A stretch of 59,096 nucleotides of DNA, taken from assembly GCA_913009315.1 (NCBI GenBank), contig CAJVZA010000002.1, positions 1-59,096 of the forward strand, given 5' to 3'. The translations under genes were made by a program, and so were the position numbers. The notes below the pieces were generated by a model. The model ran no database searches. It worked only from the letters and a program-made list of their open reading frames with translations, and was not told the origin of the DNA. Origin of the DNA: an uncultured Hippea sp. (lineage in GTDB: Bacteria > Campylobacterota_A > Desulfurellia > JAADFJ01). Positions 1-59,096 of this stretch are shown here, piece after piece (position 1 is the first letter of the stretch; each line of letters opens with the position of its first letter).

Positions 1-454
1 CACTGTAATCTCTTTCATTAGTAAAATAATAATAAGAACCGTAAGGGTTATAAATATTTGATGAAGCGTCATACTTAATTGTTTCGTTATTAGAATTATT
101 AAATGCGGCATTATTATCAATTGACCAATGACCACTGCAAAAATATTCTTTTACCCGCAACCACCTGGACCTGGACCAAGACCACTGACTACATTCATAC
201 ATTTTATCAGGTTTAAAGTAACCATAATAAGTATTAGTTGCGCTATAGTTGTTTGTGTCACCTGGATAAGCAAAAAAACTCATACTCCCGCTATAATCCA
301 AAACAAGCATAATATTAGACGGCAGATTTGTCTGTATAAACGGCGGTGCTGCACAATATTGGCCTCCTCCATCGGCAACTGCAACGGAAGCCCGTATTCC
401 GAAAATCATCAATACGGCAGCCATTATCAACAAAATCCTGAATTTATTCCTCAT
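1..454 (-). CDS. PilY1-type pilus tip/adhesin protein (5' fragment)
   Basis: Only the first ~151 codons are present; the gene runs off the left edge. The start is ATG at 454, preceded by AGAGGT and overlapping the stop of the upstream gene as ATGA. Residues 1-27 form a Sec signal peptide (basic MRNKFR, then a hydrophobic LLIMAAVLMIFG core). The mature part begins with QYCAAPPFIQTNLPSNIM and then LVLDYSGSM, where D53-x-S55-x-S57 is the MIDAS signature of a von Willebrand A domain. This C-x-x-PPF...PN...LDxSGSM arrangement is typical of PilY1, the calcium-binding tip and adhesion protein of type IV pili. It is consistent with pilB/pilT/pilC and pilD elsewhere in the window. The region after ~residue 60 is rich in Ser, Tyr and Asn. 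The C-terminal propeller cannot be seen. Confidence 0.82.
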   Translation of the reverse strand, partial: MRNKFRILLIMAAVLMIFGIRASVAVADGGGQYCAAPPFIQTNLPSNIMLVLDYSGSMSFFAYPGDTNNYSATNTYYGYFKPDKMYECSQWSWSRSRWLRVKEYFCSGHWSIDNNAAFNNSNNETIKYDASSNIYNPYGSYYYFTNERDYS

Positions 455-780
455 TTTAGTAGACCTCTTTTTCTCATAAATACGAAATTTTTCCCGTCAA
501 ATGCGCCAAAAACTCTTTCGCCTTTTTTTAAGTTATTTGGACATTTTCCGTTCAGCTCTATCGTATCGTTTCTGTAGCTTTCACTCATTACCTTGATTTT
601 GCATCCGCTCCTGCCAATATCCGTAATAGTTCCAACTACCATAACCGGCTCCATAGCCGTACGATTTGATACATTCGCATAGATCATCTTTGAAAATGCA
701 CTATCAGGAGAAATGATACCTATGCCGGCAGCTATCAATACGGCAATCATTATCAACAAAATTCTGAATCTGTTTCTCAT
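451..780 (-). CDS. Small secreted protein of unknown function
   Basis: 109 aa from ATG 780, which has a strong GGAGGG 4 nt upstream; an in-frame ATG at 792 lies inside that ribosome site and is unlikely. Residues 1-~28 are a signal peptide (MRNRFRILLIMIAVLIAAG) nearly identical at protein and DNA level to that of the downstream PilY1-like gene, to which it is coupled by ATGA. The mature ~80 residues are predicted small and beta-rich: VVGTITDIGRSGCKIKVM, then a segment ending KKGERVFGAFDG. This resembles an OB-fold or SH3-like barrel, but I do not recognise the family. The paired signal peptides and coupling suggest a periplasmic or pilus-associated partner of PilY1 (inference). Confidence 0.6.
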   Translation of the reverse strand: MRNRFRILLIMIAVLIAAGIGIISPDSAFSKMIYANVSNRTAMEPVMVVGTITDIGRSGCKIKVMSESYRNDTIELNGKCPNNLKKGERVFGAFDGKNFVFMRKRGLLK

Positions 781-837
781 TTTTCCCTCCATCGGTTAGC
801 GTAAAATAGACCGATTGTCCCATTTTCTCTGACCGTA

Positions 838-1083
838 TCACTCTGTATAAAACTTTTCTTCAAGTTTGTCAATGGAAACAAACTTGCTCGCTTGTCTTAT
901 GATTGCCCGCAATGTTCCTTTATCAAGATGAGAATGCGCAGGAACTATCAGTATCTGCTTTTCTCCGGACGATAACACTCTTTTCAGCTTCGTATGGCTT
1001 CCCTTTTGAGACGATTTTTGAAAGCCGAACGATAGAAAGATTTTCACAACCTCACTACCTGAAAGCTGTTTCAACCGGCTCAT
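838..1083 (-). CDS. hicA: HicA-family mRNA interferase toxin
   Basis: 81 aa. HicA toxins are small double-stranded-RNA-binding-fold ribonucleases that cut mRNA and are neutralised by HicB. Family signatures are visible: FGFQKSSQKGSHTKL, with the catalytic-type His in GSH, then VPAHSHLDKGTLRAIIRQ near the C terminus, as in YcfA/HicA proteins. The start ATG 1083 lies 29 nt inside the upstream hicB, so the two are translationally coupled. Here the antitoxin comes first. Length is normal, so the toxin looks intact. Confidence 0.85.
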   Translation of the reverse strand: MSRLKQLSGSEVVKIFLSFGFQKSSQKGSHTKLKRVLSSGEKQILIVPAHSHLDKGTLRAIIRQASKFVSIDKLEEKFYTE

Positions 1084-1306
1084 CTGCTACCTCGGTTTCC
1101 AGGTGAATATCCAATATTGGATTGGATACAAAACCAAGGGATTCGGATTGTTCTCCTTCAAAATAGAGCTGTACCGCCTCCTTCAGGTTTTTCAGCGCCA
1201 TATCCAGGCTGTTTGCTTGAGTAACCACGCCGATTTCCATACATTCAGCTACAAATCCCCCCTCATCTCCATAATAAATCATTGCGTGAATAATTCTACG
1301 CAGCAT
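1055..1306 (-). CDS. hicB: HicB-family antitoxin
   Basis: 83 aa from ATG 1306, preceded by GGAGGGAAAA. The N-terminal half (IIHAMIYYGDEGGFVAECMEIGVVTQ) is the RNase-H-like HicB fold: beta strand, then the substrate-mimic loop and a cysteine strand. The following helix, SLDMALKNLKEAVQLYFEG, matches the usual HicB helix. The protein overlaps hicA by 29 nt. A longer GTG-initiated frame reaching 1369 exists, but its extra residues look like the start of a different, truncated hicA. The 20 bp around the start are nearly identical to those of the gene starting at 780, a duplicated translation-initiation segment. Confidence 0.82.
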   Translation of the reverse strand: MLRRIIHAMIYYGDEGGFVAECMEIGVVTQANSLDMALKNLKEAVQLYFEGEQSESLGFVSNPILDIHLETEVADEPVETAFR

Positions 1307-1318
1307 TTTTCCCTCCAT

Positions 1319-1369
1319 TGGTTTCAAATTCCTATCTTCCGGATACTTGATGAATGCCTTTCTTTTCAC
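1319..1369 (-). pseudogene. Truncated hicA-like toxin start
   Basis: A GTG at 1369 overlaps the TGA of the upstream HicB-like gene (GTGA). It encodes MKRKAFIKYPEDRNLKP before running into the ribosome-binding segment of the next hicB. HicA toxins partnered with this kind of HicB commonly begin MKRK-x-F/L-I-K-x-L-E, so I read this as the first ~17 codons of a toxin whose remainder was replaced by the neighbouring module. The frame stays open into hicB, so a fused product is formally possible. The assignment rests on a short match and is inference. Confidence 0.45.
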
Positions 1370-1557
1370 AAAACTATTTCTTTTATCTCATGTTTCTCAG
1401 GCACATCATCCATTGCCATCATTAGATACGCATCTTTGATGTTCGCCTCCAATTCCTCCAATGTCTTCCCTTGAGTCATAATTTCAGGGTGCTCAAGAAA
1501 TTTACCAAGCCAAAATTTGTCAGATTTCCAATAAATCAAGGTCATTTTTGTCAGCAT
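1366..1557 (-). CDS. HicB-like antitoxin, toxin partner lost
   Basis: 63 aa from ATG 1557, with AAAGGATG upstream. The sequence LIYWKSDKFWLGKFLEHPEIM followed by TLEELEANIKDAY is the compact HicB type: one beta-hairpin, then the TLEEL-x-x-N-I-K/R-D-A helix. The usual C-terminal DNA-binding segment is absent, as in many short HicB proteins. Its stop overlaps a GTG that begins a fragment resembling hicA. No complete cognate toxin follows, so this may be an orphan antitoxin, or it may serve the hicA at 838-1083. Confidence 0.7.
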   Translation of the reverse strand: MLTKMTLIYWKSDKFWLGKFLEHPEIMTQGKTLEELEANIKDAYLMMAMDDVPEKHEIKEIVL

Positions 1558-1570
1558 AGATACATCCTTT

Positions 1571-1634
1571 CTTTTGGGGTCGTGTCTTTGCATTTGACAT
1601 AACTCCCATCTATTTTATTTTTCACCGGTTTTTC
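1571..1634. repeat. Junction repeat, copy A
   Basis: First of three copies of a repeat whose core on the plus strand is GGGGTCGTGTCTTTGCATTT followed by GACA. Copies A and B match almost without change over ~64 bp, up to a shared TTCACCGGTTT. Each copy lies at a junction between toxin-antitoxin or nuclease genes. The core resembles sequence I associate with REP-type or Y1-transposase-linked repeats in environmental bacteria. That link is recollection and is not proven here. Confidence 0.75.
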
Positions 1635-1673
1635 CTCTTTTTATGCAATTTTTCTCAAATATCTCCCGCAAGT

Positions 1674-2084
1674 TCATTTTGATTTCAAATCTTTTTCAAT
1701 AACATTAAGCTTTTCTAAAATAAAATCTTTTGCCTTTTTAGCAAGTTCAAAACATTCTTTCGCTTCATCGTATGTAGGTATATAGAACTCGTCCGGATAT
1801 CTTAACTCAACAGCGTAATATGAAAGATTTTTAGTATCAATATTTTTAAAATTATCGTCAATATTCTTGCATAATTGCAAAAGAAACTCAAGGTTATGTG
1901 TTCTTCCAAATTCAATACCGTTGTTAGAGAGATAAGCTTTTAATAATTTTTCAACAAATTGTTGAGCGTGAAAGCAAACAGAGCTTGTTACTACCTCTTT
2001 TTTTGAAAGTTTAAACTCATTTTCAATGGTTCTGTAATCTTCAAATGCTTTTATCAGCCATTTTCTTAATATTTCATCTGTCAC
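1674..2084 (-). CDS. HEPN-domain protein (toxin of an MNT/HEPN pair)
   Basis: 136 aa. The start is GTG 2084, overlapping the TGA of the nucleotidyltransferase gene (GTGA). HEPN hallmarks are in order: SSVCFHAQQFVEKLLKAYL (helix 2, ~res 32-50), GRTHNLEFLLQL (~res 57-68) and YYAVELRYPDEFY near residue 97. The last is the YxxxRYPD signature of the PF05168-type HEPN family. A C-terminal helix ends in EKDLKSK. HEPN proteins of such pairs are toxins or RNases silenced by the adjacent nucleotidyltransferase. This one lacks the R-x4-H-x-Y motif of HepT, so its control may differ. A longer upstream frame overlaps the partner gene and is not the real start. Confidence 0.78.
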   Translation of the reverse strand: MTDEILRKWLIKAFEDYRTIENEFKLSKKEVVTSSVCFHAQQFVEKLLKAYLSNNGIEFGRTHNLEFLLQLCKNIDDNFKNIDTKNLSYYAVELRYPDEFYIPTYDEAKECFELAKKAKDFILEKLNVIEKDLKSK

Positions 2085-2449
2085 AGCTTGATTCCTTCTT
2101 TCAATGCTTCTTTGGTAATACTGCCGATAAAGTTTTTGTAATAGTCCAACTCTTTTTCTGATTTCACAATCACATCGCAGTCGATTAAAAATCGAGCCAA
2201 TATTGTTCTTATTGATTTTGCAAGTTTTTGCTTTTCTTTGATGTTTTTTTTGTCTTTCACAACAACAAGTATGTCCCAATCGCTATATTTATTATAATCA
2301 CCTCTTGCGCGAGAGCCAAACAGTATAACCTTCACTATTTTTATGTCGTCTGCGGCTTGTAAAATTAATTTTTTTATCCACGAACAAGTAAAATCTTTTG
2401 GGGTCGTGTCTTTGCATTTGACAAAACTCTCATCTATTTTGCTATTCAC
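2081..2449 (-). CDS. MNT-type nucleotidyltransferase antitoxin
   Basis: Up to 122 aa. Residues 43-60 contain LFGSRARGDYNKYSDWDIL, the G-S-x10-D-x-D metal-binding signature of minimal nucleotidyltransferases (G45, S46, D57, D59). It precedes the HEPN gene and is coupled to it by GTGA, the standard antitoxin-toxin layout. The start is uncertain: GTG 2449 overlaps the TAG of the upstream hepT, but the first ~17 residues (including VKCKDTTP) are encoded by the junction repeat. The original start may have been lost or moved when the repeat arrived. Confidence 0.78.
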   Translation of the reverse strand: MNSKIDESFVKCKDTTPKDFTCSWIKKLILQAADDIKIVKVILFGSRARGDYNKYSDWDILVVVKDKKNIKEKQKLAKSIRTILARFLIDCDVIVKSEKELDYYKNFIGSITKEALKEGIKL

Positions 2450-2458
2450 CGGTTTGCC
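2395..2458. repeat. Junction repeat, copy B
   Basis: Second copy, almost identical to 1571-1634 over 64 bp. It covers the last codons of hepT (encoding QTGE) and the presumed first codons of the next nucleotidyltransferase, so it alters the termini of both proteins. Confidence 0.75.
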
Positions 2459-2831
2459 CTTCAGTTTCCAAACTTTTCATTATTGCCTCTGATTTTATCA
2501 ATAATTTATCCATTTCATTCCTGCATATATCAAAAACTATTTCAGCATCTATATCAATATAACGATGAGAAATGATCTCTCTCATTTTTATTATACTGCT
2601 CCAGTAATTCTTGTCACCAAACTTAGGAAGCAGCAAATTATCGATTTTGTTTATGCCTTTTATTGATTCGCCGATTGCCTGCAATCTCATACATATAGCA
2701 TCAAACAGGTCGAGATTTCTATCATTCGCGTAAAAGTCATCTGGAGTTTTAATGCTGTCAAATCTCCTTTTTATAATTTTGATACTTTCAATAATAAAAT
2801 CTGCAAGCGATAACAATTCTTCTTTATGCAT
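2442..2831 (-). CDS. hepT: HepT-type HEPN toxin (DUF86)
   Basis: 129 aa. HepT is a HEPN RNase toxin inactivated when its MntA partner transfers AMP groups to a tyrosine in the R-x4-H-x-Y motif. That motif is intact: R84-EIIS-H89-R-Y91 within MREIISHRY. The upstream helix MRLQAIGESIKGI is also typical of DUF86. ATG 2831 overlaps the end of mntA by 8 nt, so antitoxin is made first. The C-terminal QTGE comes from the junction repeat and is probably not native. Confidence 0.85.
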   Translation of the reverse strand: MHKEELLSLADFIIESIKIIKRRFDSIKTPDDFYANDRNLDLFDAICMRLQAIGESIKGINKIDNLLLPKFGDKNYWSSIIKMREIISHRYIDIDAEIVFDICRNEMDKLLIKSEAIMKSLETEGQTGE

Positions 2832-3168
2832 ATATAATATTTCTGTTTATACTGTTTTTTAATGCCTTTTTCATTCTTTTGTGTCCGGTTACAATATCAA
2901 CTTTCTTTCCCATTTTATTTTCCAGAAACAGATATAAATCTGACAAATTTCTAAAAGATTTGTCATAAAACTCCACATAAAAGTCTATATCGCTATTTTC
3001 CGTTTCATTGCCTCTGGCATAACTGCCAAAAAGACCTATCTTTGACACTCCATATTTAACTCTCAAAATTTCTTTGTTGGATTTCAAAAACTCCAGTATT
3101 TCCCGAGGCGCCGGGCCGAACCGAAACATCGGGGTCGTGTCTTTGCATTTGACATAACTCTTATTCAT
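2824..3168 (-). CDS. mntA: MntA-type nucleotidyltransferase antitoxin
   Basis: 114 aa from ATG 3168; in-frame upstream codons to 3228 overlap the Uma2 gene. IGLFGSYARGNETENSDID carries a perfect G-S-x10-D-x-D motif, the active site that AMPylates HepT. The sequence then continues DFYVEF...LSDLYLFLENKMGKKVDIVT, the conserved MNT core strand. It is followed by hepT with an 8-nt overlap. As in the second pair, residues after the start (SYVKCKDTTP) are encoded by the junction repeat, so the native N terminus was probably closer to FRFGPAPREIL. Confidence 0.83.
   Translation of the reverse strand: MNKSYVKCKDTTPMFRFGPAPREILEFLKSNKEILRVKYGVSKIGLFGSYARGNETENSDIDFYVEFYDKSFRNLSDLYLFLENKMGKKVDIVTGHKRMKKALKNSINRNIIYA
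3131..3160. repeat. Junction repeat, copy C
   Basis: Third copy of the core (GGGGTCGTGTCTTTGCATTT then GACATAACTC). The flanking similarity to copies A and B fades after this 30-bp core. It lies just inside the start of mntA, next to the Uma2 stop. Confidence 0.75.
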
Positions 3169-3169
3169 C

Positions 3170-3769
3170 TCATTTGCCGCTGATTTGTTCATCATCCCTT
3201 TTCTCATTTTTCGGCAGTTCTTTTTCAAATATTTCCCACAGGTTTATCTCTATATCGAACGCCTTCAGCTTGAGCACCTCATCCCAATTGAGAATGTCAG
3301 CAGCACCGTATTTTTCGTTTTCAAGATAAAACCGTTCAACATATTCAAGCTCAGGATGAATCAATACATATTCAGAAACGCCAAATTTTTCATAAAGCGT
3401 CTTTTTTTCGCGCTTATCCTTAAGAACAGTCGAAGGTGATACGATTTCAATAATTAGATCGGGTGCACCTTTGATATTAGCTTCAGTAATTTTATTTTTA
3501 TCGCAAACTACGAAGATATCAGGCTGAACAACATTATACTCATCAAATACAACATCGGTGGGAGCACTAAATGGTGCACACTCTTTTAGTTTTTTTTCCT
3601 GAGATGAAATCTTTTTACTTATATTCCAGCTGATTTTCTGATGCTTAACCTTCGGTGCAGGACTCATATCATAGGCTTCGCCGTCGATAATCTCCCACCT
3701 TTGGTCATCAGACCATTTGAGATAATCATTGTAATTAAATCTTTTGTTAGCCTGCTGTATAATCGGCAT
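3170..3769 (-). CDS. Uma2-family (DUF820) restriction-endonuclease-like protein
   Basis: 199 aa from ATG 3769 with GGGAGG 5 nt upstream; a GTG two codons earlier is inside the ribosome site. Family motifs: an early RWEIIDGEAYDMSPAP segment, then VVQPDIFVVCDKNKI and APDLIIEIVSPSTVLKDKREK. The PD...E-I-V-S-P-S core of PD-(D/E)xK nuclease folds is present, with the terminal YEKFGVSEYVLIHPE typical of Uma2. The function of this widespread family is unsettled. It is the first gene of the minus-strand accessory run and has no gene close upstream. Confidence 0.85.
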   Translation of the reverse strand: MPIIQQANKRFNYNDYLKWSDDQRWEIIDGEAYDMSPAPKVKHQKISWNISKKISSQEKKLKECAPFSAPTDVVFDEYNVVQPDIFVVCDKNKITEANIKGAPDLIIEIVSPSTVLKDKREKKTLYEKFGVSEYVLIHPELEYVERFYLENEKYGAADILNWDEVLKLKAFDIEINLWEIFEKELPKNEKRDDEQISGK

Positions 3770-4084
3770 TTCCACCTCCCGGATATCCCAGATGAGTGAG
3801 TATGGATATAATTCAAGAATCCTTTACATAGACCTTAATTATAGCGTCAAAGCTAATATTTTGCAACCTTTCGGGGTTTTTGATATTGGAATCGTGCCTC
3901 AATATAAAACAAAATCAGCAAATCTTACTCTTATATTTGTCTTCTATGATTCGTATAAGATTTAGAGGCAGATAGATCAATTTCCTTTACGTAGATTTTC
4001 CAATGCGGGCAAAGAGAATAAGATAAAGAACATTGTGAATATTTTCCTTTCCATCATCGCGCAAAGTATCTCACCACAGGCAGG

Positions 4085-4350
4085 ATGCCTATGATACACT
4101 GAGACTGCCGCGGCCTTCGGCCTCGCAGTGACAGAAAGAAAAAGTCATTGCCTTGGATATTTTCTCTCTGTCATCGTAAGCATTTTCCCCCTCCGTCATT
4201 GCGAGCGAAGCGAAGCAATCTCAGTTTCTTCAGTGTATCACAGGCATCCTGCCTGTTCTTTTCTTCTGTTCCGCATTTGAGAAAAGATGTTAAGAAAATC
4301 TTCTGATGAAGCGTATAGAAAATTAAGGGTAACTCTGATGGCCGGATGCT
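4085..4350. repeat. Interspersed palindromic repeat (GCGAGCGAAGCGAAGCAATC type)
   Basis: Contains GTCATTGCGAGCGAAGCGAA and then GCAATCTC, a palindromic repeat seen in many unrelated bacteria, plus GCCGCGGCCTTCGGCCTCGC. The stretch from 4195 through 4350 matches the complement of 57197-57045 nearly base for base. This gives an inverted pair of ~150 bp at the two ends of the window. A shorter relative lies at 56701-56752. Confidence 0.8.
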
Positions 4351-4353
4351 TCC

Positions 4354-4457
4354 ATAGAAGATAACTCAGGAGCGAGATAAAGTGATCTGTTTTTCGAAGG
4401 CTTAGCGGTGCTTAATTCGAGGAAAAAGATTGCTTTAGATTGCCCTGAGTTATCTTC
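4354..4457. mobile_element. Miniature inverted-repeat insertion (~104 bp)
   Basis: Bounded by perfect 14-bp inverted repeats GAAGATAACTCAGG (4357-4370) and CCTGAGTTATCTTC (4444-4457). The related repeat near 57.0 kb runs directly from GTATGCTTCC to CTTCGGGCTTTATATTC without this segment, so it looks like an insertion into the older repeat. A further inverted pair lies outside it (GGGTAACTCTGA at 4327 and TCAGAGTTACCC at 4584). A third pair, TTCGAAGGC / GCCTTCGAA, is centred near 4463. Confidence 0.55.
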
Positions 4458-4899
4458 CCTTTGGGCTTTATATTCTTTCCCGTATGCTTCGTCGCAGCTT
4501 CTCGGCATATGCTTGTGCTATGCCTTCGAAACCTGCTCCTTGCCTGCGCAAAAGAGTATTAAAGCTATGGGAGTATATGACCCTCAGAGTTACCCTGATG
4601 TTTGAGCAAAAGGGGAGAGATTGGTCGGTAAATATTATAATATTATTTGTTTTTTTGCTGTGCTTTTTAAGAATTGGAAAAGACTGTGAGTTTTCTATTT
4701 TTAGCTGAAGCAGGAGATTTTTAGTCTTTTCTCATCGCGGCGACTTTTTGCATAGGTCAGACTAAGTGATAACTGTTGTAAGATTGCGCAGCATTTTGCT
4801 TTGCATTCAAGGAGCGGGAAAGAGCGCTACCTAATATGGTTGTAACCTTTTCCGCAACACAGAAGGTGAAGCAAAAGACAAGCAGGATTGCGGCAGGTA

Positions 4900-5042
4900 T
4901 TACTCAGTCTGACCTCATTTTTGGTCGTTCAAAAAGCAAGAGAAAGTATTCCACTTTTTATACACTCCAAGCAAGAAACGAGATAGGTTGCAACGGTTAT
5001 TACTCAGCCTGACCTTATTTTTGGTCGTTCAAAAAGCAAGAA
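4900..5042. repeat. Direct repeat pair of ~44 bp
   Basis: The block TTACTCAG(T/C)CTGACCT..., ending GGTCGTTCAAAAAGCAAGA, occurs at 4900-4943 and again at 4999-5042, 99 bp apart. A divergent inverted copy of its first half lies at 4755-4776. Confidence 0.75.
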
Positions 5043-5404
5043 ATAAAAATCTTGATTATTCGGAAAGATAAAAAGATAACTATACATTCAAGTCTTCAAA
5101 ATCAGATCACCAAATCTTATTCTCAATGTCTGTCTTCTATAGATTCGCATATAGCTTTCAGAGACACTTTCATATTTAATCAACGACAGAGAAATAAGCC
5201 TGTCGGTCTTGTCAGTTTTAGTTGATACGAATAGAATAAGGAGTTATGTCAAATGTTGACAGGTTGTTGAAAAACTTCTGAGTTCTACGTGTTGCCTCAT
5301 TTAACAATCTATATGAAAATAGTAAAATGAGGAGACTCGGAGATAGCATGAAGAACAGACTTTCAACAGGAGACAACTCTATGTTACTAAATCTCAAAGA
5401 AAGG

Positions 5405-5438
5405 CTGCCGTGAATGCGTTTATTGTGCAGCGTTCTCA
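5405..5438 (-). repeat. Truncated copy of the MITE terminal repeat
   Basis: AATGAGAACGCTGCACAATA on the minus strand is a diverged copy of the terminal repeat of the element at 11142-11407. No matching partner end is visible nearby, so the copy is single and partial. Confidence 0.55.
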
Positions 5439-5440
5439 TT

Positions 5441-5572
5441 TATGATAATATTTCTATTTTTATATCCCCTGCATATTGTTATTGAAGAATTGACTGATAA
5501 GGATATGATAAGTGGTTTGTTTGGAAATAAAAGCATCGGAGCAATTTTGAGAATCCGAGAGAGAACTATGTA
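5441..5572 (+). CDS. Possible small hydrophobic-start ORF
   Basis: 43 codons: a short hydrophobic start (MIIFLFLYPLHIVIEEL) and a polar tail ending AILRIRERTM. Its ATG directly follows the truncated terminal repeat (GTTCTCATTT-ATG), as queC follows the intact element. There is no clear ribosome site and no recognisable family. It may be the broken end of a former gene or simply an open frame. Confidence 0.2.
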
Positions 5573-5644
5573 GCAATGAAAGCATGAGGTTGTTTCCAAT
5601 AGCTGTAGTTGAAATTTTTTAAAAAGAGGTTAGAAATAGTATCT

Positions 5645-6109
5645 ATGAATTTAACTATTAAAAATGCAAATCTGCATGATGTTGATAAAATTTATGACAT
5701 CATAAAGCAGGAGGCTCAGAGAAATCTGCTTCTTGTGCGTACAAAAGATGAAATAGCCGCAGAGATAAGAACATTCAAGCTGGCGGAAAATGACAATAAG
5801 ACGGTTGGATGTTCGTCTCTGTATATATGGAACAGAAAATGGGCCGAAATAAGATCACTCGCCGTGGTTCAGAGCGCCAGAATGACCGGGGTTGGAGGAG
5901 AATTAGTCAAAAGTCTGATATATGATGCAAAATTATTAGGCCTGAAGCAGGTTTTTGCATTAACATATCAGGTAGATTTTTTCATAAAGCAAGGTTTTTA
6001 TCTAATTGAATTCAGCAAGATTCCGGACAAAAAAATATGGGATTATTGTGCAAGATGCCCGCTGCTTTCCTGCTGCAATGAAAAAGCAATGCTTCGGGAT
6101 CTGTATTGA
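5645..6109 (+). CDS. argA: GNAT N-acetyltransferase, short ArgA-type (N-acetylglutamate synthase)
   Basis: 154 aa from ATG 5645; a TTG at 5609 would add 12 unconserved residues. It is a single GNAT domain without the amino-acid-kinase domain of classical ArgA. Residues ~58-100 (VGCSSLYIW, WAEIRSLAVVQSARMTGVGG) form strand 4 and the acetyl-CoA-binding loop. LKQVFALTYQVDFFIKQGF, then a Cys-containing tail (CARCPLLSCCNEKAML), match the short ArgA proteins that make N-acetylglutamate in deltaproteobacteria and relatives. The acetyl-CoA loop is less canonical than Q/RxxGxG/A (SARMTGVGG). It overlaps lepA by TTGA. argF and argG at 46-48 kb support an arginine pathway. Confidence 0.75.
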   Translation: MNLTIKNANLHDVDKIYDIIKQEAQRNLLLVRTKDEIAAEIRTFKLAENDNKTVGCSSLYIWNRKWAEIRSLAVVQSARMTGVGGELVKSLIYDAKLLGLKQVFALTYQVDFFIKQGFYLIEFSKIPDKKIWDYCARCPLLSCCNEKAMLRDLY

Positions 6110-7899
6110 ACAAATTATCCCGCATAAGAAATTTTTCAATTATTGCTCATATTGATCACGGAAAATCAACGCTTGCGGATAGGCTTATTGAGCTTACCGG
6201 AACTGTAAAAAAGCGTGATATGAAAGAGCAGCTTCTTGACAGTATGGAACTTGAAAGGGAGCGCGGAATAACTATAAAATCGCAAACGGTTTTAATGCGA
6301 TATCTGTATAATAATGAAAATTATTACCTTAATATGATTGATACACCCGGGCATGTAGATTTTTCTTATGAAGTATCGAGAGCTCTGAGAGCGAGCGAAG
6401 GAGTCCTTCTTGTGGTTGATGCGACGCAGGGGGTGCAGGCCCAAACAATTGCAAATGCGTATATGGCGATTGAAGCAGGATGCAAAGTGATACCGGTGAT
6501 AAACAAGATAGATCTTCAGAGCGCAGATGTCGAAGCATGCAGGGAACAGATACATTCTATGATCGGAATAGATGCAGCCGAAGCAATAGAGATTTCTGCT
6601 AAATCCGGAAAGGGCGTTGACCGGATAATAACATCAATCATAGAGCAGATTCCTCCGCCTGCCGGTGATAAGACAGCTCCCCTAAAATCACTTATTGTTG
6701 ATTCCTGGTACGATAATTACAAAGGCGTAGTTATGGTTACGAGGATTATAGATGGAAGCATCAAACCGGAAGACAAGCTTTTTTTGATGGGTACTATGAC
6801 AGAACTGACAGCAGCAGAGGTAGGCGTTTTTAAGCCTAAACCGGTTCCCATTGGTGAGCTTTCCACCGGAATGGTAGGATATGTTGCAAGCGGTATAAAG
6901 GATATTTCTCTTGCGAGAGTGGGAGATACGCTTACACGCTGCAATAATCGCACAAAGAAAAAGATAGTAGGATATTCCGAAGCAAAACCGATTGTTTTTG
7001 CCGGAATCTATCCTGAGAATCCTGAAAATTACGATAAACTTAAGGAAGCGATTAAAAAACTAAAACTAAACGATGCGGCAATCAGTTATGAGCCTGAAAC
7101 ATCAAACAGCCTTGGTTTTGGTTTTCGCTGCGGATTTCTGGGCATGCTTCATCTTGATATTTCAAAAGAACGAATTGAAAGAGAGCATGGCATACCGATA
7201 GTTGTTACATCTCCAACTGTTGCATATCATATCTATTATACTGATGAATCGGAAGGCTATGCGGTAAGTCCCAACGATTTTGATGACCGGTCCAGAATAA
7301 GATTTATAAAAGAACCGATTGTCAAAATTACAATACTTGTGCCTTCTCGCTTCATAGGCAATATAATGAAACTGCTTGATGAGCGAAGAGGCATACAAAA
7401 AGAAATTGAATATATAACCGAAAGGCAGGCAAAACTTGTTTATACTGTACCTCTTTCCGAAATAATTACCGATTTTTATGATAACTTGAAATCGTTATCA
7501 AAGGGCATGGCAAGTTTTGATTATGAGCAGCACGAAGAACAACGGAGCGATTTGGTAAAAGTCGATATACTGATAAATGGAAATAAAACGGATTCTCTGT
7601 CTTTTGTTTCGGTAAGACAAAAAGTTTACAGCAGCAGTCGGGAAATACTGGAAAAACTGAGAGCCTTAATCCCCAGGCAGCTTTTTGAGGTATCAATTCA
7701 GGCGGCGATAGGCGGTAAAATTATCGCCAAGGAGCGCATAGCTCCCTTGAGAAAAAATGTGACATCGAAATGCTATGGAGGCGATATAACGCGCAAAAGA
7801 AAACTGCTCGAGAAACAGAAAGAAGGGAAAAAACGAATGAAAAAGCTTGGAAAGGTTTTAATACCAACCGAAGCATTTATTACATTGTTAAGGAGATAA
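6106..7899 (+). CDS. lepA: Elongation factor 4 (LepA)
   Basis: 597 aa, full length. LepA is a translational GTPase that acts on stalled or pre-translocation ribosomes. The N-terminal G domain shows HIDHGKST (P-loop, res ~15-22), RGITIKSQTV (switch I), DTPGHVDF (G3) and NKIDL (G4). The LepA-specific C-terminal domain is present (GGDITRKRKLLEKQKEGKKR). The start is TTG 6106 in TTGA overlap with the acetyltransferase stop, so the two are coupled. lepB follows after one base; this lepA-lepB order is widespread. Confidence 0.97.
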   Translation: MNKLSRIRNFSIIAHIDHGKSTLADRLIELTGTVKKRDMKEQLLDSMELERERGITIKSQTVLMRYLYNNENYYLNMIDTPGHVDFSYEVSRALRASEGVLLVVDATQGVQAQTIANAYMAIEAGCKVIPVINKIDLQSADVEACREQIHSMIGIDAAEAIEISAKSGKGVDRIITSIIEQIPPPAGDKTAPLKSLIVDSWYDNYKGVVMVTRIIDGSIKPEDKLFLMGTMTELTAAEVGVFKPKPVPIGELSTGMVGYVASGIKDISLARVGDTLTRCNNRTKKKIVGYSEAKPIVFAGIYPENPENYDKLKEAIKKLKLNDAAISYEPETSNSLGFGFRCGFLGMLHLDISKERIEREHGIPIVVTSPTVAYHIYYTDESEGYAVSPNDFDDRSRIRFIKEPIVKITILVPSRFIGNIMKLLDERRGIQKEIEYITERQAKLVYTVPLSEIITDFYDNLKSLSKGMASFDYEQHEEQRSDLVKVDILINGNKTDSLSFVSVRQKVYSSSREILEKLRALIPRQLFEVSIQAAIGGKIIAKERIAPLRKNVTSKCYGGDITRKRKLLEKQKEGKKRMKKLGKVLIPTEAFITLLRR

Positions 7900-7900
7900 A

Positions 7901-8533
7901 ATGAAAAAACTGACTAAGGAAAAATGGATCAGCAATATCAAATCAATTGTTTGGGCACTTATCATAGCTCTGTTTTTAAGAACATTCGTTGTGGAAGCGT
8001 TCAAAATTCCTTCCGGTTCTATGATACCGACGCTGCTAATCGGTGATCATCTTTTTGTAGAGAAATTTGCTTATGGAATAAAACTGCCGATTATTGATGT
8101 GAAAATAATACCTATAGGAGAACCGAAACATGATAATATTGTGGTATTTAGATATCCTGTCAATCCATCAATCTATTTTATCAAAAGAATCATCGGAATT
8201 CCCGGCGATACGCTTCAAATGATAAATAAAAGATTGTATCGTAACGGAAAGCTGATTAATGAACCGTTTGTTCAGCATACTGATGATCAGATAGATCCTC
8301 CCAATATGCCTGCCGGCCGTTTTGGTTCACGGGATAATTGGGGTCCGATAATTGTTCCAAAGAAGAGCTATTTTGTTATGGGAGATAATAGGGATGAATC
8401 ATATGACAGCAGATTTTGGGGATATGTGCCTGAAAAAAATCTGGTAGGCAAGGCCTTATTTATATATTTTTCCGACATAAATGGAGACCCGTTTAATGTC
8501 AGATGGAAAAGAATATTTAAAACAGTGCATTAG
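7901..8533 (+). CDS. lepB: Signal peptidase I
   Basis: 210 aa. The inner-membrane serine protease that removes Sec/Tat signal peptides. One N-terminal membrane segment (res ~14-30) is followed by box B, IPSGSMIPTLLIGD, with catalytic S40. Box D (FIKRIIGIPGD) carries catalytic K95, and box E is MGDNRDESYDSRFWG. It starts at ATG 7901 with AAGGAG upstream, one base after lepA. Confidence 0.96.
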   Translation: MKKLTKEKWISNIKSIVWALIIALFLRTFVVEAFKIPSGSMIPTLLIGDHLFVEKFAYGIKLPIIDVKIIPIGEPKHDNIVVFRYPVNPSIYFIKRIIGIPGDTLQMINKRLYRNGKLINEPFVQHTDDQIDPPNMPAGRFGSRDNWGPIIVPKKSYFVMGDNRDESYDSRFWGYVPEKNLVGKALFIYFSDINGDPFNVRWKRIFKTVH

Positions 8534-8536
8534 TCT

Positions 8537-9094
8537 ATGATCCCGAATATAGTTACATCCGTTAGAATCGTTTTGGCGCCATTCATTCTGATAGCGCTGT
8601 CGCACAACAATTTTTATCTGTTTTTTATTTTGATGTCAATTGCAGCCGCTAGTGATATGATTGACGGGATGCTTGCAAGAATGCTTAATCAGAGAACAGT
8701 TGTAGGTCAACTGCTTGATCCCTTGGCCGATAAATTTTTGATCGATTCCCTTTTCCTTGCACTTTATATGCGCGGCAGTGTGCCTGTATGGATTGCACTT
8801 ATTGTAATTCTCAGAGATGGTATACTTGTAGCAGGTATAGCATTAATCGCCATTATACGTTTTATCAAGGGGATTCCGATAGACGAATCTTCGTGGAAAA
8901 AATTAACACCGTCTCATATAAGTAAGCTTAACACGTTTTTCCAGATATTAACCATAGTGGCTGCACTTGTTAGGATAAAATATCAGTTCCCGGGCTTGAT
9001 GACACTGTTTTTCATCACAGCTTTGCTGACTATTCTGTCTATGATACACTATGTTATCAGGGGAATAAACTGGGGTTTTGTATTAAGCGATTAA
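8537..9094 (+). CDS. pgsA: CDP-diacylglycerol-glycerol-3-phosphate 3-phosphatidyltransferase
   Basis: 185 aa, multi-spanning membrane protein. It makes phosphatidylglycerol phosphate for anionic lipids. The CDP-alcohol phosphotransferase signature D-G-x2-A-R-x8-G-x3-D-x3-D is complete in DGMLARMLNQRTVVGQLLDP, continuing LADK. Hydrophobic segments fill the rest. It follows lepB by 3 bp and ends the plus-strand cluster, meeting the convergent DUF2062 gene with a 5-bp gap. Confidence 0.9.
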   Translation: MIPNIVTSVRIVLAPFILIALSHNNFYLFFILMSIAAASDMIDGMLARMLNQRTVVGQLLDPLADKFLIDSLFLALYMRGSVPVWIALIVILRDGILVAGIALIAIIRFIKGIPIDESSWKKLTPSHISKLNTFFQILTIVAALVRIKYQFPGLMTLFFITALLTILSMIHYVIRGINWGFVLSD

Positions 9095-9099
9095 TTTTT

Positions 9100-9546
9100 T
9101 TAAATACCTGTCAACTTATTGAAGTGTCTTTTTAGAAAAAATTTTATAATCAGGTAACAGATAACTGCTGTGGGAACACCCAGTACAATGCTTCCAATGG
9201 AGACAGGAATCAAGATAGCTGAACTCAGCGAAAGATAATGCTCCATGGTAAACGGTTTTAATGAAAATGCAGCACCATTGATATCAACGATATAAGCGCC
9301 TATTTTGTAGTCTATGTAATAAATTATAGGTGTGGTCAAGGGATTATTGAACCAGGTTCCTAAAATGGCAGATGCTCTGTTGATTTTGAAAATTGTTGAA
9401 AATATGGCTGCTAAAATCATATGAAATCCAAAGGTAGGTGTAATAGATATAAAAACTCCTGTTGCAAAACCGAGGGCGATTTTTTTTACAGATCCATATT
9501 GTATCATCAGAGTCTTGAGCAGATGGAAAATATTTTTTATATACAA
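9100..9546 (-). CDS. DUF2062 membrane protein
   Basis: 148 aa with two or three membrane segments. The conserved block GFATGVFISITPTFGFHMILA, then the AILGTWFNNPLTTPIIY motif, is diagnostic of DUF2062. The function of the family is not established; it is often found near lipid or glycan genes. The start is 2 bp after the J-domain gene stop, making it third in a sigma factor-DnaJ-like-DUF2062 operon. Confidence 0.88.
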   Translation of the reverse strand: MYIKNIFHLLKTLMIQYGSVKKIALGFATGVFISITPTFGFHMILAAIFSTIFKINRASAILGTWFNNPLTTPIIYYIDYKIGAYIVDINGAAFSLKPFTMEHYLSLSSAILIPVSIGSIVLGVPTAVICYLIIKFFLKRHFNKLTGI

Positions 9547-9548
9547 AC

Positions 9549-10133
9549 CTACGCCTTTTTTTTCTTGCGGAAAAGTGTCTTTAGAGAAATAGTTTGGTGC
9601 TTGTTTAATTCCTCAAGCATTTTTAATGCTTTTTTGTTATTTCGATCCCATTTGATTGCTTTTTGTAATACAGCTGCTGCACGGCTCTTAAGGCCTATAT
9701 TTTTATAAATAGAGGCAAGTTCCAGCAATGCGTGAATGTTGTACGGTTCCTCATCTATAACCTTTTTTAAATACTCTTCAGCATCATGAAGCTTGCCGAA
9801 TTCTTTCATTATTTTTGCATACAACAAATTGGCAGCCATATCATTTTTGTTATTCAGCAGGTAATTTCTGAGAATGGCGCTGCTTCTGGTGTACATTTTC
9901 CGCTTATACAAGCTATGTGCCGCGGCAACTTCCATTTTTTTGTCTTTATCTGCTTTTATTTTGGTTGAGTTTTTAATAATATTGTTATAGGCCTCTTGCA
10001 TGACTAAAAACTTTTCTATATCGCCGCCGGCATCAGGGTGATATCTTTTGGCAAGTCGTATGTATGCACTGTGAATTTCGCTCTTTGATGAATTATCAGG
10101 AATTTCAAGTATCCTATAATATTTCTTTGTCAT
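9549..10133 (-). CDS. J-domain protein with TPR repeats
   Basis: 194 aa. Residues 1-65 are a J domain with an intact HPD motif (AKRYHPDAGGD), so it should stimulate a DnaK-type chaperone. The rest (res ~80-185) shows TPR-like repeats (DAEEYLKKVIDEEPYNIHAL, then RAAAVLQKAIKWDRNNKKAL), a protein-interaction scaffold. The zinc-finger and C-terminal domains of true DnaJ are absent. It overlaps the sigma-factor gene by 20 nt, which points to co-expression and perhaps a link between chaperone recruitment and sigma control (inference). Confidence 0.85.
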   Translation of the reverse strand: MTKKYYRILEIPDNSSKSEIHSAYIRLAKRYHPDAGGDIEKFLVMQEAYNNIIKNSTKIKADKDKKMEVAAAHSLYKRKMYTRSSAILRNYLLNNKNDMAANLLYAKIMKEFGKLHDAEEYLKKVIDEEPYNIHALLELASIYKNIGLKSRAAAVLQKAIKWDRNNKKALKMLEELNKHQTISLKTLFRKKKKA

Positions 10134-10977
10134 TTAGGGACATCATATTTTTCAGTTTGTTAATGGCTTCGTTTTCAATCTGTCTGACGCGTTCTTTGCT
10201 GATTTTTAGATTTTCCCCGATTTCCCTTAATGTGGCGGGATTTTTGCCGTCAAGTCCGTATCTTCTGGTCAAGATCATCCGGCTTCTTTCGGGAAGAAGC
10301 TTGATTGATTTTGTCATATTGGAGATTGCCGATTTCATAATCGCCTGATCCTCGGCTGATTTCAGATCACTTTTGATGAAGTCTATAAATTTGTCATCAG
10401 ACGTCGGTGTAATTTTATCATCGAGGGAGTATGCATATTTTTGAATATTAGTCAGCATCCCGATATCTTTTGTGGAAAATCCTGTAGAATCCTGAAGTTC
10501 TTCCGTTGATGCGCTTCTGCCATGTTCTTTTAAAAAAGATGATCGTTCCATATTGATTTTTCTTAATTTTGTAATCTGTTTGGGCGGGATTTTTGTTGAA
10601 AATCCCTTTTCTGCCAATGCCTGGAGGATCGATTGTCTTATCCACCATACCGCATAGCTTATAAATTTGACATTTCTGCCCGGGTCAAAACGTCTCGCCG
10701 CCTGAATAAGTCCTATGTTGCCTTCACTTATTAAATCGACCAGCGGCAGACCGAATCTTTTGTATTTGAGTGCAATAGTTACGACAAAACGAAGATTTGC
10801 TTCCACCAATTTTCTAAGCGCATCGTTATCTCCCTGTTGTATTTTTTTGCCCAACTCTATTTCTTTATCTCTGGATATCAGATCAATCTCCTTGATACGT
10901 TTGAAATAGACAGACAATGTTTCCGAAAATTCATCATGAATTTTATCCATATTGATTTTTGTCATTTTTTCTTTCAT
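10114..10977 (-). CDS. Sigma-70 family group 2 sigma factor (RpoS/RpoD-like)
   Basis: 287 aa. Regions 1.2 to 4.2 are all present. ETLSVYFKRIKEIDLISRDK is region 1.2. LVEANLRFVVTIALKY, then GLPLVDLISEGNIGLIQAARR and an FISYAVWWIRQSI block, are regions 2.1-2.4. ILTRRYGLDG, then LREIGENLKISKERVRQIEN, is the region 4.2 helix-turn-helix. The long region 1.1 of housekeeping RpoD is missing, so this is an alternative, stress or stationary-phase type factor. It leads a three-gene minus-strand operon with the J-domain and DUF2062 genes. Confidence 0.9.
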   Translation of the reverse strand: MKEKMTKINMDKIHDEFSETLSVYFKRIKEIDLISRDKEIELGKKIQQGDNDALRKLVEANLRFVVTIALKYKRFGLPLVDLISEGNIGLIQAARRFDPGRNVKFISYAVWWIRQSILQALAEKGFSTKIPPKQITKLRKINMERSSFLKEHGRSASTEELQDSTGFSTKDIGMLTNIQKYAYSLDDKITPTSDDKFIDFIKSDLKSAEDQAIMKSAISNMTKSIKLLPERSRMILTRRYGLDGKNPATLREIGENLKISKERVRQIENEAINKLKNMMSLNDKEIL

Positions 10978-11071
10978 AAGTCTTTATCTTTTAGTCTATC
11001 TTACTCAATATGTCAATATAATATTATTCCTTCGCAGTTATTTATGGATACCTCTGTTAATTTATGAACGA

Positions 11072-11095
11072 TGCTAAGACCGCTGCGCAATAAAC
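11072..11095 (+). repeat. Diverged solo MITE terminal repeat
   Basis: AAGACCGCTGCGCAATAAAC resembles the terminal repeat of the neighbouring element but stands alone 70 bp upstream of it. Confidence 0.5.
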
Positions 11096-11106
11096 ATCCG
11101 ACAAGG

Positions 11107-11134
11107 TTGATGAAATTATGATTTTGTGTAGAAT
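11107..11134 (+). promoter_or_regulatory. Candidate sigma-70 promoter upstream of the MITE/queC
   Basis: TTGATG (11107-11112), a 16-bp spacer and TAGAAT (11129-11134), facing queC. Transcription from here would cross the whole MITE before reaching queC. Confidence 0.4.
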
Positions 11135-11141
11135 GGAAGAT

Positions 11142-11407
11142 TATGAGACCACTGCGCAATAAGCACCTTCACAGCTTTATCAGGTTTTCTATAGGCAAGG
11201 CAAACTTCCGCAGCATTAACAGGTTAATTCAAGGAAGTTTAACGAAGCATATGGGAAACCTGATAAAGCCCATAGGGAAGCCGGATAAAGGGCAATCTTC
11301 AATAAATTACAATTTTCAAACTAACCGGTTAGTCCCTCAAATTTTAATCTTTAAATCTTGCCCTTTCTTTGACTTCTGTGGATGCGCTTATTGCGCAGTG
11401 GTCTCAT
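11142..11407. mobile_element. MITE-like element with terminal inverted repeats
   Basis: A 266-bp non-coding element with perfect 22-bp terminal inverted repeats beginning ATGAGACCACTGCGCAATAA, extending with mismatches to ~35 bp (11142-11163 and 11386-11407). The inside has an open frame starting MRPLRNKH but no transposase. Solo or paired ends of the same family occur at 5405, 11072, 18957 and 20550. The right end lies one base before the queC start codon. No clear target duplication is visible. Confidence 0.7.
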
Positions 11408-11408
11408 T

Positions 11409-12101
11409 ATGAATGCATTGCTGCTTTTCTCGGGAGGTCTTGATTCAACAACTCTGTTATACTGTATAAGGAAGCGGTTTGACAGCATAACTGCACTAAC
11501 CTTTGATTACGGTCAGCGGCACTCCCTTGAAATAGAGATGTCGAAAAAAGTTTTGAATGAATCGGATATTAGTACGGTTTCGCAGATAATTTTTAAGATT
11601 GATCTTTCGCAGATAGGCGGGTCTGCGCTGACTGATCTTTCTATAAATATTCCCGATATTCCTGTGAATCGCATAGGAGAACAAATTCCGATAACCTATG
11701 TACCGTTTAGAAATGGGATTTTTCTCTCTGTTGCGGCGGCTTTGGCTGAAAAAGAGGAGATAAAAACGATAATAGGCGGATGGAATCAGCTTGATTATAG
11801 CGGTTATCCCGATTGCAGGACGGATTTTATAGCATCTATGGAAAAAAGTATTAATCTGGGTACAAAAACCGGCAGCATCGGGCATAAGATAAAAATTTTG
11901 GCGCCATTGATACATCTATCAAAAAAGGAGATAATACTGCTTGGCAAAAAAAATGAAGCAGACTACTCATACAGCTATTCATGTTATAATGGAGATCCTG
12001 TTCCCTGCGGATATTGCGACAGCTGCAAGCTGAGAGCGGCGGCATTCAGCGAGGCGGGCATCAAAGATGATTATCTTGCAAGGATATCGAAGAATCAGTA
12101 G
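11409..12101 (+). CDS. queC: 7-cyano-7-deazaguanine synthase
   Basis: 230 aa from ATG 11409. QueC converts 7-carboxy-7-deazaguanine to preQ0, the precursor of queuosine. The N-terminal PP-loop SGGLDSTT (res ~8-15) binds ATP. The C-terminal zinc site is SCYNGDPVPCGYCDSC. The start codon follows the MITE terminal repeat with no intervening ribosome site; upstream in-frame codons are inside the element. QueF at 48.5 kb acts next in the pathway. murJ follows after 11 bp. Confidence 0.94.
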   Translation: MNALLLFSGGLDSTTLLYCIRKRFDSITALTFDYGQRHSLEIEMSKKVLNESDISTVSQIIFKIDLSQIGGSALTDLSINIPDIPVNRIGEQIPITYVPFRNGIFLSVAAALAEKEEIKTIIGGWNQLDYSGYPDCRTDFIASMEKSINLGTKTGSIGHKIKILAPLIHLSKKEIILLGKKNEADYSYSYSCYNGDPVPCGYCDSCKLRAAAFSEAGIKDDYLARISKNQ

Positions 12102-12112
12102 AGATTGCTAAA

Positions 12113-13579
12113 TTGCCATCGCTAAGCAAGCAGTTTATCGTTGTAACGGTACCTACATTAATAAGCAGAATAGCCGGATTTTTCAGAGATCTTATAATTG
12201 CCTCAATTTTTGGTTCCACGGGTACGACCGATCTATTCTTTATTGCTCTTCGAGCGCCAAATATTTTAAGACGCTTATTTGGAGAGGGCACTCTTTCCCA
12301 ATCTGTCGTGCCGATTCTCGCTAAAGCCGACAAAAAAGAATTTGAATCAATTGCAAAATCGCTCAACAGTATAGGAATTTTGCTTCTATTGCTGATTTCC
12401 GCTGCCGGAGCTCTGTTTCCCGAGGCCGTGATTTCGGTTCTGGCGCCGGGCATTTTAGGCGATCATGCAAGATCAAAAATTGCGTTTGATATGATACGAA
12501 TCAGTTTTCCATATCTGTTTTTTATCGGTTTTTCGGTATTGATAGCCGCATCGCTTAATGCTAAAAAACGGTTTTTAATTCCTGCGGCAAGTCCTATAAT
12601 GCTCAATGTTGCCATTATCTCGGCAGCTCTGACAGCATACATTTTTCATCTGCAGATTATTATTTTGTGCTGGGGAATAATAGCCGGAGGTATAATTCAG
12701 CTTGCAATGCATCTATCTGCAGCGTTAATTTATCGTATACCTTTATTATTGAGTTTTAGGATTAACGACAATCTGAAACTTATAGGCAGTAGAATGATTC
12801 CGGCGCTTATAGCAACGGGAGCTATGCAGATTTCAACCTGGGCCGATACAATTATAGCAAGCTTTTTGAAGCAGGGAGCTATTTCGACGCTATTTTATGC
12901 CAATAGAATCATTCAGCTTCCGCTTGCTCTTATAGCTATCAGTTTTTCTACGATTCTAATACCGCATTTATCTTCAAAATCCAGTGAAGCTGCAAGAGAA
13001 TCAACACGGGATATGCTGCCTAAGTTTATTGTACTGTTTTTTCTCATTTCATTTTTTATCATGATAGCTGGAAAACTTATAGCGGGAATTATTTTTGAAA
13101 GAGGGGCGTTCAGTGTCATAGATACGCAAAAGGTTTATTATGCACTAATTTTTTATGCTCCCAGTCTTTTTGCATATTCTATTATACGAATAATTACCCC
13201 GCTGTTTTATGCGGAAGGCGATACGAAAACCCCGAGCAGACTGAGCATAATCGGTGTTGTCCTGACAATAATTTTTGCAATTATTTTATCAATCAGATTT
13301 GGCTATGTAGGTATTGCTGCAGGTACAAGCATAGGCGCAACGGTTAATCTTATTATGCTGATTAAAGAGTTGACTAAGCGTGGAGTGAGACTAAAACTGC
13401 CGATTATCAGAATGCTGCTTTTTGTTGCGATTGTAACTATTTTGGTCGTTTTTACTCATCATCCTTATCCGGCGTTGTTTATAGATAAACTATTTCAGCT
13501 TGCCTTGTCTGCAGCTATCTTTTCCGGACTTTCTGCGGTCTTTTTCGGAAAAGTCCTAAAGAAATTTCTTCGAATGTAA
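12113..13579 (+). CDS. murJ: Lipid II flippase MurJ (MviN)
   Basis: 488 aa, about 14 hydrophobic segments. It flips the peptidoglycan precursor lipid II across the inner membrane. Conserved N-terminal features are present: ISRIAGFFRDLIIASIFG, DLFFIALRAPNILRRLFGEG, and a charged ASLNAKKRF loop. The start is TTG 12113 (MPSLSKQFIVVTVPTLISR); no better start is visible. Its last 65 nt overlap, tail to tail, the end of the lptF gene on the other strand. Confidence 0.93.
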   Translation: MPSLSKQFIVVTVPTLISRIAGFFRDLIIASIFGSTGTTDLFFIALRAPNILRRLFGEGTLSQSVVPILAKADKKEFESIAKSLNSIGILLLLLISAAGALFPEAVISVLAPGILGDHARSKIAFDMIRISFPYLFFIGFSVLIAASLNAKKRFLIPAASPIMLNVAIISAALTAYIFHLQIIILCWGIIAGGIIQLAMHLSAALIYRIPLLLSFRINDNLKLIGSRMIPALIATGAMQISTWADTIIASFLKQGAISTLFYANRIIQLPLALIAISFSTILIPHLSSKSSEAARESTRDMLPKFIVLFFLISFFIMIAGKLIAGIIFERGAFSVIDTQKVYYALIFYAPSLFAYSIIRIITPLFYAEGDTKTPSRLSIIGVVLTIIFAIILSIRFGYVGIAAGTSIGATVNLIMLIKELTKRGVRLKLPIIRMLLFVAIVTILVVFTHHPYPALFIDKLFQLALSAAIFSGLSAVFFGKVLKKFLRM

Positions 13580-14636
13580 TTTTAGCAAGTACTATTGCAA
13601 TAATCAGAAAAATAATGTCCGGAAGCCACATAAGCTGAGCAATTCCAAGCGAATTTGCGGCTTTCCCCGAAAATATCATGATAATGTAATAGATGATAAA
13701 AAGAAGCAGGCTTATACCGTATGCTCCGGATTTTCCTGAGCGGGGCAGGTGAATTCCGAGGCACATTCCAATTATGCTAAAAATAAAAACCGATAATATG
13801 GATGCGATATGCTTATTTATGAAAATTTTGAAATGAAGTCTCTCTTTGTTCGATGCCGCACGATATTTGATAAGTTTACCAAGATTCATATAGCTTGGAT
13901 TTACGGCAATGTCTGTCTGCAGGAAAGGCTTAAAATTTTCTATTTTTAGATTCATGGATGAGAAATCCTCCAGAATTTCTTTGTCCGGATTAAAAATGGT
14001 TCCGCTGTATATCTTAAAGAACAGCGAGTTTTTTAGTGAAAACAGTCTGCCGTGACCGGCAAAAATTATTGATTTTGTCTTCTTATTTTTTTTTTCTACA
14101 AAAAGATTTCTTAATGCTCCTTTACTATCAATATAATCTGCATAAATAACAAGGTTGGGTATTCTGTTGTAAAATATCTTTTCTTTAATAGATTCTGCAA
14201 TCGTTGTCTTGGTTATATCAAACAACGTTGCTTTGTATTTACCTTTACTGTAAGGAAGGGCATAAAAATTTATTATAAACTCGATTATGAAAATAGCGAC
14301 CGATATAACGAGAACAGGTTTTATAATTCTGGTAAATGTTATACCGCTTGTCCTCATTACGATAAATTCATTATTGGCTGCCAGGTATGAAAATAGCAGA
14401 AGCATTCCGGTTAAATGAGACATTGGAACCGCATAAAAAAGTGTAAAAATCGTAATATATGCAGTCAGTTTAAGTATGCTGACCGGATCGGCGCCAGGTG
14501 CAAATATTACAGAAAAATATTTTGCAAAATTTCCAAGAACAAGAATCGTCGATATGGCAAGCAGACTTAGAAGAAAAGGAAAGAGATAACTTTTATATAG
14601 ATATCTGTCGATTAAACTCCATTGCAGTACTTTTAT
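13515..14636 (-). CDS. lptF: LptF/LptG-family LPS export permease, probable AUA start
   Basis: 373 aa if read from ATA 14636. LptF/G form the inner-membrane permease of the LptB2FG LPS extractor. Reading upstream of the first ATG (14423, residue 72) gives LIDRYLYKSYLFPFLLSLLA, then LILVLGN-like sequence, matching the conserved first membrane helix of the family (IDRYLLxExLxPFL). The real start therefore lies upstream. No ATG, GTG or TTG is in frame before the TAA at 14655-14657. ATA 14636 overlaps the pilD stop (ATAA) and has GAGG 5 nt before it; CTG 14627 is the alternative. The jellyroll periplasmic domain lies between helix 3 and the three C-terminal helices. The C-terminal end overlaps murJ antisense. 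Confidence 0.82.
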   Translation of the reverse strand: MKVLQWSLIDRYLYKSYLFPFLLSLLAISTILVLGNFAKYFSVIFAPGADPVSILKLTAYITIFTLFYAVPMSHLTGMLLLFSYLAANNEFIVMRTSGITFTRIIKPVLVISVAIFIIEFIINFYALPYSKGKYKATLFDITKTTIAESIKEKIFYNRIPNLVIYADYIDSKGALRNLFVEKKNKKTKSIIFAGHGRLFSLKNSLFFKIYSGTIFNPDKEILEDFSSMNLKIENFKPFLQTDIAVNPSYMNLGKLIKYRAASNKERLHFKIFINKHIASILSVFIFSIIGMCLGIHLPRSGKSGAYGISLLLFIIYYIIMIFSGKAANSLGIAQLMWLPDIIFLIIAIVLAKITFEEISLGLFRKRPQKVRKR

Positions 14637-15376
14637 AACGGCCTCAGTAAAAAGTTAAAAAGTGACTGACCGAAAAATGGATAACAGATGGCAGCCAGAG
14701 AAAGAAACGGGCCAAAAGGTATTCTTTTTTTTCTAAAGATAAGAATAGCAGCTATGATTCCGAGTATCGATCCAAAAAAGAGAGTAAAGATCGCTCCTTT
14801 GATTCCCAGAAAAATCGATATGGCAAAAATTAGTTTTACATCACCAAATCCCAATGCTTCTTTTCCAACCGATTTTCCTACGACTAACCCCAGCATAAAC
14901 AGAAAAAGTGAAGCCGCTGCGGCAGAGACCAGCGCCCATGCCGTATAGGGAGGCAAAAAAAATGTAAAGAATAAACCGATTATCATTAAGGGATATGCAA
15001 GAAAATCCGGCAGGATATAGTGAAAAAAATCAATTGCAGAAAGCGCTATCAAGAACGCTGCAAACAGAATATATTTCAGCAGCGGCAGTGTTAATGAAAA
15101 TTTAAGATAGAAAATCAGAAAAATCAAAGCGGTGACTATTTCAACGGCAGGATAGATAGCAGAGATGGTTTCGCCGCACTTTCTGCATCTGCCGCGAAGC
15201 AGTAAAAAGCTTATGACGGGGATATTATCGTACCATTTTATGGTACTTCCGCATACCGTGCAATGTGATGCAGGTGTAACAATAGACTCATGTTTTGGCG
15301 TCCTGTAGATAATAACATTTAAAAAACTTCCGACAATAAGTCCAAAGATAAAAATAAAAGCGGCATCAAGTATCAT
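14633..15376 (-). CDS. pilD: Type IV prepilin peptidase / N-methyltransferase
   Basis: 247 aa, polytopic. PilD cleaves and N-methylates type IV prepilins. The N-terminal cytoplasmic loop has the paired CxxC zinc motifs (C39-C42, C64-C67) within SHCTVCGSTIKWYDNIPV and GRCRKCGE. The catalytic aspartates are in the early segment LIALSAIDFFHY and in GFGDVKLI. It overlaps tatC by 11 nt and appears coupled to lptF by ATAA. Confidence 0.94.
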   Translation of the reverse strand: MILDAAFIFIFGLIVGSFLNVIIYRTPKHESIVTPASHCTVCGSTIKWYDNIPVISFLLLRGRCRKCGETISAIYPAVEIVTALIFLIFYLKFSLTLPLLKYILFAAFLIALSAIDFFHYILPDFLAYPLMIIGLFFTFFLPPYTAWALVSAAAASLFLFMLGLVVGKSVGKEALGFGDVKLIFAISIFLGIKGAIFTLFFGSILGIIAAILIFRKKRIPFGPFLSLAAICYPFFGQSLFNFLLRPL

Positions 15377-16115
15377 TTTCTTTTTCCTCAGGCTTTTTTT
15401 TGTTTACAAGCTTTGCTATTACTATGCTTATTAAATATAAGACGATAAGAGGAACAGCCATCAGAAACTGTGAGAAGACATCCGGAGGAGTTAAAACAGC
15501 CGCAATAACAAATATTATAAGAATGGCATATGCAAAGTTTTTTATCATAAATTTATGATCTATTATTCCAAAAATTGCAAGAAAAAATGTTGCAACAGGC
15601 AGTTCAAAAACCAATCCAAATCCTAAGATCAGTTTCATTACAAGTGACAGATATGCTTTGATAGATGGAAGTGCCGTAAGCGATGAGCCCCCATAACTGA
15701 TGAGAAATCGAAATGCAATGGGGAAAACCGCAAAATATGCAAATGCGGCACCGGTAATAAACAGGATGGAAGAGGAGAGAACAAAAGGAATCACAAAGCG
15801 TTTTTCGAGTTTTTTTAGGCCGGGAGAAATAAATGCCCAAAGCTGATAAAAGTTGAAAGGGCTTACAAAAATCAACGCAGCGACAAGAGCTATCTCTATT
15901 CTGACCCAAAATGCCTCTGTGAGTCCGGTAAATATTATATGGCTTTTGGGCGGCAGGGCACTTAGGAGTGGAGCTATCACAAATTCAAGCAATTGAAGCG
16001 AAAAGTGGTAACATATAGCAGCGGCTATAAATGTTGCCGTCATCATGTAGATTATGCGTTTTCTTAGTTCGCCGAGGTGTTCAATAAAAGTAAGCTCTTT
16101 GTCTTTATCTTTCAT
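15366..16115 (-). CDS. tatC: Sec-independent protein translocase TatC
   Basis: 249 aa, six membrane segments. TatC is the twin-arginine signal receptor. The start ELTFIEHLGELRKRIIY contains the conserved HLxELRxR motif. FVSPFNFYQLWAFISPGLKK, and later FELPV, are TatC signatures. It overlaps tatB by 4 nt (ATGA) and the following pilD by 11 nt. Confidence 0.95.
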   Translation of the reverse strand: MKDKDKELTFIEHLGELRKRIIYMMTATFIAAAICYHFSLQLLEFVIAPLLSALPPKSHIIFTGLTEAFWVRIEIALVAALIFVSPFNFYQLWAFISPGLKKLEKRFVIPFVLSSSILFITGAAFAYFAVFPIAFRFLISYGGSSLTALPSIKAYLSLVMKLILGFGLVFELPVATFFLAIFGIIDHKFMIKNFAYAILIIFVIAAVLTPPDVFSQFLMAVPLIVLYLISIVIAKLVNKKKPEEKENDT

Positions 16116-16438
16116 GATTGTTTTTCTGAGGATTGCTGTTCTTTCTGCGGGTGTTCATCGTCGCCTTTTTCAGATTTCGGCTCAGTTGTATCGATATCAT
16201 CAAAATCTTCTATTTCCCCGAAGTAATCGGACAGCGATTCCTTCTCTTCATTGATGGTTTCTTTTGTATCATCGACAGCTTCATTGATGGAAGAGGTGAT
16301 CTCTGCTGAAGTTTTTCTTATATATTTATAGACTTTTGCAATGGTTTTTATTACTGTGGGAAGCTTTTTGGGTCCTATTACTACCAGGGCCACTAAAAGT
16401 ATCATCAGCAGCTCTCCGGTGCCTATTGAAGGGAACAT
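16112..16438 (-). CDS. tatB: Sec-independent protein translocase TatB
   Basis: 108 aa. Membrane helix MFPSIGTGELLMILLVALVV, then IGPKKLPTV, an amphipathic helix (res ~25-55) and a long acidic tail rich in Asp, Glu, Lys and Ser. The F-x-I-G-x-x-E-L pattern and G-P-x-x-L-P hinge mark TatA/TatB; the long acidic tail and the place before tatC favour TatB, although it could serve as TatA too. It overlaps the upstream HD-GYP gene by 16 nt. Confidence 0.87.
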   Translation of the reverse strand: MFPSIGTGELLMILLVALVVIGPKKLPTVIKTIAKVYKYIRKTSAEITSSINEAVDDTKETINEEKESLSDYFGEIEDFDDIDTTEPKSEKGDDEHPQKEQQSSEKQS

Positions 16439-18894
16439 TTATTATTCTCCGTCCAACTGATCAGGGTTCTTGCGCATAGTAATTTGGCCTTTTGCTGAGC
16501 GTCCAGCAACAGGCTGTTCGCATTCTTATATTCTTTCGAATTTGCTATACCGTAATGAAAATTTAGTTTTGAAAAGTGTCTAATCTCATCTATGGCGGAA
16601 ATGAGATCTGTGTAAGATTTATCGATGAAAACCAGTGAAATTTCCGTATATCCGGTACGTGCTGCAATATCTGAGTGCGCTTTAACGACTTTTGCCATAT
16701 TGGTCATTGCCTTTAAAGCATGGTTAAATGAATGATCTTGACGATACAGATCATAATCAAATAGAATCAAAACGGCAACGCTGAAACTGTTATTTTGTCT
16801 ATATAATGTTTCGATCTTTTTGATCAATCTGGCATTTCCGTACAGACCTGTCTCCCAATCAATGCCGAACATCTCTCTTCTAAAACATTCAATTTCAACA
16901 AATGCCGAAACTTTAGGATTACTCAATTGCTCCTTCCATGTGTTCGGCAGAACGGAAATTGCCTTAGCGGCTATCTTGCTGTCAAACTGGTATCCTGCCG
17001 CAGAGCCGATAATCTTTATTGCTTGCTCTACGGACATTCGATTTCTATAGGTTCGTTCGGATGTCAGGGCGTCAAAAACATCTGCAATGGCCAATATTTT
17101 TGATTCGACCGGAATAGTACTGCTTATTTTATTAGGATATCCTCTTCCGTCAACCCGTTCATGATGATATTTTATCCAGAGTGCAATATCGGCAAACTCA
17201 GGCAAAATTTTTAACAGTTTGTAGGCAACAACCGGATGATATTTTATTATGCCATATTCGTAATCACTTAACGAACCCGGTTTCATCAGTATTATATCAG
17301 GTATCGCGATTTTTCCTAAATCGTGAAGAAGTCCTGCCAATTCAATTTTATCGCATTTTTCAGCAGAATATCCAAGAGCCGACGCTATCTTTTTGCTATA
17401 AGCGGCCACTCTCCTTGAGTGACCGGATGTGTAGCTGTCGCGCACATCAATTGACAGCACAATCATTCTTATCAAACGACTCATAAAAGAGTTATTACGG
17501 TGCATTGCCGTTGATGCCCTACCGTAAAGTCTTAATATATTAACAATTTGAACGAAAAATAGAGGATCCCGATAGTGACTGTCAATTGCGATAAACAGGC
17601 CGCGCCACAACTGATAAAATGTTAGATTGTATTTAAGAAAACTTGAGTTGCTTATAATCTGATCGGAGTCGCAACTGAAGATTTTACCATTGGCTCTAAT
17701 CATTCGAACGCGATTTTTATATTTATAAAATAAATATAGTTTGCAATCTATAAATCCTGAAATCTCATCAAATATTTCATCTATTTTTATAAGGCTCTTT
17801 TGTGAGTCGTATGTTATGCTTTCCATTGCAGAAACGGTTTTATAAGAGATAGTTTCCAGAAAGACGGTTTTTTTCTGTTGTCTTTTGTATAATTTAGAGA
17901 TAAATTTTTGACTGCTCTTGAGTTTCCTATTGATTTTTGCAAAGCGGATGAAGAAAAAGGTAGTAAGTAAGATACCGAACAACGATATAATAATGCCTAT
18001 AGGAATTAGCTTTTTTGCAGTACTTCCAACTCTCTCGTAGATTTCGTTTTCCGGTGCAGATAGGGCAAGATAAAATAGTTTGCCGTCAATTCGGATCGGA
18101 TAAAAGCCGATTATGTAGCGCTCTTCGGTTTTATCTGATTTATAAAGCATGCTGAACGGTTTGTCTCTCTTGACAAATTTTGACAGCTGTCGTTTGAACG
18201 ATTTCCCGACATCCGATATATCATAAACAATTTTGTGATGCAAGCCGTTCTCTTTCGTAAAAACAATTTCCCCGTAAATGTCTGTCATAAATGCAGAGCC
18301 TTTCATGTCGGAGTCGGCGTTCATATTTTTCAAAAATTTTTCTGCAATCTGCTTTAAAGGCTCCTCATATATAATAGAAAAAAATCGCAGCCCGTTCAAA
18401 AATACGGTTTTTTTTATAACGCTGTAAGGAACTTTCACAACAGTTTTATTTTCCGTAAGTTCGGTTTTATAAACAATATGTGCACCTTCTTTGGGAGTGT
18501 ATTTGATGGTACTGTAGCTAAACTTGCCGTTTTTATATTCAACGATTCTATTATTTGCAAGCTGTACGAAAATTTTGTTGTAAGAGTGAGTACCTTGTAA
18601 ACGATTGAATTCGTCTATAATATAATTTTCGTTCGACAGTCCGTTTTCTGTAGTCATTCTAATCAGATGATTCAATCTGTTTTTAGAGTTAGACAGATAG
18701 TGCTTTATTCTTAAGGCAACGATTTTTGATCGCCAAACTTCTTCTCGCCGTACCTCTTTTGCGGCATTAATCTTGAAAGAATGCACAATGCTAAACATAA
18801 ATAATAAATAGAACAAAAATAAAAGCGCAGCTGATAGGATGAAGGATCGGGTGAATTTATTACGAAGTAGTTCTGAGATGCCATCAAATTTCAT
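16423..18894 (-). CDS. Membrane sensor with HD-GYP domain and degenerate GGDEF tail
   Basis: 823 aa from ATG 18894 (TTG 18930 would add 12 residues; neither has a good ribosome site). Order: membrane helix (~res 15-35), ~250-residue periplasmic sensor region, second membrane helix near 300, a GAF-like region, then an HD-GYP phosphodiesterase. ELAGLLHDLGKIAIPD is the HD pair, and KYHHERVDGRGYPNKI carries HHExxDGRGYP. The last ~150 residues look like a GGDEF fold, but the active loop reads RTGYTEISLVF instead of xxGGDEFxx, so it is probably catalytically dead. HD-GYP proteins hydrolyse c-di-GMP. It leads the tatB-tatC-pilD-lptF run. Confidence 0.88.
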   Translation of the reverse strand: MKFDGISELLRNKFTRSFILSAALLFLFYLLFMFSIVHSFKINAAKEVRREEVWRSKIVALRIKHYLSNSKNRLNHLIRMTTENGLSNENYIIDEFNRLQGTHSYNKIFVQLANNRIVEYKNGKFSYSTIKYTPKEGAHIVYKTELTENKTVVKVPYSVIKKTVFLNGLRFFSIIYEEPLKQIAEKFLKNMNADSDMKGSAFMTDIYGEIVFTKENGLHHKIVYDISDVGKSFKRQLSKFVKRDKPFSMLYKSDKTEERYIIGFYPIRIDGKLFYLALSAPENEIYERVGSTAKKLIPIGIIISLFGILLTTFFFIRFAKINRKLKSSQKFISKLYKRQQKKTVFLETISYKTVSAMESITYDSQKSLIKIDEIFDEISGFIDCKLYLFYKYKNRVRMIRANGKIFSCDSDQIISNSSFLKYNLTFYQLWRGLFIAIDSHYRDPLFFVQIVNILRLYGRASTAMHRNNSFMSRLIRMIVLSIDVRDSYTSGHSRRVAAYSKKIASALGYSAEKCDKIELAGLLHDLGKIAIPDIILMKPGSLSDYEYGIIKYHPVVAYKLLKILPEFADIALWIKYHHERVDGRGYPNKISSTIPVESKILAIADVFDALTSERTYRNRMSVEQAIKIIGSAAGYQFDSKIAAKAISVLPNTWKEQLSNPKVSAFVEIECFRREMFGIDWETGLYGNARLIKKIETLYRQNNSFSVAVLILFDYDLYRQDHSFNHALKAMTNMAKVVKAHSDIAARTGYTEISLVFIDKSYTDLISAIDEIRHFSKLNFHYGIANSKEYKNANSLLLDAQQKAKLLCARTLISWTENNKCSLQ

Positions 18895-18956
18895 TTGCGA
18901 TACTATTACATATAAATTGTTCGGAATCAAGTGCAGGGCTTAAAGTTAAATGCTTG

Positions 18957-19016
18957 TAATGAGACCACTGTGCAATAAGCATATTCGCAGCTGCTTATTA
19001 TGCAGTGGTCTCATTA
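18957..19016. repeat. Hairpin made of two MITE ends
   Basis: A 60-bp imperfect palindrome: TAATGAGACCACTGTGCAAT on the left and its near-complement on the right, separated by a short loop. It equals two terminal repeats of the 11142-11407 element joined back to back. It lies between the divergent HD-GYP and yaaH genes, 32 bp before the yaaH promoter. Confidence 0.75.
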
Positions 19017-19048
19017 TATAGAAGCGCCCTTAGCAGCAATTCGGACAG

Positions 19049-19077
19049 TTGACAAACAAATAATTATTTTGTAGAAT
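19049..19077 (+). promoter_or_regulatory. Strong sigma-70-type promoter for yaaH
   Basis: TTGACA (19049-19054), a 17-bp spacer and TAGAAT (19072-19077). The predicted transcript would start near 19084, giving a ~165-nt leader before yaaH. Confidence 0.72.
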
Positions 19078-19152
19078 GAAATCATAGTGTTGGGTGGCTA
19101 CAAAATCAATAACTTGTCTTGCGTAATACCTATAGTGGGTAAAGGTAAGTTA

Positions 19153-19206
19153 ATGAAAGGAGGTGACAGACTTATTCACAAGGGCTGGGGGGCTAGTATT
19201 CTATAA
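19153..19206 (+). CDS. Possible leader peptide in the yaaH 5' region
   Basis: 17 codons reading MKGGDRLIHKGWGASIL. It contains a near-perfect Shine-Dalgarno sequence (AAAGGAGGTGA, from 19156) that has no ATG/GTG/TTG start at normal spacing downstream. The stop is followed at once by an AT-rich hairpin, AAATTTTTG-AAT-CAAAAATTT, and then T-rich sequence. A leader-peptide attenuator is possible; no family is recognised. Confidence 0.3.
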   Translation: MKGGDRLIHKGWGASIL

Positions 19207-19248
19207 ATTTTTGAATCAAAAATTTTTTCTTAAACCGAAGGAGGATTT

Positions 19249-19803
19249 ATGTCTGAAAAGGTAGCTTATGCTAATCCTGGACCATTAGGGTTAGCCGGAT
19301 TTGCGTTGACAACTTTTGTGCTTAGTGTTCATAATGCCGGTTTGGTTCCAGCCGGAATTCACGCGATGGTGCCATTGGCACTGTTTTATGGCGGCCTGGC
19401 ACAGCTGATCGCCGGTGTTCTTGAGATGAAAACAGGTAATACATTCGGTCTTGTTGCATTCGTGTCATATGGAGCTTTCTGGATTGCATTGGCAACGCTT
19501 GTAGTTATGGGAGTTTATCTAAAAGTGATATCAGGAGCAGATTTTGGTGCGGCGCTCGGACTTACACTCCTATCGTGGACAATCTTTACCGCAATTATGA
19601 CAATAGTGGCGGTTAAGCACGGGCCATATCTTGGAACACTTTTTGTTTCACTTTTAGTGACTTTCATACTTTTGGTGATCGGCCATTATTCCGGAGCAGC
19701 GGCTATTACGCGCATAGGAGGCTGGTTGGGAATCTTTGTTGCAGGAGTTGCATGGTATATGGTGTGGCAGGGACTTGAAGCACAGCTTAAGGCTGCAAAA
19801 TAA
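19249..19803 (+). CDS. yaaH: GPR1/FUN34/YaaH-family acetate/succinate permease
   Basis: 184 aa, six membrane segments. The family signature NPGPLGLAGFALTTF is at residues 9-23. The conserved second-half segment FGLVAFVSYGAFWIAL is also present. YaaH (SatP) proteins are proton-coupled acetate or succinate channels. The start has GGAGG 4 nt upstream. It is a single-gene transcript with a strong promoter, long leader and terminator. The XRE-cupin gene downstream may regulate uptake or acetate metabolism (inference from position). Confidence 0.93.
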   Translation: MSEKVAYANPGPLGLAGFALTTFVLSVHNAGLVPAGIHAMVPLALFYGGLAQLIAGVLEMKTGNTFGLVAFVSYGAFWIALATLVVMGVYLKVISGADFGAALGLTLLSWTIFTAIMTIVAVKHGPYLGTLFVSLLVTFILLVIGHYSGAAAITRIGGWLGIFVAGVAWYMVWQGLEAQLKAAK

Positions 19804-19837
19804 TATAAATCGATTAAAGGTCGCTTTATAGCGGTCC

Positions 19838-19877
19838 AAACAAAAAAAGACGGAGTAAAATCCGTCTTTTTTTGTTT
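19838..19877 (+). terminator. Rho-independent terminator after yaaH
   Basis: Stem AAAAAAAGACGGA / TCCGTCTTTTTTT with loop GTAAAA and a T-run. The symmetrical A- and T-runs could let it work in both directions. Confidence 0.88.
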
Positions 19878-19943
19878 AATCCTATTGATATTAGGAAAAA
19901 CTTTTCTATTATAGTTTACAGCTAATTAAGCGGGGAGCAGCCT

Positions 19944-20486
19944 ATGAAAATGTCTGAGAAGGTTAAAATGTTAAGAAAACGAAAAGGAATGACTTTAAAA
20001 ATGCTTGCCAAAAATGTGGGATGCACTGATGCATATTTGTCTCAAATAGAGACAGGGAAAGCCGTTCCATCGATAACGATTTTGCAAAAGCTTGCAAATG
20101 CGCTCGAAACGAATGTAAGATCAATTTTGAGTGATGCAAAAGATGTTGAACCTGTTGTAATGAAAAAAAACGAAAGAGTCAAGATTCTTTATCCGGAAAG
20201 TAATGTTTCAGCTGAGCTTTTGGTAAAAAAAATTACCGAAAAGCAGATGGAACCGTTATTCAAAGTGATACCGGCCCATTCGGAAACTCATGGGGTACAC
20301 AGACATGAAGGCGAAGAGTTCGGCTATGTGCTGAAGGGTGAGTTAGTGCTTAAACTGGCCGACAAAAGCTATATAGTAAAGGAAGGCGACAGCTTCTATT
20401 TTCGTGCTGTTGTGCCGCATAGCTACAAGAATACACAGGACATTGACTGTGAAACAATCTGGGTGGTTGCGCCTCCGGTTCTTTGA
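19944..20486 (+). CDS. XRE-family regulator with C-terminal cupin domain
   Basis: 180 aa from ATG 19944 with GGGGAG upstream. Residues 5-60 are an HTH_XRE domain (LRKRKGMTLKMLAKNVGCTD, then AYLSQIETGKAVPSITILQK). Residues ~110-178 are a cupin_2 barrel (HGVHRHEGEEFGYVLKGEL, GDSFYFRAVVPHSY). Such regulators usually sense a small metabolite through the cupin. It follows yaaH, whose promoter it might control, but no operator is identified. Confidence 0.9.
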   Translation: MKMSEKVKMLRKRKGMTLKMLAKNVGCTDAYLSQIETGKAVPSITILQKLANALETNVRSILSDAKDVEPVVMKKNERVKILYPESNVSAELLVKKITEKQMEPLFKVIPAHSETHGVHRHEGEEFGYVLKGELVLKLADKSYIVKEGDSFYFRAVVPHSYKNTQDIDCETIWVVAPPVL

Positions 20487-20549
20487 TTCTAAAGAACTTG
20501 CTTTTCATCTAAAGCTTTCCTCTTATCGTTGAGACTTGTCTTAGAATTT

Positions 20550-20574
20550 GTTTACTGTGCAGCGGTCTCATTAT
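20550..20574 (-). repeat. Solo MITE terminal repeat
   Basis: ATAATGAGACCGCTGCACAG on the minus strand, one end of the MITE family, between the XRE-cupin gene and miaA. Confidence 0.6.
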
Positions 20575-20625
20575 CGACCCGATCCGAATACATTCTACAT
20601 TCCAAGGCAATATTGCTTGCTGTTC

Positions 20626-21528
20626 CTATGCATCTTTTAAGCTATTTTCAATATAATCAAACAATTTACTGTCCTGAGCATCAAAAAAGGCTACATTTTT
20701 TTCTTTTTTCAGCCATGTCGCCTGTCGTTTTGCGTATTGAAGGCTTTCTCTTATTGTTTCTTCTGCGGCTTCACTTATGCTCAAAGTTCCATTTATTGCC
20801 GAGAGAGCCTGTCTGTATCCAATTGAATAAAGCGGCTTAATGTCTGTGCCGTATTTTTTGATAATTGTTCTTGTTTCGTCAAGAAGACCTGAGGAGAACA
20901 TCTGTCGAACCCGTTCAGTCATAGCATCTTTTAATGCCTTCTTGTCAACAAGAATTCCAATTTTGATTGGGCTGAATGCAGGAGGTGCAGTTTTTTTGAA
21001 AGCTTTTATCGATTTGCCGCAAGTCAGATAAACCGAGAGCGCTTTTTCAAGTCGATAGGTGTCATTAGATGACAATTCTTCAGCTCTTTGCGGATCGCAC
21101 AAACTGACAAGCCGGTACAGCTTATCTTTTTTCCCTCTATATGCTGATTTTATAAATTGATTTATCCAGTAAGGGATTTCAATAGTGCCATCTATTCCGT
21201 TTATGAGTGCCCTTATATAGAAATTTGTTCCTCCGACAACAATCGGCAGGTTTTTTCTCTTAAGAATTTTGTCTATAATCATCTGTGCTTCTTCTGCAAA
21301 TTCTGCCGCAGAGTATTCCTGACCGGGTTCTCTGATATCCAGCATATGATGAATTGCAGTTCTTTTGTTTTTAGGGATTTTTGCGCTCCCGATATCAAAT
21401 CCTTTATAGATTTGAACTGAGTCGGCCGATATGATTTCTCCTGAAAACCGCTTGGCAATCTTTATCGCCAGAGCACTTTTTCCGGACGCAGTTTGACCAT
21501 AAATAACTACAATTTTATTTTTTTTCAA
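20626..21528 (-). CDS. miaA: tRNA dimethylallyltransferase
   Basis: 300 aa. MiaA prenylates A37 of tRNAs reading UNN codons. P-loop VIYGQTASGKSALA (res ~9-22), the FSGEIISADSVQIYKGFDIG DSxQ region, HHMLDIREPGQEYSAAEF and VGGTNFYIRALINGI are all signature segments. The start is TTG 21528, directly after the recO stop (TGATTG). Zinc-finger extensions are absent, as in bacterial enzymes. Confidence 0.95.
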   Translation of the reverse strand: MKKNKIVVIYGQTASGKSALAIKIAKRFSGEIISADSVQIYKGFDIGSAKIPKNKRTAIHHMLDIREPGQEYSAAEFAEEAQMIIDKILKRKNLPIVVGGTNFYIRALINGIDGTIEIPYWINQFIKSAYRGKKDKLYRLVSLCDPQRAEELSSNDTYRLEKALSVYLTCGKSIKAFKKTAPPAFSPIKIGILVDKKALKDAMTERVRQMFSSGLLDETRTIIKKYGTDIKPLYSIGYRQALSAINGTLSISEAAEETIRESLQYAKRQATWLKKEKNVAFFDAQDSKLFDYIENSLKDA

Positions 21529-22278
21529 TCAGGCACTCTTCCAATAGTTATTGATGTAGCCTTCCCAGAATTTTGCTGTTTTAAGAGGTTTGCTTATATG
21601 CATAAGAAGTATTTTATACATTGTAGCAACGATCATTTTTTCGACATCAGGTGAGAGGTGCACGCTTTGAACCTTTTCTAATTTTATCGATTTAAAATAA
21701 AAAATGGGATTTGAAATTGATGGCGCTATATCAAAATCTGTTTTATCCGAACATTCTTTATGCATAAATCCATTTTTCCCGCAAATGGATACATCGTTTA
21801 AAGGAGATCCGCAGATAGAGCATATCTTATCCGCAAGCAGCCCGTTGTGGCTTAAAATTTTTATAAAAAAGAAGGCAAACATCATAGGATTTATACTGTT
21901 TTCCATATTCTTTAAAAATTTTCTTAAAAAAAGCCAGAATTCAGGAGCAGGGTCGCCTCTTTTGAAAAAATATCCTACGATTTCGGAAATAAAAAATGCA
22001 AGATTGAGTTTGAGAAAATCTGAATGAATATTTTTGAATGAATCGACTATATTGGCTTCTTTTGCAACAACAGATATTCTGCCCTCTTTTGATGATACCC
22101 AAAATTTTGATTCATTTATCGGTTCGGCTGCTTCCCCAAACCTGTTTTTTATTCTTGAGGCGCCTCTTGCGGTACATAAAAGTCTGCCATGATTATAGCT
22201 AAACAGGTCAAGAAGTCTGTCGGTTTCGCCAATTTTTATAGAGTTGAGTGTTATTGCATGAATTAGATGTATTTTCAA
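21529..22278 (-). CDS. recO: DNA repair protein RecO
   Basis: 249 aa. RecO works with RecR/RecF to load RecA at gaps. N-terminal OB fold (ITLNSIKIGETDRLLDLFSY, then HGRLLCTARGASR) and a C-terminal helical region with a zinc-type motif CSICGSPL...C...HKEC. The length fits the family. It reads directly into miaA. A 187-bp gap with a palindromic repeat separates it from folP. Confidence 0.88.
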   Translation of the reverse strand: MKIHLIHAITLNSIKIGETDRLLDLFSYNHGRLLCTARGASRIKNRFGEAAEPINESKFWVSSKEGRISVVAKEANIVDSFKNIHSDFLKLNLAFFISEIVGYFFKRGDPAPEFWLFLRKFLKNMENSINPMMFAFFFIKILSHNGLLADKICSICGSPLNDVSICGKNGFMHKECSDKTDFDIAPSISNPIFYFKSIKLEKVQSVHLSPDVEKMIVATMYKILLMHISKPLKTAKFWEGYINNYWKSA

Positions 22279-22328
22279 TTAAAAGTACTGCTATTAATTC
22301 TAAGCGTTTCAAATTGAGAATCCAAATC

Positions 22329-22357
22329 TGCCTGTCTGCGTGCGACGCACAGGCAGG
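22329..22357. repeat. GC-rich interspersed palindrome
   Basis: CTGCCTGTCTGCGTGCGACG followed by CACAGGCAGG: an imperfect palindrome in the folP-recO gap. It is more GC-rich than its surroundings and of a kind dispersed in many environmental bacteria. Confidence 0.6.
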
Positions 22358-22464
22358 TCTCATCAAGACGCAAATTGCATATAATAACGTGACAGTTACC
22401 AAAATTTGCAGCGTAGAAGAGGTTGATTTGGGACTCAAGATGATTGTTCATAGATTACTGAAGG

Positions 22465-23643
22465 TCATTCAAGATCATTTATAGATAGATACAGCCTTTT
22501 TGCTCTTATATGATCTTTTACATTATGAACCCTTATAATATCGGCTCCATGGCTAATGGCGGCAAAATTGGCTATCAGCGTTTGAGTTTCTCTATTTTTA
22601 ACATCATCCCCTGTTATTTCGCCTAAAAAGCTCTTTCGGGAAAGGCCTATAAGGATTAAAAATCCAAGCCGTTTTAGATTTTCGAGGTTATTTATTATGG
22701 CGAGATTGTCTGAAAGCCGTTTTCCGAATCCGATTCCCGGATCAACAATGATATTTTCATGTCTGACGCCTTTATCAATAAGATAGGCTGCACGGCTCTG
22801 CAGATATTGGGTAATTTCAGTTACTGTATCATTGTAATATGGAGCCCTCTGCATATTTTCAGGAGTTCCTTTTGCATGCATAATGATAATAGGTATATTA
22901 TTTTCCGCCGCAAATTCTGCTGTTTTTTCTTCACCTGCCGCGCTTATATCGTTTATTATGCCGGCTCCGGCTTTAACTGCTGCTTCTATAACGCTGCATT
23001 TTCTTGCATCAATTGATATCGGTATGTCAGATTCAGCTCTTATTGCTTCAATTACGGGCACGACGCGTTTTATTTGTTCTGCTTCTGAGATTTCCAGTGA
23101 ACCCGGCCTTGTGGATTCTCCGCCTATATCGATAATATCAGCTTCGTCGGCTATCATCTTTCTTGCGTGAGCTACCGCATCTGAAGGCTTAAAAAACTCT
23201 CCGCCATCGGAGAATGAATCGGGTGTTACGTTGAGAATACCCATGATTGCAGGTCTTCGCATCTTCTGATTTATGGATTGAAGGGAAGGAGGATTTTCAA
23301 CAGAACTTATGAACTGCTTGATCTCAGATGAGATCTTGCGTAAAACAGATGTTTGCCTTCCTGCGCTTTTGGTAAAATATTCAAGCTGCCGCAGTGTTCC
23401 GAAAAGAAGAACATCGGAGTATTTTACACTGCAGTCTATAACTCCTTTTGCGCATGCTGCATCTGCTCCTGCTGAGAGCATTAGTTGTTTGATGATATTT
23501 GCATCCCTGCTTTTTATCTTTTTTAACAGCACTGCGTATGTTTTTGCTTTTGGTGCCATAAGTTTGACAGAGGCGGCATCTGTACCAACATCCGCTATCA
23601 TCTTTTTTATTTTGCTGTAATCGTTTATCTGGAAGAAGTTCAT
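22465..23643 (-). CDS. folP: Dihydropteroate synthase with N-terminal extension
   Basis: 392 aa, about 110-120 residues longer than E. coli FolP. The TIM-barrel enzyme occupies residues ~130-390: IMGILNVTPDSFSDGG (pterin loop), DIIDIGGESTRPGS, PISIDARK, GIINDISA, IIVDPGIGFGKRLSDN and GLSRKSFLG. The N-terminal ~125 residues are unlike the enzyme core; a comparable extension is known in several deltaproteobacterial and thermophile FolP proteins. It follows ftsH by 3 bp, as in many genomes. Confidence 0.93.
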   Translation of the reverse strand: MNFFQINDYSKIKKMIADVGTDAASVKLMAPKAKTYAVLLKKIKSRDANIIKQLMLSAGADAACAKGVIDCSVKYSDVLLFGTLRQLEYFTKSAGRQTSVLRKISSEIKQFISSVENPPSLQSINQKMRRPAIMGILNVTPDSFSDGGEFFKPSDAVAHARKMIADEADIIDIGGESTRPGSLEISEAEQIKRVVPVIEAIRAESDIPISIDARKCSVIEAAVKAGAGIINDISAAGEEKTAEFAAENNIPIIIMHAKGTPENMQRAPYYNDTVTEITQYLQSRAAYLIDKGVRHENIIVDPGIGFGKRLSDNLAIINNLENLKRLGFLILIGLSRKSFLGEITGDDVKNRETQTLIANFAAISHGADIIRVHNVKDHIRAKRLYLSINDLE

Positions 23644-23646
23644 TTA

Positions 23647-25443
23647 CTATTTTTTCACAATCTCGTCTATCTGGGATGCGGTAAGTGTCTCCTTTTCGCT
23701 TAAGTTATCGGTTAGTTGTTTAAGCTTATGCAGATTATCATTAAGCAGTTTTATAACCTCCCCATAAGCATCGTTTATGATAAAGGATATCTCACTATCT
23801 ATATTTTCAGCAGTTTTATCGCTGATGATTTTTGTACGCGTAAGTTCCTGCCCAAGGAATGGATTTTTCTCATCTTCGGAATAGTGTATCGGTCCAAGTT
23901 TGCTCATGCCCCATTCGGCAACCATGCTTGTGGCCAGTTTTGTAGCCTGACTTATATCATTGGCTGCACCTGTTGTTATTGAATTACCCGTAACCTCTTC
24001 GGCTGCTCTTCCGCCCAGAAGTACCATAAGTCTGCTTTGAAGATATTCTTTGCTGTAAGAATGCCTGTCGAACTCCGGAATCTGTTGGGTTAATCCCATA
24101 GCCCTTCCGCGCGGTATTATCGTTACTTTGTAAACCGGATCGGCATTCGGAAGCAGTTTTGCTATCAGTGTATGCCCGGATTCATGAATCGCCGTCAATC
24201 TTTTTTCATCTTCACTGAGTACCATGCTTTTCCGTTCAGGTCCCATCATTACCTTTTCTTTGGCAAATTCCAAGTCTTCCATTTTGACACTTTCTTTGTT
24301 CAGGCTGGCAGCATGCAGAGCCGCCTCATTTATGAGATTTTGAAGATCGGCACCTGAAAAGCCGGGTGTACTTTTGGCGATTATCGAAAGATCGGCATTG
24401 CCGGAGATTTTTATGTTTTTGGAATGTACATTGAGAATCTCTTTTCTTCCTTTAATATCAGGCAGTTCTACTGCAATTCTTCTGTCAAATCTGCCGGGTC
24501 TTAGCAGAGCCGGGTCTAAAACATCAGGCCGGTTGGTTGCAGCCATGACTATAATTCCTTCGTTTTCCGTGAAGCCGTCCATTTCAACAAGCATCTGATT
24601 CAGCGTCTGTTCTCTTTCATCATGACCGCCGCCGATTCCCGTACCTCTTCTGCGTCCAACGGCGTCAATCTCATCAATAAATATTATGCATGGTGCGCTC
24701 TTTTTGGCTTTGGCAAACAGATCTCTGACGCGTGATGCGCCAATTCCGACGAACATTTCTACAAATTCGGATCCGGACACTATGAAAAACGGAACCTGTG
24801 CTTCACCCGCAACCGCTTTGGCAAGAAGTGTTTTACCGGTCCCGGGAGCTCCGATAAGGAGAACTCCTTTGGGAATTTTGCCTCCGAGTTTATTGAATCT
24901 CGAAGGATCTTTCAGAAATTCTATTATTTCCTTGAGATCATCCTTTGCCTCCTCCACGCCTGCGACATCGGAGAATGTTACTTTGTTGGAATCGCTTGCA
25001 ATCACTCTGGCATGCGATTTTCCGAACATAAGCACATTGTTTCCTCCGAGCCCGCCTCCTTTGGATGATTTATTTATCATAAATATGAAAAATATCATAA
25101 AAAGCAGGAATGGCACAAATGTAATAGCAAGCGAATAATACCATTTGTCTTGTCCGGCAGGCTTAAGATTTATCTGAACATCTTTATTTGAAAGCTTTTT
25201 TAAAATTGAGCCGGTCGAAGGAACAATACCGTTAAAACGTTTCCCGTCCTTTGTGATGCCTTTTATCTTCTGACCGCTTATTACAACCCGCTGTATCTGA
25301 TTATTTTTTATCAACTTGATAAGTCTGCTGTACGATATTTCTGCAGTTTTGTAGGCAGTCTTTTTACTAAGACCGTTAAAAAGAAATATAACCATAATAC
25401 CTACAATCAACCAGACAATAAAGCTGCGTCCCGTATACTTCAT
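23647..25443 (-). CDS. ftsH: ATP-dependent zinc metalloprotease FtsH
   Basis: 598 aa. Membrane-bound AAA+ protease for membrane quality control. Two membrane helices (res ~8-25 and ~104-123), Walker A GAPGTGKT at 198-205, Walker [11 protein letters not shown], second region of homology RPGRFDRRI. Zinc-binding H420-ESG-H424. All catalytic elements are intact. An out-of-frame 27-codon ORF (25440-25523) overlaps its start as ATGA. Confidence 0.96.
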
Positions 25444-25715
25444 GATCCTTTTGTTACCTCACAATTTGAAATGTCAAACATTTCCTTGATTAAATTTAAT
25501 TTTAAAAACAGTTTATCCTGCATTGCACGATTTGGTTTATACCTGATTTTGTTATCGGCAACACCGCCATAAAATTTCCTGATACATCTATTATAATATA
25601 CAGCCTATGCCGCACATTGTCTATTGTTTAATTTGTCTCGCACCAAATTATATGAATAATATACTCAAAATAACATTTTAGTATATAGAGTTGTTTTCGG
25701 ACAGTATTCCGCTGA
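25444..25715. other. Intergenic region between topA and ftsH
   Basis: 272 bp upstream of ftsH on the minus strand. I see a short ORF (MQDKLFLKLNLIKEMFDI..., 27 codons) whose TGA overlaps the ftsH ATG, without a ribosome site. I see no convincing promoter. tilS or hpt, common in this position elsewhere, are not recognisable. Confidence 0.5.
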
Positions 25716-27758
25716 TCATTTGTTCTTGGTTTTTGAAGGACAATCCTTATTTATGCAGAACAGATCGTCTTCTTTAGCGATCTTATAAATCCCCTGTCCG
25801 CAGCTATCGCATTTTTTACTTGTCTCATTTAAAATAACTTTGCATTCCGGATAACCTGAGCATGCTATAAATTCACCATGTCTACCCGTCTTTTTTACGA
25901 GTTCACTGCCGCATTTAGGGCATTTTCCGCTAACTTTATCGGTATTTAAATTTTTTGTGTATTTACATTTAGGAAATCCGCTGCAGGCCAAGAATTTGCC
26001 GAATCTCCCGGTTTTGATTACAAGCATACTGCCGCATTTCGGGCATTTCTCGTCAGTCGGAATATCTTCCGGTTTTTCCGACGGCATATCCATTGCTTTT
26101 TCAAGCTGTTGCGAAAATGGTCCCCAGAATTCATTGAGCAGATCAACTCTTTTAGTTTTCCCCTGCGCCACCTCATCTAAAAGTGTTTCAAAATGTGCAG
26201 TAAATTTCAGATCCATTAATTTAGGAAAATATTCTACCAAACGATCGGTAACCTTGTAGGAAACTTCTTCAGGAATAAATGCCCGTTTTTCTTTTTTGAT
26301 ATATTTTCTGGATAGGAGCGTTGTTACAACCGTGGCGTATGTTGAAGGTCTGCCTATTCCTTCCTTTTCCAGCGTTTTTATAAGTGATGCCGCATTGTAT
26401 CTTGCCGGAGGTTCTGTTTCTTTTCTGTCTATTTTAAGCTGCTTCAGAGCCGCTTTATCATTTTTATCTATCTGAATAAGCTTTTTTTCAGACTCTTTTC
26501 CTTCTATGATCATCCAACCGGGAAATTTGAGCGAACTCAGATGAGCATTCCAAAGCGTTTTACCTGAGCTCAAAGAAATATTCATTGAGTCTGTTACCGA
26601 ATGTGCCATCTGAGATTCCGCGAAACTGTTCCATATAAGCGTGTACAATTTAAGTTCTCTGGCATCGAGAAACGGCTCCATTAGCTTAGGAATCTTTTGT
26701 ATATCCGTAGGTCTTATTGCTTCATGTGCAAGTTGAGCCGAGGAACTATTTTTATAAACGGGAGCCGTCTTTGGAATAAACTGTTCTCCGTAGTTCTTTT
26801 TTATAAATTCTCTTGCCGCCAGAGCGGCTGTTTGTGCTATGTTTACCGAATCGGTTCTCATATAAGTTATAAGGCCTACCTGCTTTCCGTTCACTTTTTT
26901 GCCTTCATATAAGCTTTGTGCAATTTTCATAGTAACAGACGGACTATACCCAAGTCGATTGTTTGCAAGCTGCTGCAGGCGGCTTGTCGTTAGAGGAGGA
27001 TTTGGAGATTTTGAAATCTTTCTCTCTGCAACAGATTGAATGGTAAATCCAAATTGTTCTGATTCCTGTTTTATCCTTTCAGCTTCTTTTTGGTCTGTAA
27101 TACCCAACTGGAGCTTTTTACCTTCAACTTTGGTAAGTTTTGCTTCGACCACCGTCCTTTTAATAGTCAACCCGGCAGTTAGAATAAAGTATATAACGGG
27201 AATAAATTTGGCGATCTCACGTTCTCTGTCAACAATCAGTTTAAGAGTGACCGATTGAACGCGCCCTGCAGATAGCCCTCTTGCTATCTTTTTTGACAGA
27301 AGCGGACTGAGACGATATCCTACAACCCTGTCCAGTATTCTTCTTGCTTCCTGTGCTTCAACAAGCATGCTGTTGATCTCTCTCGGGTGTTTAAGCGCAT
27401 CCATTATTGCGGTTTTAGTTATTTCATGAAAACTTATTCGTTTATAGCTCTTCGGCTTTGCGATTTCCAGTATATGCCACCCTATCGCCTCGCCCTCTCT
27501 ATCTTCATCAGTTGCAATATATACATTACCGGCTTCTGAAGCTAATTTTTTTATTTGGTTTGCTATTTTAGTCTTTTGGCGTGGTACGACATAGTGCGGC
27601 TCAAATGTTGATATATCAACGCCGAATTGATATTTAGGAAGATCTCTTATATGGCCGTTTGATGCTATGCATCTGAATTTTCTGCCCAGAAAACCGCCTA
27701 TGGTTTTTGCTTTTGTCGGTGATTCTACAATCACCAGTTCTTTACTGTTTTCTTTCAA
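25716..27758 (-). CDS. topA: DNA topoisomerase I
   Basis: 680 aa. Type IA topoisomerase that relaxes negative supercoils. Toprim domain begins LVIVESPTKAKTIGGFLG and continues with TDEDREGEAIGWH. The active-site tyrosine is in GLITYMRTDS. The C terminus carries three zinc ribbons: CPKCGSMLVIKTGRFGKFLA, CPKCGSELVKKTGRHGEFIA and a shortened third (CDSCGQGIYKIA...C-x5-C). It overlaps dprA by 17 nt. Confidence 0.96.
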   Translation of the reverse strand: MKENSKELVIVESPTKAKTIGGFLGRKFRCIASNGHIRDLPKYQFGVDISTFEPHYVVPRQKTKIANQIKKLASEAGNVYIATDEDREGEAIGWHILEIAKPKSYKRISFHEITKTAIMDALKHPREINSMLVEAQEARRILDRVVGYRLSPLLSKKIARGLSAGRVQSVTLKLIVDREREIAKFIPVIYFILTAGLTIKRTVVEAKLTKVEGKKLQLGITDQKEAERIKQESEQFGFTIQSVAERKISKSPNPPLTTSRLQQLANNRLGYSPSVTMKIAQSLYEGKKVNGKQVGLITYMRTDSVNIAQTAALAAREFIKKNYGEQFIPKTAPVYKNSSSAQLAHEAIRPTDIQKIPKLMEPFLDARELKLYTLIWNSFAESQMAHSVTDSMNISLSSGKTLWNAHLSSLKFPGWMIIEGKESEKKLIQIDKNDKAALKQLKIDRKETEPPARYNAASLIKTLEKEGIGRPSTYATVVTTLLSRKYIKKEKRAFIPEEVSYKVTDRLVEYFPKLMDLKFTAHFETLLDEVAQGKTKRVDLLNEFWGPFSQQLEKAMDMPSEKPEDIPTDEKCPKCGSMLVIKTGRFGKFLACSGFPKCKYTKNLNTDKVSGKCPKCGSELVKKTGRHGEFIACSGYPECKVILNETSKKCDSCGQGIYKIAKEDDLFCINKDCPSKTKNK

Positions 27759-28824
27759 ATCTACTCCCCTGTTTTGCGATCAGATTGCTAATTTCAAGTT
27801 TTGTCAAAATAGCAGAAACTGCCGCTGAATCAAGCGACAAAATATCAGTTATTTGATCAATAGTTTTTTGCGTACCCAAACAGTCGTAAACTGCTTTTTC
27901 ATTTTCGGACAAATCGGGTTCAGGTCTTTTGCGTTTTTCATGTGATCGGTGAAGAATATTTGCAACATCGAGAACAAGTTCGTCTATTAATGTTCTGTAG
28001 TTTGTGAAAGGAACAGCTCCGTCTTTGATTAGAGCATTTGTTCCTCTGCTTGTTTCCGAGAATATGGAGCCCGGTACGGCCATTACGGTTCTGCCTTGTT
28101 TCGCTGCAAGTCTGGCTGTTATAAGAGCACCGCTTCTTTTTGTTGCTTCAACTACGATGGTTGCAATCGAGAGTCCGGAAATGATGCGATTTCTTTGAGG
28201 AAAACTCCATCTTGACGGATAGCTTCCCGGTTCAAACTCTGAAATTACGGCACCATTCTCAATAATTTGATCATAAAGCCTTCTGTTTTCCGGAGGATAG
28301 ATAATATCAACCCCGTTTCCAAGAACAGCGATTGTCTTGCCTCCGTTTTTGATTGCGGCACTATGCGCAGCGCTGTCGATACCTTTTGCCATACCGCTTG
28401 TTATAGTTATCCGGTTTGATGCAAGGAAGTCTGTTATCTGGGAAGCCGCCTTTATTCCGTAGCTTGTTGCTATACGGCTTCCAACAATGCTGACTGAAGC
28501 GTCGGCCGGTAATTCTCCTTTGCAGTAAATCAGCATAGGCGGATCTGAGATCTGTTTGAGAAGATCAGGATATTCCTCTGAAAAATATGTAATTACCGAA
28601 ATGCCGCTCTTTTTCCATTTACAGAGTAACTGTTCCGCTTCAATAAGCTGCTCCTCTTTGAAACCGATTCGTGCAGCAAATCGGTTTATAAATTTTGTTA
28701 AATCTTCAGGAAGTACCGATACACTACCGACCGCATCAATTATGAGAGCCATAAACTCTCTGAACTTATTTCTTATCGATACTAAATAAAGAAGATCTAT
28801 GGAAAATTCCGATCCTTTAATCAT
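27742..28824 (-). CDS. dprA: DNA processing protein DprA
   Basis: 360 aa. DprA loads RecA on incoming single strands during transformation. SAM-like N-terminal region, then the Rossmann-like core: VSIVGSRIATSYG, ITSGMAKGIDSAAHSAA, VLGNGVDIIYPPENRRLY, then FPQRNRIISGLS. The C terminus (res ~300-360) is a winged helix (LDSAAVSAILTKLEISNLIA). Together with type IV pilus genes it suggests possible natural competence. It is divergent from glnD across a 26-bp gap. Confidence 0.94.
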   Translation of the reverse strand: MIKGSEFSIDLLYLVSIRNKFREFMALIIDAVGSVSVLPEDLTKFINRFAARIGFKEEQLIEAEQLLCKWKKSGISVITYFSEEYPDLLKQISDPPMLIYCKGELPADASVSIVGSRIATSYGIKAASQITDFLASNRITITSGMAKGIDSAAHSAAIKNGGKTIAVLGNGVDIIYPPENRRLYDQIIENGAVISEFEPGSYPSRWSFPQRNRIISGLSIATIVVEATKRSGALITARLAAKQGRTVMAVPGSIFSETSRGTNALIKDGAVPFTNYRTLIDELVLDVANILHRSHEKRKRPEPDLSENEKAVYDCLGTQKTIDQITDILSLDSAAVSAILTKLEISNLIAKQGSRFERKQ

Positions 28825-28837
28825 ATTGTTTTGTAAG

Positions 28838-28843
28838 TATAAT
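28838..28843 (+). promoter_or_regulatory. -10 element of glnD
   Basis: TATAAT ends 7 bp before the glnD ATG, so transcription from it would begin at or next to the start codon. No -35 matching the consensus is visible in the dprA start region. Confidence 0.4.
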
Positions 28844-28850
28844 AAGTTTT

Positions 28851-31340
28851 ATGAAAAATCAAGAGGATATAAATATTGGAGCGTTAAAAGAGCTTAGAAC
28901 GCGATTTTTTAACATTCCTGCAGAGAGACTCGGCAGAGATGCAGTAAAGAGTTATTCTATTGCGATGGAGAATGAACTCAGAACTATCTTTGGTCAAACG
29001 GATGAAAACGGAAAGGGATTTACTCTGATCTCTGTGGGAGGATTCGGAAGACGGGAGCTCTGCTATGGATCGGATATTGATTTTATGATTCTTTCGACGC
29101 GAATAAAAAAGAAGCATGCGTATGCGCTTAACAACAAATTATCCGATCTGCTTTGGAGAGCAGGCTTGTCCGTAGGAAGCAGTGTGCGCACAATTTCCGA
29201 ATGTATCGAAGAATCAAAAGATGTAACAGTTATGGTTAATCTTATAGATTCCCGGTTTATAGCAGGAGACAAAAAACTTTATGAAAAATATTCAAAAAAA
29301 GTTTTGAACTACATTGTATGCCGCAACAAAAAGCATTTGATGCAAACTCTGGTTGATGAGGTAGAGAAGCGAAGATTGAAATATCCGGACAATTATATAA
29401 GCGAGCCGGATCTCAAAGAAGGGGTTGGTACGTTACGGGACTATAATACAATCTGCTGGATAAATAAGATTACTCCTATCAAGATATTGATAAGCGATAT
29501 GACCGAGGAAGATTATGTACTCTTATCTAAAAAATTAGCAGATGCAATCGATTTTATTTTTCGGATTAGAAATGTTGTAAATATGCGAACTCAAAAAGAT
29601 AACTGTCTGCGTTTTGATCTGCAGGAGGATATAGCGGAACTGCTTGGCTACGGCAGATCGGATGAAGCTTGCGTGGAGCTGATGAGGCAGTTTTTTGAGC
29701 ATAGCCTGTTCATAGAAAACAGTCTTGATACTATTATGGGAATTATAGGCGAAGGAAAACGGAAAAATAAGATTAACGGCATCTTTTATATGGACGGACA
29801 TTATCTTGAATCCGATTCTGAAGGATTGGAACTTCTTTCAACGGCTAACTGTTTGGATGCAGTGGTATTTTGGTTTTTAGTGCGATATCAGCTTGATATA
29901 GGAGCAAGACTCAGACAGTTTCTTATAACCGAATCTCATAAAAAACGGATGAATCGGAATAATCCGTCCATAAGGCTTTTTACCAAAACACTTTCACTGA
30001 AAATACCGATTGCTCAGCAGTTGCTGATAATGAACAAACTTGGTATTATATCAAAATATATTCCGGAGTTTGAAGGAATAAGAGGACTGATGCCCCATTT
30101 TTTGTTTCACAAATACAGCGTCGATATTCATTCGATTATGGCTGTCAGAAAGATGGATGAAATAATAAAAAGAAATATAAGCGATAGACTTTTTGGAATA
30201 CTAACGGCTGTTGTTGATAATTTAAATAATGAAGAACTTTTGACTATGCGATTAGTTCTGCTTTTGCATGATATCGGCAAATCTAAATTTATTACAACAG
30301 GGCATGGTAAACGCGGAGCAAAAATGTTCAAAGCAGTTTCTAAACGGCTTGGAATATCCGACAGACTGGCCGATTTGGGAGAAAGAACGATAGAAAATCA
30401 CCTTATGATGAGTAAAATTATTAGAAAGCGCGATATTTCAGATCCCGCAACTATCAAAGAGTTTGCAGAACAGGTAAAAGATAAAATCTCATTAAAATGG
30501 CTGCTTCTGCTTACCTATGTCGATATGTCATCCGTAAACGACAATCTGTGGAATGAATGGTACGAGATTTTAGCTGATCAGTTGTATGCTGCAGCAATAG
30601 AGTTTTTTGAGAAAAAAGGATGGCAAAGTCGCAAATCGGTTAGAAACAAAAAAAATCTGTTAAGTCTATATGGCGAAAGTATGCCGTATTTGACAGATTT
30701 TAGCGACAGGTTTTTTAATGATATAGCAGAAAGTGAACTGAAATATATTGATGCTGCGAAAAAAAACGGTTATTCTGTAAAAGTTGAGCGCAGTTTTACG
30801 AAGCTATTTGTTTGGCAAACCGATAGGAAGCGGCTTATGTCTGATATAACAGGCATTCTGTTTTATAAGGAGATTAGCATATTAGCCGGAACAACCTATA
30901 TTATAGGCAATGATATTGTCGATCTTTTTATGACAGTTACACCGGAAAATTTTATAGAAAAAGATTGGAAATCAGTCGGAAATCTTATCAATTCCGCAGA
31001 AAATCTGCCGATAGAAAAAATGTTGAAAGAAAAGGAACAATATAACTTTATCAAAAATACGAGGATCGGGAAGCCTGTCACACCAAAAATTTTCATTGAT
31101 CAGTCTGCTTCGGATCTTTACACGGTTATAGATATAAAAGCAGCAGACCGAATGGGGCTTCTTCACGATATATGCTGCAGTTTGAGCGACTCGGGATGTA
31201 CCATCATCCTTTTTAAATTATCAACTGTTTCAGATATGGCAAGTGATTCATTTTATATTACAGGTCCTTACGGAGGAAAGATTTTTGATAAAAGACAACT
31301 CGATACGATAATTGAAAATATAAATAAAAGAATTTTATGA
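28851..31340 (+). CDS. glnD: [Protein-PII] uridylyltransferase / uridylyl-removing enzyme
   Basis: 829 aa. GlnD senses glutamine and modifies PII. The nucleotidyltransferase domain has GGFGRRELCYGSDIDFMIL (G73-S74-D75-x-D77). The central HD domain (LLLHDIGKSKFITTGHG, ~res 470) removes UMP. Two C-terminal ACT domains (from ~690 and ~770; the latter ADRMGLLHDICCSLSD) bind glutamine. Length is close to the usual 850-900. No Shine-Dalgarno precedes the ATG. It opens the long plus-strand supercluster. Confidence 0.95.
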   Translation: MKNQEDINIGALKELRTRFFNIPAERLGRDAVKSYSIAMENELRTIFGQTDENGKGFTLISVGGFGRRELCYGSDIDFMILSTRIKKKHAYALNNKLSDLLWRAGLSVGSSVRTISECIEESKDVTVMVNLIDSRFIAGDKKLYEKYSKKVLNYIVCRNKKHLMQTLVDEVEKRRLKYPDNYISEPDLKEGVGTLRDYNTICWINKITPIKILISDMTEEDYVLLSKKLADAIDFIFRIRNVVNMRTQKDNCLRFDLQEDIAELLGYGRSDEACVELMRQFFEHSLFIENSLDTIMGIIGEGKRKNKINGIFYMDGHYLESDSEGLELLSTANCLDAVVFWFLVRYQLDIGARLRQFLITESHKKRMNRNNPSIRLFTKTLSLKIPIAQQLLIMNKLGIISKYIPEFEGIRGLMPHFLFHKYSVDIHSIMAVRKMDEIIKRNISDRLFGILTAVVDNLNNEELLTMRLVLLLHDIGKSKFITTGHGKRGAKMFKAVSKRLGISDRLADLGERTIENHLMMSKIIRKRDISDPATIKEFAEQVKDKISLKWLLLLTYVDMSSVNDNLWNEWYEILADQLYAAAIEFFEKKGWQSRKSVRNKKNLLSLYGESMPYLTDFSDRFFNDIAESELKYIDAAKKNGYSVKVERSFTKLFVWQTDRKRLMSDITGILFYKEISILAGTTYIIGNDIVDLFMTVTPENFIEKDWKSVGNLINSAENLPIEKMLKEKEQYNFIKNTRIGKPVTPKIFIDQSASDLYTVIDIKAADRMGLLHDICCSLSDSGCTIILFKLSTVSDMASDSFYITGPYGGKIFDKRQLDTIIENINKRIL

Positions 31341-31347
31341 AAGATTT

Positions 31348-32004
31348 ATGAAAGAATGGATAAGCGATATATTCAAAACCGACCTCAAAAGTTATATTTC
31401 CATAGGTGATAAAATTAAGGTTGAGGTAAAGGAGGGGAATTACAGGGGATTTTATTTGAGCAGAGTGGAAGACGTATCGGATGTCATAAAAATTGCGCTG
31501 CCGACCGATGAAAAGGGAAGATATGCCGTATTAGAAAAATTTACACCGATTTTTATCAGTTATTTCATTAATAAAAAACGCCTTGGTTTTAACAGTAAAA
31601 ATATTGACAGGGTTGTGGAAAACGGTTTCAGGCTGCTTATTGTAAGTTTTCCTGATGAGATTTTTCGTATCGAAGATCGTGAATTTTTTAGAATCAAAGT
31701 TAATGTTTCGACGAGTTTGCTGTACCATGATAAAGAAATTAAATGTTTAATCGTTAATATATCGGGAGGGGGAGTTTTAGTCAGGTCAAAGCTTAAGATG
31801 AGTAAGGGGGATATGATAAAAGTTTTTATACCGTCTTTACAAATATCGATGCCGGTAAAGATAGCGAGGAAGTCTATGTCAAATAAGAGAAAAATGGCAG
31901 AATACGGATGTAGTTTTATGAATATCAAAGAGAGCACAAGAGATAAAATTATAAGATACTGTTTCAGTGAATCGATAAAACAGAAAAAGCTTATAAATGT
32001 TTAG
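31348..32004 (+). CDS. PilZ-domain c-di-GMP-binding protein (YcgR-like)
   Basis: 218 aa. N-terminal ~100 residues resemble the YcgR-N/PilZN beta domain (ISIGDKIKVEVKEGNYRGFY). The PilZ domain follows with both c-di-GMP motifs: R-x3-R as DREFFRIKV and N-x-S-x2-G as VNISGGGVLV. Such proteins slow flagella or tune pili and polysaccharide on c-di-GMP binding. It sits 7 bp after glnD. The HD-GYP protein at 16.4 kb could control its ligand. Confidence 0.9.
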   Translation: MKEWISDIFKTDLKSYISIGDKIKVEVKEGNYRGFYLSRVEDVSDVIKIALPTDEKGRYAVLEKFTPIFISYFINKKRLGFNSKNIDRVVENGFRLLIVSFPDEIFRIEDREFFRIKVNVSTSLLYHDKEIKCLIVNISGGGVLVRSKLKMSKGDMIKVFIPSLQISMPVKIARKSMSNKRKMAEYGCSFMNIKESTRDKIIRYCFSESIKQKKLINV

Positions 32005-32010
32005 GTCAAA

Positions 32011-32955
32011 GTGAAAGAGATTCTTAAGCAGATTAAACCTGCATCAATCCTTGTGATAGGTGATCTTATGCTTGATCACTATATTATCGGAAATGCATCG
32101 CGCATAAGCCCTGAAGCACCGGTTCCTGTTGTAAATATTGAAAAGGAGTATTATCGAGCCGGAGGAGCAAGCAATGTGGCGGCAAATCTTATAGGCATAG
32201 GAATGCATCCGATAGCTGCAGGGATAATAGGGAAAGACAGATGGGGCGGGCGGCTGCTTTCACTTATGAAAAAGCGGCATATTGACTGTCGGGCTGTAAT
32301 TATAGACAATAGTCATATAACAACTTCAAAAACAAGAGTGATAGCCGGAAATCAACAGATTGTAAGGTTTGACAGGGAGCAGACAGGAGAACAGGGGGAC
32401 AGCCTGATTGATGCTTTAGAAAGCAAACTGAAACAATCCGACCGGATTGCCGCTATTATTGTTTCGGATTACGGAAAAGGCGTTGTGACGGAAAAATTGG
32501 TGTCGCAATTAAAAAAACTATTTCCTCGCCGAATTATTGCCGTTGATCCGAAGGTTACGAATCTTTCGTATTACAGAGGAGCAACATTTTTAACTCCAAA
32601 TCAGAAAGAGGCGTCTCAGATGGCAAATATAGTAATATCTGATAAAAAAAGCCTCATAGAAGCGGGCAATAGAATATTGGAGGAAACTGAAGCTCAAAAA
32701 CTCGTAATTACCCAGGGACAGGATGGAATGACAATTTTTGAGAACGGATCTGTTAAAGACATCAAGGCAACCGCGCGTTATGTGTATGATGTGACTGGAG
32801 CCGGAGACAGTGTTATAGCTGTTATGACAGCAGCTGTAGCCAATGGAATACGATTTTTTGATGCTTGCAGGCTGGCAAATGTTGCCGGAGGAATATCGGT
32901 TTCACACCCCGGAACATATCAGGTTTTGTACGAGGATCTTTATAATGCATTGTAA
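32011..32955 (+). CDS. hldA: D-glycero-beta-D-manno-heptose-7-phosphate kinase
   Basis: 314 aa, GTG start at 32011. PfkB/ribokinase fold: GDLMLDHYIIGNASRISPEA, YRAGGASNVAANLIGIGM, and the anion-hole motif VTGAGDSVIA near the end. It makes heptose-1,7-bisphosphate for the LPS core. Only the kinase half of E. coli HldE is here; the adenylyltransferase must be elsewhere. kdsB overlaps by 11 nt, so LPS-core genes are grouped. Confidence 0.9.
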   Translation: MKEILKQIKPASILVIGDLMLDHYIIGNASRISPEAPVPVVNIEKEYYRAGGASNVAANLIGIGMHPIAAGIIGKDRWGGRLLSLMKKRHIDCRAVIIDNSHITTSKTRVIAGNQQIVRFDREQTGEQGDSLIDALESKLKQSDRIAAIIVSDYGKGVVTEKLVSQLKKLFPRRIIAVDPKVTNLSYYRGATFLTPNQKEASQMANIVISDKKSLIEAGNRILEETEAQKLVITQGQDGMTIFENGSVKDIKATARYVYDVTGAGDSVIAVMTAAVANGIRFFDACRLANVAGGISVSHPGTYQVLYEDLYNAL

Positions 32956-33670
32956 CTATGCCGTTTTAATTCCGGCGAGAATGGAATCTGTCCGATTCAG
33001 AGGAAAAGTTGTTTATCCGATATTGGGCAAACCGATGATCTGGTGGCCATGGATGGCAGCCAAAAGAGCCGGAGCAGACGAACTGTTTATAGTTACCGAT
33101 TCAAAAGAGGTTAAGGCGGCTGCAGACGGATTTGGAGCTGACGTTTTGATTACTGAGGGAGATTTTCAAAGCGGATCAGACAGAATTGCTTCGGTTGCCG
33201 ATACTATAAAGGCAGACAATATTATTAATATTCAGGCTGACGAACCGTTGATTAAATCTGAACTTATCAACGCTATTGCAGAAAAGCTGCAGAAAACCGT
33301 GAATCCGGTTGTTAGTGCAGCCGTAAGAATTACAGAGGAAGAAGCAGCGGATCCTGATATTGTAAAAGTAGTTTTTGATGAAAAGATGCAGGCGCTCTAT
33401 TTTTCACGCTCACCAATACCGTATTCCGGATCAACAGGGGTGTTTTGGCAGCATATAGGAATTTATGGATATAAAAAGGAATTTCTTAAACAATACGGAA
33501 AACTTAAAAAAGGTGTTCTTGAGAGCATAGAAAAATTAGAGCAGCTGAGAGTTTTAGAAAAAGGATTCAGAATTGACATCATAGAAACGGATCTCAATCT
33601 TATCGGCGTGGACAGAAAAATTGATATAGAAAAGGTGGAAAAATTGATGCGTGGAGGTGAAAATGTATAA
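32945..33670 (+). CDS. kdsB: 3-deoxy-manno-octulosonate cytidylyltransferase
   Basis: 241 aa from ATG 32945; the frame is open further upstream within hldA, but the family begins at AVLIPARMES. Activates Kdo as CMP-Kdo for lipid A core. N-terminal IPARMESVRFRGK with VYPILGKPMIWW, INIQADEPLI and YFSRSPIPY are conserved. The fourth residue block has FRGK where most have FPGK. It overlaps coaBC by 8 nt. Confidence 0.93.
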   Translation: MHCNYAVLIPARMESVRFRGKVVYPILGKPMIWWPWMAAKRAGADELFIVTDSKEVKAAADGFGADVLITEGDFQSGSDRIASVADTIKADNIINIQADEPLIKSELINAIAEKLQKTVNPVVSAAVRITEEEAADPDIVKVVFDEKMQALYFSRSPIPYSGSTGVFWQHIGIYGYKKEFLKQYGKLKKGVLESIEKLEQLRVLEKGFRIDIIETDLNLIGVDRKIDIEKVEKLMRGGENV

Positions 33671-34886
33671 AGGCAAAAAGGTTGTTATAGGAATAACCGG
33701 TGGAATTGCGGCATATAAAGCGTTTGAGCTTATACGAGAGCTTAAAAATGAAGGAATTGATGTCTATGCTGCCATGACCAACAGCGCAATAGAGCTTATC
33801 GGATATCAAACTATTGTTGTTCTGACCGAGCATCCGGTATTTAAAAATCTGTTTGACAGAATTCATATTCATGGAAGCGCAACCGATATAACACATGTTG
33901 CGCTTGGAAGTTGGGCTGATTGCTTTATAGTTCTGCCTGCCACTAATCATACTGTTTCAAAACTTGCATCAGGTGCCGGAGATGACCCTGTCAGTCTCGT
34001 TGCTTTGGCGTCTGATTGTCCCAGAATCGTGGCTCCGACAGCAAACAGTGTAATGTATCAGCAAAAGACCAATAGAAGGAATCTTGAAATTCTAAAGCAG
34101 GACGGATGGATTACGGTTGAGGCGACAGAAGGCAATCTTGCCTGCAATCAGGAAGGCGTTGGTCATATTGCAAGCAGTATGGCCATAAAAGAGGCAATTT
34201 ACGGGGCGCTCGAAGAGAAAATCCTCAATGATTTTTATATTGTTGTTACTGCAGGTCCTACGAGAGAGAGCATTGATCCGGTTCGATTTATTTCAAATCC
34301 GTCAAGCGGAAAGATGGGGTTTGCGATAGGCAAAATGGCAAAACGGATGGGTGCGGAGGTGTCGCTCATTCATGGGCAGGTGCAGCTGTCCGGATGTTTT
34401 AGAACGACTACGGTGGCAACAACAAGTCAAATGAAAAAGGCTGTTCATCGGGAGATAAAAACCGCATTGGCAACCGGCAAAAAGGTAGTATTTATTTCTG
34501 CAGCCGCGCCTGCCGATTTTAGAAGTGAATTTTCAAGAACAAAGATAAAAAAGGATGGAAATCCTTTATTACTTAAACTCATGCCGACGGAAGATATATT
34601 GAAATCAACCTTACTGTTTTCGGACAAGATAGTAAGAGTCGGTTTTGCGGCGGAAACGGGCAATCTTGCGGCTAATGCAAAGAAAAAGTTGGACGATAAA
34701 AATCTTGATCTTATTGTGGCAAACGATATTACACTTCCCGGATCCGGATTTGCCTCCGATAACAACATTGTTACAATATTGGGCAAGAACATTGATGTTA
34801 AGCTTCCGTTTATGAGCAAAGAGAAGGCAGCCAGAAAATTGCTTAAAATTTTAAAGGAGCAGTGTGGTGCAGATCACAACTTGTGA
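33663..34886 (+). CDS. coaBC: Bifunctional CoaBC (phosphopantothenoylcysteine synthetase/decarboxylase)
   Basis: 407 aa from ATG 33663 (GGAGGTGAAA just before it). Adds Cys to phosphopantothenate and decarboxylates it in CoA synthesis. CoaC half: ITGGIAAYKAFELIREL, catalytic-type His in ITHVALGSWAD, the substrate clamp as APTANSVMY instead of the usual APAMNxxM, and catalytic Cys in GNLACNQEGVGH. CoaB half: VTAGPTRESIDPVRFISNPS, then SAAAPADFR. The altered PAMN and LACG motifs make it a divergent member, probably active because Asn, His and Cys remain. Confidence 0.93.
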   Translation: MYKGKKVVIGITGGIAAYKAFELIRELKNEGIDVYAAMTNSAIELIGYQTIVVLTEHPVFKNLFDRIHIHGSATDITHVALGSWADCFIVLPATNHTVSKLASGAGDDPVSLVALASDCPRIVAPTANSVMYQQKTNRRNLEILKQDGWITVEATEGNLACNQEGVGHIASSMAIKEAIYGALEEKILNDFYIVVTAGPTRESIDPVRFISNPSSGKMGFAIGKMAKRMGAEVSLIHGQVQLSGCFRTTTVATTSQMKKAVHREIKTALATGKKVVFISAAAPADFRSEFSRTKIKKDGNPLLLKLMPTEDILKSTLLFSDKIVRVGFAAETGNLAANAKKKLDDKNLDLIVANDITLPGSGFASDNNIVTILGKNIDVKLPFMSKEKAARKLLKILKEQCGADHNL

Positions 34887-36117
34887 TGAGTTTCTATATG
34901 ATTCAGGAATTTCTATTGATAATGAAGCAAAAGGGATTGCCTCAGGGATTATCGAAAAAATAAAAGCAGGTGGAGATAGGGCACTTGCGGGGTATATAAA
35001 AAAATTTGATAATTATGATTTGTCAAAAGGACTCGCGATAACAGATTTTAAAATCGGCAACGACATATCGGAAGAGCTTAAAAATGCTTTAAACTATGCA
35101 GCCGACAGGATAAAAAGGTTCTCGCAGCTTCAGCTTCAAAAAAGTTGGTTTGACATTGATGAGCGAGGTACTGTTCTTGGCGAAAAAGTAACAGCTGTCA
35201 GCAAAGTCGGCATATATGTTCCGGGAGGAAAAGCGATTTATCCGTCAACGCTGCTTATGAACGCGATACCTGCCAGGACTGCGGGAGTAGAATCAATTGT
35301 TGTGGCGACCCCAACGAAAGACGGTTTTATAGATCCATCTATACTTTTTGCCGCATCAATTGCCGGGATTGATAAGATTTATCGTATGGGCGGAGCGCAT
35401 GCAATTGCGGCAATGGCATACGGCACAAAATCGGTTGATTCGGTTGATGTTATAACCGGGCCTGGAAATCGATTCGTTGCGGAAGCAAAACGATTGGTAG
35501 CCGGAAGCGTAAAGATTGATTCAGTGGCAGGTCCTTCCGAAGTACTGATCTATATCGATAATGATCGATACATAGAGGATGCTGCAGCTGACGTTATTGC
35601 TCAGGCCGAGCATGACAGCAGAGCGATAGCATCTGTTGTTGTAAACGATAAAAAATTGGCAGAGGCAATTAAACAAAAGATTGACGAAATGGCAGCGGTT
35701 GTCCAAAGAGCGGAAATAGTTGAAAATGCTCTTGCGGAAAGCAGAATTTATCTTTGCAGGAATGAATCCGATGTTATTGAACTTATCAATAAAGTTGCAC
35801 CCGAGCATCTTGAAATACTTTCCGACAACGGATGGAACATGGCGTACGGAATAAAAAATGCGGGGGCAATATTTATAGGCAGATATTCGCCCGCGGCAAT
35901 AGGCGATTATGTTGCAGGACCTAATCATACCTTACCAACGGGTGCTGCAAGCAGATTCAGCTCTCCGTTATCACCTGAAATTTTTCTTAAACGAAGCAGC
36001 ATAATTTCTTACAGCAGAGAAGGCTATCTTAAGGATGCTCCGATAGCCATTAAGATTGCAGAGCATGAAGGATTGTTTAATCATGCAAACAGCCTAAAGA
36101 TAAGACTGAGGGACTGA
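34864..36117 (+). CDS. hisD: Histidinol dehydrogenase
   Basis: 417 aa. Two-step oxidation of histidinol to histidine. GTG start at 34864, with AAGGAG upstream, 23 nt inside coaBC (the next codon is also GTG). Signatures: VGIYVPGGKAIYPSTLLMNA, ITGPGNRFVAEAKR, SVAGPSEVLIY, then AQAEHDSRA (zinc ligands Gln and His) and the C-terminal LPTGAASRFSSPLS. No other his genes are in the window. Confidence 0.95.
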   Translation: MVQITTCDEFLYDSGISIDNEAKGIASGIIEKIKAGGDRALAGYIKKFDNYDLSKGLAITDFKIGNDISEELKNALNYAADRIKRFSQLQLQKSWFDIDERGTVLGEKVTAVSKVGIYVPGGKAIYPSTLLMNAIPARTAGVESIVVATPTKDGFIDPSILFAASIAGIDKIYRMGGAHAIAAMAYGTKSVDSVDVITGPGNRFVAEAKRLVAGSVKIDSVAGPSEVLIYIDNDRYIEDAAADVIAQAEHDSRAIASVVVNDKKLAEAIKQKIDEMAAVVQRAEIVENALAESRIYLCRNESDVIELINKVAPEHLEILSDNGWNMAYGIKNAGAIFIGRYSPAAIGDYVAGPNHTLPTGAASRFSSPLSPEIFLKRSSIISYSREGYLKDAPIAIKIAEHEGLFNHANSLKIRLRD

Positions 36118-36120
36118 AAT

Positions 36121-36279
36121 TTGATAGATGGAATTGACGGAAACAAAAATGATTACAGAAACAGGATATATTTTTCTGCAATAAAGACTGCAGAATATCT
36201 TGATATATCAGCGGAGGCGCTTCATATTTTTGCCAAAAAAATTTGCCGTATCTGCAATCAAAGCGGACAGGGGCTTTGA
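36121..36279 (+). CDS. Small HTH-like protein between hisD and cobA
   Basis: 52 aa from TTG 36121, with GAGGG 8 nt upstream, 3 bp after hisD. Its TGA overlaps the probable cobA start as TTGA. The sequence includes IYFSAIKTAEYLDISAEALH, a pattern like the A-x-x-L-x-I-S...L recognition helix of MerR/excisionase-type small DNA-binding proteins, followed by KKICRICNQSGQ with a CxxC. It fits the tight operon spacing, so it is likely real. The family is not recognised with certainty. Confidence 0.45.
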   Translation: MIDGIDGNKNDYRNRIYFSAIKTAEYLDISAEALHIFAKKICRICNQSGQGL

Positions 36280-37742
36280 CGTTGCCGCACAGAAGCAAGC
36301 TTTTTTTTGTAGGAACGGGTCCGGGTGCTATCGGTCTTGTGACAAAAAGGGCATTTTGGGCATTAAAAAAAGCCGATATAGTGATCTACGGCCGATTTAT
36401 AAACCCGAATCTGCTTTTTTATGCCAGCAAAAAGGCGCGATATATCTCTGCCTGCAATGATGAGGAAGCGATTTTTTCAGAATTATCAAAGTTAGACGGC
36501 AGCCGGAATACGGTATGGCTTACCATTGGAGATCCGATCTTTTTTTCCAAGCATAATAGAAGAATGGAAAAGTTTGCTAAACTTGCTAATCTTGAAATAG
36601 AGATTATTCCGGGAGTAACTTCTGCTTTAGCAGCGTCGACCTACAGCGGTATTCTTGTTTCTAAACCGGACTGTACCGATACTGTAACGATTTCCGTGGG
36701 CAAGAAAGTAGCAACCGGCAAGACAAATTGCCCCAAAAAATCCGATTCTCCTACAGTTATTTTTTTTCTTGCACTTGATTGTTTGAGAGAGCTTACCGAA
36801 GAACTGTTTAAAGCCGGATGGCACAAAAGCGATGCCTGCGCGATAATCGAAAACGGCACAACACAAAATCGTACTGTTTTCGGCGGATTGTCGGAAATTG
36901 CCGACATGGCGGACTCAAATGGAATATCGGAACCGGCTTTGTTTGTATGCGGGCAAGAGGCAAGTTCTAAAAACCGTTTCGGCTGGTTTGAAAAAAAGCC
37001 GCTTTTTTCAAAAAAGATTGTTGTTACCAGACCGATGCCCGAAGGACTGGACACAGTGGATAAACTGGAGGAATTGGGAGCAGATGTCCTGTATCTGCCT
37101 GTTGTAAATATCGTCCGGCTGCCTTGTGATATCGATTCGACAGATTATGATCTGGTTATCTTTACGAGTGCAAAAAGCGTGAGCTGCTTTTTTGATAATA
37201 TAAAGCAATCCGGTATCCATGCCGGTCGGATCGGGAGCATTGCATGTGTGGGAAAAAAAACTGCTGCGGCTCTTAGCGATTACCATCTGAAAGCAGACAT
37301 CATACCTGATGATTTTAGCGCGAAAGCCCTGACAGATAAACTAATTATCGAAGAAATCGAAGGTAAAAGAATTTTAATACCGGGTTCTGAAATGATGAAT
37401 CCGGCAATGTCATTGCGATTGAGAGAAGCCGGTGCATCTGTTAAACTGCTTTATCTATATAGACCTGAAAAAAATCCAATTCAATGGAGCAGTTTGATAG
37501 AAAAGAAGATTGAAAACTGGGGAAATATCGATTATCTGATGCTGACAAGCGGATTCATAGCGAAGGCGGCGGCAGATTTCTTTGAGAATAAACGGTTTTT
37601 AGTGGAAAAAAGCTCAAAGACGGTTGCAATAAGTAAAAATGTCGGCAGAATTTCAAAGAGGTTAGGGTTTAAAAATATAATAGTCTCGGATGAGGCAGCA
37701 GAGGAGAGTATGATTAAAAAGATACTGGATGATATAAGATGA
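36276..37742 (+). CDS. cobA-hemD: Fused uroporphyrinogen-III C-methyltransferase / synthase (CobA-HemD)
   Basis: 488 aa from TTG 36276 (in TTGA overlap; TTG 36282 also possible). Residues ~1-240 are a tetrapyrrole methylase: FFVGTGPGAIGLVTKRAFWA, TIGDPIFFSKHN, EIIPGVTSALAAST. The usual GGDPFVFGRG loop is altered to IGDPIFFSKHN, so the methylase half is diverged. Residues ~245-488 are HemD (VVTRPMPEG, TSAKSVSCFFD, VGKKTAAAL, LTSGFIAKAAADFF), which closes uroporphyrinogen III. The fusion is common in deltaproteobacteria and firmicutes and feeds siroheme/corrin synthesis. It is coupled to transketolase by ATGA. Confidence 0.88.
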   Translation: MTLPHRSKLFFVGTGPGAIGLVTKRAFWALKKADIVIYGRFINPNLLFYASKKARYISACNDEEAIFSELSKLDGSRNTVWLTIGDPIFFSKHNRRMEKFAKLANLEIEIIPGVTSALAASTYSGILVSKPDCTDTVTISVGKKVATGKTNCPKKSDSPTVIFFLALDCLRELTEELFKAGWHKSDACAIIENGTTQNRTVFGGLSEIADMADSNGISEPALFVCGQEASSKNRFGWFEKKPLFSKKIVVTRPMPEGLDTVDKLEELGADVLYLPVVNIVRLPCDIDSTDYDLVIFTSAKSVSCFFDNIKQSGIHAGRIGSIACVGKKTAAALSDYHLKADIIPDDFSAKALTDKLIIEEIEGKRILIPGSEMMNPAMSLRLREAGASVKLLYLYRPEKNPIQWSSLIEKKIENWGNIDYLMLTSGFIAKAAADFFENKRFLVEKSSKTVAISKNVGRISKRLGFKNIIVSDEAAEESMIKKILDDIR

Positions 37743-38548
37743 ATGCTAAAACGGAAAGATTAGAAAGAGTTGCTAAAGAATTAAGAAGAGATGTGATAGA
37801 AATGATATATGCTGCCAATTCCGGTCATCCGGGAGGCTCGTTATCTGCAGCTGATATTGTAGCGGCCCTTTTCTTTGATGTAATGAAATATGATGCAGAG
37901 AATCCTCATCTGCCTGAACGTGACCGTTTCGTATTGTCTAAAGGGCATGCCGCACCGATTTTGTATGCAGCTCTTGCGCGGAGAGGATATTTTGACCGTA
38001 AACTTCTCAACAGATTAAGAAGGTTCGGGAGTCCGCTTCAGGGGCACCCTGACAGTAGAAAGCTTGCCGGAGTTGATGCATCTACCGGATCGCTCGGACA
38101 TGGAATAGGAAACGCTGTGGGCATGGCTCTGTCACTTATGCTTGACGGCAGCAGAGCAAGGGTATTTTGTCTTCTCGGAGATGGTGAGATACAGGAGGGA
38201 AGCGTTTGGGAGAGCATGATGGCGGCATCTCATTTCAGGCTTGACAACCTTGTGATAATCATTGATAACAACGATCTTCAGATTGACGGCCCGGTCAGAG
38301 AGGTTATGAATGTGCACCCCATTGCCGCAAAATTAAAAAGTTTCGGATTAGAAACTGTCAGTATAGATGGGCACAATTTAGATCAGATTTTAGATGCGTT
38401 AAATACGTATCCCTGCGATAAACCGCTCGGGATTGTTGCGCATACCGTAAAGGGAAAAGGTGTTTCGTTTATGGAAAATAATGTCGGCTTTCATGGAAAG
38501 GCACCTAATGACGCTGAATATAAACAGGCTATGAAGGAGCTGTTATAA
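37739..38548 (+). CDS. tktA: Transketolase, N-terminal subunit
   Basis: 269 aa. Thiamine-diphosphate half of a split transketolase. Motifs: AANSGHPGGSLSAADI, RDRFVLSKGHAAPILYAAL, GSLGHGIGNAVGMAL, then GDGEIQEGSVWE to IIDNNDLQ, the ThDP motif GDG-x(~26)-NN. The C-terminal half is the next gene, overlapping by one base (TAATG), so the two are made in equal amounts and form one enzyme. Confidence 0.94.
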   Translation: MNAKTERLERVAKELRRDVIEMIYAANSGHPGGSLSAADIVAALFFDVMKYDAENPHLPERDRFVLSKGHAAPILYAALARRGYFDRKLLNRLRRFGSPLQGHPDSRKLAGVDASTGSLGHGIGNAVGMALSLMLDGSRARVFCLLGDGEIQEGSVWESMMAASHFRLDNLVIIIDNNDLQIDGPVREVMNVHPIAAKLKSFGLETVSIDGHNLDQILDALNTYPCDKPLGIVAHTVKGKGVSFMENNVGFHGKAPNDAEYKQAMKELL

Positions 38549-39468
38549 TGAGAGCTACAAGAGACGGATACGGCGAGGGGCTTGTTGAGATAGGAAAAAT
38601 CAATAAGGATGTGGTAGTTATGGATGCCGACCTTGGTTCATCTACCAGATCGTTTATGTTTAAGAAAGAGTTTCCGGAACGATTTTTTGATTTTGGAATA
38701 GCCGAAGGCGCCATGGTTGATGCGGCAAGCGGCCTGTCTTATACCGGTAAACTTCCGTATGTATCGAGCTTTGCCGTATTCATAACAGGGAGAGCATTTG
38801 AGCATATAAGACAATCTGTCTGTTACCCCGACAACAAGGTATTTCTATGCGGTTCTCATTCGGGAATTAGTGTCGGTGAGGATGGAGGCTCTCATCAATC
38901 AATTGTGGATATTGCACTTATGAGGGCATTGCCCAATATGCGGGTTGTTGTTCCGGCTGATTTTAACGAAACAAGGGCAGCCGTCATTGCATCGCTTAAT
39001 TGGGACGGTCCAACCTATCTCAGGACATCGAGGGCAAAATCGAAGAATATCTTTCCCGATAATGCCGGTTTTGATTTCGGAGCAAAGCTGCTTAAAAGCG
39101 GAAGCGATGTTACACTGCTGTCATGCGGTTTGATGACTCAGATTGCGATTGATGCAGCAGATAAACTGGGAAAAAACGGTATTGATTGTGAAGTTATTAA
39201 TCTGTCTGTAATAAAACCGCTCGATGAATCAATATTGGATAGTATTTCGAAAACAGGCAAAGTTGTAACCCTCGAAGAGCATTCTGTTATCGGAGGTCTT
39301 GGGGGAGCGGTAAGTGAATTGACGGCAGAAAAACTTCCGGTCAGAATGCTCAGAATAGGTATAAACGATAGATTCGGACAATCGGGATCCGCCGATGAAC
39401 TGTTTAAACATTATGGACTTGATATCGAATCCGTAATAAACAAGATAGACGAATTTATGAGAAGATAG
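38548..39468 (+). CDS. tktB: Transketolase, C-terminal subunit
   Basis: 306 aa. Pyrimidine-binding domain plus C-terminal domain of transketolase (DXS-like). The catalytic glutamate lies in FFDFGIAEGAMVDAASGL; VGEDGGSHQSIVDIALMR and LEEHSVIGGLGGAVSE are conserved. It acts with the preceding subunit in the non-oxidative pentose-phosphate pathway. The next gene starts 22 bp later. Confidence 0.94.
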   Translation: MRATRDGYGEGLVEIGKINKDVVVMDADLGSSTRSFMFKKEFPERFFDFGIAEGAMVDAASGLSYTGKLPYVSSFAVFITGRAFEHIRQSVCYPDNKVFLCGSHSGISVGEDGGSHQSIVDIALMRALPNMRVVVPADFNETRAAVIASLNWDGPTYLRTSRAKSKNIFPDNAGFDFGAKLLKSGSDVTLLSCGLMTQIAIDAADKLGKNGIDCEVINLSVIKPLDESILDSISKTGKVVTLEEHSVIGGLGGAVSELTAEKLPVRMLRIGINDRFGQSGSADELFKHYGLDIESVINKIDEFMRR

Positions 39469-39490
39469 CTATGAACTACACAGACTGCAG

Positions 39491-40105
39491 ATGTTGAGAT
39501 TTTCATCAGTAAGCTATAGAGCGGGTAATGAGACTATTTTAGACAACCTTTCTTTTCACTTGCCTCGGGGTTCAGTCTGTTTTGCAACAGGAACCGGGTC
39601 ATCAGGAAAAACCACTCTGATAAGACTGGCTTCCTGTCAGATTCATCCAAGTTCAGGTCTTATATATACAGCCGGGCTGCCTCTTTTCAGATACAATGGT
39701 CCGTCTTATGGCTTAAGAAGGAAAATATCTGTTGCATCTCCTGAAAGTATTCTGTTTGAGCAATTTACAGTTTTAGAAAATTTACGTCTTCAGCTGTCTC
39801 TATCTGTGGCAAATAAAGAGACTATTAATGCTATCATTGAACTTTTTGAGCTGAAACCAATCTTGAACAGACAAATAGCGTTTCTCTCGGCATATCAGAA
39901 AGGCAGGGTGATAATAGCATCTTCTCTTATGAAAAAACCCTCTATAATTTTTATAGATGATGTATCATATTTTTTTAATTACAAAAACCTGCAGAAATTA
40001 TATCATAAAATTGCTTATCTGTCAGGTCAGGGACTAACGGCATTATTCACTGCAGACAAACTTCCGGAGTTCGCATCCGAATCAATAGAGGTTCATATCA
40101 GGTGA
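39491..40105 (+). CDS. ftsE: FtsE-like ABC ATPase with degenerate catalytic motifs
   Basis: 204 aa; partner of FtsX, with which it overlaps by GTGA. FtsEX normally activates periplasmic amidase regulators such as EnvC, which is two genes downstream. Walker A (G34-TGSSGKTT) and the Q-loop Gln (Q91) are present. Several catalytic elements are changed: signature LSGGQ/LSGGEQQR becomes LSAYQKGR (132-139), the Walker B glutamate becomes Asp (IFIDD, 156-157), and the switch His is replaced (ALFTADK). It may bind ATP but hydrolyse poorly. It has no clear ribosome site; an 8-codon ORF at 39471 overlaps the start. Confidence 0.82.
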   Translation: MLRFSSVSYRAGNETILDNLSFHLPRGSVCFATGTGSSGKTTLIRLASCQIHPSSGLIYTAGLPLFRYNGPSYGLRRKISVASPESILFEQFTVLENLRLQLSLSVANKETINAIIELFELKPILNRQIAFLSAYQKGRVIIASSLMKKPSIIFIDDVSYFFNYKNLQKLYHKIAYLSGQGLTALFTADKLPEFASESIEVHIR

Positions 40106-40905
40106 ACGGTCTGATATCCGTCTTAAGAAGACTTAGCAAAACCACATGGGTTGTCGGAATTTTGCTTATTATGTTTATTACTGTTGTCGAAACCTTGTTT
40201 TTTGCCTATGCATATAATTTGAATCGGCATTATACAGAGCAGGTCAAAAATATTAAACTGACTATATTTGTTCAACAGCCGAATGATCTTGGTAAAATTG
40301 CAAATCTTGTCAAAAGTAAATTGGGCGGAAAACAAAAAATAATTAAACCGAACGATGCGATAAAACTGCTGCCTATGCAGATGCAGAAAACAGTTGATAA
40401 GGGATATCTCGCTTTGGTTCCGTATATAATAGTAGCAAGCAACAGTCAGAGCGATTTTACGTTGGAACGTATTGTTAAATTGAAAAGCCTGCTGACAAAT
40501 TATAATGCAACAATGGGTTTTAACCGGCAGAAGATAAAGACGGCTTTTAAAAATCTAATCGATTTTCGCCTTATTTTATTAGGTGCGATAGTCCTGTTTG
40601 TGGCAGGTAATCTTTTGTTCGGTTATATAATCAGGAGAATATTCATACATGAATCGCGGAAATTTTCGATTTTTCTCTGGAATTTGGGGATACAGAAGCG
40701 ATTTGTTAATCTGATTGGATTGCTGTTTTTTGGTCAGATAGCGGTAGCGGCGAGCGTGTTGGGTCAAATTATTGCATTTTTACTGCTTTTTGTCTTATCT
40801 GCTGTGAACAGTATAGATATACAGCTGTTTGCGGCCGGTATTATCGGAATTTTTGTCATTAATATAATAGTGCTGACTGCGGCATCGTGGGGAAGCTTGA
40901 AATGA
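40102..40905 (+). CDS. ftsX: FtsX-like permease, cell-division ABC transporter
   Basis: 267 aa, GTG start in GTGA overlap with ftsE. Topology is that of FtsX: short cytoplasmic N terminus, membrane helix at ~18-36, ~120-residue periplasmic domain, then three helices (~155-178, ~205-230, ~238-262). The coupling-loop-like segment ESRKFSIFLWNLGIQKRFV between helices 2 and 3 matches the family. Sequence identity to model FtsX is low; assignment leans on topology and gene order. Confidence 0.82.
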   Translation: MNGLISVLRRLSKTTWVVGILLIMFITVVETLFFAYAYNLNRHYTEQVKNIKLTIFVQQPNDLGKIANLVKSKLGGKQKIIKPNDAIKLLPMQMQKTVDKGYLALVPYIIVASNSQSDFTLERIVKLKSLLTNYNATMGFNRQKIKTAFKNLIDFRLILLGAIVLFVAGNLLFGYIIRRIFIHESRKFSIFLWNLGIQKRFVNLIGLLFFGQIAVAASVLGQIIAFLLLFVLSAVNSIDIQLFAAGIIGIFVINIIVLTAASWGSLK

Positions 40906-42011
40906 TACTTTCACTGCTGCTTCTCGCCGCAGCAAGTTTACCTGCAAATACGACTCAGCTGAAGACGATAAAAAAGGATATATCTGCAACAGAACAGCAG
41001 ATAAAGTACAAAAGCAGGAAAATCGCCCGGCTAAAACATGACTTAAAATATTTAAATAGAAAAATTATGCTGTCGAAACAGAAGGTAAAAAGGGGAGCAA
41101 AAGATTCGAAAAATCTTGATTCGACGATAAGCAGGATAACTTCCGATAAAACCCTTATTAAAAAGTTGAAGCAAAAAGCCGATAGTCAAACAAAAAAGAG
41201 CATACAAAGAATATATGAGCATTTTATAGACGGAAAATCATCGTCGGAGGATCTCATCATTGAAAATCTCACAGCTCTCTATTTCTTATACAAAAGCAGC
41301 ATTGTAAAAAAGCTGGAACAGGCGGAAAAGGGGAAGGAAAATTATCTTATTCGTCTTAAAAGGCGCAAAAGATCCGTTGAGACAATAAAACTAAAAATAG
41401 AAAAAGAGATGCGCAAAGAGCGCCGATTGGCTGAGAAAAGAAAAAGACTTGCTCTGACAGAAATGTACAATAAAAATCGACTTCTAATAAAAAGGAAGGC
41501 TTTGATAAGAAAGAAAAACTATCTGGAAAGAATTTTAAAACAGCTTGTCAGAAAAAGACGTCCCGTAAAGACCGAAAAAATGAGAAGGATACCCGGTATC
41601 AGAATAAGCAGGAAGAATCCGTTTCTGAAATATAAAGGAAGGCTTGCTCTTCCCGTTAAAGGTAGAATTGAAAAAAGATTTGGAATTTACAAAGACAGAG
41701 ACTATAATGTTTATATTAGACATACCGGTATTGAAATTGCCGCAAAGGCAAACTCGTATATCAGGGCTTCGGCAAAAGGGAAAGTAGTTTATGCCGGTTA
41801 TGTGTTAGGATACGGGAAAACGGTTATAATACGGCACAGGGGTGATTTTTTCACCATATACGGCAGACTGAACAAGATAAAAACTAAAAAAGGAAAAATA
41901 GTAGGAACAAAAAATATTATCGGAACTGCTGGAGTTAAACCAATCTATTTTGGTATAAGATATAAAGACAAGGCGGTTAACCCCAGTATTTGGATAAGGA
42001 GGCGGCATTAA
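40902..42011 (+). CDS. envC: EnvC-like periplasmic coiled-coil / LytM-fold protein
   Basis: 369 aa from ATG 40902 (ATGA overlap with ftsX). Signal peptide MILSLLLLAAASLPA, then a very basic coiled coil (~res 20-230), and a C-terminal M23/LytM fold (res ~245-365: TGIEIAAKANSYIRASAKGK, VVYAGYVLGYGKTVIIRHRG). The zinc ligands HxxxD and HxH of active M23 enzymes are not kept (RHTGIEI, YGRLN), so it is an activator of amidases, not a peptidase, as in EnvC. It is placed with FtsEX, its expected partner. Confidence 0.88.
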   Translation: MILSLLLLAAASLPANTTQLKTIKKDISATEQQIKYKSRKIARLKHDLKYLNRKIMLSKQKVKRGAKDSKNLDSTISRITSDKTLIKKLKQKADSQTKKSIQRIYEHFIDGKSSSEDLIIENLTALYFLYKSSIVKKLEQAEKGKENYLIRLKRRKRSVETIKLKIEKEMRKERRLAEKRKRLALTEMYNKNRLLIKRKALIRKKNYLERILKQLVRKRRPVKTEKMRRIPGIRISRKNPFLKYKGRLALPVKGRIEKRFGIYKDRDYNVYIRHTGIEIAAKANSYIRASAKGKVVYAGYVLGYGKTVIIRHRGDFFTIYGRLNKIKTKKGKIVGTKNIIGTAGVKPIYFGIRYKDKAVNPSIWIRRRH

Positions 42012-43295
42012 ATGAAAAGAAAGGTTATTGTAGCGGTTTTGTTGATTGCGTTCGTGATAACGGCGGGAACATCCTTGCTGAGGGCGGGCGGTTCCGATCA
42101 ATATTATGGAGGGCTCAGAACGTTTACGAATGTTCTGTCGATAATAAAGGCGAATTATGTTGAAAAGGTTGATCCTCAAAAACTAATTACAGGTGCTATC
42201 AGAGGAATGGTGGGCACGCTTGATCCTCACAGCGCTTATTTTACTCCCAAAGAGTATAAGGAATTCCAAACCATTACAACAGGAGAATTTGGAGGTTTGG
42301 GAATGACCGTAACATTGAAAGATGGTATTTTAACGGTTGTCTCGCCGATAGAGGGTACTCCTGCAGCGAGAGCAGGCATAAAAGCTAACGATAAAATAAT
42401 CAAAATAGACGGGAAAAATACTCCCGGAATGAGTCTCAATAAAGCCGTGTCTCTTCTGAGGGGAAAACCCGGAACAAAGGTAACCATTTCGATTTTGAGA
42501 AAAGGAAAACATAAACCTATTGTAGTCACAATAACAAGAGAGATAATTCATGTAAAAAGTGTCAAACATAAAATGCTGAAAGATAAAATAGGATATATAA
42601 AAATTTTACAATTTCAGGAAAATACCGGTAGAAATGTAAAAAGAGCTATTAAGGCACTCAGAAAAAAGGGAGCCATTGATCTTATACTGGATTTAAGAAA
42701 TAATCCAGGAGGATTACTGAGTCAAGCCGTGAGTGTTTCGGACGCATTTTTGACAAAAGGAACAATTGTAAGCATAAGAGGGAGAAAAAAAGTCGATACA
42801 ACCAGATTTACAGCTCACGATGACGGAAACGAACCGACGGGAAATATGATTGTGCTTATAAACGGAGGTTCGGCAAGTGCGGCCGAAATTGTTACCGGAG
42901 CGCTGAAGGATAATAAACGGGCAATTATAATGGGTCAAAAAAGCTTTGGGAAAGGTTCCGTTCAAACATTGATTCCTCTCGATAACGGCGGGGCATTAAA
43001 ACTGACAACAGCTAAATACTATACTCCAAACGGAAAATCAATTCAGGCTGTAGGCATAACACCGGATATTAGCGTTCCTGAAAAACTTATTCTGGCGAAA
43101 AAAAATAATGCATTGACTCGTATCAGAGAAGTTGATCTTCCTCATCATTTTGCGGCAAGCCAGAAGATTAATAACAGCAAAACTTTGAAGCAGAAAAAGA
43201 AATTGATGACAGACTACCAGCTTGAGAGGGCTGTGGACCTGTTGATAGGATTAAGAATTGCAAAAGGGATAGATGCAAAAAAAAAGGCAAAGTAA
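42012..43295 (+). CDS. ctpA: C-terminal processing protease (S41, CtpA/Prc)
   Basis: 427 aa. Periplasmic serine protease. Signal/membrane segment at the N terminus; DPHSAYFTPKEY and GEFGGLGMTV precede a PDZ domain (~res 95-175, PIEGTPAARAGIKANDKIIK). The catalytic Ser is in INGGSASAAEIVTGAL and the Lys in KSFGKGSVQTL. It begins immediately after the envC stop. The EnvC-CtpA-deacetylase order is common in deltaproteobacteria and suggests a peptidoglycan-remodelling unit. Confidence 0.95.
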   Translation: MKRKVIVAVLLIAFVITAGTSLLRAGGSDQYYGGLRTFTNVLSIIKANYVEKVDPQKLITGAIRGMVGTLDPHSAYFTPKEYKEFQTITTGEFGGLGMTVTLKDGILTVVSPIEGTPAARAGIKANDKIIKIDGKNTPGMSLNKAVSLLRGKPGTKVTISILRKGKHKPIVVTITREIIHVKSVKHKMLKDKIGYIKILQFQENTGRNVKRAIKALRKKGAIDLILDLRNNPGGLLSQAVSVSDAFLTKGTIVSIRGRKKVDTTRFTAHDDGNEPTGNMIVLINGGSASAAEIVTGALKDNKRAIIMGQKSFGKGSVQTLIPLDNGGALKLTTAKYYTPNGKSIQAVGITPDISVPEKLILAKKNNALTRIREVDLPHHFAASQKINNSKTLKQKKKLMTDYQLERAVDLLIGLRIAKGIDAKKKAK

Positions 43296-44166
43296 AAAAA
43301 GGCTGATAACGGCAGGACTGATAGTAGTCTTTGCCATAGCTTTGATAGCTGCTGCACTTTTATTCCTGACGCGGCCTGAACGTACAGGGAAAGTAAATGT
43401 CGAAACTAAGGCGGGCAAATCGACTGTTGTGATAAGTCCGCCTGAAATCGTAAAACCGACTGAAATCGCAAAACAAGGCAATGCTCATGTCAATCTGCCT
43501 AAACTTGCTATAGTTATTGATGATGTAGGTTATGATAACAAAATCTTGAAATCGTTCATATCGCTTGATTTGCCTCTTACATACGCCGTACTTCCGAATG
43601 CAACCCGTTACAGGCAGAGTGTGAATATTTTGGAGAAGGCAAATCTTGACTATCTTATCCATATGCCTATGCAGCCCGATGACTATCCGGGAATAAATCC
43701 GGGGAAAAATGCATTGCTGATTAATATGAGCAATAATAAAATTAAACAGCTGACCGAGGAAGCAATCAAGAAGCTTCCGGATGCGATTGGAGTCAACAAT
43801 CATATGGGTTCTGCCTTCGTTCAGAACAAAAAGAAAATGGAAGCTTTTCTCTCGGTTTTGAAGGAGCACAATCTATTTTTTCTGGATAGTGAAACTACAT
43901 CAAAAACTATAGGATGGCGGCTCGCGGAAACGGATGGAATCAGGTTTGCAAGGCGAAATATTTTTCTTGATAATATCAAAAATATTAAATATATAGAAAA
44001 ACAGTTGTTCAAAGCTGCCGATTATGCAAAACTTCATAAAGTAGCGATTGCTATAGGTCACGATCGACCCTTAACTGAATTGGCTCTTGCACAAACCAAA
44101 GACGCTCTTTCCAAAATGGTTGATTTAGTTGAAGTTAAAACAGTTATCGATAATCAAATTAAATGA
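43273..44166 (+). CDS. Divergent polysaccharide deacetylase (DUF610/YibQ)
   Basis: 297 aa. One N-terminal membrane helix (~res 11-30), then the family core LAIVIDDVGYDNKILKSFIS, PLTYAVLPN, YLIHMPMQP, GVNNHMGSAFVQ and AIGHDRP. These match the NodB-like fold without all canonical metal ligands. Envelope glycan modification is the likely role, substrate unknown. It overlaps ctpA by 23 nt and tsaD by 4 nt. Confidence 0.88.
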   Translation: MQKKRQSKKRLITAGLIVVFAIALIAAALLFLTRPERTGKVNVETKAGKSTVVISPPEIVKPTEIAKQGNAHVNLPKLAIVIDDVGYDNKILKSFISLDLPLTYAVLPNATRYRQSVNILEKANLDYLIHMPMQPDDYPGINPGKNALLINMSNNKIKQLTEEAIKKLPDAIGVNNHMGSAFVQNKKKMEAFLSVLKEHNLFFLDSETTSKTIGWRLAETDGIRFARRNIFLDNIKNIKYIEKQLFKAADYAKLHKVAIAIGHDRPLTELALAQTKDALSKMVDLVEVKTVIDNQIK

Positions 44167-45143
44167 ATATTCTTGCCATTGACACATCATGTGATGATAC
44201 CTCTGCTGCTGTAATCACAAAAGATGGGGTTGCATCAAATATAATCAATTCTCAGGACTCAATACATAACAAGTATGGAGGAATTGTGCCGGAAATAGCG
44301 GCAAGAGTGCATTTTTCAAATATTGCAGGTACTGTTAAGAAGGCGGTATCGGATGCCGAGACTTCATTCGATGCTATCGACAAAATAGCGGTCACAATGG
44401 GCCCCGGACTATTAGGGTCTCTTTTGGTGGGTCTTTCTTATGCAAAAGGATTGGCGTACCGTTTTGATAAAAAGTTTATAGGAGTTAATCATTTGGAAGG
44501 TCATCTTTATTCACCCTTTATTGGAAAAACTGTAAGATATCCATTTGTAGGGCTTGTCGTATCCGGAGGACACACATCTGTCTACAAGGTTGCAGATGAC
44601 AAAACGATAGAGCTTTTGGGAAGGACGCGTGATGATGCCGCAGGAGAATGTCTTGATAAAACTGCCAGACTTTGGAATTTGGGATATCCGGGAGGCAAAG
44701 CGATTGACCGGATGGCTGAATATGGTGATTCCTGCAGATTTAGTTTTCCGAGAACGGCTTTGGCTGACGGAAGTTTCAGTTTCAGCGGTCTCAAGAGTGC
44801 TGCGATACGGTTCAGCAAAGCGAATCGAAATATGATAAAAGATGCTATGCCTGATATTGCAGCATCATTTTTGGAAGCTGTAGTTGACACGTTGATCACA
44901 GGATCGGTTAATGCCTGCAGGACACAGAAAATCAGCTTGCTCGCAGTTTCCGGAGGCGTATCGGCAAACAAAAGGTTAAGAATAAGGCTTTCCGAATCCT
45001 GCAGAGAAAACGGTATAGAGCTTGTGCTGCCGGACAACCGGTTTACAACAGACAATGCTGCGATGATCGGCTTTGTGGCTTCCATGAAAGGTTATGACAA
45101 AAATTATACAAAACTCAATGCTTCGGCAATTTCCGCAATATGA
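44163..45143 (+). CDS. tsaD: tRNA N6-threonylcarbamoyltransferase TsaD
   Basis: 326 aa. Catalytic subunit for t6A37. ASKHA fold with ILAIDTSCDDTSAAVI (usually ETSCDETA; here DD), HFSNIAG in place of HxxNI, NHLEGHLYSPF (iron/zinc-binding His pair), VVSGGHTSVY and the C-terminal TTDNAAMIG. ATGA overlaps at both ends. tsaE lies 4 kb downstream in the same cluster. Confidence 0.95.
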   Translation: MNILAIDTSCDDTSAAVITKDGVASNIINSQDSIHNKYGGIVPEIAARVHFSNIAGTVKKAVSDAETSFDAIDKIAVTMGPGLLGSLLVGLSYAKGLAYRFDKKFIGVNHLEGHLYSPFIGKTVRYPFVGLVVSGGHTSVYKVADDKTIELLGRTRDDAAGECLDKTARLWNLGYPGGKAIDRMAEYGDSCRFSFPRTALADGSFSFSGLKSAAIRFSKANRNMIKDAMPDIAASFLEAVVDTLITGSVNACRTQKISLLAVSGGVSANKRLRIRLSESCRENGIELVLPDNRFTTDNAAMIGFVASMKGYDKNYTKLNASAISAI

Positions 45144-46375
45144 AAAAGATCGTTTTGGTCGGCAAGGCAAATTCCGGCAAATCTACTCTTTTTAATCTGC
45201 TTGTTGGAAAAAATATAGCAATGGTTGGTGATACAAAAGGATTGACCAGAGATTTGATAAAACGCAAAATAAGCAGGAACGGGCAATATTCAATTCTAAT
45301 AGATTCCGGCGGGCTGGGAGCTCGCTTCACGGATGAGGTTGGTGCTAAAAGAGATGAGGCAATAGAGCAATCCGATAAAATCATATTTATGTGTGATGCA
45401 ACGAGCAGGTTTGATGATGAGGATGAAAAGATATACAAAAAGATTTTGCGATCAAAAAAACCGTTTATATCTGTGCTGAATAAGGTTGATAACAAAATTT
45501 GCAATATTGATAAAAGTTTTTACAGATTGGGTAATTTTTATAAAATCTCTGCTAAACAAAGACGCATAGAACAGATTATCAGTTTTATGTTCGAGAATTC
45601 CGGAGAAGAAGCTGCTGCTGAGTCTGATGCATCAAAGATTGCTATTGTCGGAAGGCCTAATGCCGGTAAATCTTCTATTGTCAACAGAATATTAAATAAG
45701 GATCAAAATATCGTATCTGATATTCCGGGAACCACAATTGACACAATTGACAGTTTGATTAAAACAGAATACGGTAATTTTATACTTATTGACACGGCGG
45801 GATTAACCCGCAAGAAAAAGGATTCGGATTGGGAGATTGCCAAAGCTAAGGCGTTGGCAATGATAGCTGCATCAAAAATAGTAATGCTGATATTTGATAT
45901 AACAGAGGGTATTACAAAAGAAGACACTCTGATAGCGTCGAACGCGATACACAACAAGAAAGGACTGCTTCTGGTGGCAAACAAGATTGACAAAATCGAT
46001 TCCGATATAACGAAATACGAGAGATGGTTCAGATCTTATTACAAATTTCTGTCTTATTATCCGCTAATTCTGACAAGCGCCAAAACAAGCCGCAACTTCA
46101 GCACAATAGTAAAAAGACTGAAAAGCGTAGAGAAGTCTCTTGAGCGAAAAATATCAAAAAAGGAACTCGATCAGTTTACAGACAGATATCTGCCGAAAAT
46201 AGGAGCATCATATATCTATCAAAAAAATGAGACGTATCCGCTGTTTGTAATAAAGGTTCAAAAAGGCTATAATGATCGCAACACAAAATATATAAGAAAT
46301 CGGCTTTATAAAGATTTTGATTTTTATGGTGCACCGGTTGAGGTTAGGGTTATAAAAAAAGAGAGGAGACAATGA
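45140..46375 (+). CDS. der: Ribosome assembly GTPase Der (EngA)
   Basis: 411 aa, slightly shorter than the usual 435-490. Tandem G domains for 50S assembly: first P-loop GKANSGKST (res ~6-14; usually GRPNVGKST), G3 DSGG, NKVD; second P-loop GRPNAGKSS, DTAG, NKID. A KH-like C-terminal domain ends in PVEVRVIKK. The first G domain is the more diverged. ATGA overlaps with tsaD and argF. Confidence 0.94.
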   Translation: MKKIVLVGKANSGKSTLFNLLVGKNIAMVGDTKGLTRDLIKRKISRNGQYSILIDSGGLGARFTDEVGAKRDEAIEQSDKIIFMCDATSRFDDEDEKIYKKILRSKKPFISVLNKVDNKICNIDKSFYRLGNFYKISAKQRRIEQIISFMFENSGEEAAAESDASKIAIVGRPNAGKSSIVNRILNKDQNIVSDIPGTTIDTIDSLIKTEYGNFILIDTAGLTRKKKDSDWEIAKAKALAMIAASKIVMLIFDITEGITKEDTLIASNAIHNKKGLLLVANKIDKIDSDITKYERWFRSYYKFLSYYPLILTSAKTSRNFSTIVKRLKSVEKSLERKISKKELDQFTDRYLPKIGASYIYQKNETYPLFVIKVQKGYNDRNTKYIRNRLYKDFDFYGAPVEVRVIKKERRQ

Positions 46376-47316
46376 AACATTTTTTGAGACTCACAGATTT
46401 GTCAAAAGACGAACTGTATGAAATAATTGATCTTGCAATTGATGTTAAGAAAAAACCTATTTCTAACAGAATGGGCGGAAAAACCCTGGGACTTCTGTTT
46501 GAAAAGCCTTCAACCAGAACGAGAGTTTCGTTTGAAGCGGGATTTTATCAGATGGGAGGTAATTGCGTTGTTATAACTCCTCAAACCAGCCAGATCTCGC
46601 GCGGTGAAACGATTGAAGATACTGCAAAGGTTTTATCGAGATATCTTGATATGATTGCAATAAGAACGTTCGACCATGAAAGGATCGAACAATTTGCCGG
46701 GAACGCCTCTATTCCGGTTATAAACGCCTTGACAAATCTTACTCACCCATGCCAGCTTTTAGCTGATATGATGACAGTTGTCGAGAAAAAAGGGAGGAGG
46801 TTTGATTCAATGAAGATTGCATACTTTGGAGATGGAAATAATATGGCCAATACATGGATCGAAGCTGCTTCGATTTTCGGTTTTCATCTTTCCGTTGCTA
46901 CTCCTCAGGATTTTGCTCCGAATGCAGCAATTCTGCATCAAGCTATTACATATTCCGGCAATAAAAATAATATCGAAATTACCGATAATCCTCGGGAGGC
47001 AGCTAAAGATGCCGATCTGCTTTATACGGATGTATGGAACAGCATGAATCAGAAAGAAAGTAATGAAAAGATCATCAATCTGAAAAACTATCAGGTGAAT
47101 CAGGAGCTTGCAGAGCTGGCAAAACCTGACTTTCTATTTATGCACTGTTTGCCGGCTCACGTAGGACAGGAGGTTTCCGAATCGGTTTATAGAAGCAAGC
47201 ATTCTGTGATATATCAGGAGGCTGAGAATAGATTGCATACGCAAAAAGCGCTTATGCTGAAATTAATTGAATTAAATCTGCAGGAGGATTTGGGGGTACT
47301 GTATGAAAAAGATTAA
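46372..47316 (+). CDS. argF: Ornithine carbamoyltransferase
   Basis: 314 aa. Makes citrulline from ornithine and carbamoyl phosphate. FEKPSTRTRVSFEAGFYQMG (carbamoyl-phosphate site STRTR), HPCQLLADMMT, and FMHCLPAH.GQEVSE are all present. It overlaps der (ATGA) and argG (14 nt), making an argFG pair. Confidence 0.96.
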   Translation: MKHFLRLTDLSKDELYEIIDLAIDVKKKPISNRMGGKTLGLLFEKPSTRTRVSFEAGFYQMGGNCVVITPQTSQISRGETIEDTAKVLSRYLDMIAIRTFDHERIEQFAGNASIPVINALTNLTHPCQLLADMMTVVEKKGRRFDSMKIAYFGDGNNMANTWIEAASIFGFHLSVATPQDFAPNAAILHQAITYSGNKNNIEITDNPREAAKDADLLYTDVWNSMNQKESNEKIINLKNYQVNQELAELAKPDFLFMHCLPAHVGQEVSESVYRSKHSVIYQEAENRLHTQKALMLKLIELNLQEDLGVLYEKD

Positions 47317-48499
47317 AAAGATTGTGGTTGCGTACTCAGGAGGACTTGATACATCAATAATCGTAAAATGGCTTAAAGATAAATATGACTGTGATGTTGT
47401 GTGCTATACTGCCGATCTCGGGCAAAACGAACCCCTGGGTCATATTAAAGAAAAGGCTATGAAAACAGGAGCCTCAGCTGCTTATGTTGAGGATCTTCAA
47501 GAGGAATTTGTAGAGAATTTTGTTTTAAATGCTATAAAGGCCAATGCGCTCTATGAGGATAAATACCCTATGGCAACAGCGCTTGGGCGACCGCTAATTG
47601 CAAAAAGACTGGTTGAAATAGCCCATGAGGAAAATGCCGATGCGATCTGCCACGGCTCTACCGGAAAAGGCAACGATCAGGTGCGATTTGAGGTTTCGAT
47701 TGCGGCACTTGACCCTGATATCAAGGTTGTGGCTCCGCTCAGAACATGGGAACTTAAATCAAGGGATGCAGAGATTGAATATGCCAAAAGTTGCGGCATA
47801 GAGATTCCGGTTACAAAGGCATCTCCATACAGCATCGATAGAAATATATGGGGAATTGCAGTTGAGTGCGGAGTTCTGGAAGATCCTATGAACAGAGCAC
47901 CCGATGATGTATGGAGTATGACAATAAACCCTCAAAACGCTCCTGAAAGTCCTGAAGAGATAACTATAAGTTTTGATGAGGGCAAGCCTGCGGCAATCAA
48001 CGGCAAAAAACTAAGTCTTCTGGAAATAATCAAGAGATTAAACAAGACAGCCGGATCTCACGGAGTCGGCAGAATAGATATGGTAGAAAATCGTCTTGTA
48101 GGCATCAAGTCCCGCGAGGTATATGAGGCACCTGCGGCTGTAACGTTGATAGCTGCACATAAGGCGCTTGAAGAGCTGATTTTTGACCGTGAAACACTTC
48201 ATTTCAACAGTATTATGAGCTCTAAATATTCAGAGCTTGTTTATTATGGATGGTGGTTCTCTGATTTAAGAAAAGCTTTGGATAGTTATTTTAATTCACT
48301 TCAGGGGTATGCGACCGGTAATGTAAGAGTAAAATTTTACAAGGGCAGCATAAGTGTGACCGGAAAAGAGTCTCCGTATTCATTATATAACAAGAATCTT
48401 GCAACATATGGAACCGAAGATAGTTTTAAACACAGCTACGGAGAGGCATTTTGCTATTTATGGGGATTACCGCTTAGGGAAAGAGCAGCGAATAGATGA
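47303..48499 (+). CDS. argG: Argininosuccinate synthase
   Basis: 398 aa. Condenses citrulline and aspartate. ATP PP-loop [47 protein letters not shown] and [20 protein letters not shown] are diagnostic. argH is not adjacent; queF follows by ATGA overlap. Confidence 0.97.
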
Positions 48500-48906
48500 A
48501 ATATGGCGAGCAGGCTGTAGAAAAGGCTGAGCTGGAAAGATGGAAAAACAACATTACCGACCATGATTATGTCGTAACAATGGAGTTTCCTGAATTTACA
48601 TGCCTGTGCCCCCGATCCGGATATCCTGACTTTGCAACTATAAAAGTTGAGTATATTCCGGATGAGTATGTCATTGAACTTAAATCCTTTAAACTTTATT
48701 TAAATCGCTATAGAAGCAGACATATTTCTCATGAAGATGCAACTAATCAGATATATGATGATCTTAAAAAAATCTTAAAGCCAAAATTTATTCAGGTAAT
48801 TGGAGATTTCGCTTCAAGAGGAAATCTTAAAACTACAATAAGGGTATCAAGCAGGATTAATGAAAGTACACCGATGGAAAACAGACGCACCGGCAAAAAC
48901 AATTAG
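48496..48906 (+). CDS. queF: NADPH-dependent preQ0 reductase
   Basis: 136 aa, type I QueF. Reduces preQ0 to preQ1 in queuosine synthesis. [19 protein letters not shown] holds the catalytic Cys (C38, LCP) and Asp (D45). [20 protein letters not shown] is the NADPH/substrate segment. Together with queC it shows queuosine is made de novo. tsaE starts 46 nt inside its 3' end. Confidence 0.95.
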
Positions 48907-49300
48907 AATCGGCAGGATTATCGGAAGATGGGCAAAAATCGCAGCGAGACGCAAAACTGTTGTGATTTTTTTGGAAGGAGAGATGGGATCGGGAAAAACA
49001 ACGTTTGCAAGCGGTATAATTTCCGGAGCGGGTATAAATACAAGCAAATTTGCAGGAAGCCCGTCATATACGATAGCTAATCAGTATGAGGGGGATTTGA
49101 GGATAAACCACATTGATTTTTGGCGCTATAATCTGCAGCAATATAATAAAGATATGATATTGGAAGAGTTTTCTAACTACTTAGATGATGATATAACAAT
49201 TATAGAGTGGGGCAAACAGCTGGAGAAATCAATTGACGGTTATATCAGAATAAAAATATCAGGAGATAAAAAACGAACAGTAGTGCTGACTGCCGGATAG
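48860..49300 (+). CDS. tsaE: t6A biosynthesis ATPase TsaE
   Basis: 146 aa. P-loop protein that resets the TsaBD complex. [16 protein letters not shown] (Walker A), [10 protein letters not shown] (switch), HIDFWRY and IIEWGKQLE (family motifs). It starts inside queF with AGGA 3 nt upstream. The N terminus is ~10-15 residues longer than usual. The stop TAG overlaps the proposed aroE start as ATAG; an A6 run lies at 49268-49273. Confidence 0.9.
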
Positions 49301-50067
49301 ACGGCAATACAAAAATTTATGCTGTTATAGGAAATCCCGTCAGTCATTCTATGAGTCCTTCCATACAAAACAGATTATTTAAAAAACATAACTTAAATGC
49401 CGTTTATATACCGATACAAACAGGCGATCTCCGGACTGTTGTCTCTTCAATTAAAGTGACTGAAAATTTTATGGGCGCAAATATTACCATACCATATAAA
49501 GAAGCAATAATACCTTTACTGGATGAAATTTCTGAAGATGCCCGGTTCTGCGGAGCAGTAAATACAATATATAAGAACGCGGGCAGACTTTGCGGTGCAA
49601 ACAGCGATATTGACGGCTTTAAAGAAGCACTGAAATATGACCTCGGATTTGATATCAAGAACGGCGATGCAGCGATTCTTGGGACAGGCGGTGCGGCAAG
49701 AGCTGTTATAGCGGCGATTGGAAATCTGGCTAAATCTATAACAATAATAAGCAGAAACAGGAGCAGCGCAAAAACATTGATCGAACAATTTTCAGGCAGA
49801 GTGGCTGCGCAATTTTATGTAAAGAGCTGGGACGATGAGCTTAATGTCGATCTTATTATTAATGCAACACCAATCGGACTAAATGGAGAACTCCTGCCTA
49901 TAAATTTTGGAAAAAGCGCACTTTTTGATCTGGTATATTCAAAAAATAATACTCCAATTGTTGCATTATTCAAAAAATGCGGCAATAATGCAATAGATGG
50001 AAAACAGATGCTTAACAGACAAGCTGAAATCAGCTTTGCCATCTGGCAACGTTTTGGTGATTATTAG
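49297..50067 (+). CDS. aroE: Shikimate dehydrogenase, probable AUA start
   Basis: 256 aa if read from ATA 49297, close to the usual 265-275. That reading begins [20 protein letters not shown], exactly the conserved first strand and shikimate-binding S-x-S motif (S18, S20). The first in-frame ATG (49351) falls between these serines and would delete the strand. No ATG, GTG or TTG exists in frame before the stop at 49267-49269. Other hallmarks: ITIPYKE (catalytic Lys), GANSDIDGF, and the NADP loop ILGTGGAARAV. Alternatives are ATT 49315 or a -1 frameshift from tsaE. pilB follows immediately. Confidence 0.85.
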   Translation: MDGNTKIYAVIGNPVSHSMSPSIQNRLFKKHNLNAVYIPIQTGDLRTVVSSIKVTENFMGANITIPYKEAIIPLLDEISEDARFCGAVNTIYKNAGRLCGANSDIDGFKEALKYDLGFDIKNGDAAILGTGGAARAVIAAIGNLAKSITIISRNRSSAKTLIEQFSGRVAAQFYVKSWDDELNVDLIINATPIGLNGELLPINFGKSALFDLVYSKNNTPIVALFKKCGNNAIDGKQMLNRQAEISFAIWQRFGDY

Positions 50068-51807
50068 ATGCTCTTAGGAGAGATACTTCTCTGGTCGGGT
50101 AAGCTAACGCGGGATCAAATAAAAAAGGCGCTGGAAATACAGAAAAAGACAGGCAAGATGCTTGGTCAGATTGTTGTTGAGCAGGGATATATAACAGAAG
50201 ATGAATTAATGCACTACCTGTCCAAAAAAATAGGCGTCCAATATCAAAAGTTGATCGAAGATGAAATTGATAAGGAAGCTGTTGACCTTGTTCCTGAAAG
50301 TCTGGCAAAGAAATATCAATTGATACCTGTAAAAAGAGGAGTATACGAAATAACCGTTGCCATGACTGATCCTACAAACCTTCTGGCAATTGATGAAATA
50401 CGATTTGCTACCGGATTAAAGGTTGCGCCTGTTCTCGCTAAACAGTCTGAAATTCTTAATCTGATAGATATTTTTTATTCCAAATCCGGTACCGATATTG
50501 CAAAACTTACTTCGGACAACATAAGTGAATTTTCGTTCAATGAGGGCGGGGAACTGGATCTGGCAGAGGAGACCGACAGCGGATTCGATATTGATGCGGC
50601 AAAAAGAAGCTCCGAAGAAAAGCCGATTATACAGCTTGTCAATAAGGTGATATATGGTGCGATTTCCGAGAGATGTTCGGATATTCATTTTGAGCCTTAT
50701 GAAACAAGTTTTAGAATAAGATACAGAATAGACGGCATTCTTGAAACTATTGTTAGTCCTCCTAAAAAACTTGCTCCCGCCATAATCAGCCGTGTAAAAA
50801 TTATGTCTAAGCTTGATATTGCGGAACGAAGACTGCCGCAGGATGGACGGATAAGGGTGCATTTGAACACAAAAAAGGGTCGCAAATCTATTGATATCAG
50901 GATCTCCACAATACCTACGGTATATGGTGAAAAAGTAGTTATGCGGCTGCTCGATAAAGATAATCTTAGGACCGATTTAAGAGACCTGGGTCTGGAAGAG
51001 AATGATCTGAAAAAGTTAAAAAATGCCCTGGTTTCGCCTTATGGCATTATTCTTGCCGCCGGGCCTACGGGATCAGGAAAATCAACTACGCTTTATGCCG
51101 CATTGTCAACGCTTAATAAGCAGGACGTAAATATTATGACTGCTGAAGATCCGGTTGAGTACGATCTTGAGGGTATTAACCAGGTTTATGTGAAAGAGGC
51201 AATAGGACTTACATTTTCAGCTGCCCTTAGGAGCTTTTTAAGGCAGGATCCGGATATCATAATGGTAGGTGAAATAAGAGACACCGAAACTGCTGATATT
51301 GCTGCAAGAGCGGCGCTTACGGGACACCTGGTTCTCTCAACTATTCATACAAATGATGCGCCGTCTACAATAACAAGATTGATTGATATGGGAATAGAAC
51401 CGTATTTAATTGCAAGTTCGCTCAACTGTATAATATCTCAGAGATTGATAAGAAAAATTTGTCCGAAATGCAAGCATAAGGTTGAAGTTTCTCAGGCAGA
51501 ACTGTTAAATATCGGGTTTGACGAACAGGAGGCGGCGTCCGTTAATATCTATGAAGGCGCCGGCTGCAAGTATTGCAGAAATAGCGGATATCGAGACAGG
51601 ATAGCCATTTATGAACTGCTTGAGATAACAGAGAATATTAAAGAAGCAATACTGCAAAATCGTTCGATATCCAGACTTAGAGAAATTGCGAAAGACGAAT
51701 CTTTGATAAGTTTAAGAGAAAACGGACTACGAAAGGTTAAAAAGGGGATAACCACAATTTCTGAGATTCTTAGAGTAACTGTTATGCATAAAAGGAGCAA
51801 TCAATGA
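50068..51807 (+). CDS. pilB: Type IV pilus assembly ATPase PilB
   Basis: 579 aa. Powers pilus extension. N-terminal MshEN-type domain (LLGEILLWSGKLTRDQIKKA, repeated as MLGQIVVEQGYITEDEL), which in some homologues binds c-di-GMP. The core has SDIHFEPYE, RRLPQDGRI, Walker A GPTGSGKST, Walker B-like IIMVGEIRDTET and a tetracysteine zinc site (CPKCKH ... CKYCRNSGY). It starts right after the aroE stop and overlaps pilT by ATGA. Confidence 0.95.
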   Translation: MLLGEILLWSGKLTRDQIKKALEIQKKTGKMLGQIVVEQGYITEDELMHYLSKKIGVQYQKLIEDEIDKEAVDLVPESLAKKYQLIPVKRGVYEITVAMTDPTNLLAIDEIRFATGLKVAPVLAKQSEILNLIDIFYSKSGTDIAKLTSDNISEFSFNEGGELDLAEETDSGFDIDAAKRSSEEKPIIQLVNKVIYGAISERCSDIHFEPYETSFRIRYRIDGILETIVSPPKKLAPAIISRVKIMSKLDIAERRLPQDGRIRVHLNTKKGRKSIDIRISTIPTVYGEKVVMRLLDKDNLRTDLRDLGLEENDLKKLKNALVSPYGIILAAGPTGSGKSTTLYAALSTLNKQDVNIMTAEDPVEYDLEGINQVYVKEAIGLTFSAALRSFLRQDPDIIMVGEIRDTETADIAARAALTGHLVLSTIHTNDAPSTITRLIDMGIEPYLIASSLNCIISQRLIRKICPKCKHKVEVSQAELLNIGFDEQEAASVNIYEGAGCKYCRNSGYRDRIAIYELLEITENIKEAILQNRSISRLREIAKDESLISLRENGLRKVKKGITTISEILRVTVMHKRSNQ

Positions 51808-52901
51808 CGGGGAAAAAAAGTGCTGCAAGCCATCTATCACTGCAAACCATTTTGAGCAAAGCTGTTTTAGATGGCGGATCTGACATTCATATAGTGGCAG
51901 GTCTACCGCCTATGGTACGTAAAATAGGCAGCCTGTCACGAATTGAGGGCTATGAGAAACTTATGCCACCTGATACTATGCACCTTTGCTATTCAGTTAT
52001 GACAGATGCGCAAAGGCATCAGTTTGAGTCTGAATTCGAACTTGATTTTTCCTTCGGCATATCGGGTCTTGCCCGTTTCAGAGGTAATATTTCGTATCAG
52101 CGCGGTTCGATAGCCGGAGCGTTTAGAACCATACCTACGGAAATTCCTCCATTCGAAAAGCTTGGAATACCGCAGGTGGTTCAAAATTTCGCAAACCTTC
52201 CAAAAGGGCTTGTGCTTATTACCGGACCAACCGGTTCAGGCAAAAGTACCACGCTTGCCGCATTAATAGATAGGATCAATCACACCAAGGATGCCCACAT
52301 TATTACCATAGAAGATCCTATAGAATTTATTTATTCTCATGACAGATGCGTTGTCAATCAGAGAGAAGTAGGAAGTGATACCTTTTCATTTGCGCAAGCA
52401 TTAAAGCATGCATTAAGGCAGGATCCCGATATCATTTTAATTGGAGAGATGAGAGATTTGGAAACGATTACAATGGCACTTAGAGCGGCTGAAACAGGAC
52501 ATCTTGTTTTTGCAACTCTGCATACCAATTCTGCAGCCCAAACGATCAACAGAATTATTGATACATTTCCTGCAAATGAACAATCTCAGGTAAGGAGTGA
52601 GCTTTCTCTGACACTTGAGGGCGTTGTGAGTCAAACCCTGCTAAAAACCCTCGACCAGACAAAAAGAGTGCTTGCTATGGAGATACTTATAATAAATAAT
52701 GCCATAAGAAATCTTATAAGAGAAGACAAAGTTCATCAGATATATGCCTCAATGCAGGTTGGTCAGACGAAATATAATATGATAACAATGAACCAATCTC
52801 TGTACAATCTGTATATCAAAAGAAAAGTTGATTATGAGCATATTTTTGAGGCTTCTACAAAAAGAGAGGAGCTTGAAAATATGATCAAAAGAAAAAGATG
52901 A
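51804..52901 (+). CDS. pilT: Type IV pilus retraction ATPase PilT
   Basis: 365 aa. SDIHIVAGLPPMVR, FRGNISYQRGSIAGAFR, Walker A GPTGSGKST, Asp box EDPIEF, Walker B DIILIGEMRDLETI and His box HLVFATLHT. No zinc site. The usual AIRNLIREDKVHQI helix is present. Retraction drives twitching and DNA uptake. It overlaps pilB by 4 nt. Confidence 0.95.
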   Translation: MTGKKSAASHLSLQTILSKAVLDGGSDIHIVAGLPPMVRKIGSLSRIEGYEKLMPPDTMHLCYSVMTDAQRHQFESEFELDFSFGISGLARFRGNISYQRGSIAGAFRTIPTEIPPFEKLGIPQVVQNFANLPKGLVLITGPTGSGKSTTLAALIDRINHTKDAHIITIEDPIEFIYSHDRCVVNQREVGSDTFSFAQALKHALRQDPDIILIGEMRDLETITMALRAAETGHLVFATLHTNSAAQTINRIIDTFPANEQSQVRSELSLTLEGVVSQTLLKTLDQTKRVLAMEILIINNAIRNLIREDKVHQIYASMQVGQTKYNMITMNQSLYNLYIKRKVDYEHIFEASTKREELENMIKRKR

Positions 52902-52941
52902 ACTGTGCAGTAAATTATAAACTAAAAAGCGGGGGGACAAT

Positions 52942-54147
52942 ATGACTGTTTATATATGGGAAGGAAGAAATAGAGCAGGTAATAAAAAGTCCGGAGAAAT
53001 TGCAGCAGAAAACAAGCAGAATGCCATAGAAAGACTTACCGGAGACGGGATTTTTGTCAAAAGTATAAAAGCAAAAGGCATTGAAATCAATCTAAGACTT
53101 TTTAAAAAAAAGATCAAAGAAAAAGATGTAGCAATTTTTACAAAAGGATTTTCCGTTATGATAGGTTCAGGTCTGCCGATTTTAGATAGTCTGGACATAC
53201 TTGCCGACCAGGAAAGGAACCCTGAATTTAAGAAGATTATAAAAGACGTGTATTCAAAGGTAGAAGGAGGATCTACTCTAACATTTGCTCTTTCAGGGCA
53301 TAAAGGAGTTTTCTCTGAACTTTATGTAAACTTGGTTGATTCCGGTGAAAAAAGCGGAACACTGGATGAGGTTACCAAACGACTCTCGGCATATCTTGAG
53401 AAAATGATAGCATTGAAACGAAAAATAAGAGGTGCTATGATATATCCAACAATGGTTAGTGCGGTTGCTGCCGGAGTTGTAGCATTAATATTAATCGTCG
53501 TTATTCCGTCGTTTGCATCGTTATATCAAAGCGCAGGGATGCTGCTTCCGCTTCCAACGCGAATTGTTGTTAATATAAGCGAAGCTTTGAGATCGTATTT
53601 TCTTTATATAATCGGAATAGCTGCGGCAATCTTTTTTTTATTCAAATATTTATATAAAAAGAGTTATAAGTTGCGAAAGGCGATTGATAAAGGGCTGCTT
53701 AATATTCCGATTTTTGGAATGCTGATTAAAAAGGCATCCATAGCGAGATTTACCAGAACGCTCGGATCTTTGATGAAAAGCGGTGTAGCCATACTTGAGG
53801 GCTTTGATATAATAGCCAAAACCGCAGGCAATATTATAATAGAAGAAAATCTATTGTCGATAAAAGATGATGTAGCTAACGGATCTTCCGTGGCGGAGCC
53901 GCTGCGAAAATCGGAACTTTTTCCACCTATGGTAAGCCATATGGTTTCCGTTGGTGAGAAAACCGGTAAATTAGATGAGATGTTGGAAAAAACAGCCGAT
54001 TACTATGAGGCAGAGGTGGATGATACTGTAAACAATCTTTCTACACTTATAGAACCGATTATCATTGTTATTTTAGGTGTTATAATAGGATTTATTGTAA
54101 TTGCAATGTATCTACCGATCTTTAGGCTTGGAACGGTTATTAAATAA
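52942..54147 (+). CDS. pilC: Type IV pilus inner-membrane platform PilC
   Basis: 401 aa. Two T2SSF domains (res ~65-190 and ~270-395) with three membrane helices (~165, ~218, ~372). FTKGFSVMIGSGLPILDSLD and FTRTLGSLMKSGVAILEGFD are the paired family motifs. It starts 40 bp after pilT with GGGGG near the ATG. It is the last gene of the 25-kb plus-strand cluster. Confidence 0.95.
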   Translation: MTVYIWEGRNRAGNKKSGEIAAENKQNAIERLTGDGIFVKSIKAKGIEINLRLFKKKIKEKDVAIFTKGFSVMIGSGLPILDSLDILADQERNPEFKKIIKDVYSKVEGGSTLTFALSGHKGVFSELYVNLVDSGEKSGTLDEVTKRLSAYLEKMIALKRKIRGAMIYPTMVSAVAAGVVALILIVVIPSFASLYQSAGMLLPLPTRIVVNISEALRSYFLYIIGIAAAIFFLFKYLYKKSYKLRKAIDKGLLNIPIFGMLIKKASIARFTRTLGSLMKSGVAILEGFDIIAKTAGNIIIEENLLSIKDDVANGSSVAEPLRKSELFPPMVSHMVSVGEKTGKLDEMLEKTADYYEAEVDDTVNNLSTLIEPIIIVILGVIIGFIVIAMYLPIFRLGTVIK

Positions 54148-54155
54148 TGAGACCA

Positions 54156-54185
54156 TTTCATTAATAGAATATTCTATTAATGAAA
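54156..54185. promoter_or_regulatory. Perfect 30-bp palindrome (possible operator)
   Basis: TTTCATTAATAGAAT followed by its exact reverse complement, 8 bp after the pilC stop and ~190 bp before marR. It has no T-run, so it is not a standard terminator. It could be a binding site for a dimeric regulator such as the MarR protein (inference). Confidence 0.4.
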
Positions 54186-54258
54186 AAGGCCATGCAGCTT
54201 GACATAACTTTTATTTAAGCTATTCTATATTAAACTATTAGCTACCTCATGATTATAT

Positions 54259-54285
54259 TATCTATGCTATCTATGCTATCTATGC
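54259..54285 (+). repeat. Three tandem 9-bp repeats
   Basis: TATCTATGC repeated three times exactly, in the marR upstream region. Copy number may vary between strains. Confidence 0.8.
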
Positions 54286-54371
54286 GACCGACAAAGCAAT
54301 GTTAATATCGTAAAAGAAGGATACTTATGCGTAATATTTAATCGTTGCACTAAATTATGTTTGGAGAAAAG

Positions 54372-54854
54372 ATGGGAACTCATTACAGAGGAAGCAGGCA
54401 TGAAATCAATGTCCTTAATGCTTATATAAAGCTTATGAGGGCGGCGAATTCTATTACCGGAAGATTGGCAAAGGGTCTTAAACCTACCAGTCTGACAATG
54501 ACACAATTCAGCATATTGGAGACACTTTATCATTTAGGTCCCATGAATCAGCGCACACTTGGAGCAAAGGTTTTAAAGAGCAGCGGAAACATAACACTTG
54601 TGGTTGATAACCTTGAAAAAAGCGGGCTTGTAAAACGGGTACGCTCCAGATCTGACAGACGCTTTATAACTGTTTCTTTAACAAAAAAAGGCAAAGAGAC
54701 CATATCGGAGATTTTTCCGGATTATCTGTTTTTGATTGTTAATGAAATGGAAGTTATTGATGATAATGAGCTTAAAACGCTGGAGAACCTTTGCAAAATT
54801 TTAGGATTGCATAAAAGAGAGAACGACAAGTTAATTCTTGAAAAATCCTATTGA
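54372..54854 (+). CDS. MarR-family transcriptional regulator
   Basis: 160 aa from ATG 54372 with GGAG 5 nt upstream; an ATG at 54357 lacks one. Winged HTH: LTMTQFSILETLYHLGPMNQ, RTLGAKVLKSSGNITLVVDN (recognition helix) and the wing RSRSDRRFITVSLTKKG with the conserved DRR. The start MGTHYRG is shared by a deltaproteobacterial MarR subgroup. Its target is unknown. The 30-bp palindrome and tandem repeats upstream are candidate sites for autoregulation. Confidence 0.9.
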   Translation: MGTHYRGSRHEINVLNAYIKLMRAANSITGRLAKGLKPTSLTMTQFSILETLYHLGPMNQRTLGAKVLKSSGNITLVVDNLEKSGLVKRVRSRSDRRFITVSLTKKGKETISEIFPDYLFLIVNEMEVIDDNELKTLENLCKILGLHKRENDKLILEKSY

Positions 54855-54878
54855 CATGCAATCTTTTTTTGTGATAAT
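54851..54878 (+). promoter_or_regulatory. Promoter of the tRNA-Thr gene
   Basis: TTGACA (54851-54856, overlapping the marR stop), 16-bp spacer, GATAAT (54873-54878); predicted start just before the tRNA. Confidence 0.7.
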
Positions 54879-54887
54879 TGCCAGGAT

Positions 54888-54963
54888 GCCGGCGTAGCTC
54901 AGTTGGTAGAGCAGCTGATTTGTAATCAGCAGGTCACTGGTCCGATTCCAGCCGCCGGCTCCA
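54888..54963 (+). tRNA. tRNA-Thr (anticodon TGT)
   Basis: 76 nt including encoded CCA. Acceptor GCCGGCG pairs with CGCCGGC, D stem GCTC/GAGC, anticodon stem GCTGA/TCAGC with loop TTTGTAA (anticodon TGT), T arm CTGG-TCCGATT-CCAG. All stems are intact. Confidence 0.97.
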
Positions 54964-55101
54964 GTTATTACTCATATTATTCACTACTGTGAGCATATTG
55001 TTGGTCAAATTTTGGCAATAACCCTGACATTACCTGTAATTTACGCCTTGACGAGATTAATTCGGACTCTCAAATCTAAACTTAGAATTAGTAGAGCTGT
55101 C

Positions 55102-56496
55102 CTATATAGCTTTATCTTTCAGATTTCTGACAAATGAAATAAAGGTTTCTATATCTTTTCTTCCGGTTGCTATTCCTACTGAGATTCTGGTTGCTCCTCT
55201 CATTTTATTTAGAAAGCTAATCATATCATGATAATCGCCGTTATCTCTGCTGGTGAAATAATTGGATAATTCTTCTGTTGTCAAACAATTATTTATTTCA
55301 TCGATTCCGGGGTTGCAGAAACAACCTGATCGAATTGAGATCAATTCGGCATTTGCTTTTTGTTCAATCTGCTCGAAAGGATAGAGGCTGCCGTTTTTAT
55401 CAAAGAAATTTACAATTACCGTTCCGCCGGTATTTTTTCTATCTTCGGGACCGAAAATTTTTACCACATTTACTTTCGAAGTATGCTTGATTTCCTTTAT
55501 CCTGGAAATCAGATAATTAATCAATCCGGTTATACGCTCGTTTATCTTTTCAATACCGATCGATTCAATATAATCCAGCCCTATTGTGACAGCTGGGATA
55601 TCTAAATAATTGATGGTGCCGTCTTCGAATCTTTCATGATTGTTTGCCAAATAATGATGTCTCGTTTGAACGGAAGCCAACGTAACTGTTCCTCCTGCAA
55701 ACCAGGGTTTGACAAGTTTGTTGAATTTTGATTTTTTGATCAAAAGACAGCCGACCCCCGTCGGATATCCGAATATTTTATAAAATGAGATAGAAACAAA
55801 ATCCGGTTTGATAATCGATAGATCAAGTTTTGAGGTTGGAACAAATGCTGCTGCATCCAGAAGCACATCCCACCCCAATTTCTGCGCCTTTTGTATCCAG
55901 TTTAAGTCATGCTTAACTCCCGACACATTGGATTGAGCAGGAAAAGCAAATAATTTGTTGGCATATTCCGATCTGTTTTTTAAAAGAGAATTTAATTTGT
56001 CGATATCGATACGAAGATCTTCATATTGAATCGGGCAGTATTCGAAGTAGCCGTTTTTGCCGGCGCAATATTCCCTTATTCCGTTTACTGAATTATGATT
56101 ATCAGTCAGCAGCAGCATAGCGCCTTTTTCATTAAACGGGTAACACTCTCCGATAATTTTTAAAGCGCCTGAGGCATTTTGAGTAAAAACGCAGAAGTAG
56201 TCATCAGCATTAAAAAAGTCAAGCACTTTCTTTCGGGAATCTTCAACTAATTTGGTAGATAATTGTGATGTAGGGTTCGTAGAGTGAGGATTTCCAAATA
56301 CATTTTCATTCAACAACTTATAATGCTTAGCCAATTGAGATTTAGCATATAAATTGCCGCCGGTGAAGTCCAGATAGGTATGTCCTTTTTCTATAACTCT
56401 GGCATATTCTTCTGCTATTAATTTATTAAAAAACTCATCATGAGGCAGTTCAGTTGAAGCAGTTCCGTTTATTTTTCTTTTTAAAGGTGTACTCAT
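55102..56496 (-). CDS. Class V aminotransferase, cysteine desulfurase / MOCOS-like
   Basis: 464 aa. PLP fold-type I. YLDFTGGNLYAKSQL, then FGNPHSTNPTSQ near residue 70, resemble the N-terminal domain of molybdenum-cofactor sulfurases more than IscS/NifS. D214 (VLLDAAAFVP) and PLP-Lys K240 (SISFYKIFGYPTGVG) are present. SIRSGCFCNPG supplies the catalytic Cys (C392 or C394). It lacks the MOSC domain of eukaryotic MOCOS. It likely mobilises sulfur from cysteine; the acceptor is unknown. It stands alone, flanked by repeats and tRNA-Thr. Confidence 0.85.
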   Translation of the reverse strand: MSTPLKRKINGTASTELPHDEFFNKLIAEEYARVIEKGHTYLDFTGGNLYAKSQLAKHYKLLNENVFGNPHSTNPTSQLSTKLVEDSRKKVLDFFNADDYFCVFTQNASGALKIIGECYPFNEKGAMLLLTDNHNSVNGIREYCAGKNGYFEYCPIQYEDLRIDIDKLNSLLKNRSEYANKLFAFPAQSNVSGVKHDLNWIQKAQKLGWDVLLDAAAFVPTSKLDLSIIKPDFVSISFYKIFGYPTGVGCLLIKKSKFNKLVKPWFAGGTVTLASVQTRHHYLANNHERFEDGTINYLDIPAVTIGLDYIESIGIEKINERITGLINYLISRIKEIKHTSKVNVVKIFGPEDRKNTGGTVIVNFFDKNGSLYPFEQIEQKANAELISIRSGCFCNPGIDEINNCLTTEELSNYFTSRDNGDYHDMISFLNKMRGATRISVGIATGRKDIETFISFVRNLKDKAI

Positions 56497-56700
56497 ATTT
56501 TCTGAATATACCTGTAATCTGTCCTTTATTCAAGCAGATGAGTCACGAAACTGTGTCTTAATCGTAATTTTGAAATAGCGGTTTCATTTGTTTCTGTGAT
56601 ATTTTTTTTGAATTAGCCGAATTGCATTCAGTTGGTATTTTCCATATTACCGTTTCTTATTTTTTCGTACATCGCATATAATCAACCGGCACAGATATGA

Positions 56701-56752
56701 TACCTGTGATACACTAAAGAAGCTGAGATTGCTTCGCTGCGCTCGCAATGAC
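56701..56752. repeat. Interspersed palindromic repeat, short copy
   Basis: ACCTGTGATACACTAAAGAA followed by GCTGAGATTGCTTCGCTGCG and CTCGCAATGAC: same family as at 4085-4350 and 57045-57197. Confidence 0.75.
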
Positions 56753-57005
56753 GTTCTTCTCTTTGTTTTAGTCCGCGTTGGGAAATCTGCGTTAATAAAA
56801 CCGGTATATTATGCGTGAATAAAAAATAATGTTTGAGCAGAAAATTGGAAGAAACCATAGTTTCAAACATAATCTATATTTATTGAACAACTCTGCAATC
56901 AGGTAAAATGCGAGTTTTATTTTTTTAGTATAATATGCCTGTTTTTAGCATATTTCACACAGCGGTGATTTTTTGCTTACTTTTTAATCAATCAAAAAGT
57001 AAGAA

Positions 57006-57197
57006 AGAATCTTCAAAGAATATAAAGCCCGAAGGGAAGCATACTGCCCTCAGAGTTACTCTTAATTTTCTATACGCTTCATCAGAAGATTTTCTTAACA
57101 TCTTTTCTCAAATGCGGAACAGAAGAAAAGAGAACACAGGCAGGATACCTGTGATACACTAAAGAAGCTGAGATTGCTTCGCTTCGCTCGCAATGAC
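57006..57197. repeat. Inverted copy of the 4.2-kb repeat
   Basis: The complement matches 4195-4353 and, beyond the ~104-bp insertion present there, 4458-4480 (GGGCTTTATATTCTTT). This copy appears to be the uninterrupted version. Confidence 0.78.
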
Positions 57198-57533
57198 TTT
57201 TTCTTTCTGTCACTGCAAGGCCGAAGCAGTCTCATTGCAGTGTTCCATATTAAAGTCAAGCGGTTTTGCAGCTTTCCTTTGAAACATTGATACCGAAAAC
57301 CGGACATAAACTGTTCATTTCTTTGCTTCTCATAGATTTTGCAGTAAACTCTCTGCAGGTTATCATCGTGGAAATGCAGGCTTTTAAGCCTAATGTTCCA
57401 TTCAACCTTTGGAGAGCAGAAGATGGGAACAGCATTGCGACCGGTTTTCTGAAACCAATGACAGAAATGTTCTTATTCATCTTTTGCTACTTCATATCAA
57501 ATAACAGTTTGATTTTGGATTGTCAAAGCCGGA

Positions 57534-57721
57534 TTACCTGATATGTCTAATATACGATGACAGTGGTGGCCTTTTTGTGAGAACTATATTTCTATATCTT
57601 CTCAATATTCTTCTTATCTGCCTATCTGTAATATTAAGCAGTCTTGCTACATCTTTAATCTTAATCTGTCCTGCATGCACTTCTTTAATAACCGACAATC
57701 TGTTAACCTTTTTTCACTCAT
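57534..57721 (-). pseudogene. Frameshifted N-terminal remnant of an ISNCY-like transposase
   Basis: From ATG 57721 the frame reads MSEKRLT, then after a +/-1 shift continues LSVIKEVHAGQIKIKDVARL and LNITDRQIRRILRRYR before a TAA at 57534. This is the typical first HTH of ISNCY/integrase-core transposases (L-x-V-I-x-x-V-x-x-G...L-x-I-S/T-x-R-Q-x-R-R). The catalytic domain is absent. Identity is by motif only. Confidence 0.5.
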
Positions 57722-57843
57722 GAATATATCCCCACTTCTACTCCTCTCTCCTTTTTACCGGCAGATAAGAATCTGCCAATTGAGAAGAGTAATATAAAGA
57801 AGCTGGCATTGCAGCTCTGCGCATACAGAATGCAGCAACTGTC

Positions 57844-57871
57844 TTGACAAGCAGCATAACAATCATATATT
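57844..57871 (+). promoter_or_regulatory. Promoter of the PAS-LytTR gene
   Basis: TTGACA (57844-57849), 16-bp spacer, TATATT (57866-57871), ~90 bp before the start codon. Confidence 0.55.
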
Positions 57872-57965
57872 AGTTAATATAGTTTACAATAAAGCATGTT
57901 GAAAAGTCACGCTGCAGGCAAAAGCTGATATTATTCTTTTTCATAAGATACAGCAAGTAAATATA

Positions 57966-58688
57966 ATGAAAGAAAAGAATTTAGAAAAATTCCTAAAAAA
58001 ATTAGACATTGCGTTTGTTTTTGTAGATAAGGAAATGAATCTTATCTATGCAAATCGTCATGCCATAAAAAGACTGTTTCATGATAAGCCCGGATTGTTT
58101 TATGGCAAAGACATTAGAATGATTCATAGCAAATACGCAAAAACTAAAATCAATCAAATTTATAAAAAATCAAATAAATGCCATTATAGCGATAGCGATT
58201 TACCATTTATTAAATTGATCAATGAAAAAGATAAGACCATTATGTATCTTGTAAAGATTGACAAAGCAATAGATAAAAGAAATGAATTTAGCGGATTTAT
58301 TCTATCCTTTTTTGACATTTCATCAGTTACAATTAACCATGTAACACAACAAATGGAAAAGATTCCGGTAATAGGCAAAAAGAATAGAATTGAACTTGTA
58401 GACATAAATAAGATTGTTTATATCCGTTCGGATAGAGGATGCAGTCTAATAAAAGATACGGAAAATAACTTATATAGAGTTAATCTGACGTTGAATAAAT
58501 TGGAAAACAGGCTTAGTTTAGACGGTTTTTTAAGAATTCACAGATGCTGTATTGTCGCACTAAAATATATAAAAAGTATAAAAAGGGTCAAAGACAATAC
58601 CTTTGCAGCGGAGCTTATTTTTAACCATGATTTGCTGCCGGTTAGCAGACGCCAGTATTACAAACTAAAAAAGATTTTTTCAGTTTAA
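57966..58688 (+). CDS. PAS-LytTR single-component regulator, RcoM-like
   Basis: 240 aa, soluble. Residues ~8-120 are a PAS domain (IAFVFVDKEMNLIYANRHA, FYGKDIRMIHSKYAKTKI, ILSFFDISSVTI). Residues ~132-240 are a LytTR DNA-binding domain (IPVIGKKNRIELVDINKIVY, FLRIHRCCIVALKYIKSI, LLPVSRRQYYKLKKIF). This layout and the segments IHSKYAKTKI and KIPVxxKNRIxLVDxxxIV resemble RcoM, a heme-PAS LytTR regulator that activates CO-oxidation genes. H54 falls where I recall the RcoM heme His; C72 may match its redox-sensitive Cys; a Met ligand is not clearly placed (M93 is a candidate). It has its own promoter and is followed 182 bp later by a nickel permease. Confidence 0.82.
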   Translation: MKEKNLEKFLKKLDIAFVFVDKEMNLIYANRHAIKRLFHDKPGLFYGKDIRMIHSKYAKTKINQIYKKSNKCHYSDSDLPFIKLINEKDKTIMYLVKIDKAIDKRNEFSGFILSFFDISSVTINHVTQQMEKIPVIGKKNRIELVDINKIVYIRSDRGCSLIKDTENNLYRVNLTLNKLENRLSLDGFLRIHRCCIVALKYIKSIKRVKDNTFAAELIFNHDLLPVSRRQYYKLKKIFSV

Positions 58689-58720
58689 TTTCCACTAAGA
58701 GCCAATATATTACCGCTTAT

Positions 58721-58764
58721 CTTTCAAAACAGACAATTCAAGCCTCAAAATATACATTTCAATA
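58721..58764 (+). promoter_or_regulatory. Candidate LytTR-binding direct repeats
   Basis: Four TCAA motifs at 58724, 58738, 58745 and 58759. They form two pairs at exactly 21-bp spacing (TTTCAAAA/CCTCAAAA and ATTCAAG/TTTCAAT), the two-turn direct-repeat geometry typical of LytTR sites. They end ~16 bp upstream of the -35 box, a place suited to activation. Confidence 0.4.
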
Positions 58765-58779
58765 TTATTTATTGCTCTA

Positions 58780-58807
58780 TTGACATCTCTTATATAATAA
58801 TTATATT
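58780..58807 (+). promoter_or_regulatory. Promoter of the nickel permease gene
   Basis: TTGACA (58780-58785), 16-bp spacer, TATATT (58802-58807), about 63 bp before the GTG start. Confidence 0.6.
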
Positions 58808-58870
58808 TTATTTAAAGTATTGTAACCTAACTAAATCTTACGTAATTATTTAGGGGGGAAATGATTTAAA

Positions 58871-59096
58871 GTGTTCAGCCTAAAGAAAAAAACATCAATC
58901 ATGATAAGTTTTCTTGTATTATTCAATCTAATCACATGGATATTGTTTTTTGCAATTACCAAATTTGACCCTTCACTTTTAGGCTTGGGTGCATTGGCAT
59001 ATTTCTTCGGTTTAAGGCATGCATTCGATGCAGATCATATAGCTGCAATAGATAATGTAACAAGAAAACTGAGGCAGGATAATCAGAAACCTGTTA
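58871..59096 (+). CDS. NiCoT-family nickel/cobalt permease (5' fragment)
   Basis: The first 75 codons are present; the gene runs off the right edge. GTG start at 58871, with a GGGGGG tract 12 nt upstream (spacing long). The first membrane helix spans ~10-29. The family signature is complete: LRHAFDADHIAAIDN with H50, D55 and H56 (HX4DH, the metal-selectivity site in helix II). These permeases import Ni2+ or Co2+ for urease, hydrogenase, CO dehydrogenase or B12. Which metal is used cannot be read from this fragment. Confidence 0.9.
   Translation, partial: MFSLKKKTSIMISFLVLFNLITWILFFAITKFDPSLLGLGALAYFFGLRHAFDADHIAAIDNVTRKLRQDNQKPV

Follow-up and report, generated by a model that had tools for sequence, protein, structure and literature searches.

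At the end of a contig from an uncultured Hippea sp., a gene for a PAS-LytTR protein directly precedes a gene for a NiCoT permease (nicO), and this arrangement raises the question of whether a CO-sensing regulator of the RcoM type controls nickel supply in this organism, as was proposed in the initial annotation of the sequence. The window, by which is meant the whole stretch of DNA analyzed, is the complete contig C2 (59,096 bases) of a 1.74-Mb draft genome that comprises 96 contigs and is 87.6% complete. The features of the locus are collected in the table.

Table. Features at the right-hand end of the window (positions are those of the window)
Feature	Position	Strand	Basis
Promoter-like site of the regulator, TTGACA-16-TATATT, 11/12	57844..57871	+	Consensus match only
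PAS-LytTR one-component regulator, RcoM-like, 240 aa	57966..58688	+	Pfam and homology
PAS domain, residues 6-118	57981..58319	+	Pfam PAS_10
His54 codon, column of the RcoM proximal heme His, same residue in all relatives	58125..58127	+	Alignment
Lys83 codon, column of the RcoM distal Met, invariant in 7 Desulfurellales proteins	58212..58214	+	Alignment
LytTR DNA-binding domain, residues 141-238	58386..58679	+	Pfam, 1.7e-17
TTACCGCTTAT, candidate LytTR-type half-site	58710..58720	+	Pattern match, suggestive only
Promoter-like site ahead of nicO, TTGACA-16-TATATT, 11/12	58780..58807	+	Consensus match only
nicO (NiCoT permease), 75 N-terminal aa including HAFDADH, truncated at the contig end	58871..59096	+	PF03824
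127-base tail identical to the C22 nicO copy; assembly junction, continuation collapsed	58970..59096	+	Comparison with C22

The regulator combines an N-terminal PAS domain (27.5 bits for PAS_10 against a cut-off of 22.1) and a C-terminal LytTR domain, both above the Pfam cut-offs in one polypeptide, which is the layout expected of an RcoM, and it is the sole LytTR protein detected in the assembly. Among plasmid proteins it matches a cox-adjacent RcoM best (25% identity over 82%, 9e-9), and the top three plasmid matches are a Paraburkholderia protein encoded next to the genes for aerobic CO dehydrogenase and two Caballeronia relatives of that protein. The similarity of the PAS domain alone to that of RcoM is weak (BLAST E 0.005; hhalign E 5.5e-6), and a comparison of the same domain with the PAS profile of the relatives described below gives E 7.5e-15, clear of 942 other ORFs. 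The RcoM homology proposed in the initial annotation is supported over the C-terminal half of the PAS domain and the LytTR domain.

In RcoM (B. xenovorans numbering), we take His74 to be the proximal heme ligand and Cys94 to be the ligand of the ferric form. His54 and Cys72 of the window protein lie at the positions first assigned to them, and His54 aligns with the RcoM heme His and is invariant in the seven Desulfurellales proteins; it should be noted that an L-H motif at this position in a PAS domain is not specific to heme domains. The expectation that a Met or Cys second ligand would also be conserved did not hold. The column of RcoM Met104, the distal ligand that is displaced by CO and a residue named in the reference list of PMC9670170, is occupied in all seven proteins by an invariant Lys (Lys83), and Cys94 has no counterpart, the relatives having no Cys and Cys72, unique to the window protein, lying two columns off. 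Because the distal Met104 is not retained, the regulator is called RcoM-like, on the basis of its shared architecture and context, and not an RcoM in the strict sense. The invariant Lys at the Met position is new and marks a sub-family of RcoM-like regulators.

The lack of both the distal Met and the Cys would also be compatible with a PAS domain that senses something other than CO (redox state, a flavin or small molecule, or heme in a different role), in a family that regulates nickel-enzyme clusters accordingly. The Pfam placement of the domain in the general PAS_10/PAS_9 families can be read in the same way, although this placement is in itself neutral on heme, neither for nor against, and so can the unspecific Foldseek matches of the low-confidence PAS model, which include flavin PAS domains (NifL, LOV), a heme PAS domain (DosP), and others alike. 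In the AlphaFold model of the regulator the LytTR domain is confident, but the PAS domain has pLDDT <50 around His54; a search by sequence for a solved RcoM structure found none. A non-CO signal is nevertheless considered unlikely, since the conserved His stands where RcoM has its heme ligand, and the RcoM homology, together with the consistent place of the family ahead of cooF-cooS in six genomes, favors CO.

These six genomes come from a phylum set of 25. Full-length homologs of the regulator, with about 27-33% identity, are present in six other Desulfurellales metagenome-assembled genomes (G014, G015, G016, G017, G020, and G023), and the family profile, run against 386 genomes, gave no further full-length homolog, the matches outside the phylum being almost all to the LytTR domain with a few to PAS only. 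In all six relatives the next gene after the regulator encodes a CooF-like ferredoxin (cooF), and in five of them cooS follows cooF; in G023 the contig ends inside cooF and the assembly lacks cooS. The CooS of G016 scores 736 bits against TIGR01702 (cut-off 478), and those of the other relatives are 78-98% identical to it. The order in G016 and G017 is a NikR-like ribbon-helix-helix gene, the PAS-LytTR gene, cooF, cooS, NuoE-, NuoF-, and NuoG-like genes, a gene for a CooC-type ATPase, nicO, and then the hydrogenase small subunit gene (G016) or hypF (G017). In every coo cluster where this can be checked (six, including that of G022), nicO lies downstream of cooS. The regulator is present in six of the seven genomes with coo genes; in the remaining one, the contig begins 86 bases ahead of cooF. 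It is present in none of the 17 genomes that lack coo genes, a count that leaves out the genome of the window. The Fisher p-value for this co-occurrence is 5e-5 without the latter genome and 2.6e-4 with it, values that overstate independence because genomes of one family are related. Since the regulator heads Ni-CODH clusters that include nicO, nickel import would be part of the CO-oxidation gene set in Desulfurellales, and nicO as a conserved member of RcoM-like/CODH clusters in this order is new.

Two further observations were made in the relatives. NikR-like ribbon-helix-helix genes with a divergent C-terminal part (L030 3046-3444, L028 7446-7814, and L040 2734-3177) lie upstream of the PAS-LytTR gene in several of them, and in G015 such a gene precedes a second copy of nicO. 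The PAS-LytTR gene itself has a second, degenerate or truncated, copy in two relatives, on G015:C152 (L031 3428-4142), where the copy carries many stops, and on G014:C53 (L063 1090-1443), both behind a molybdopterin-oxidoreductase (formate-dehydrogenase-like) cluster.

In the window the adjacency of regulator and permease was found as initially described, a pairing that is rare; the two genes are separated by 182 bases and are not an obvious operon. The nicO gene starts at a GTG codon and encodes, before the contig ends, the first 75 residues of what would be an eight-helix permease, including the HX4DH signature noted earlier (HAFDADH at 59018-59038); even this fragment matches NicO (PF03824) with 57.4 bits against a cut-off of 27.7, and the complete copy on contig C22 scores 296 bits. 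The promoter-like site ahead of nicO is near consensus, and a promoter of this kind needs no activator, which counts against a strict need for activation. A candidate target for the regulator is TTACCGCTTAT, which lies 22 bases past the regulator stop codon. Its pattern has no other exact match in the window, and counterparts are found just past the regulator stop codon of G016 and of G020. This is no more than a lead, because the pattern was picked after looking and G016 and G020 belong to one genus. A scan of the intergenic regions for LytTR direct repeats, compared with shuffled sequences, gave no significant result and no statistically supported site pair.

Because the contig ends at 59096, the DNA to the right of the permease cannot be read on it. 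The last 216 bases of the window match the start of the second nicO gene, on C22, with three differences, and the final 127 are identical. An assembly graph built with k = 127 would leave just such an identical tail, exactly 127 bases long, at a fork, and the continuation of the window nicO has therefore probably been collapsed into C22 by the assembler; no continuation was found on the other contigs, and nicO sequence occurs at these two places only in the genome. Untrimmed Illumina P5/TruSeq adapter, often after a poly-T run, is present at the start of C22 (L126 37-94), and about eleven further contigs, C28, C15, C8, C73, and C16 among them, carry it at their ends.

The nicO gene on C22 heads a NiFe hydrogenase operon with genes for the small and large subunits, a cytochrome b, a maturation protease, HypF, and HypB, which, except for the large subunit, were named by eye from their sequences; apart from the enzyme to which this large subunit belongs, no NiFe hydrogenase was detected in the genome. 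The order ilvD/nicO/hydrogenase is also found in the congener G001 and is for that reason regarded as native to the genus. The window nicO is closer to the C22 copy (98.6%) than to that of G001 (93.5%), a pattern consistent with recent duplication or gene conversion. A graph fork common to C22, in an assembly with adapter at many contig ends, might instead have produced the regulator-nicO junction as an assembly or amplification artefact. This is very improbable, in that the window nicO differs from the C22 copy at three sites within 58881-58969, one of which replaces Glu with Asp, and diverges further upstream, where start codon, ribosome-binding site, and promoter are all its own, unlike in a simple chimera; moreover, regulator and nicO share one cluster in the relatives.

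The initial annotation had suggested a search of the genome for a Ni-dependent CO dehydrogenase, and here the relatives and the genome of the window part company: the orthologs in the relatives head cooF-cooS clusters that hold nicO, but in the genome of the window the regulator is not beside CO-oxidation genes, and the 87.6%-complete assembly has no match to PF03063. Neither CooS nor the hybrid cluster protein HCP was detected in this genome or in G001 and G002, both of the same genus, which also lack the regulator. Because CooS is absent from this assembly and from those of two congeners, the link to CO in the genome of the window is by descent only. A regulator-nicO pair in a genome with no detected CODH is new.

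It is possible that a missing region of the genome holds the CODH, as the contig breaks at this point and the draft of G023 likewise has the regulator and cooF and no cooS. The locus would then be an ordinary RcoM-CODH locus with a rearranged order, its full CO cluster lying past the end of the contig or in a part of the genome that the 96 contigs lack, and it should be recognized that the contig stops in a repeat, with exactly one 127-mer common with C22. Such a hidden cluster is doubtful, if the least so of the alternatives considered here: the coo genes lie between regulator and nicO in the relatives, whereas nicO is directly next to the regulator here, and the two congeners also lack CooS.

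The sequence upstream of the regulator contains two of the three near-identical copies of a short dispersed repeat, GAAGCTGAGATTGCTTCGCTGCGCTCGCAATGAC (56719-56752 (+), 57164-57197 (+), and 4195-4228 (-)), within a degenerate stretch, and a remnant of a transposase-type helix-turn-helix, KKVNRLSVIKEVHAGQIKIKDVARLLNITDRQIRRILRRYRN, at 57537-57713 (-). The degenerate character of these 1.4 kb, with their repeats and transposase-like remnant, is a feature that might be expected if the regulator were the leftover of a lost CODH cluster, beside nicO by accident and controlling nothing useful. The failure to detect CooS, the lack of both regulator and CODH in the two other genomes of the genus, and the degenerate regulator copy on G015:C152 point in the same direction. 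The frame is, however, intact, with a near-consensus promoter and all of the residues that are invariant in the alignment of the relatives, and the gene retained or acquired next to it is the very permease that belongs to the cluster of the relatives, so that a functionless remnant is judged quite improbable.

The interpretation that accounts best for these observations, and that is considered reasonably probable, is that the window encodes an RcoM-type one-component regulator from a CO regulon that includes nickel import, here with no detected CODH. The N-terminal PAS domain most likely binds heme via His54 and responds to CO, CO acting through PAS-bound heme being the most likely signal by descent because the family heads Ni-CODH clusters. 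The output of LytTR domains is DNA binding; the C-terminal domain would thus bind DNA and, with CO present, most likely activate nicO, a possible further target being a hydrogenase operon beyond the contig end. In this group as a whole, nickel uptake is probably under CO control, and the conserved gene order would tie nickel import to the CO regulon in vent sulfur reducers; if confirmed, this would mean that the supply of the metal is coordinated with the arrival of the substrate of the enzyme that requires it. A more specific proposal, in which a lineage without CODH has its nickel import controlled by a CO sensor whose heme pocket is of the His/Lys kind, is tentative and rather unlikely. Were it true, CO would signal that more nickel is to be taken up for the NiFe hydrogenase, and the CO regulon would have been cut down to its metal-supply arm.

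The heme PAS-LytTR activator of cox genes, RcoM of Paraburkholderia and B. xenovorans, has the same one-component layout as the window regulator, with about 25% identity over 82% and the position of the heme His kept. The window protein differs in having Lys83 for Met104, in belonging to a family without Cys94, and in its shorter N terminus, and its gene adjoins nicO, not cox genes. The NiCoT permeases (HoxN/NixA/NicT; PF03824, TIGR00802) have the same HX4DH signature, and the C22 copy has a high-scoring NicO domain; unlike those encoded beside NikR or hydrogenase genes, the window nicO, of which the first 75 residues are present, follows an RcoM-like regulator. The circuit had been thought not to have been described previously, and this can be upheld in part: no report that assigns a nickel permease to an RcoM regulon was found in the literature searched, but RcoM next to Ni-CODH is already known from Geobacter (PMC4703632), Deferribacter (PMC6896113), and Rubrivivax (PMC4257681). 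The clusters of Geobacter sulfurreducens (GSU2099-2095; PMC4703632) and Deferribacter autotrophicus (CODH-I; PMC6896113), with the makeup rcoM-cooS-cooC-cooF-FNOR, resemble those of the Desulfurellales relatives in that the genes for a monofunctional Ni-CODH are headed by one for a PAS-LytTR regulator. However, electron transfer in the Geobacter and Deferribacter clusters is by FNOR, where the Desulfurellales clusters have NuoE/F/G-like genes, and the former, as described, list no nickel permease or hydrogenase. The CODH-II cluster of D. autotrophicus has NuoE/F/G-like genes like those of Desulfurellales, but without rcoM (PMC6896113). A parallel to the arrangement in the window is that in R. 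rubrum, in which rcoM adjoins cowN, a non-CODH gene (PMC4257681), so that an RcoM gene likewise lies beside a CO-related gene other than that of CODH; cowN protects nitrogenase from CO, whereas the neighbor in the window is a nickel importer.
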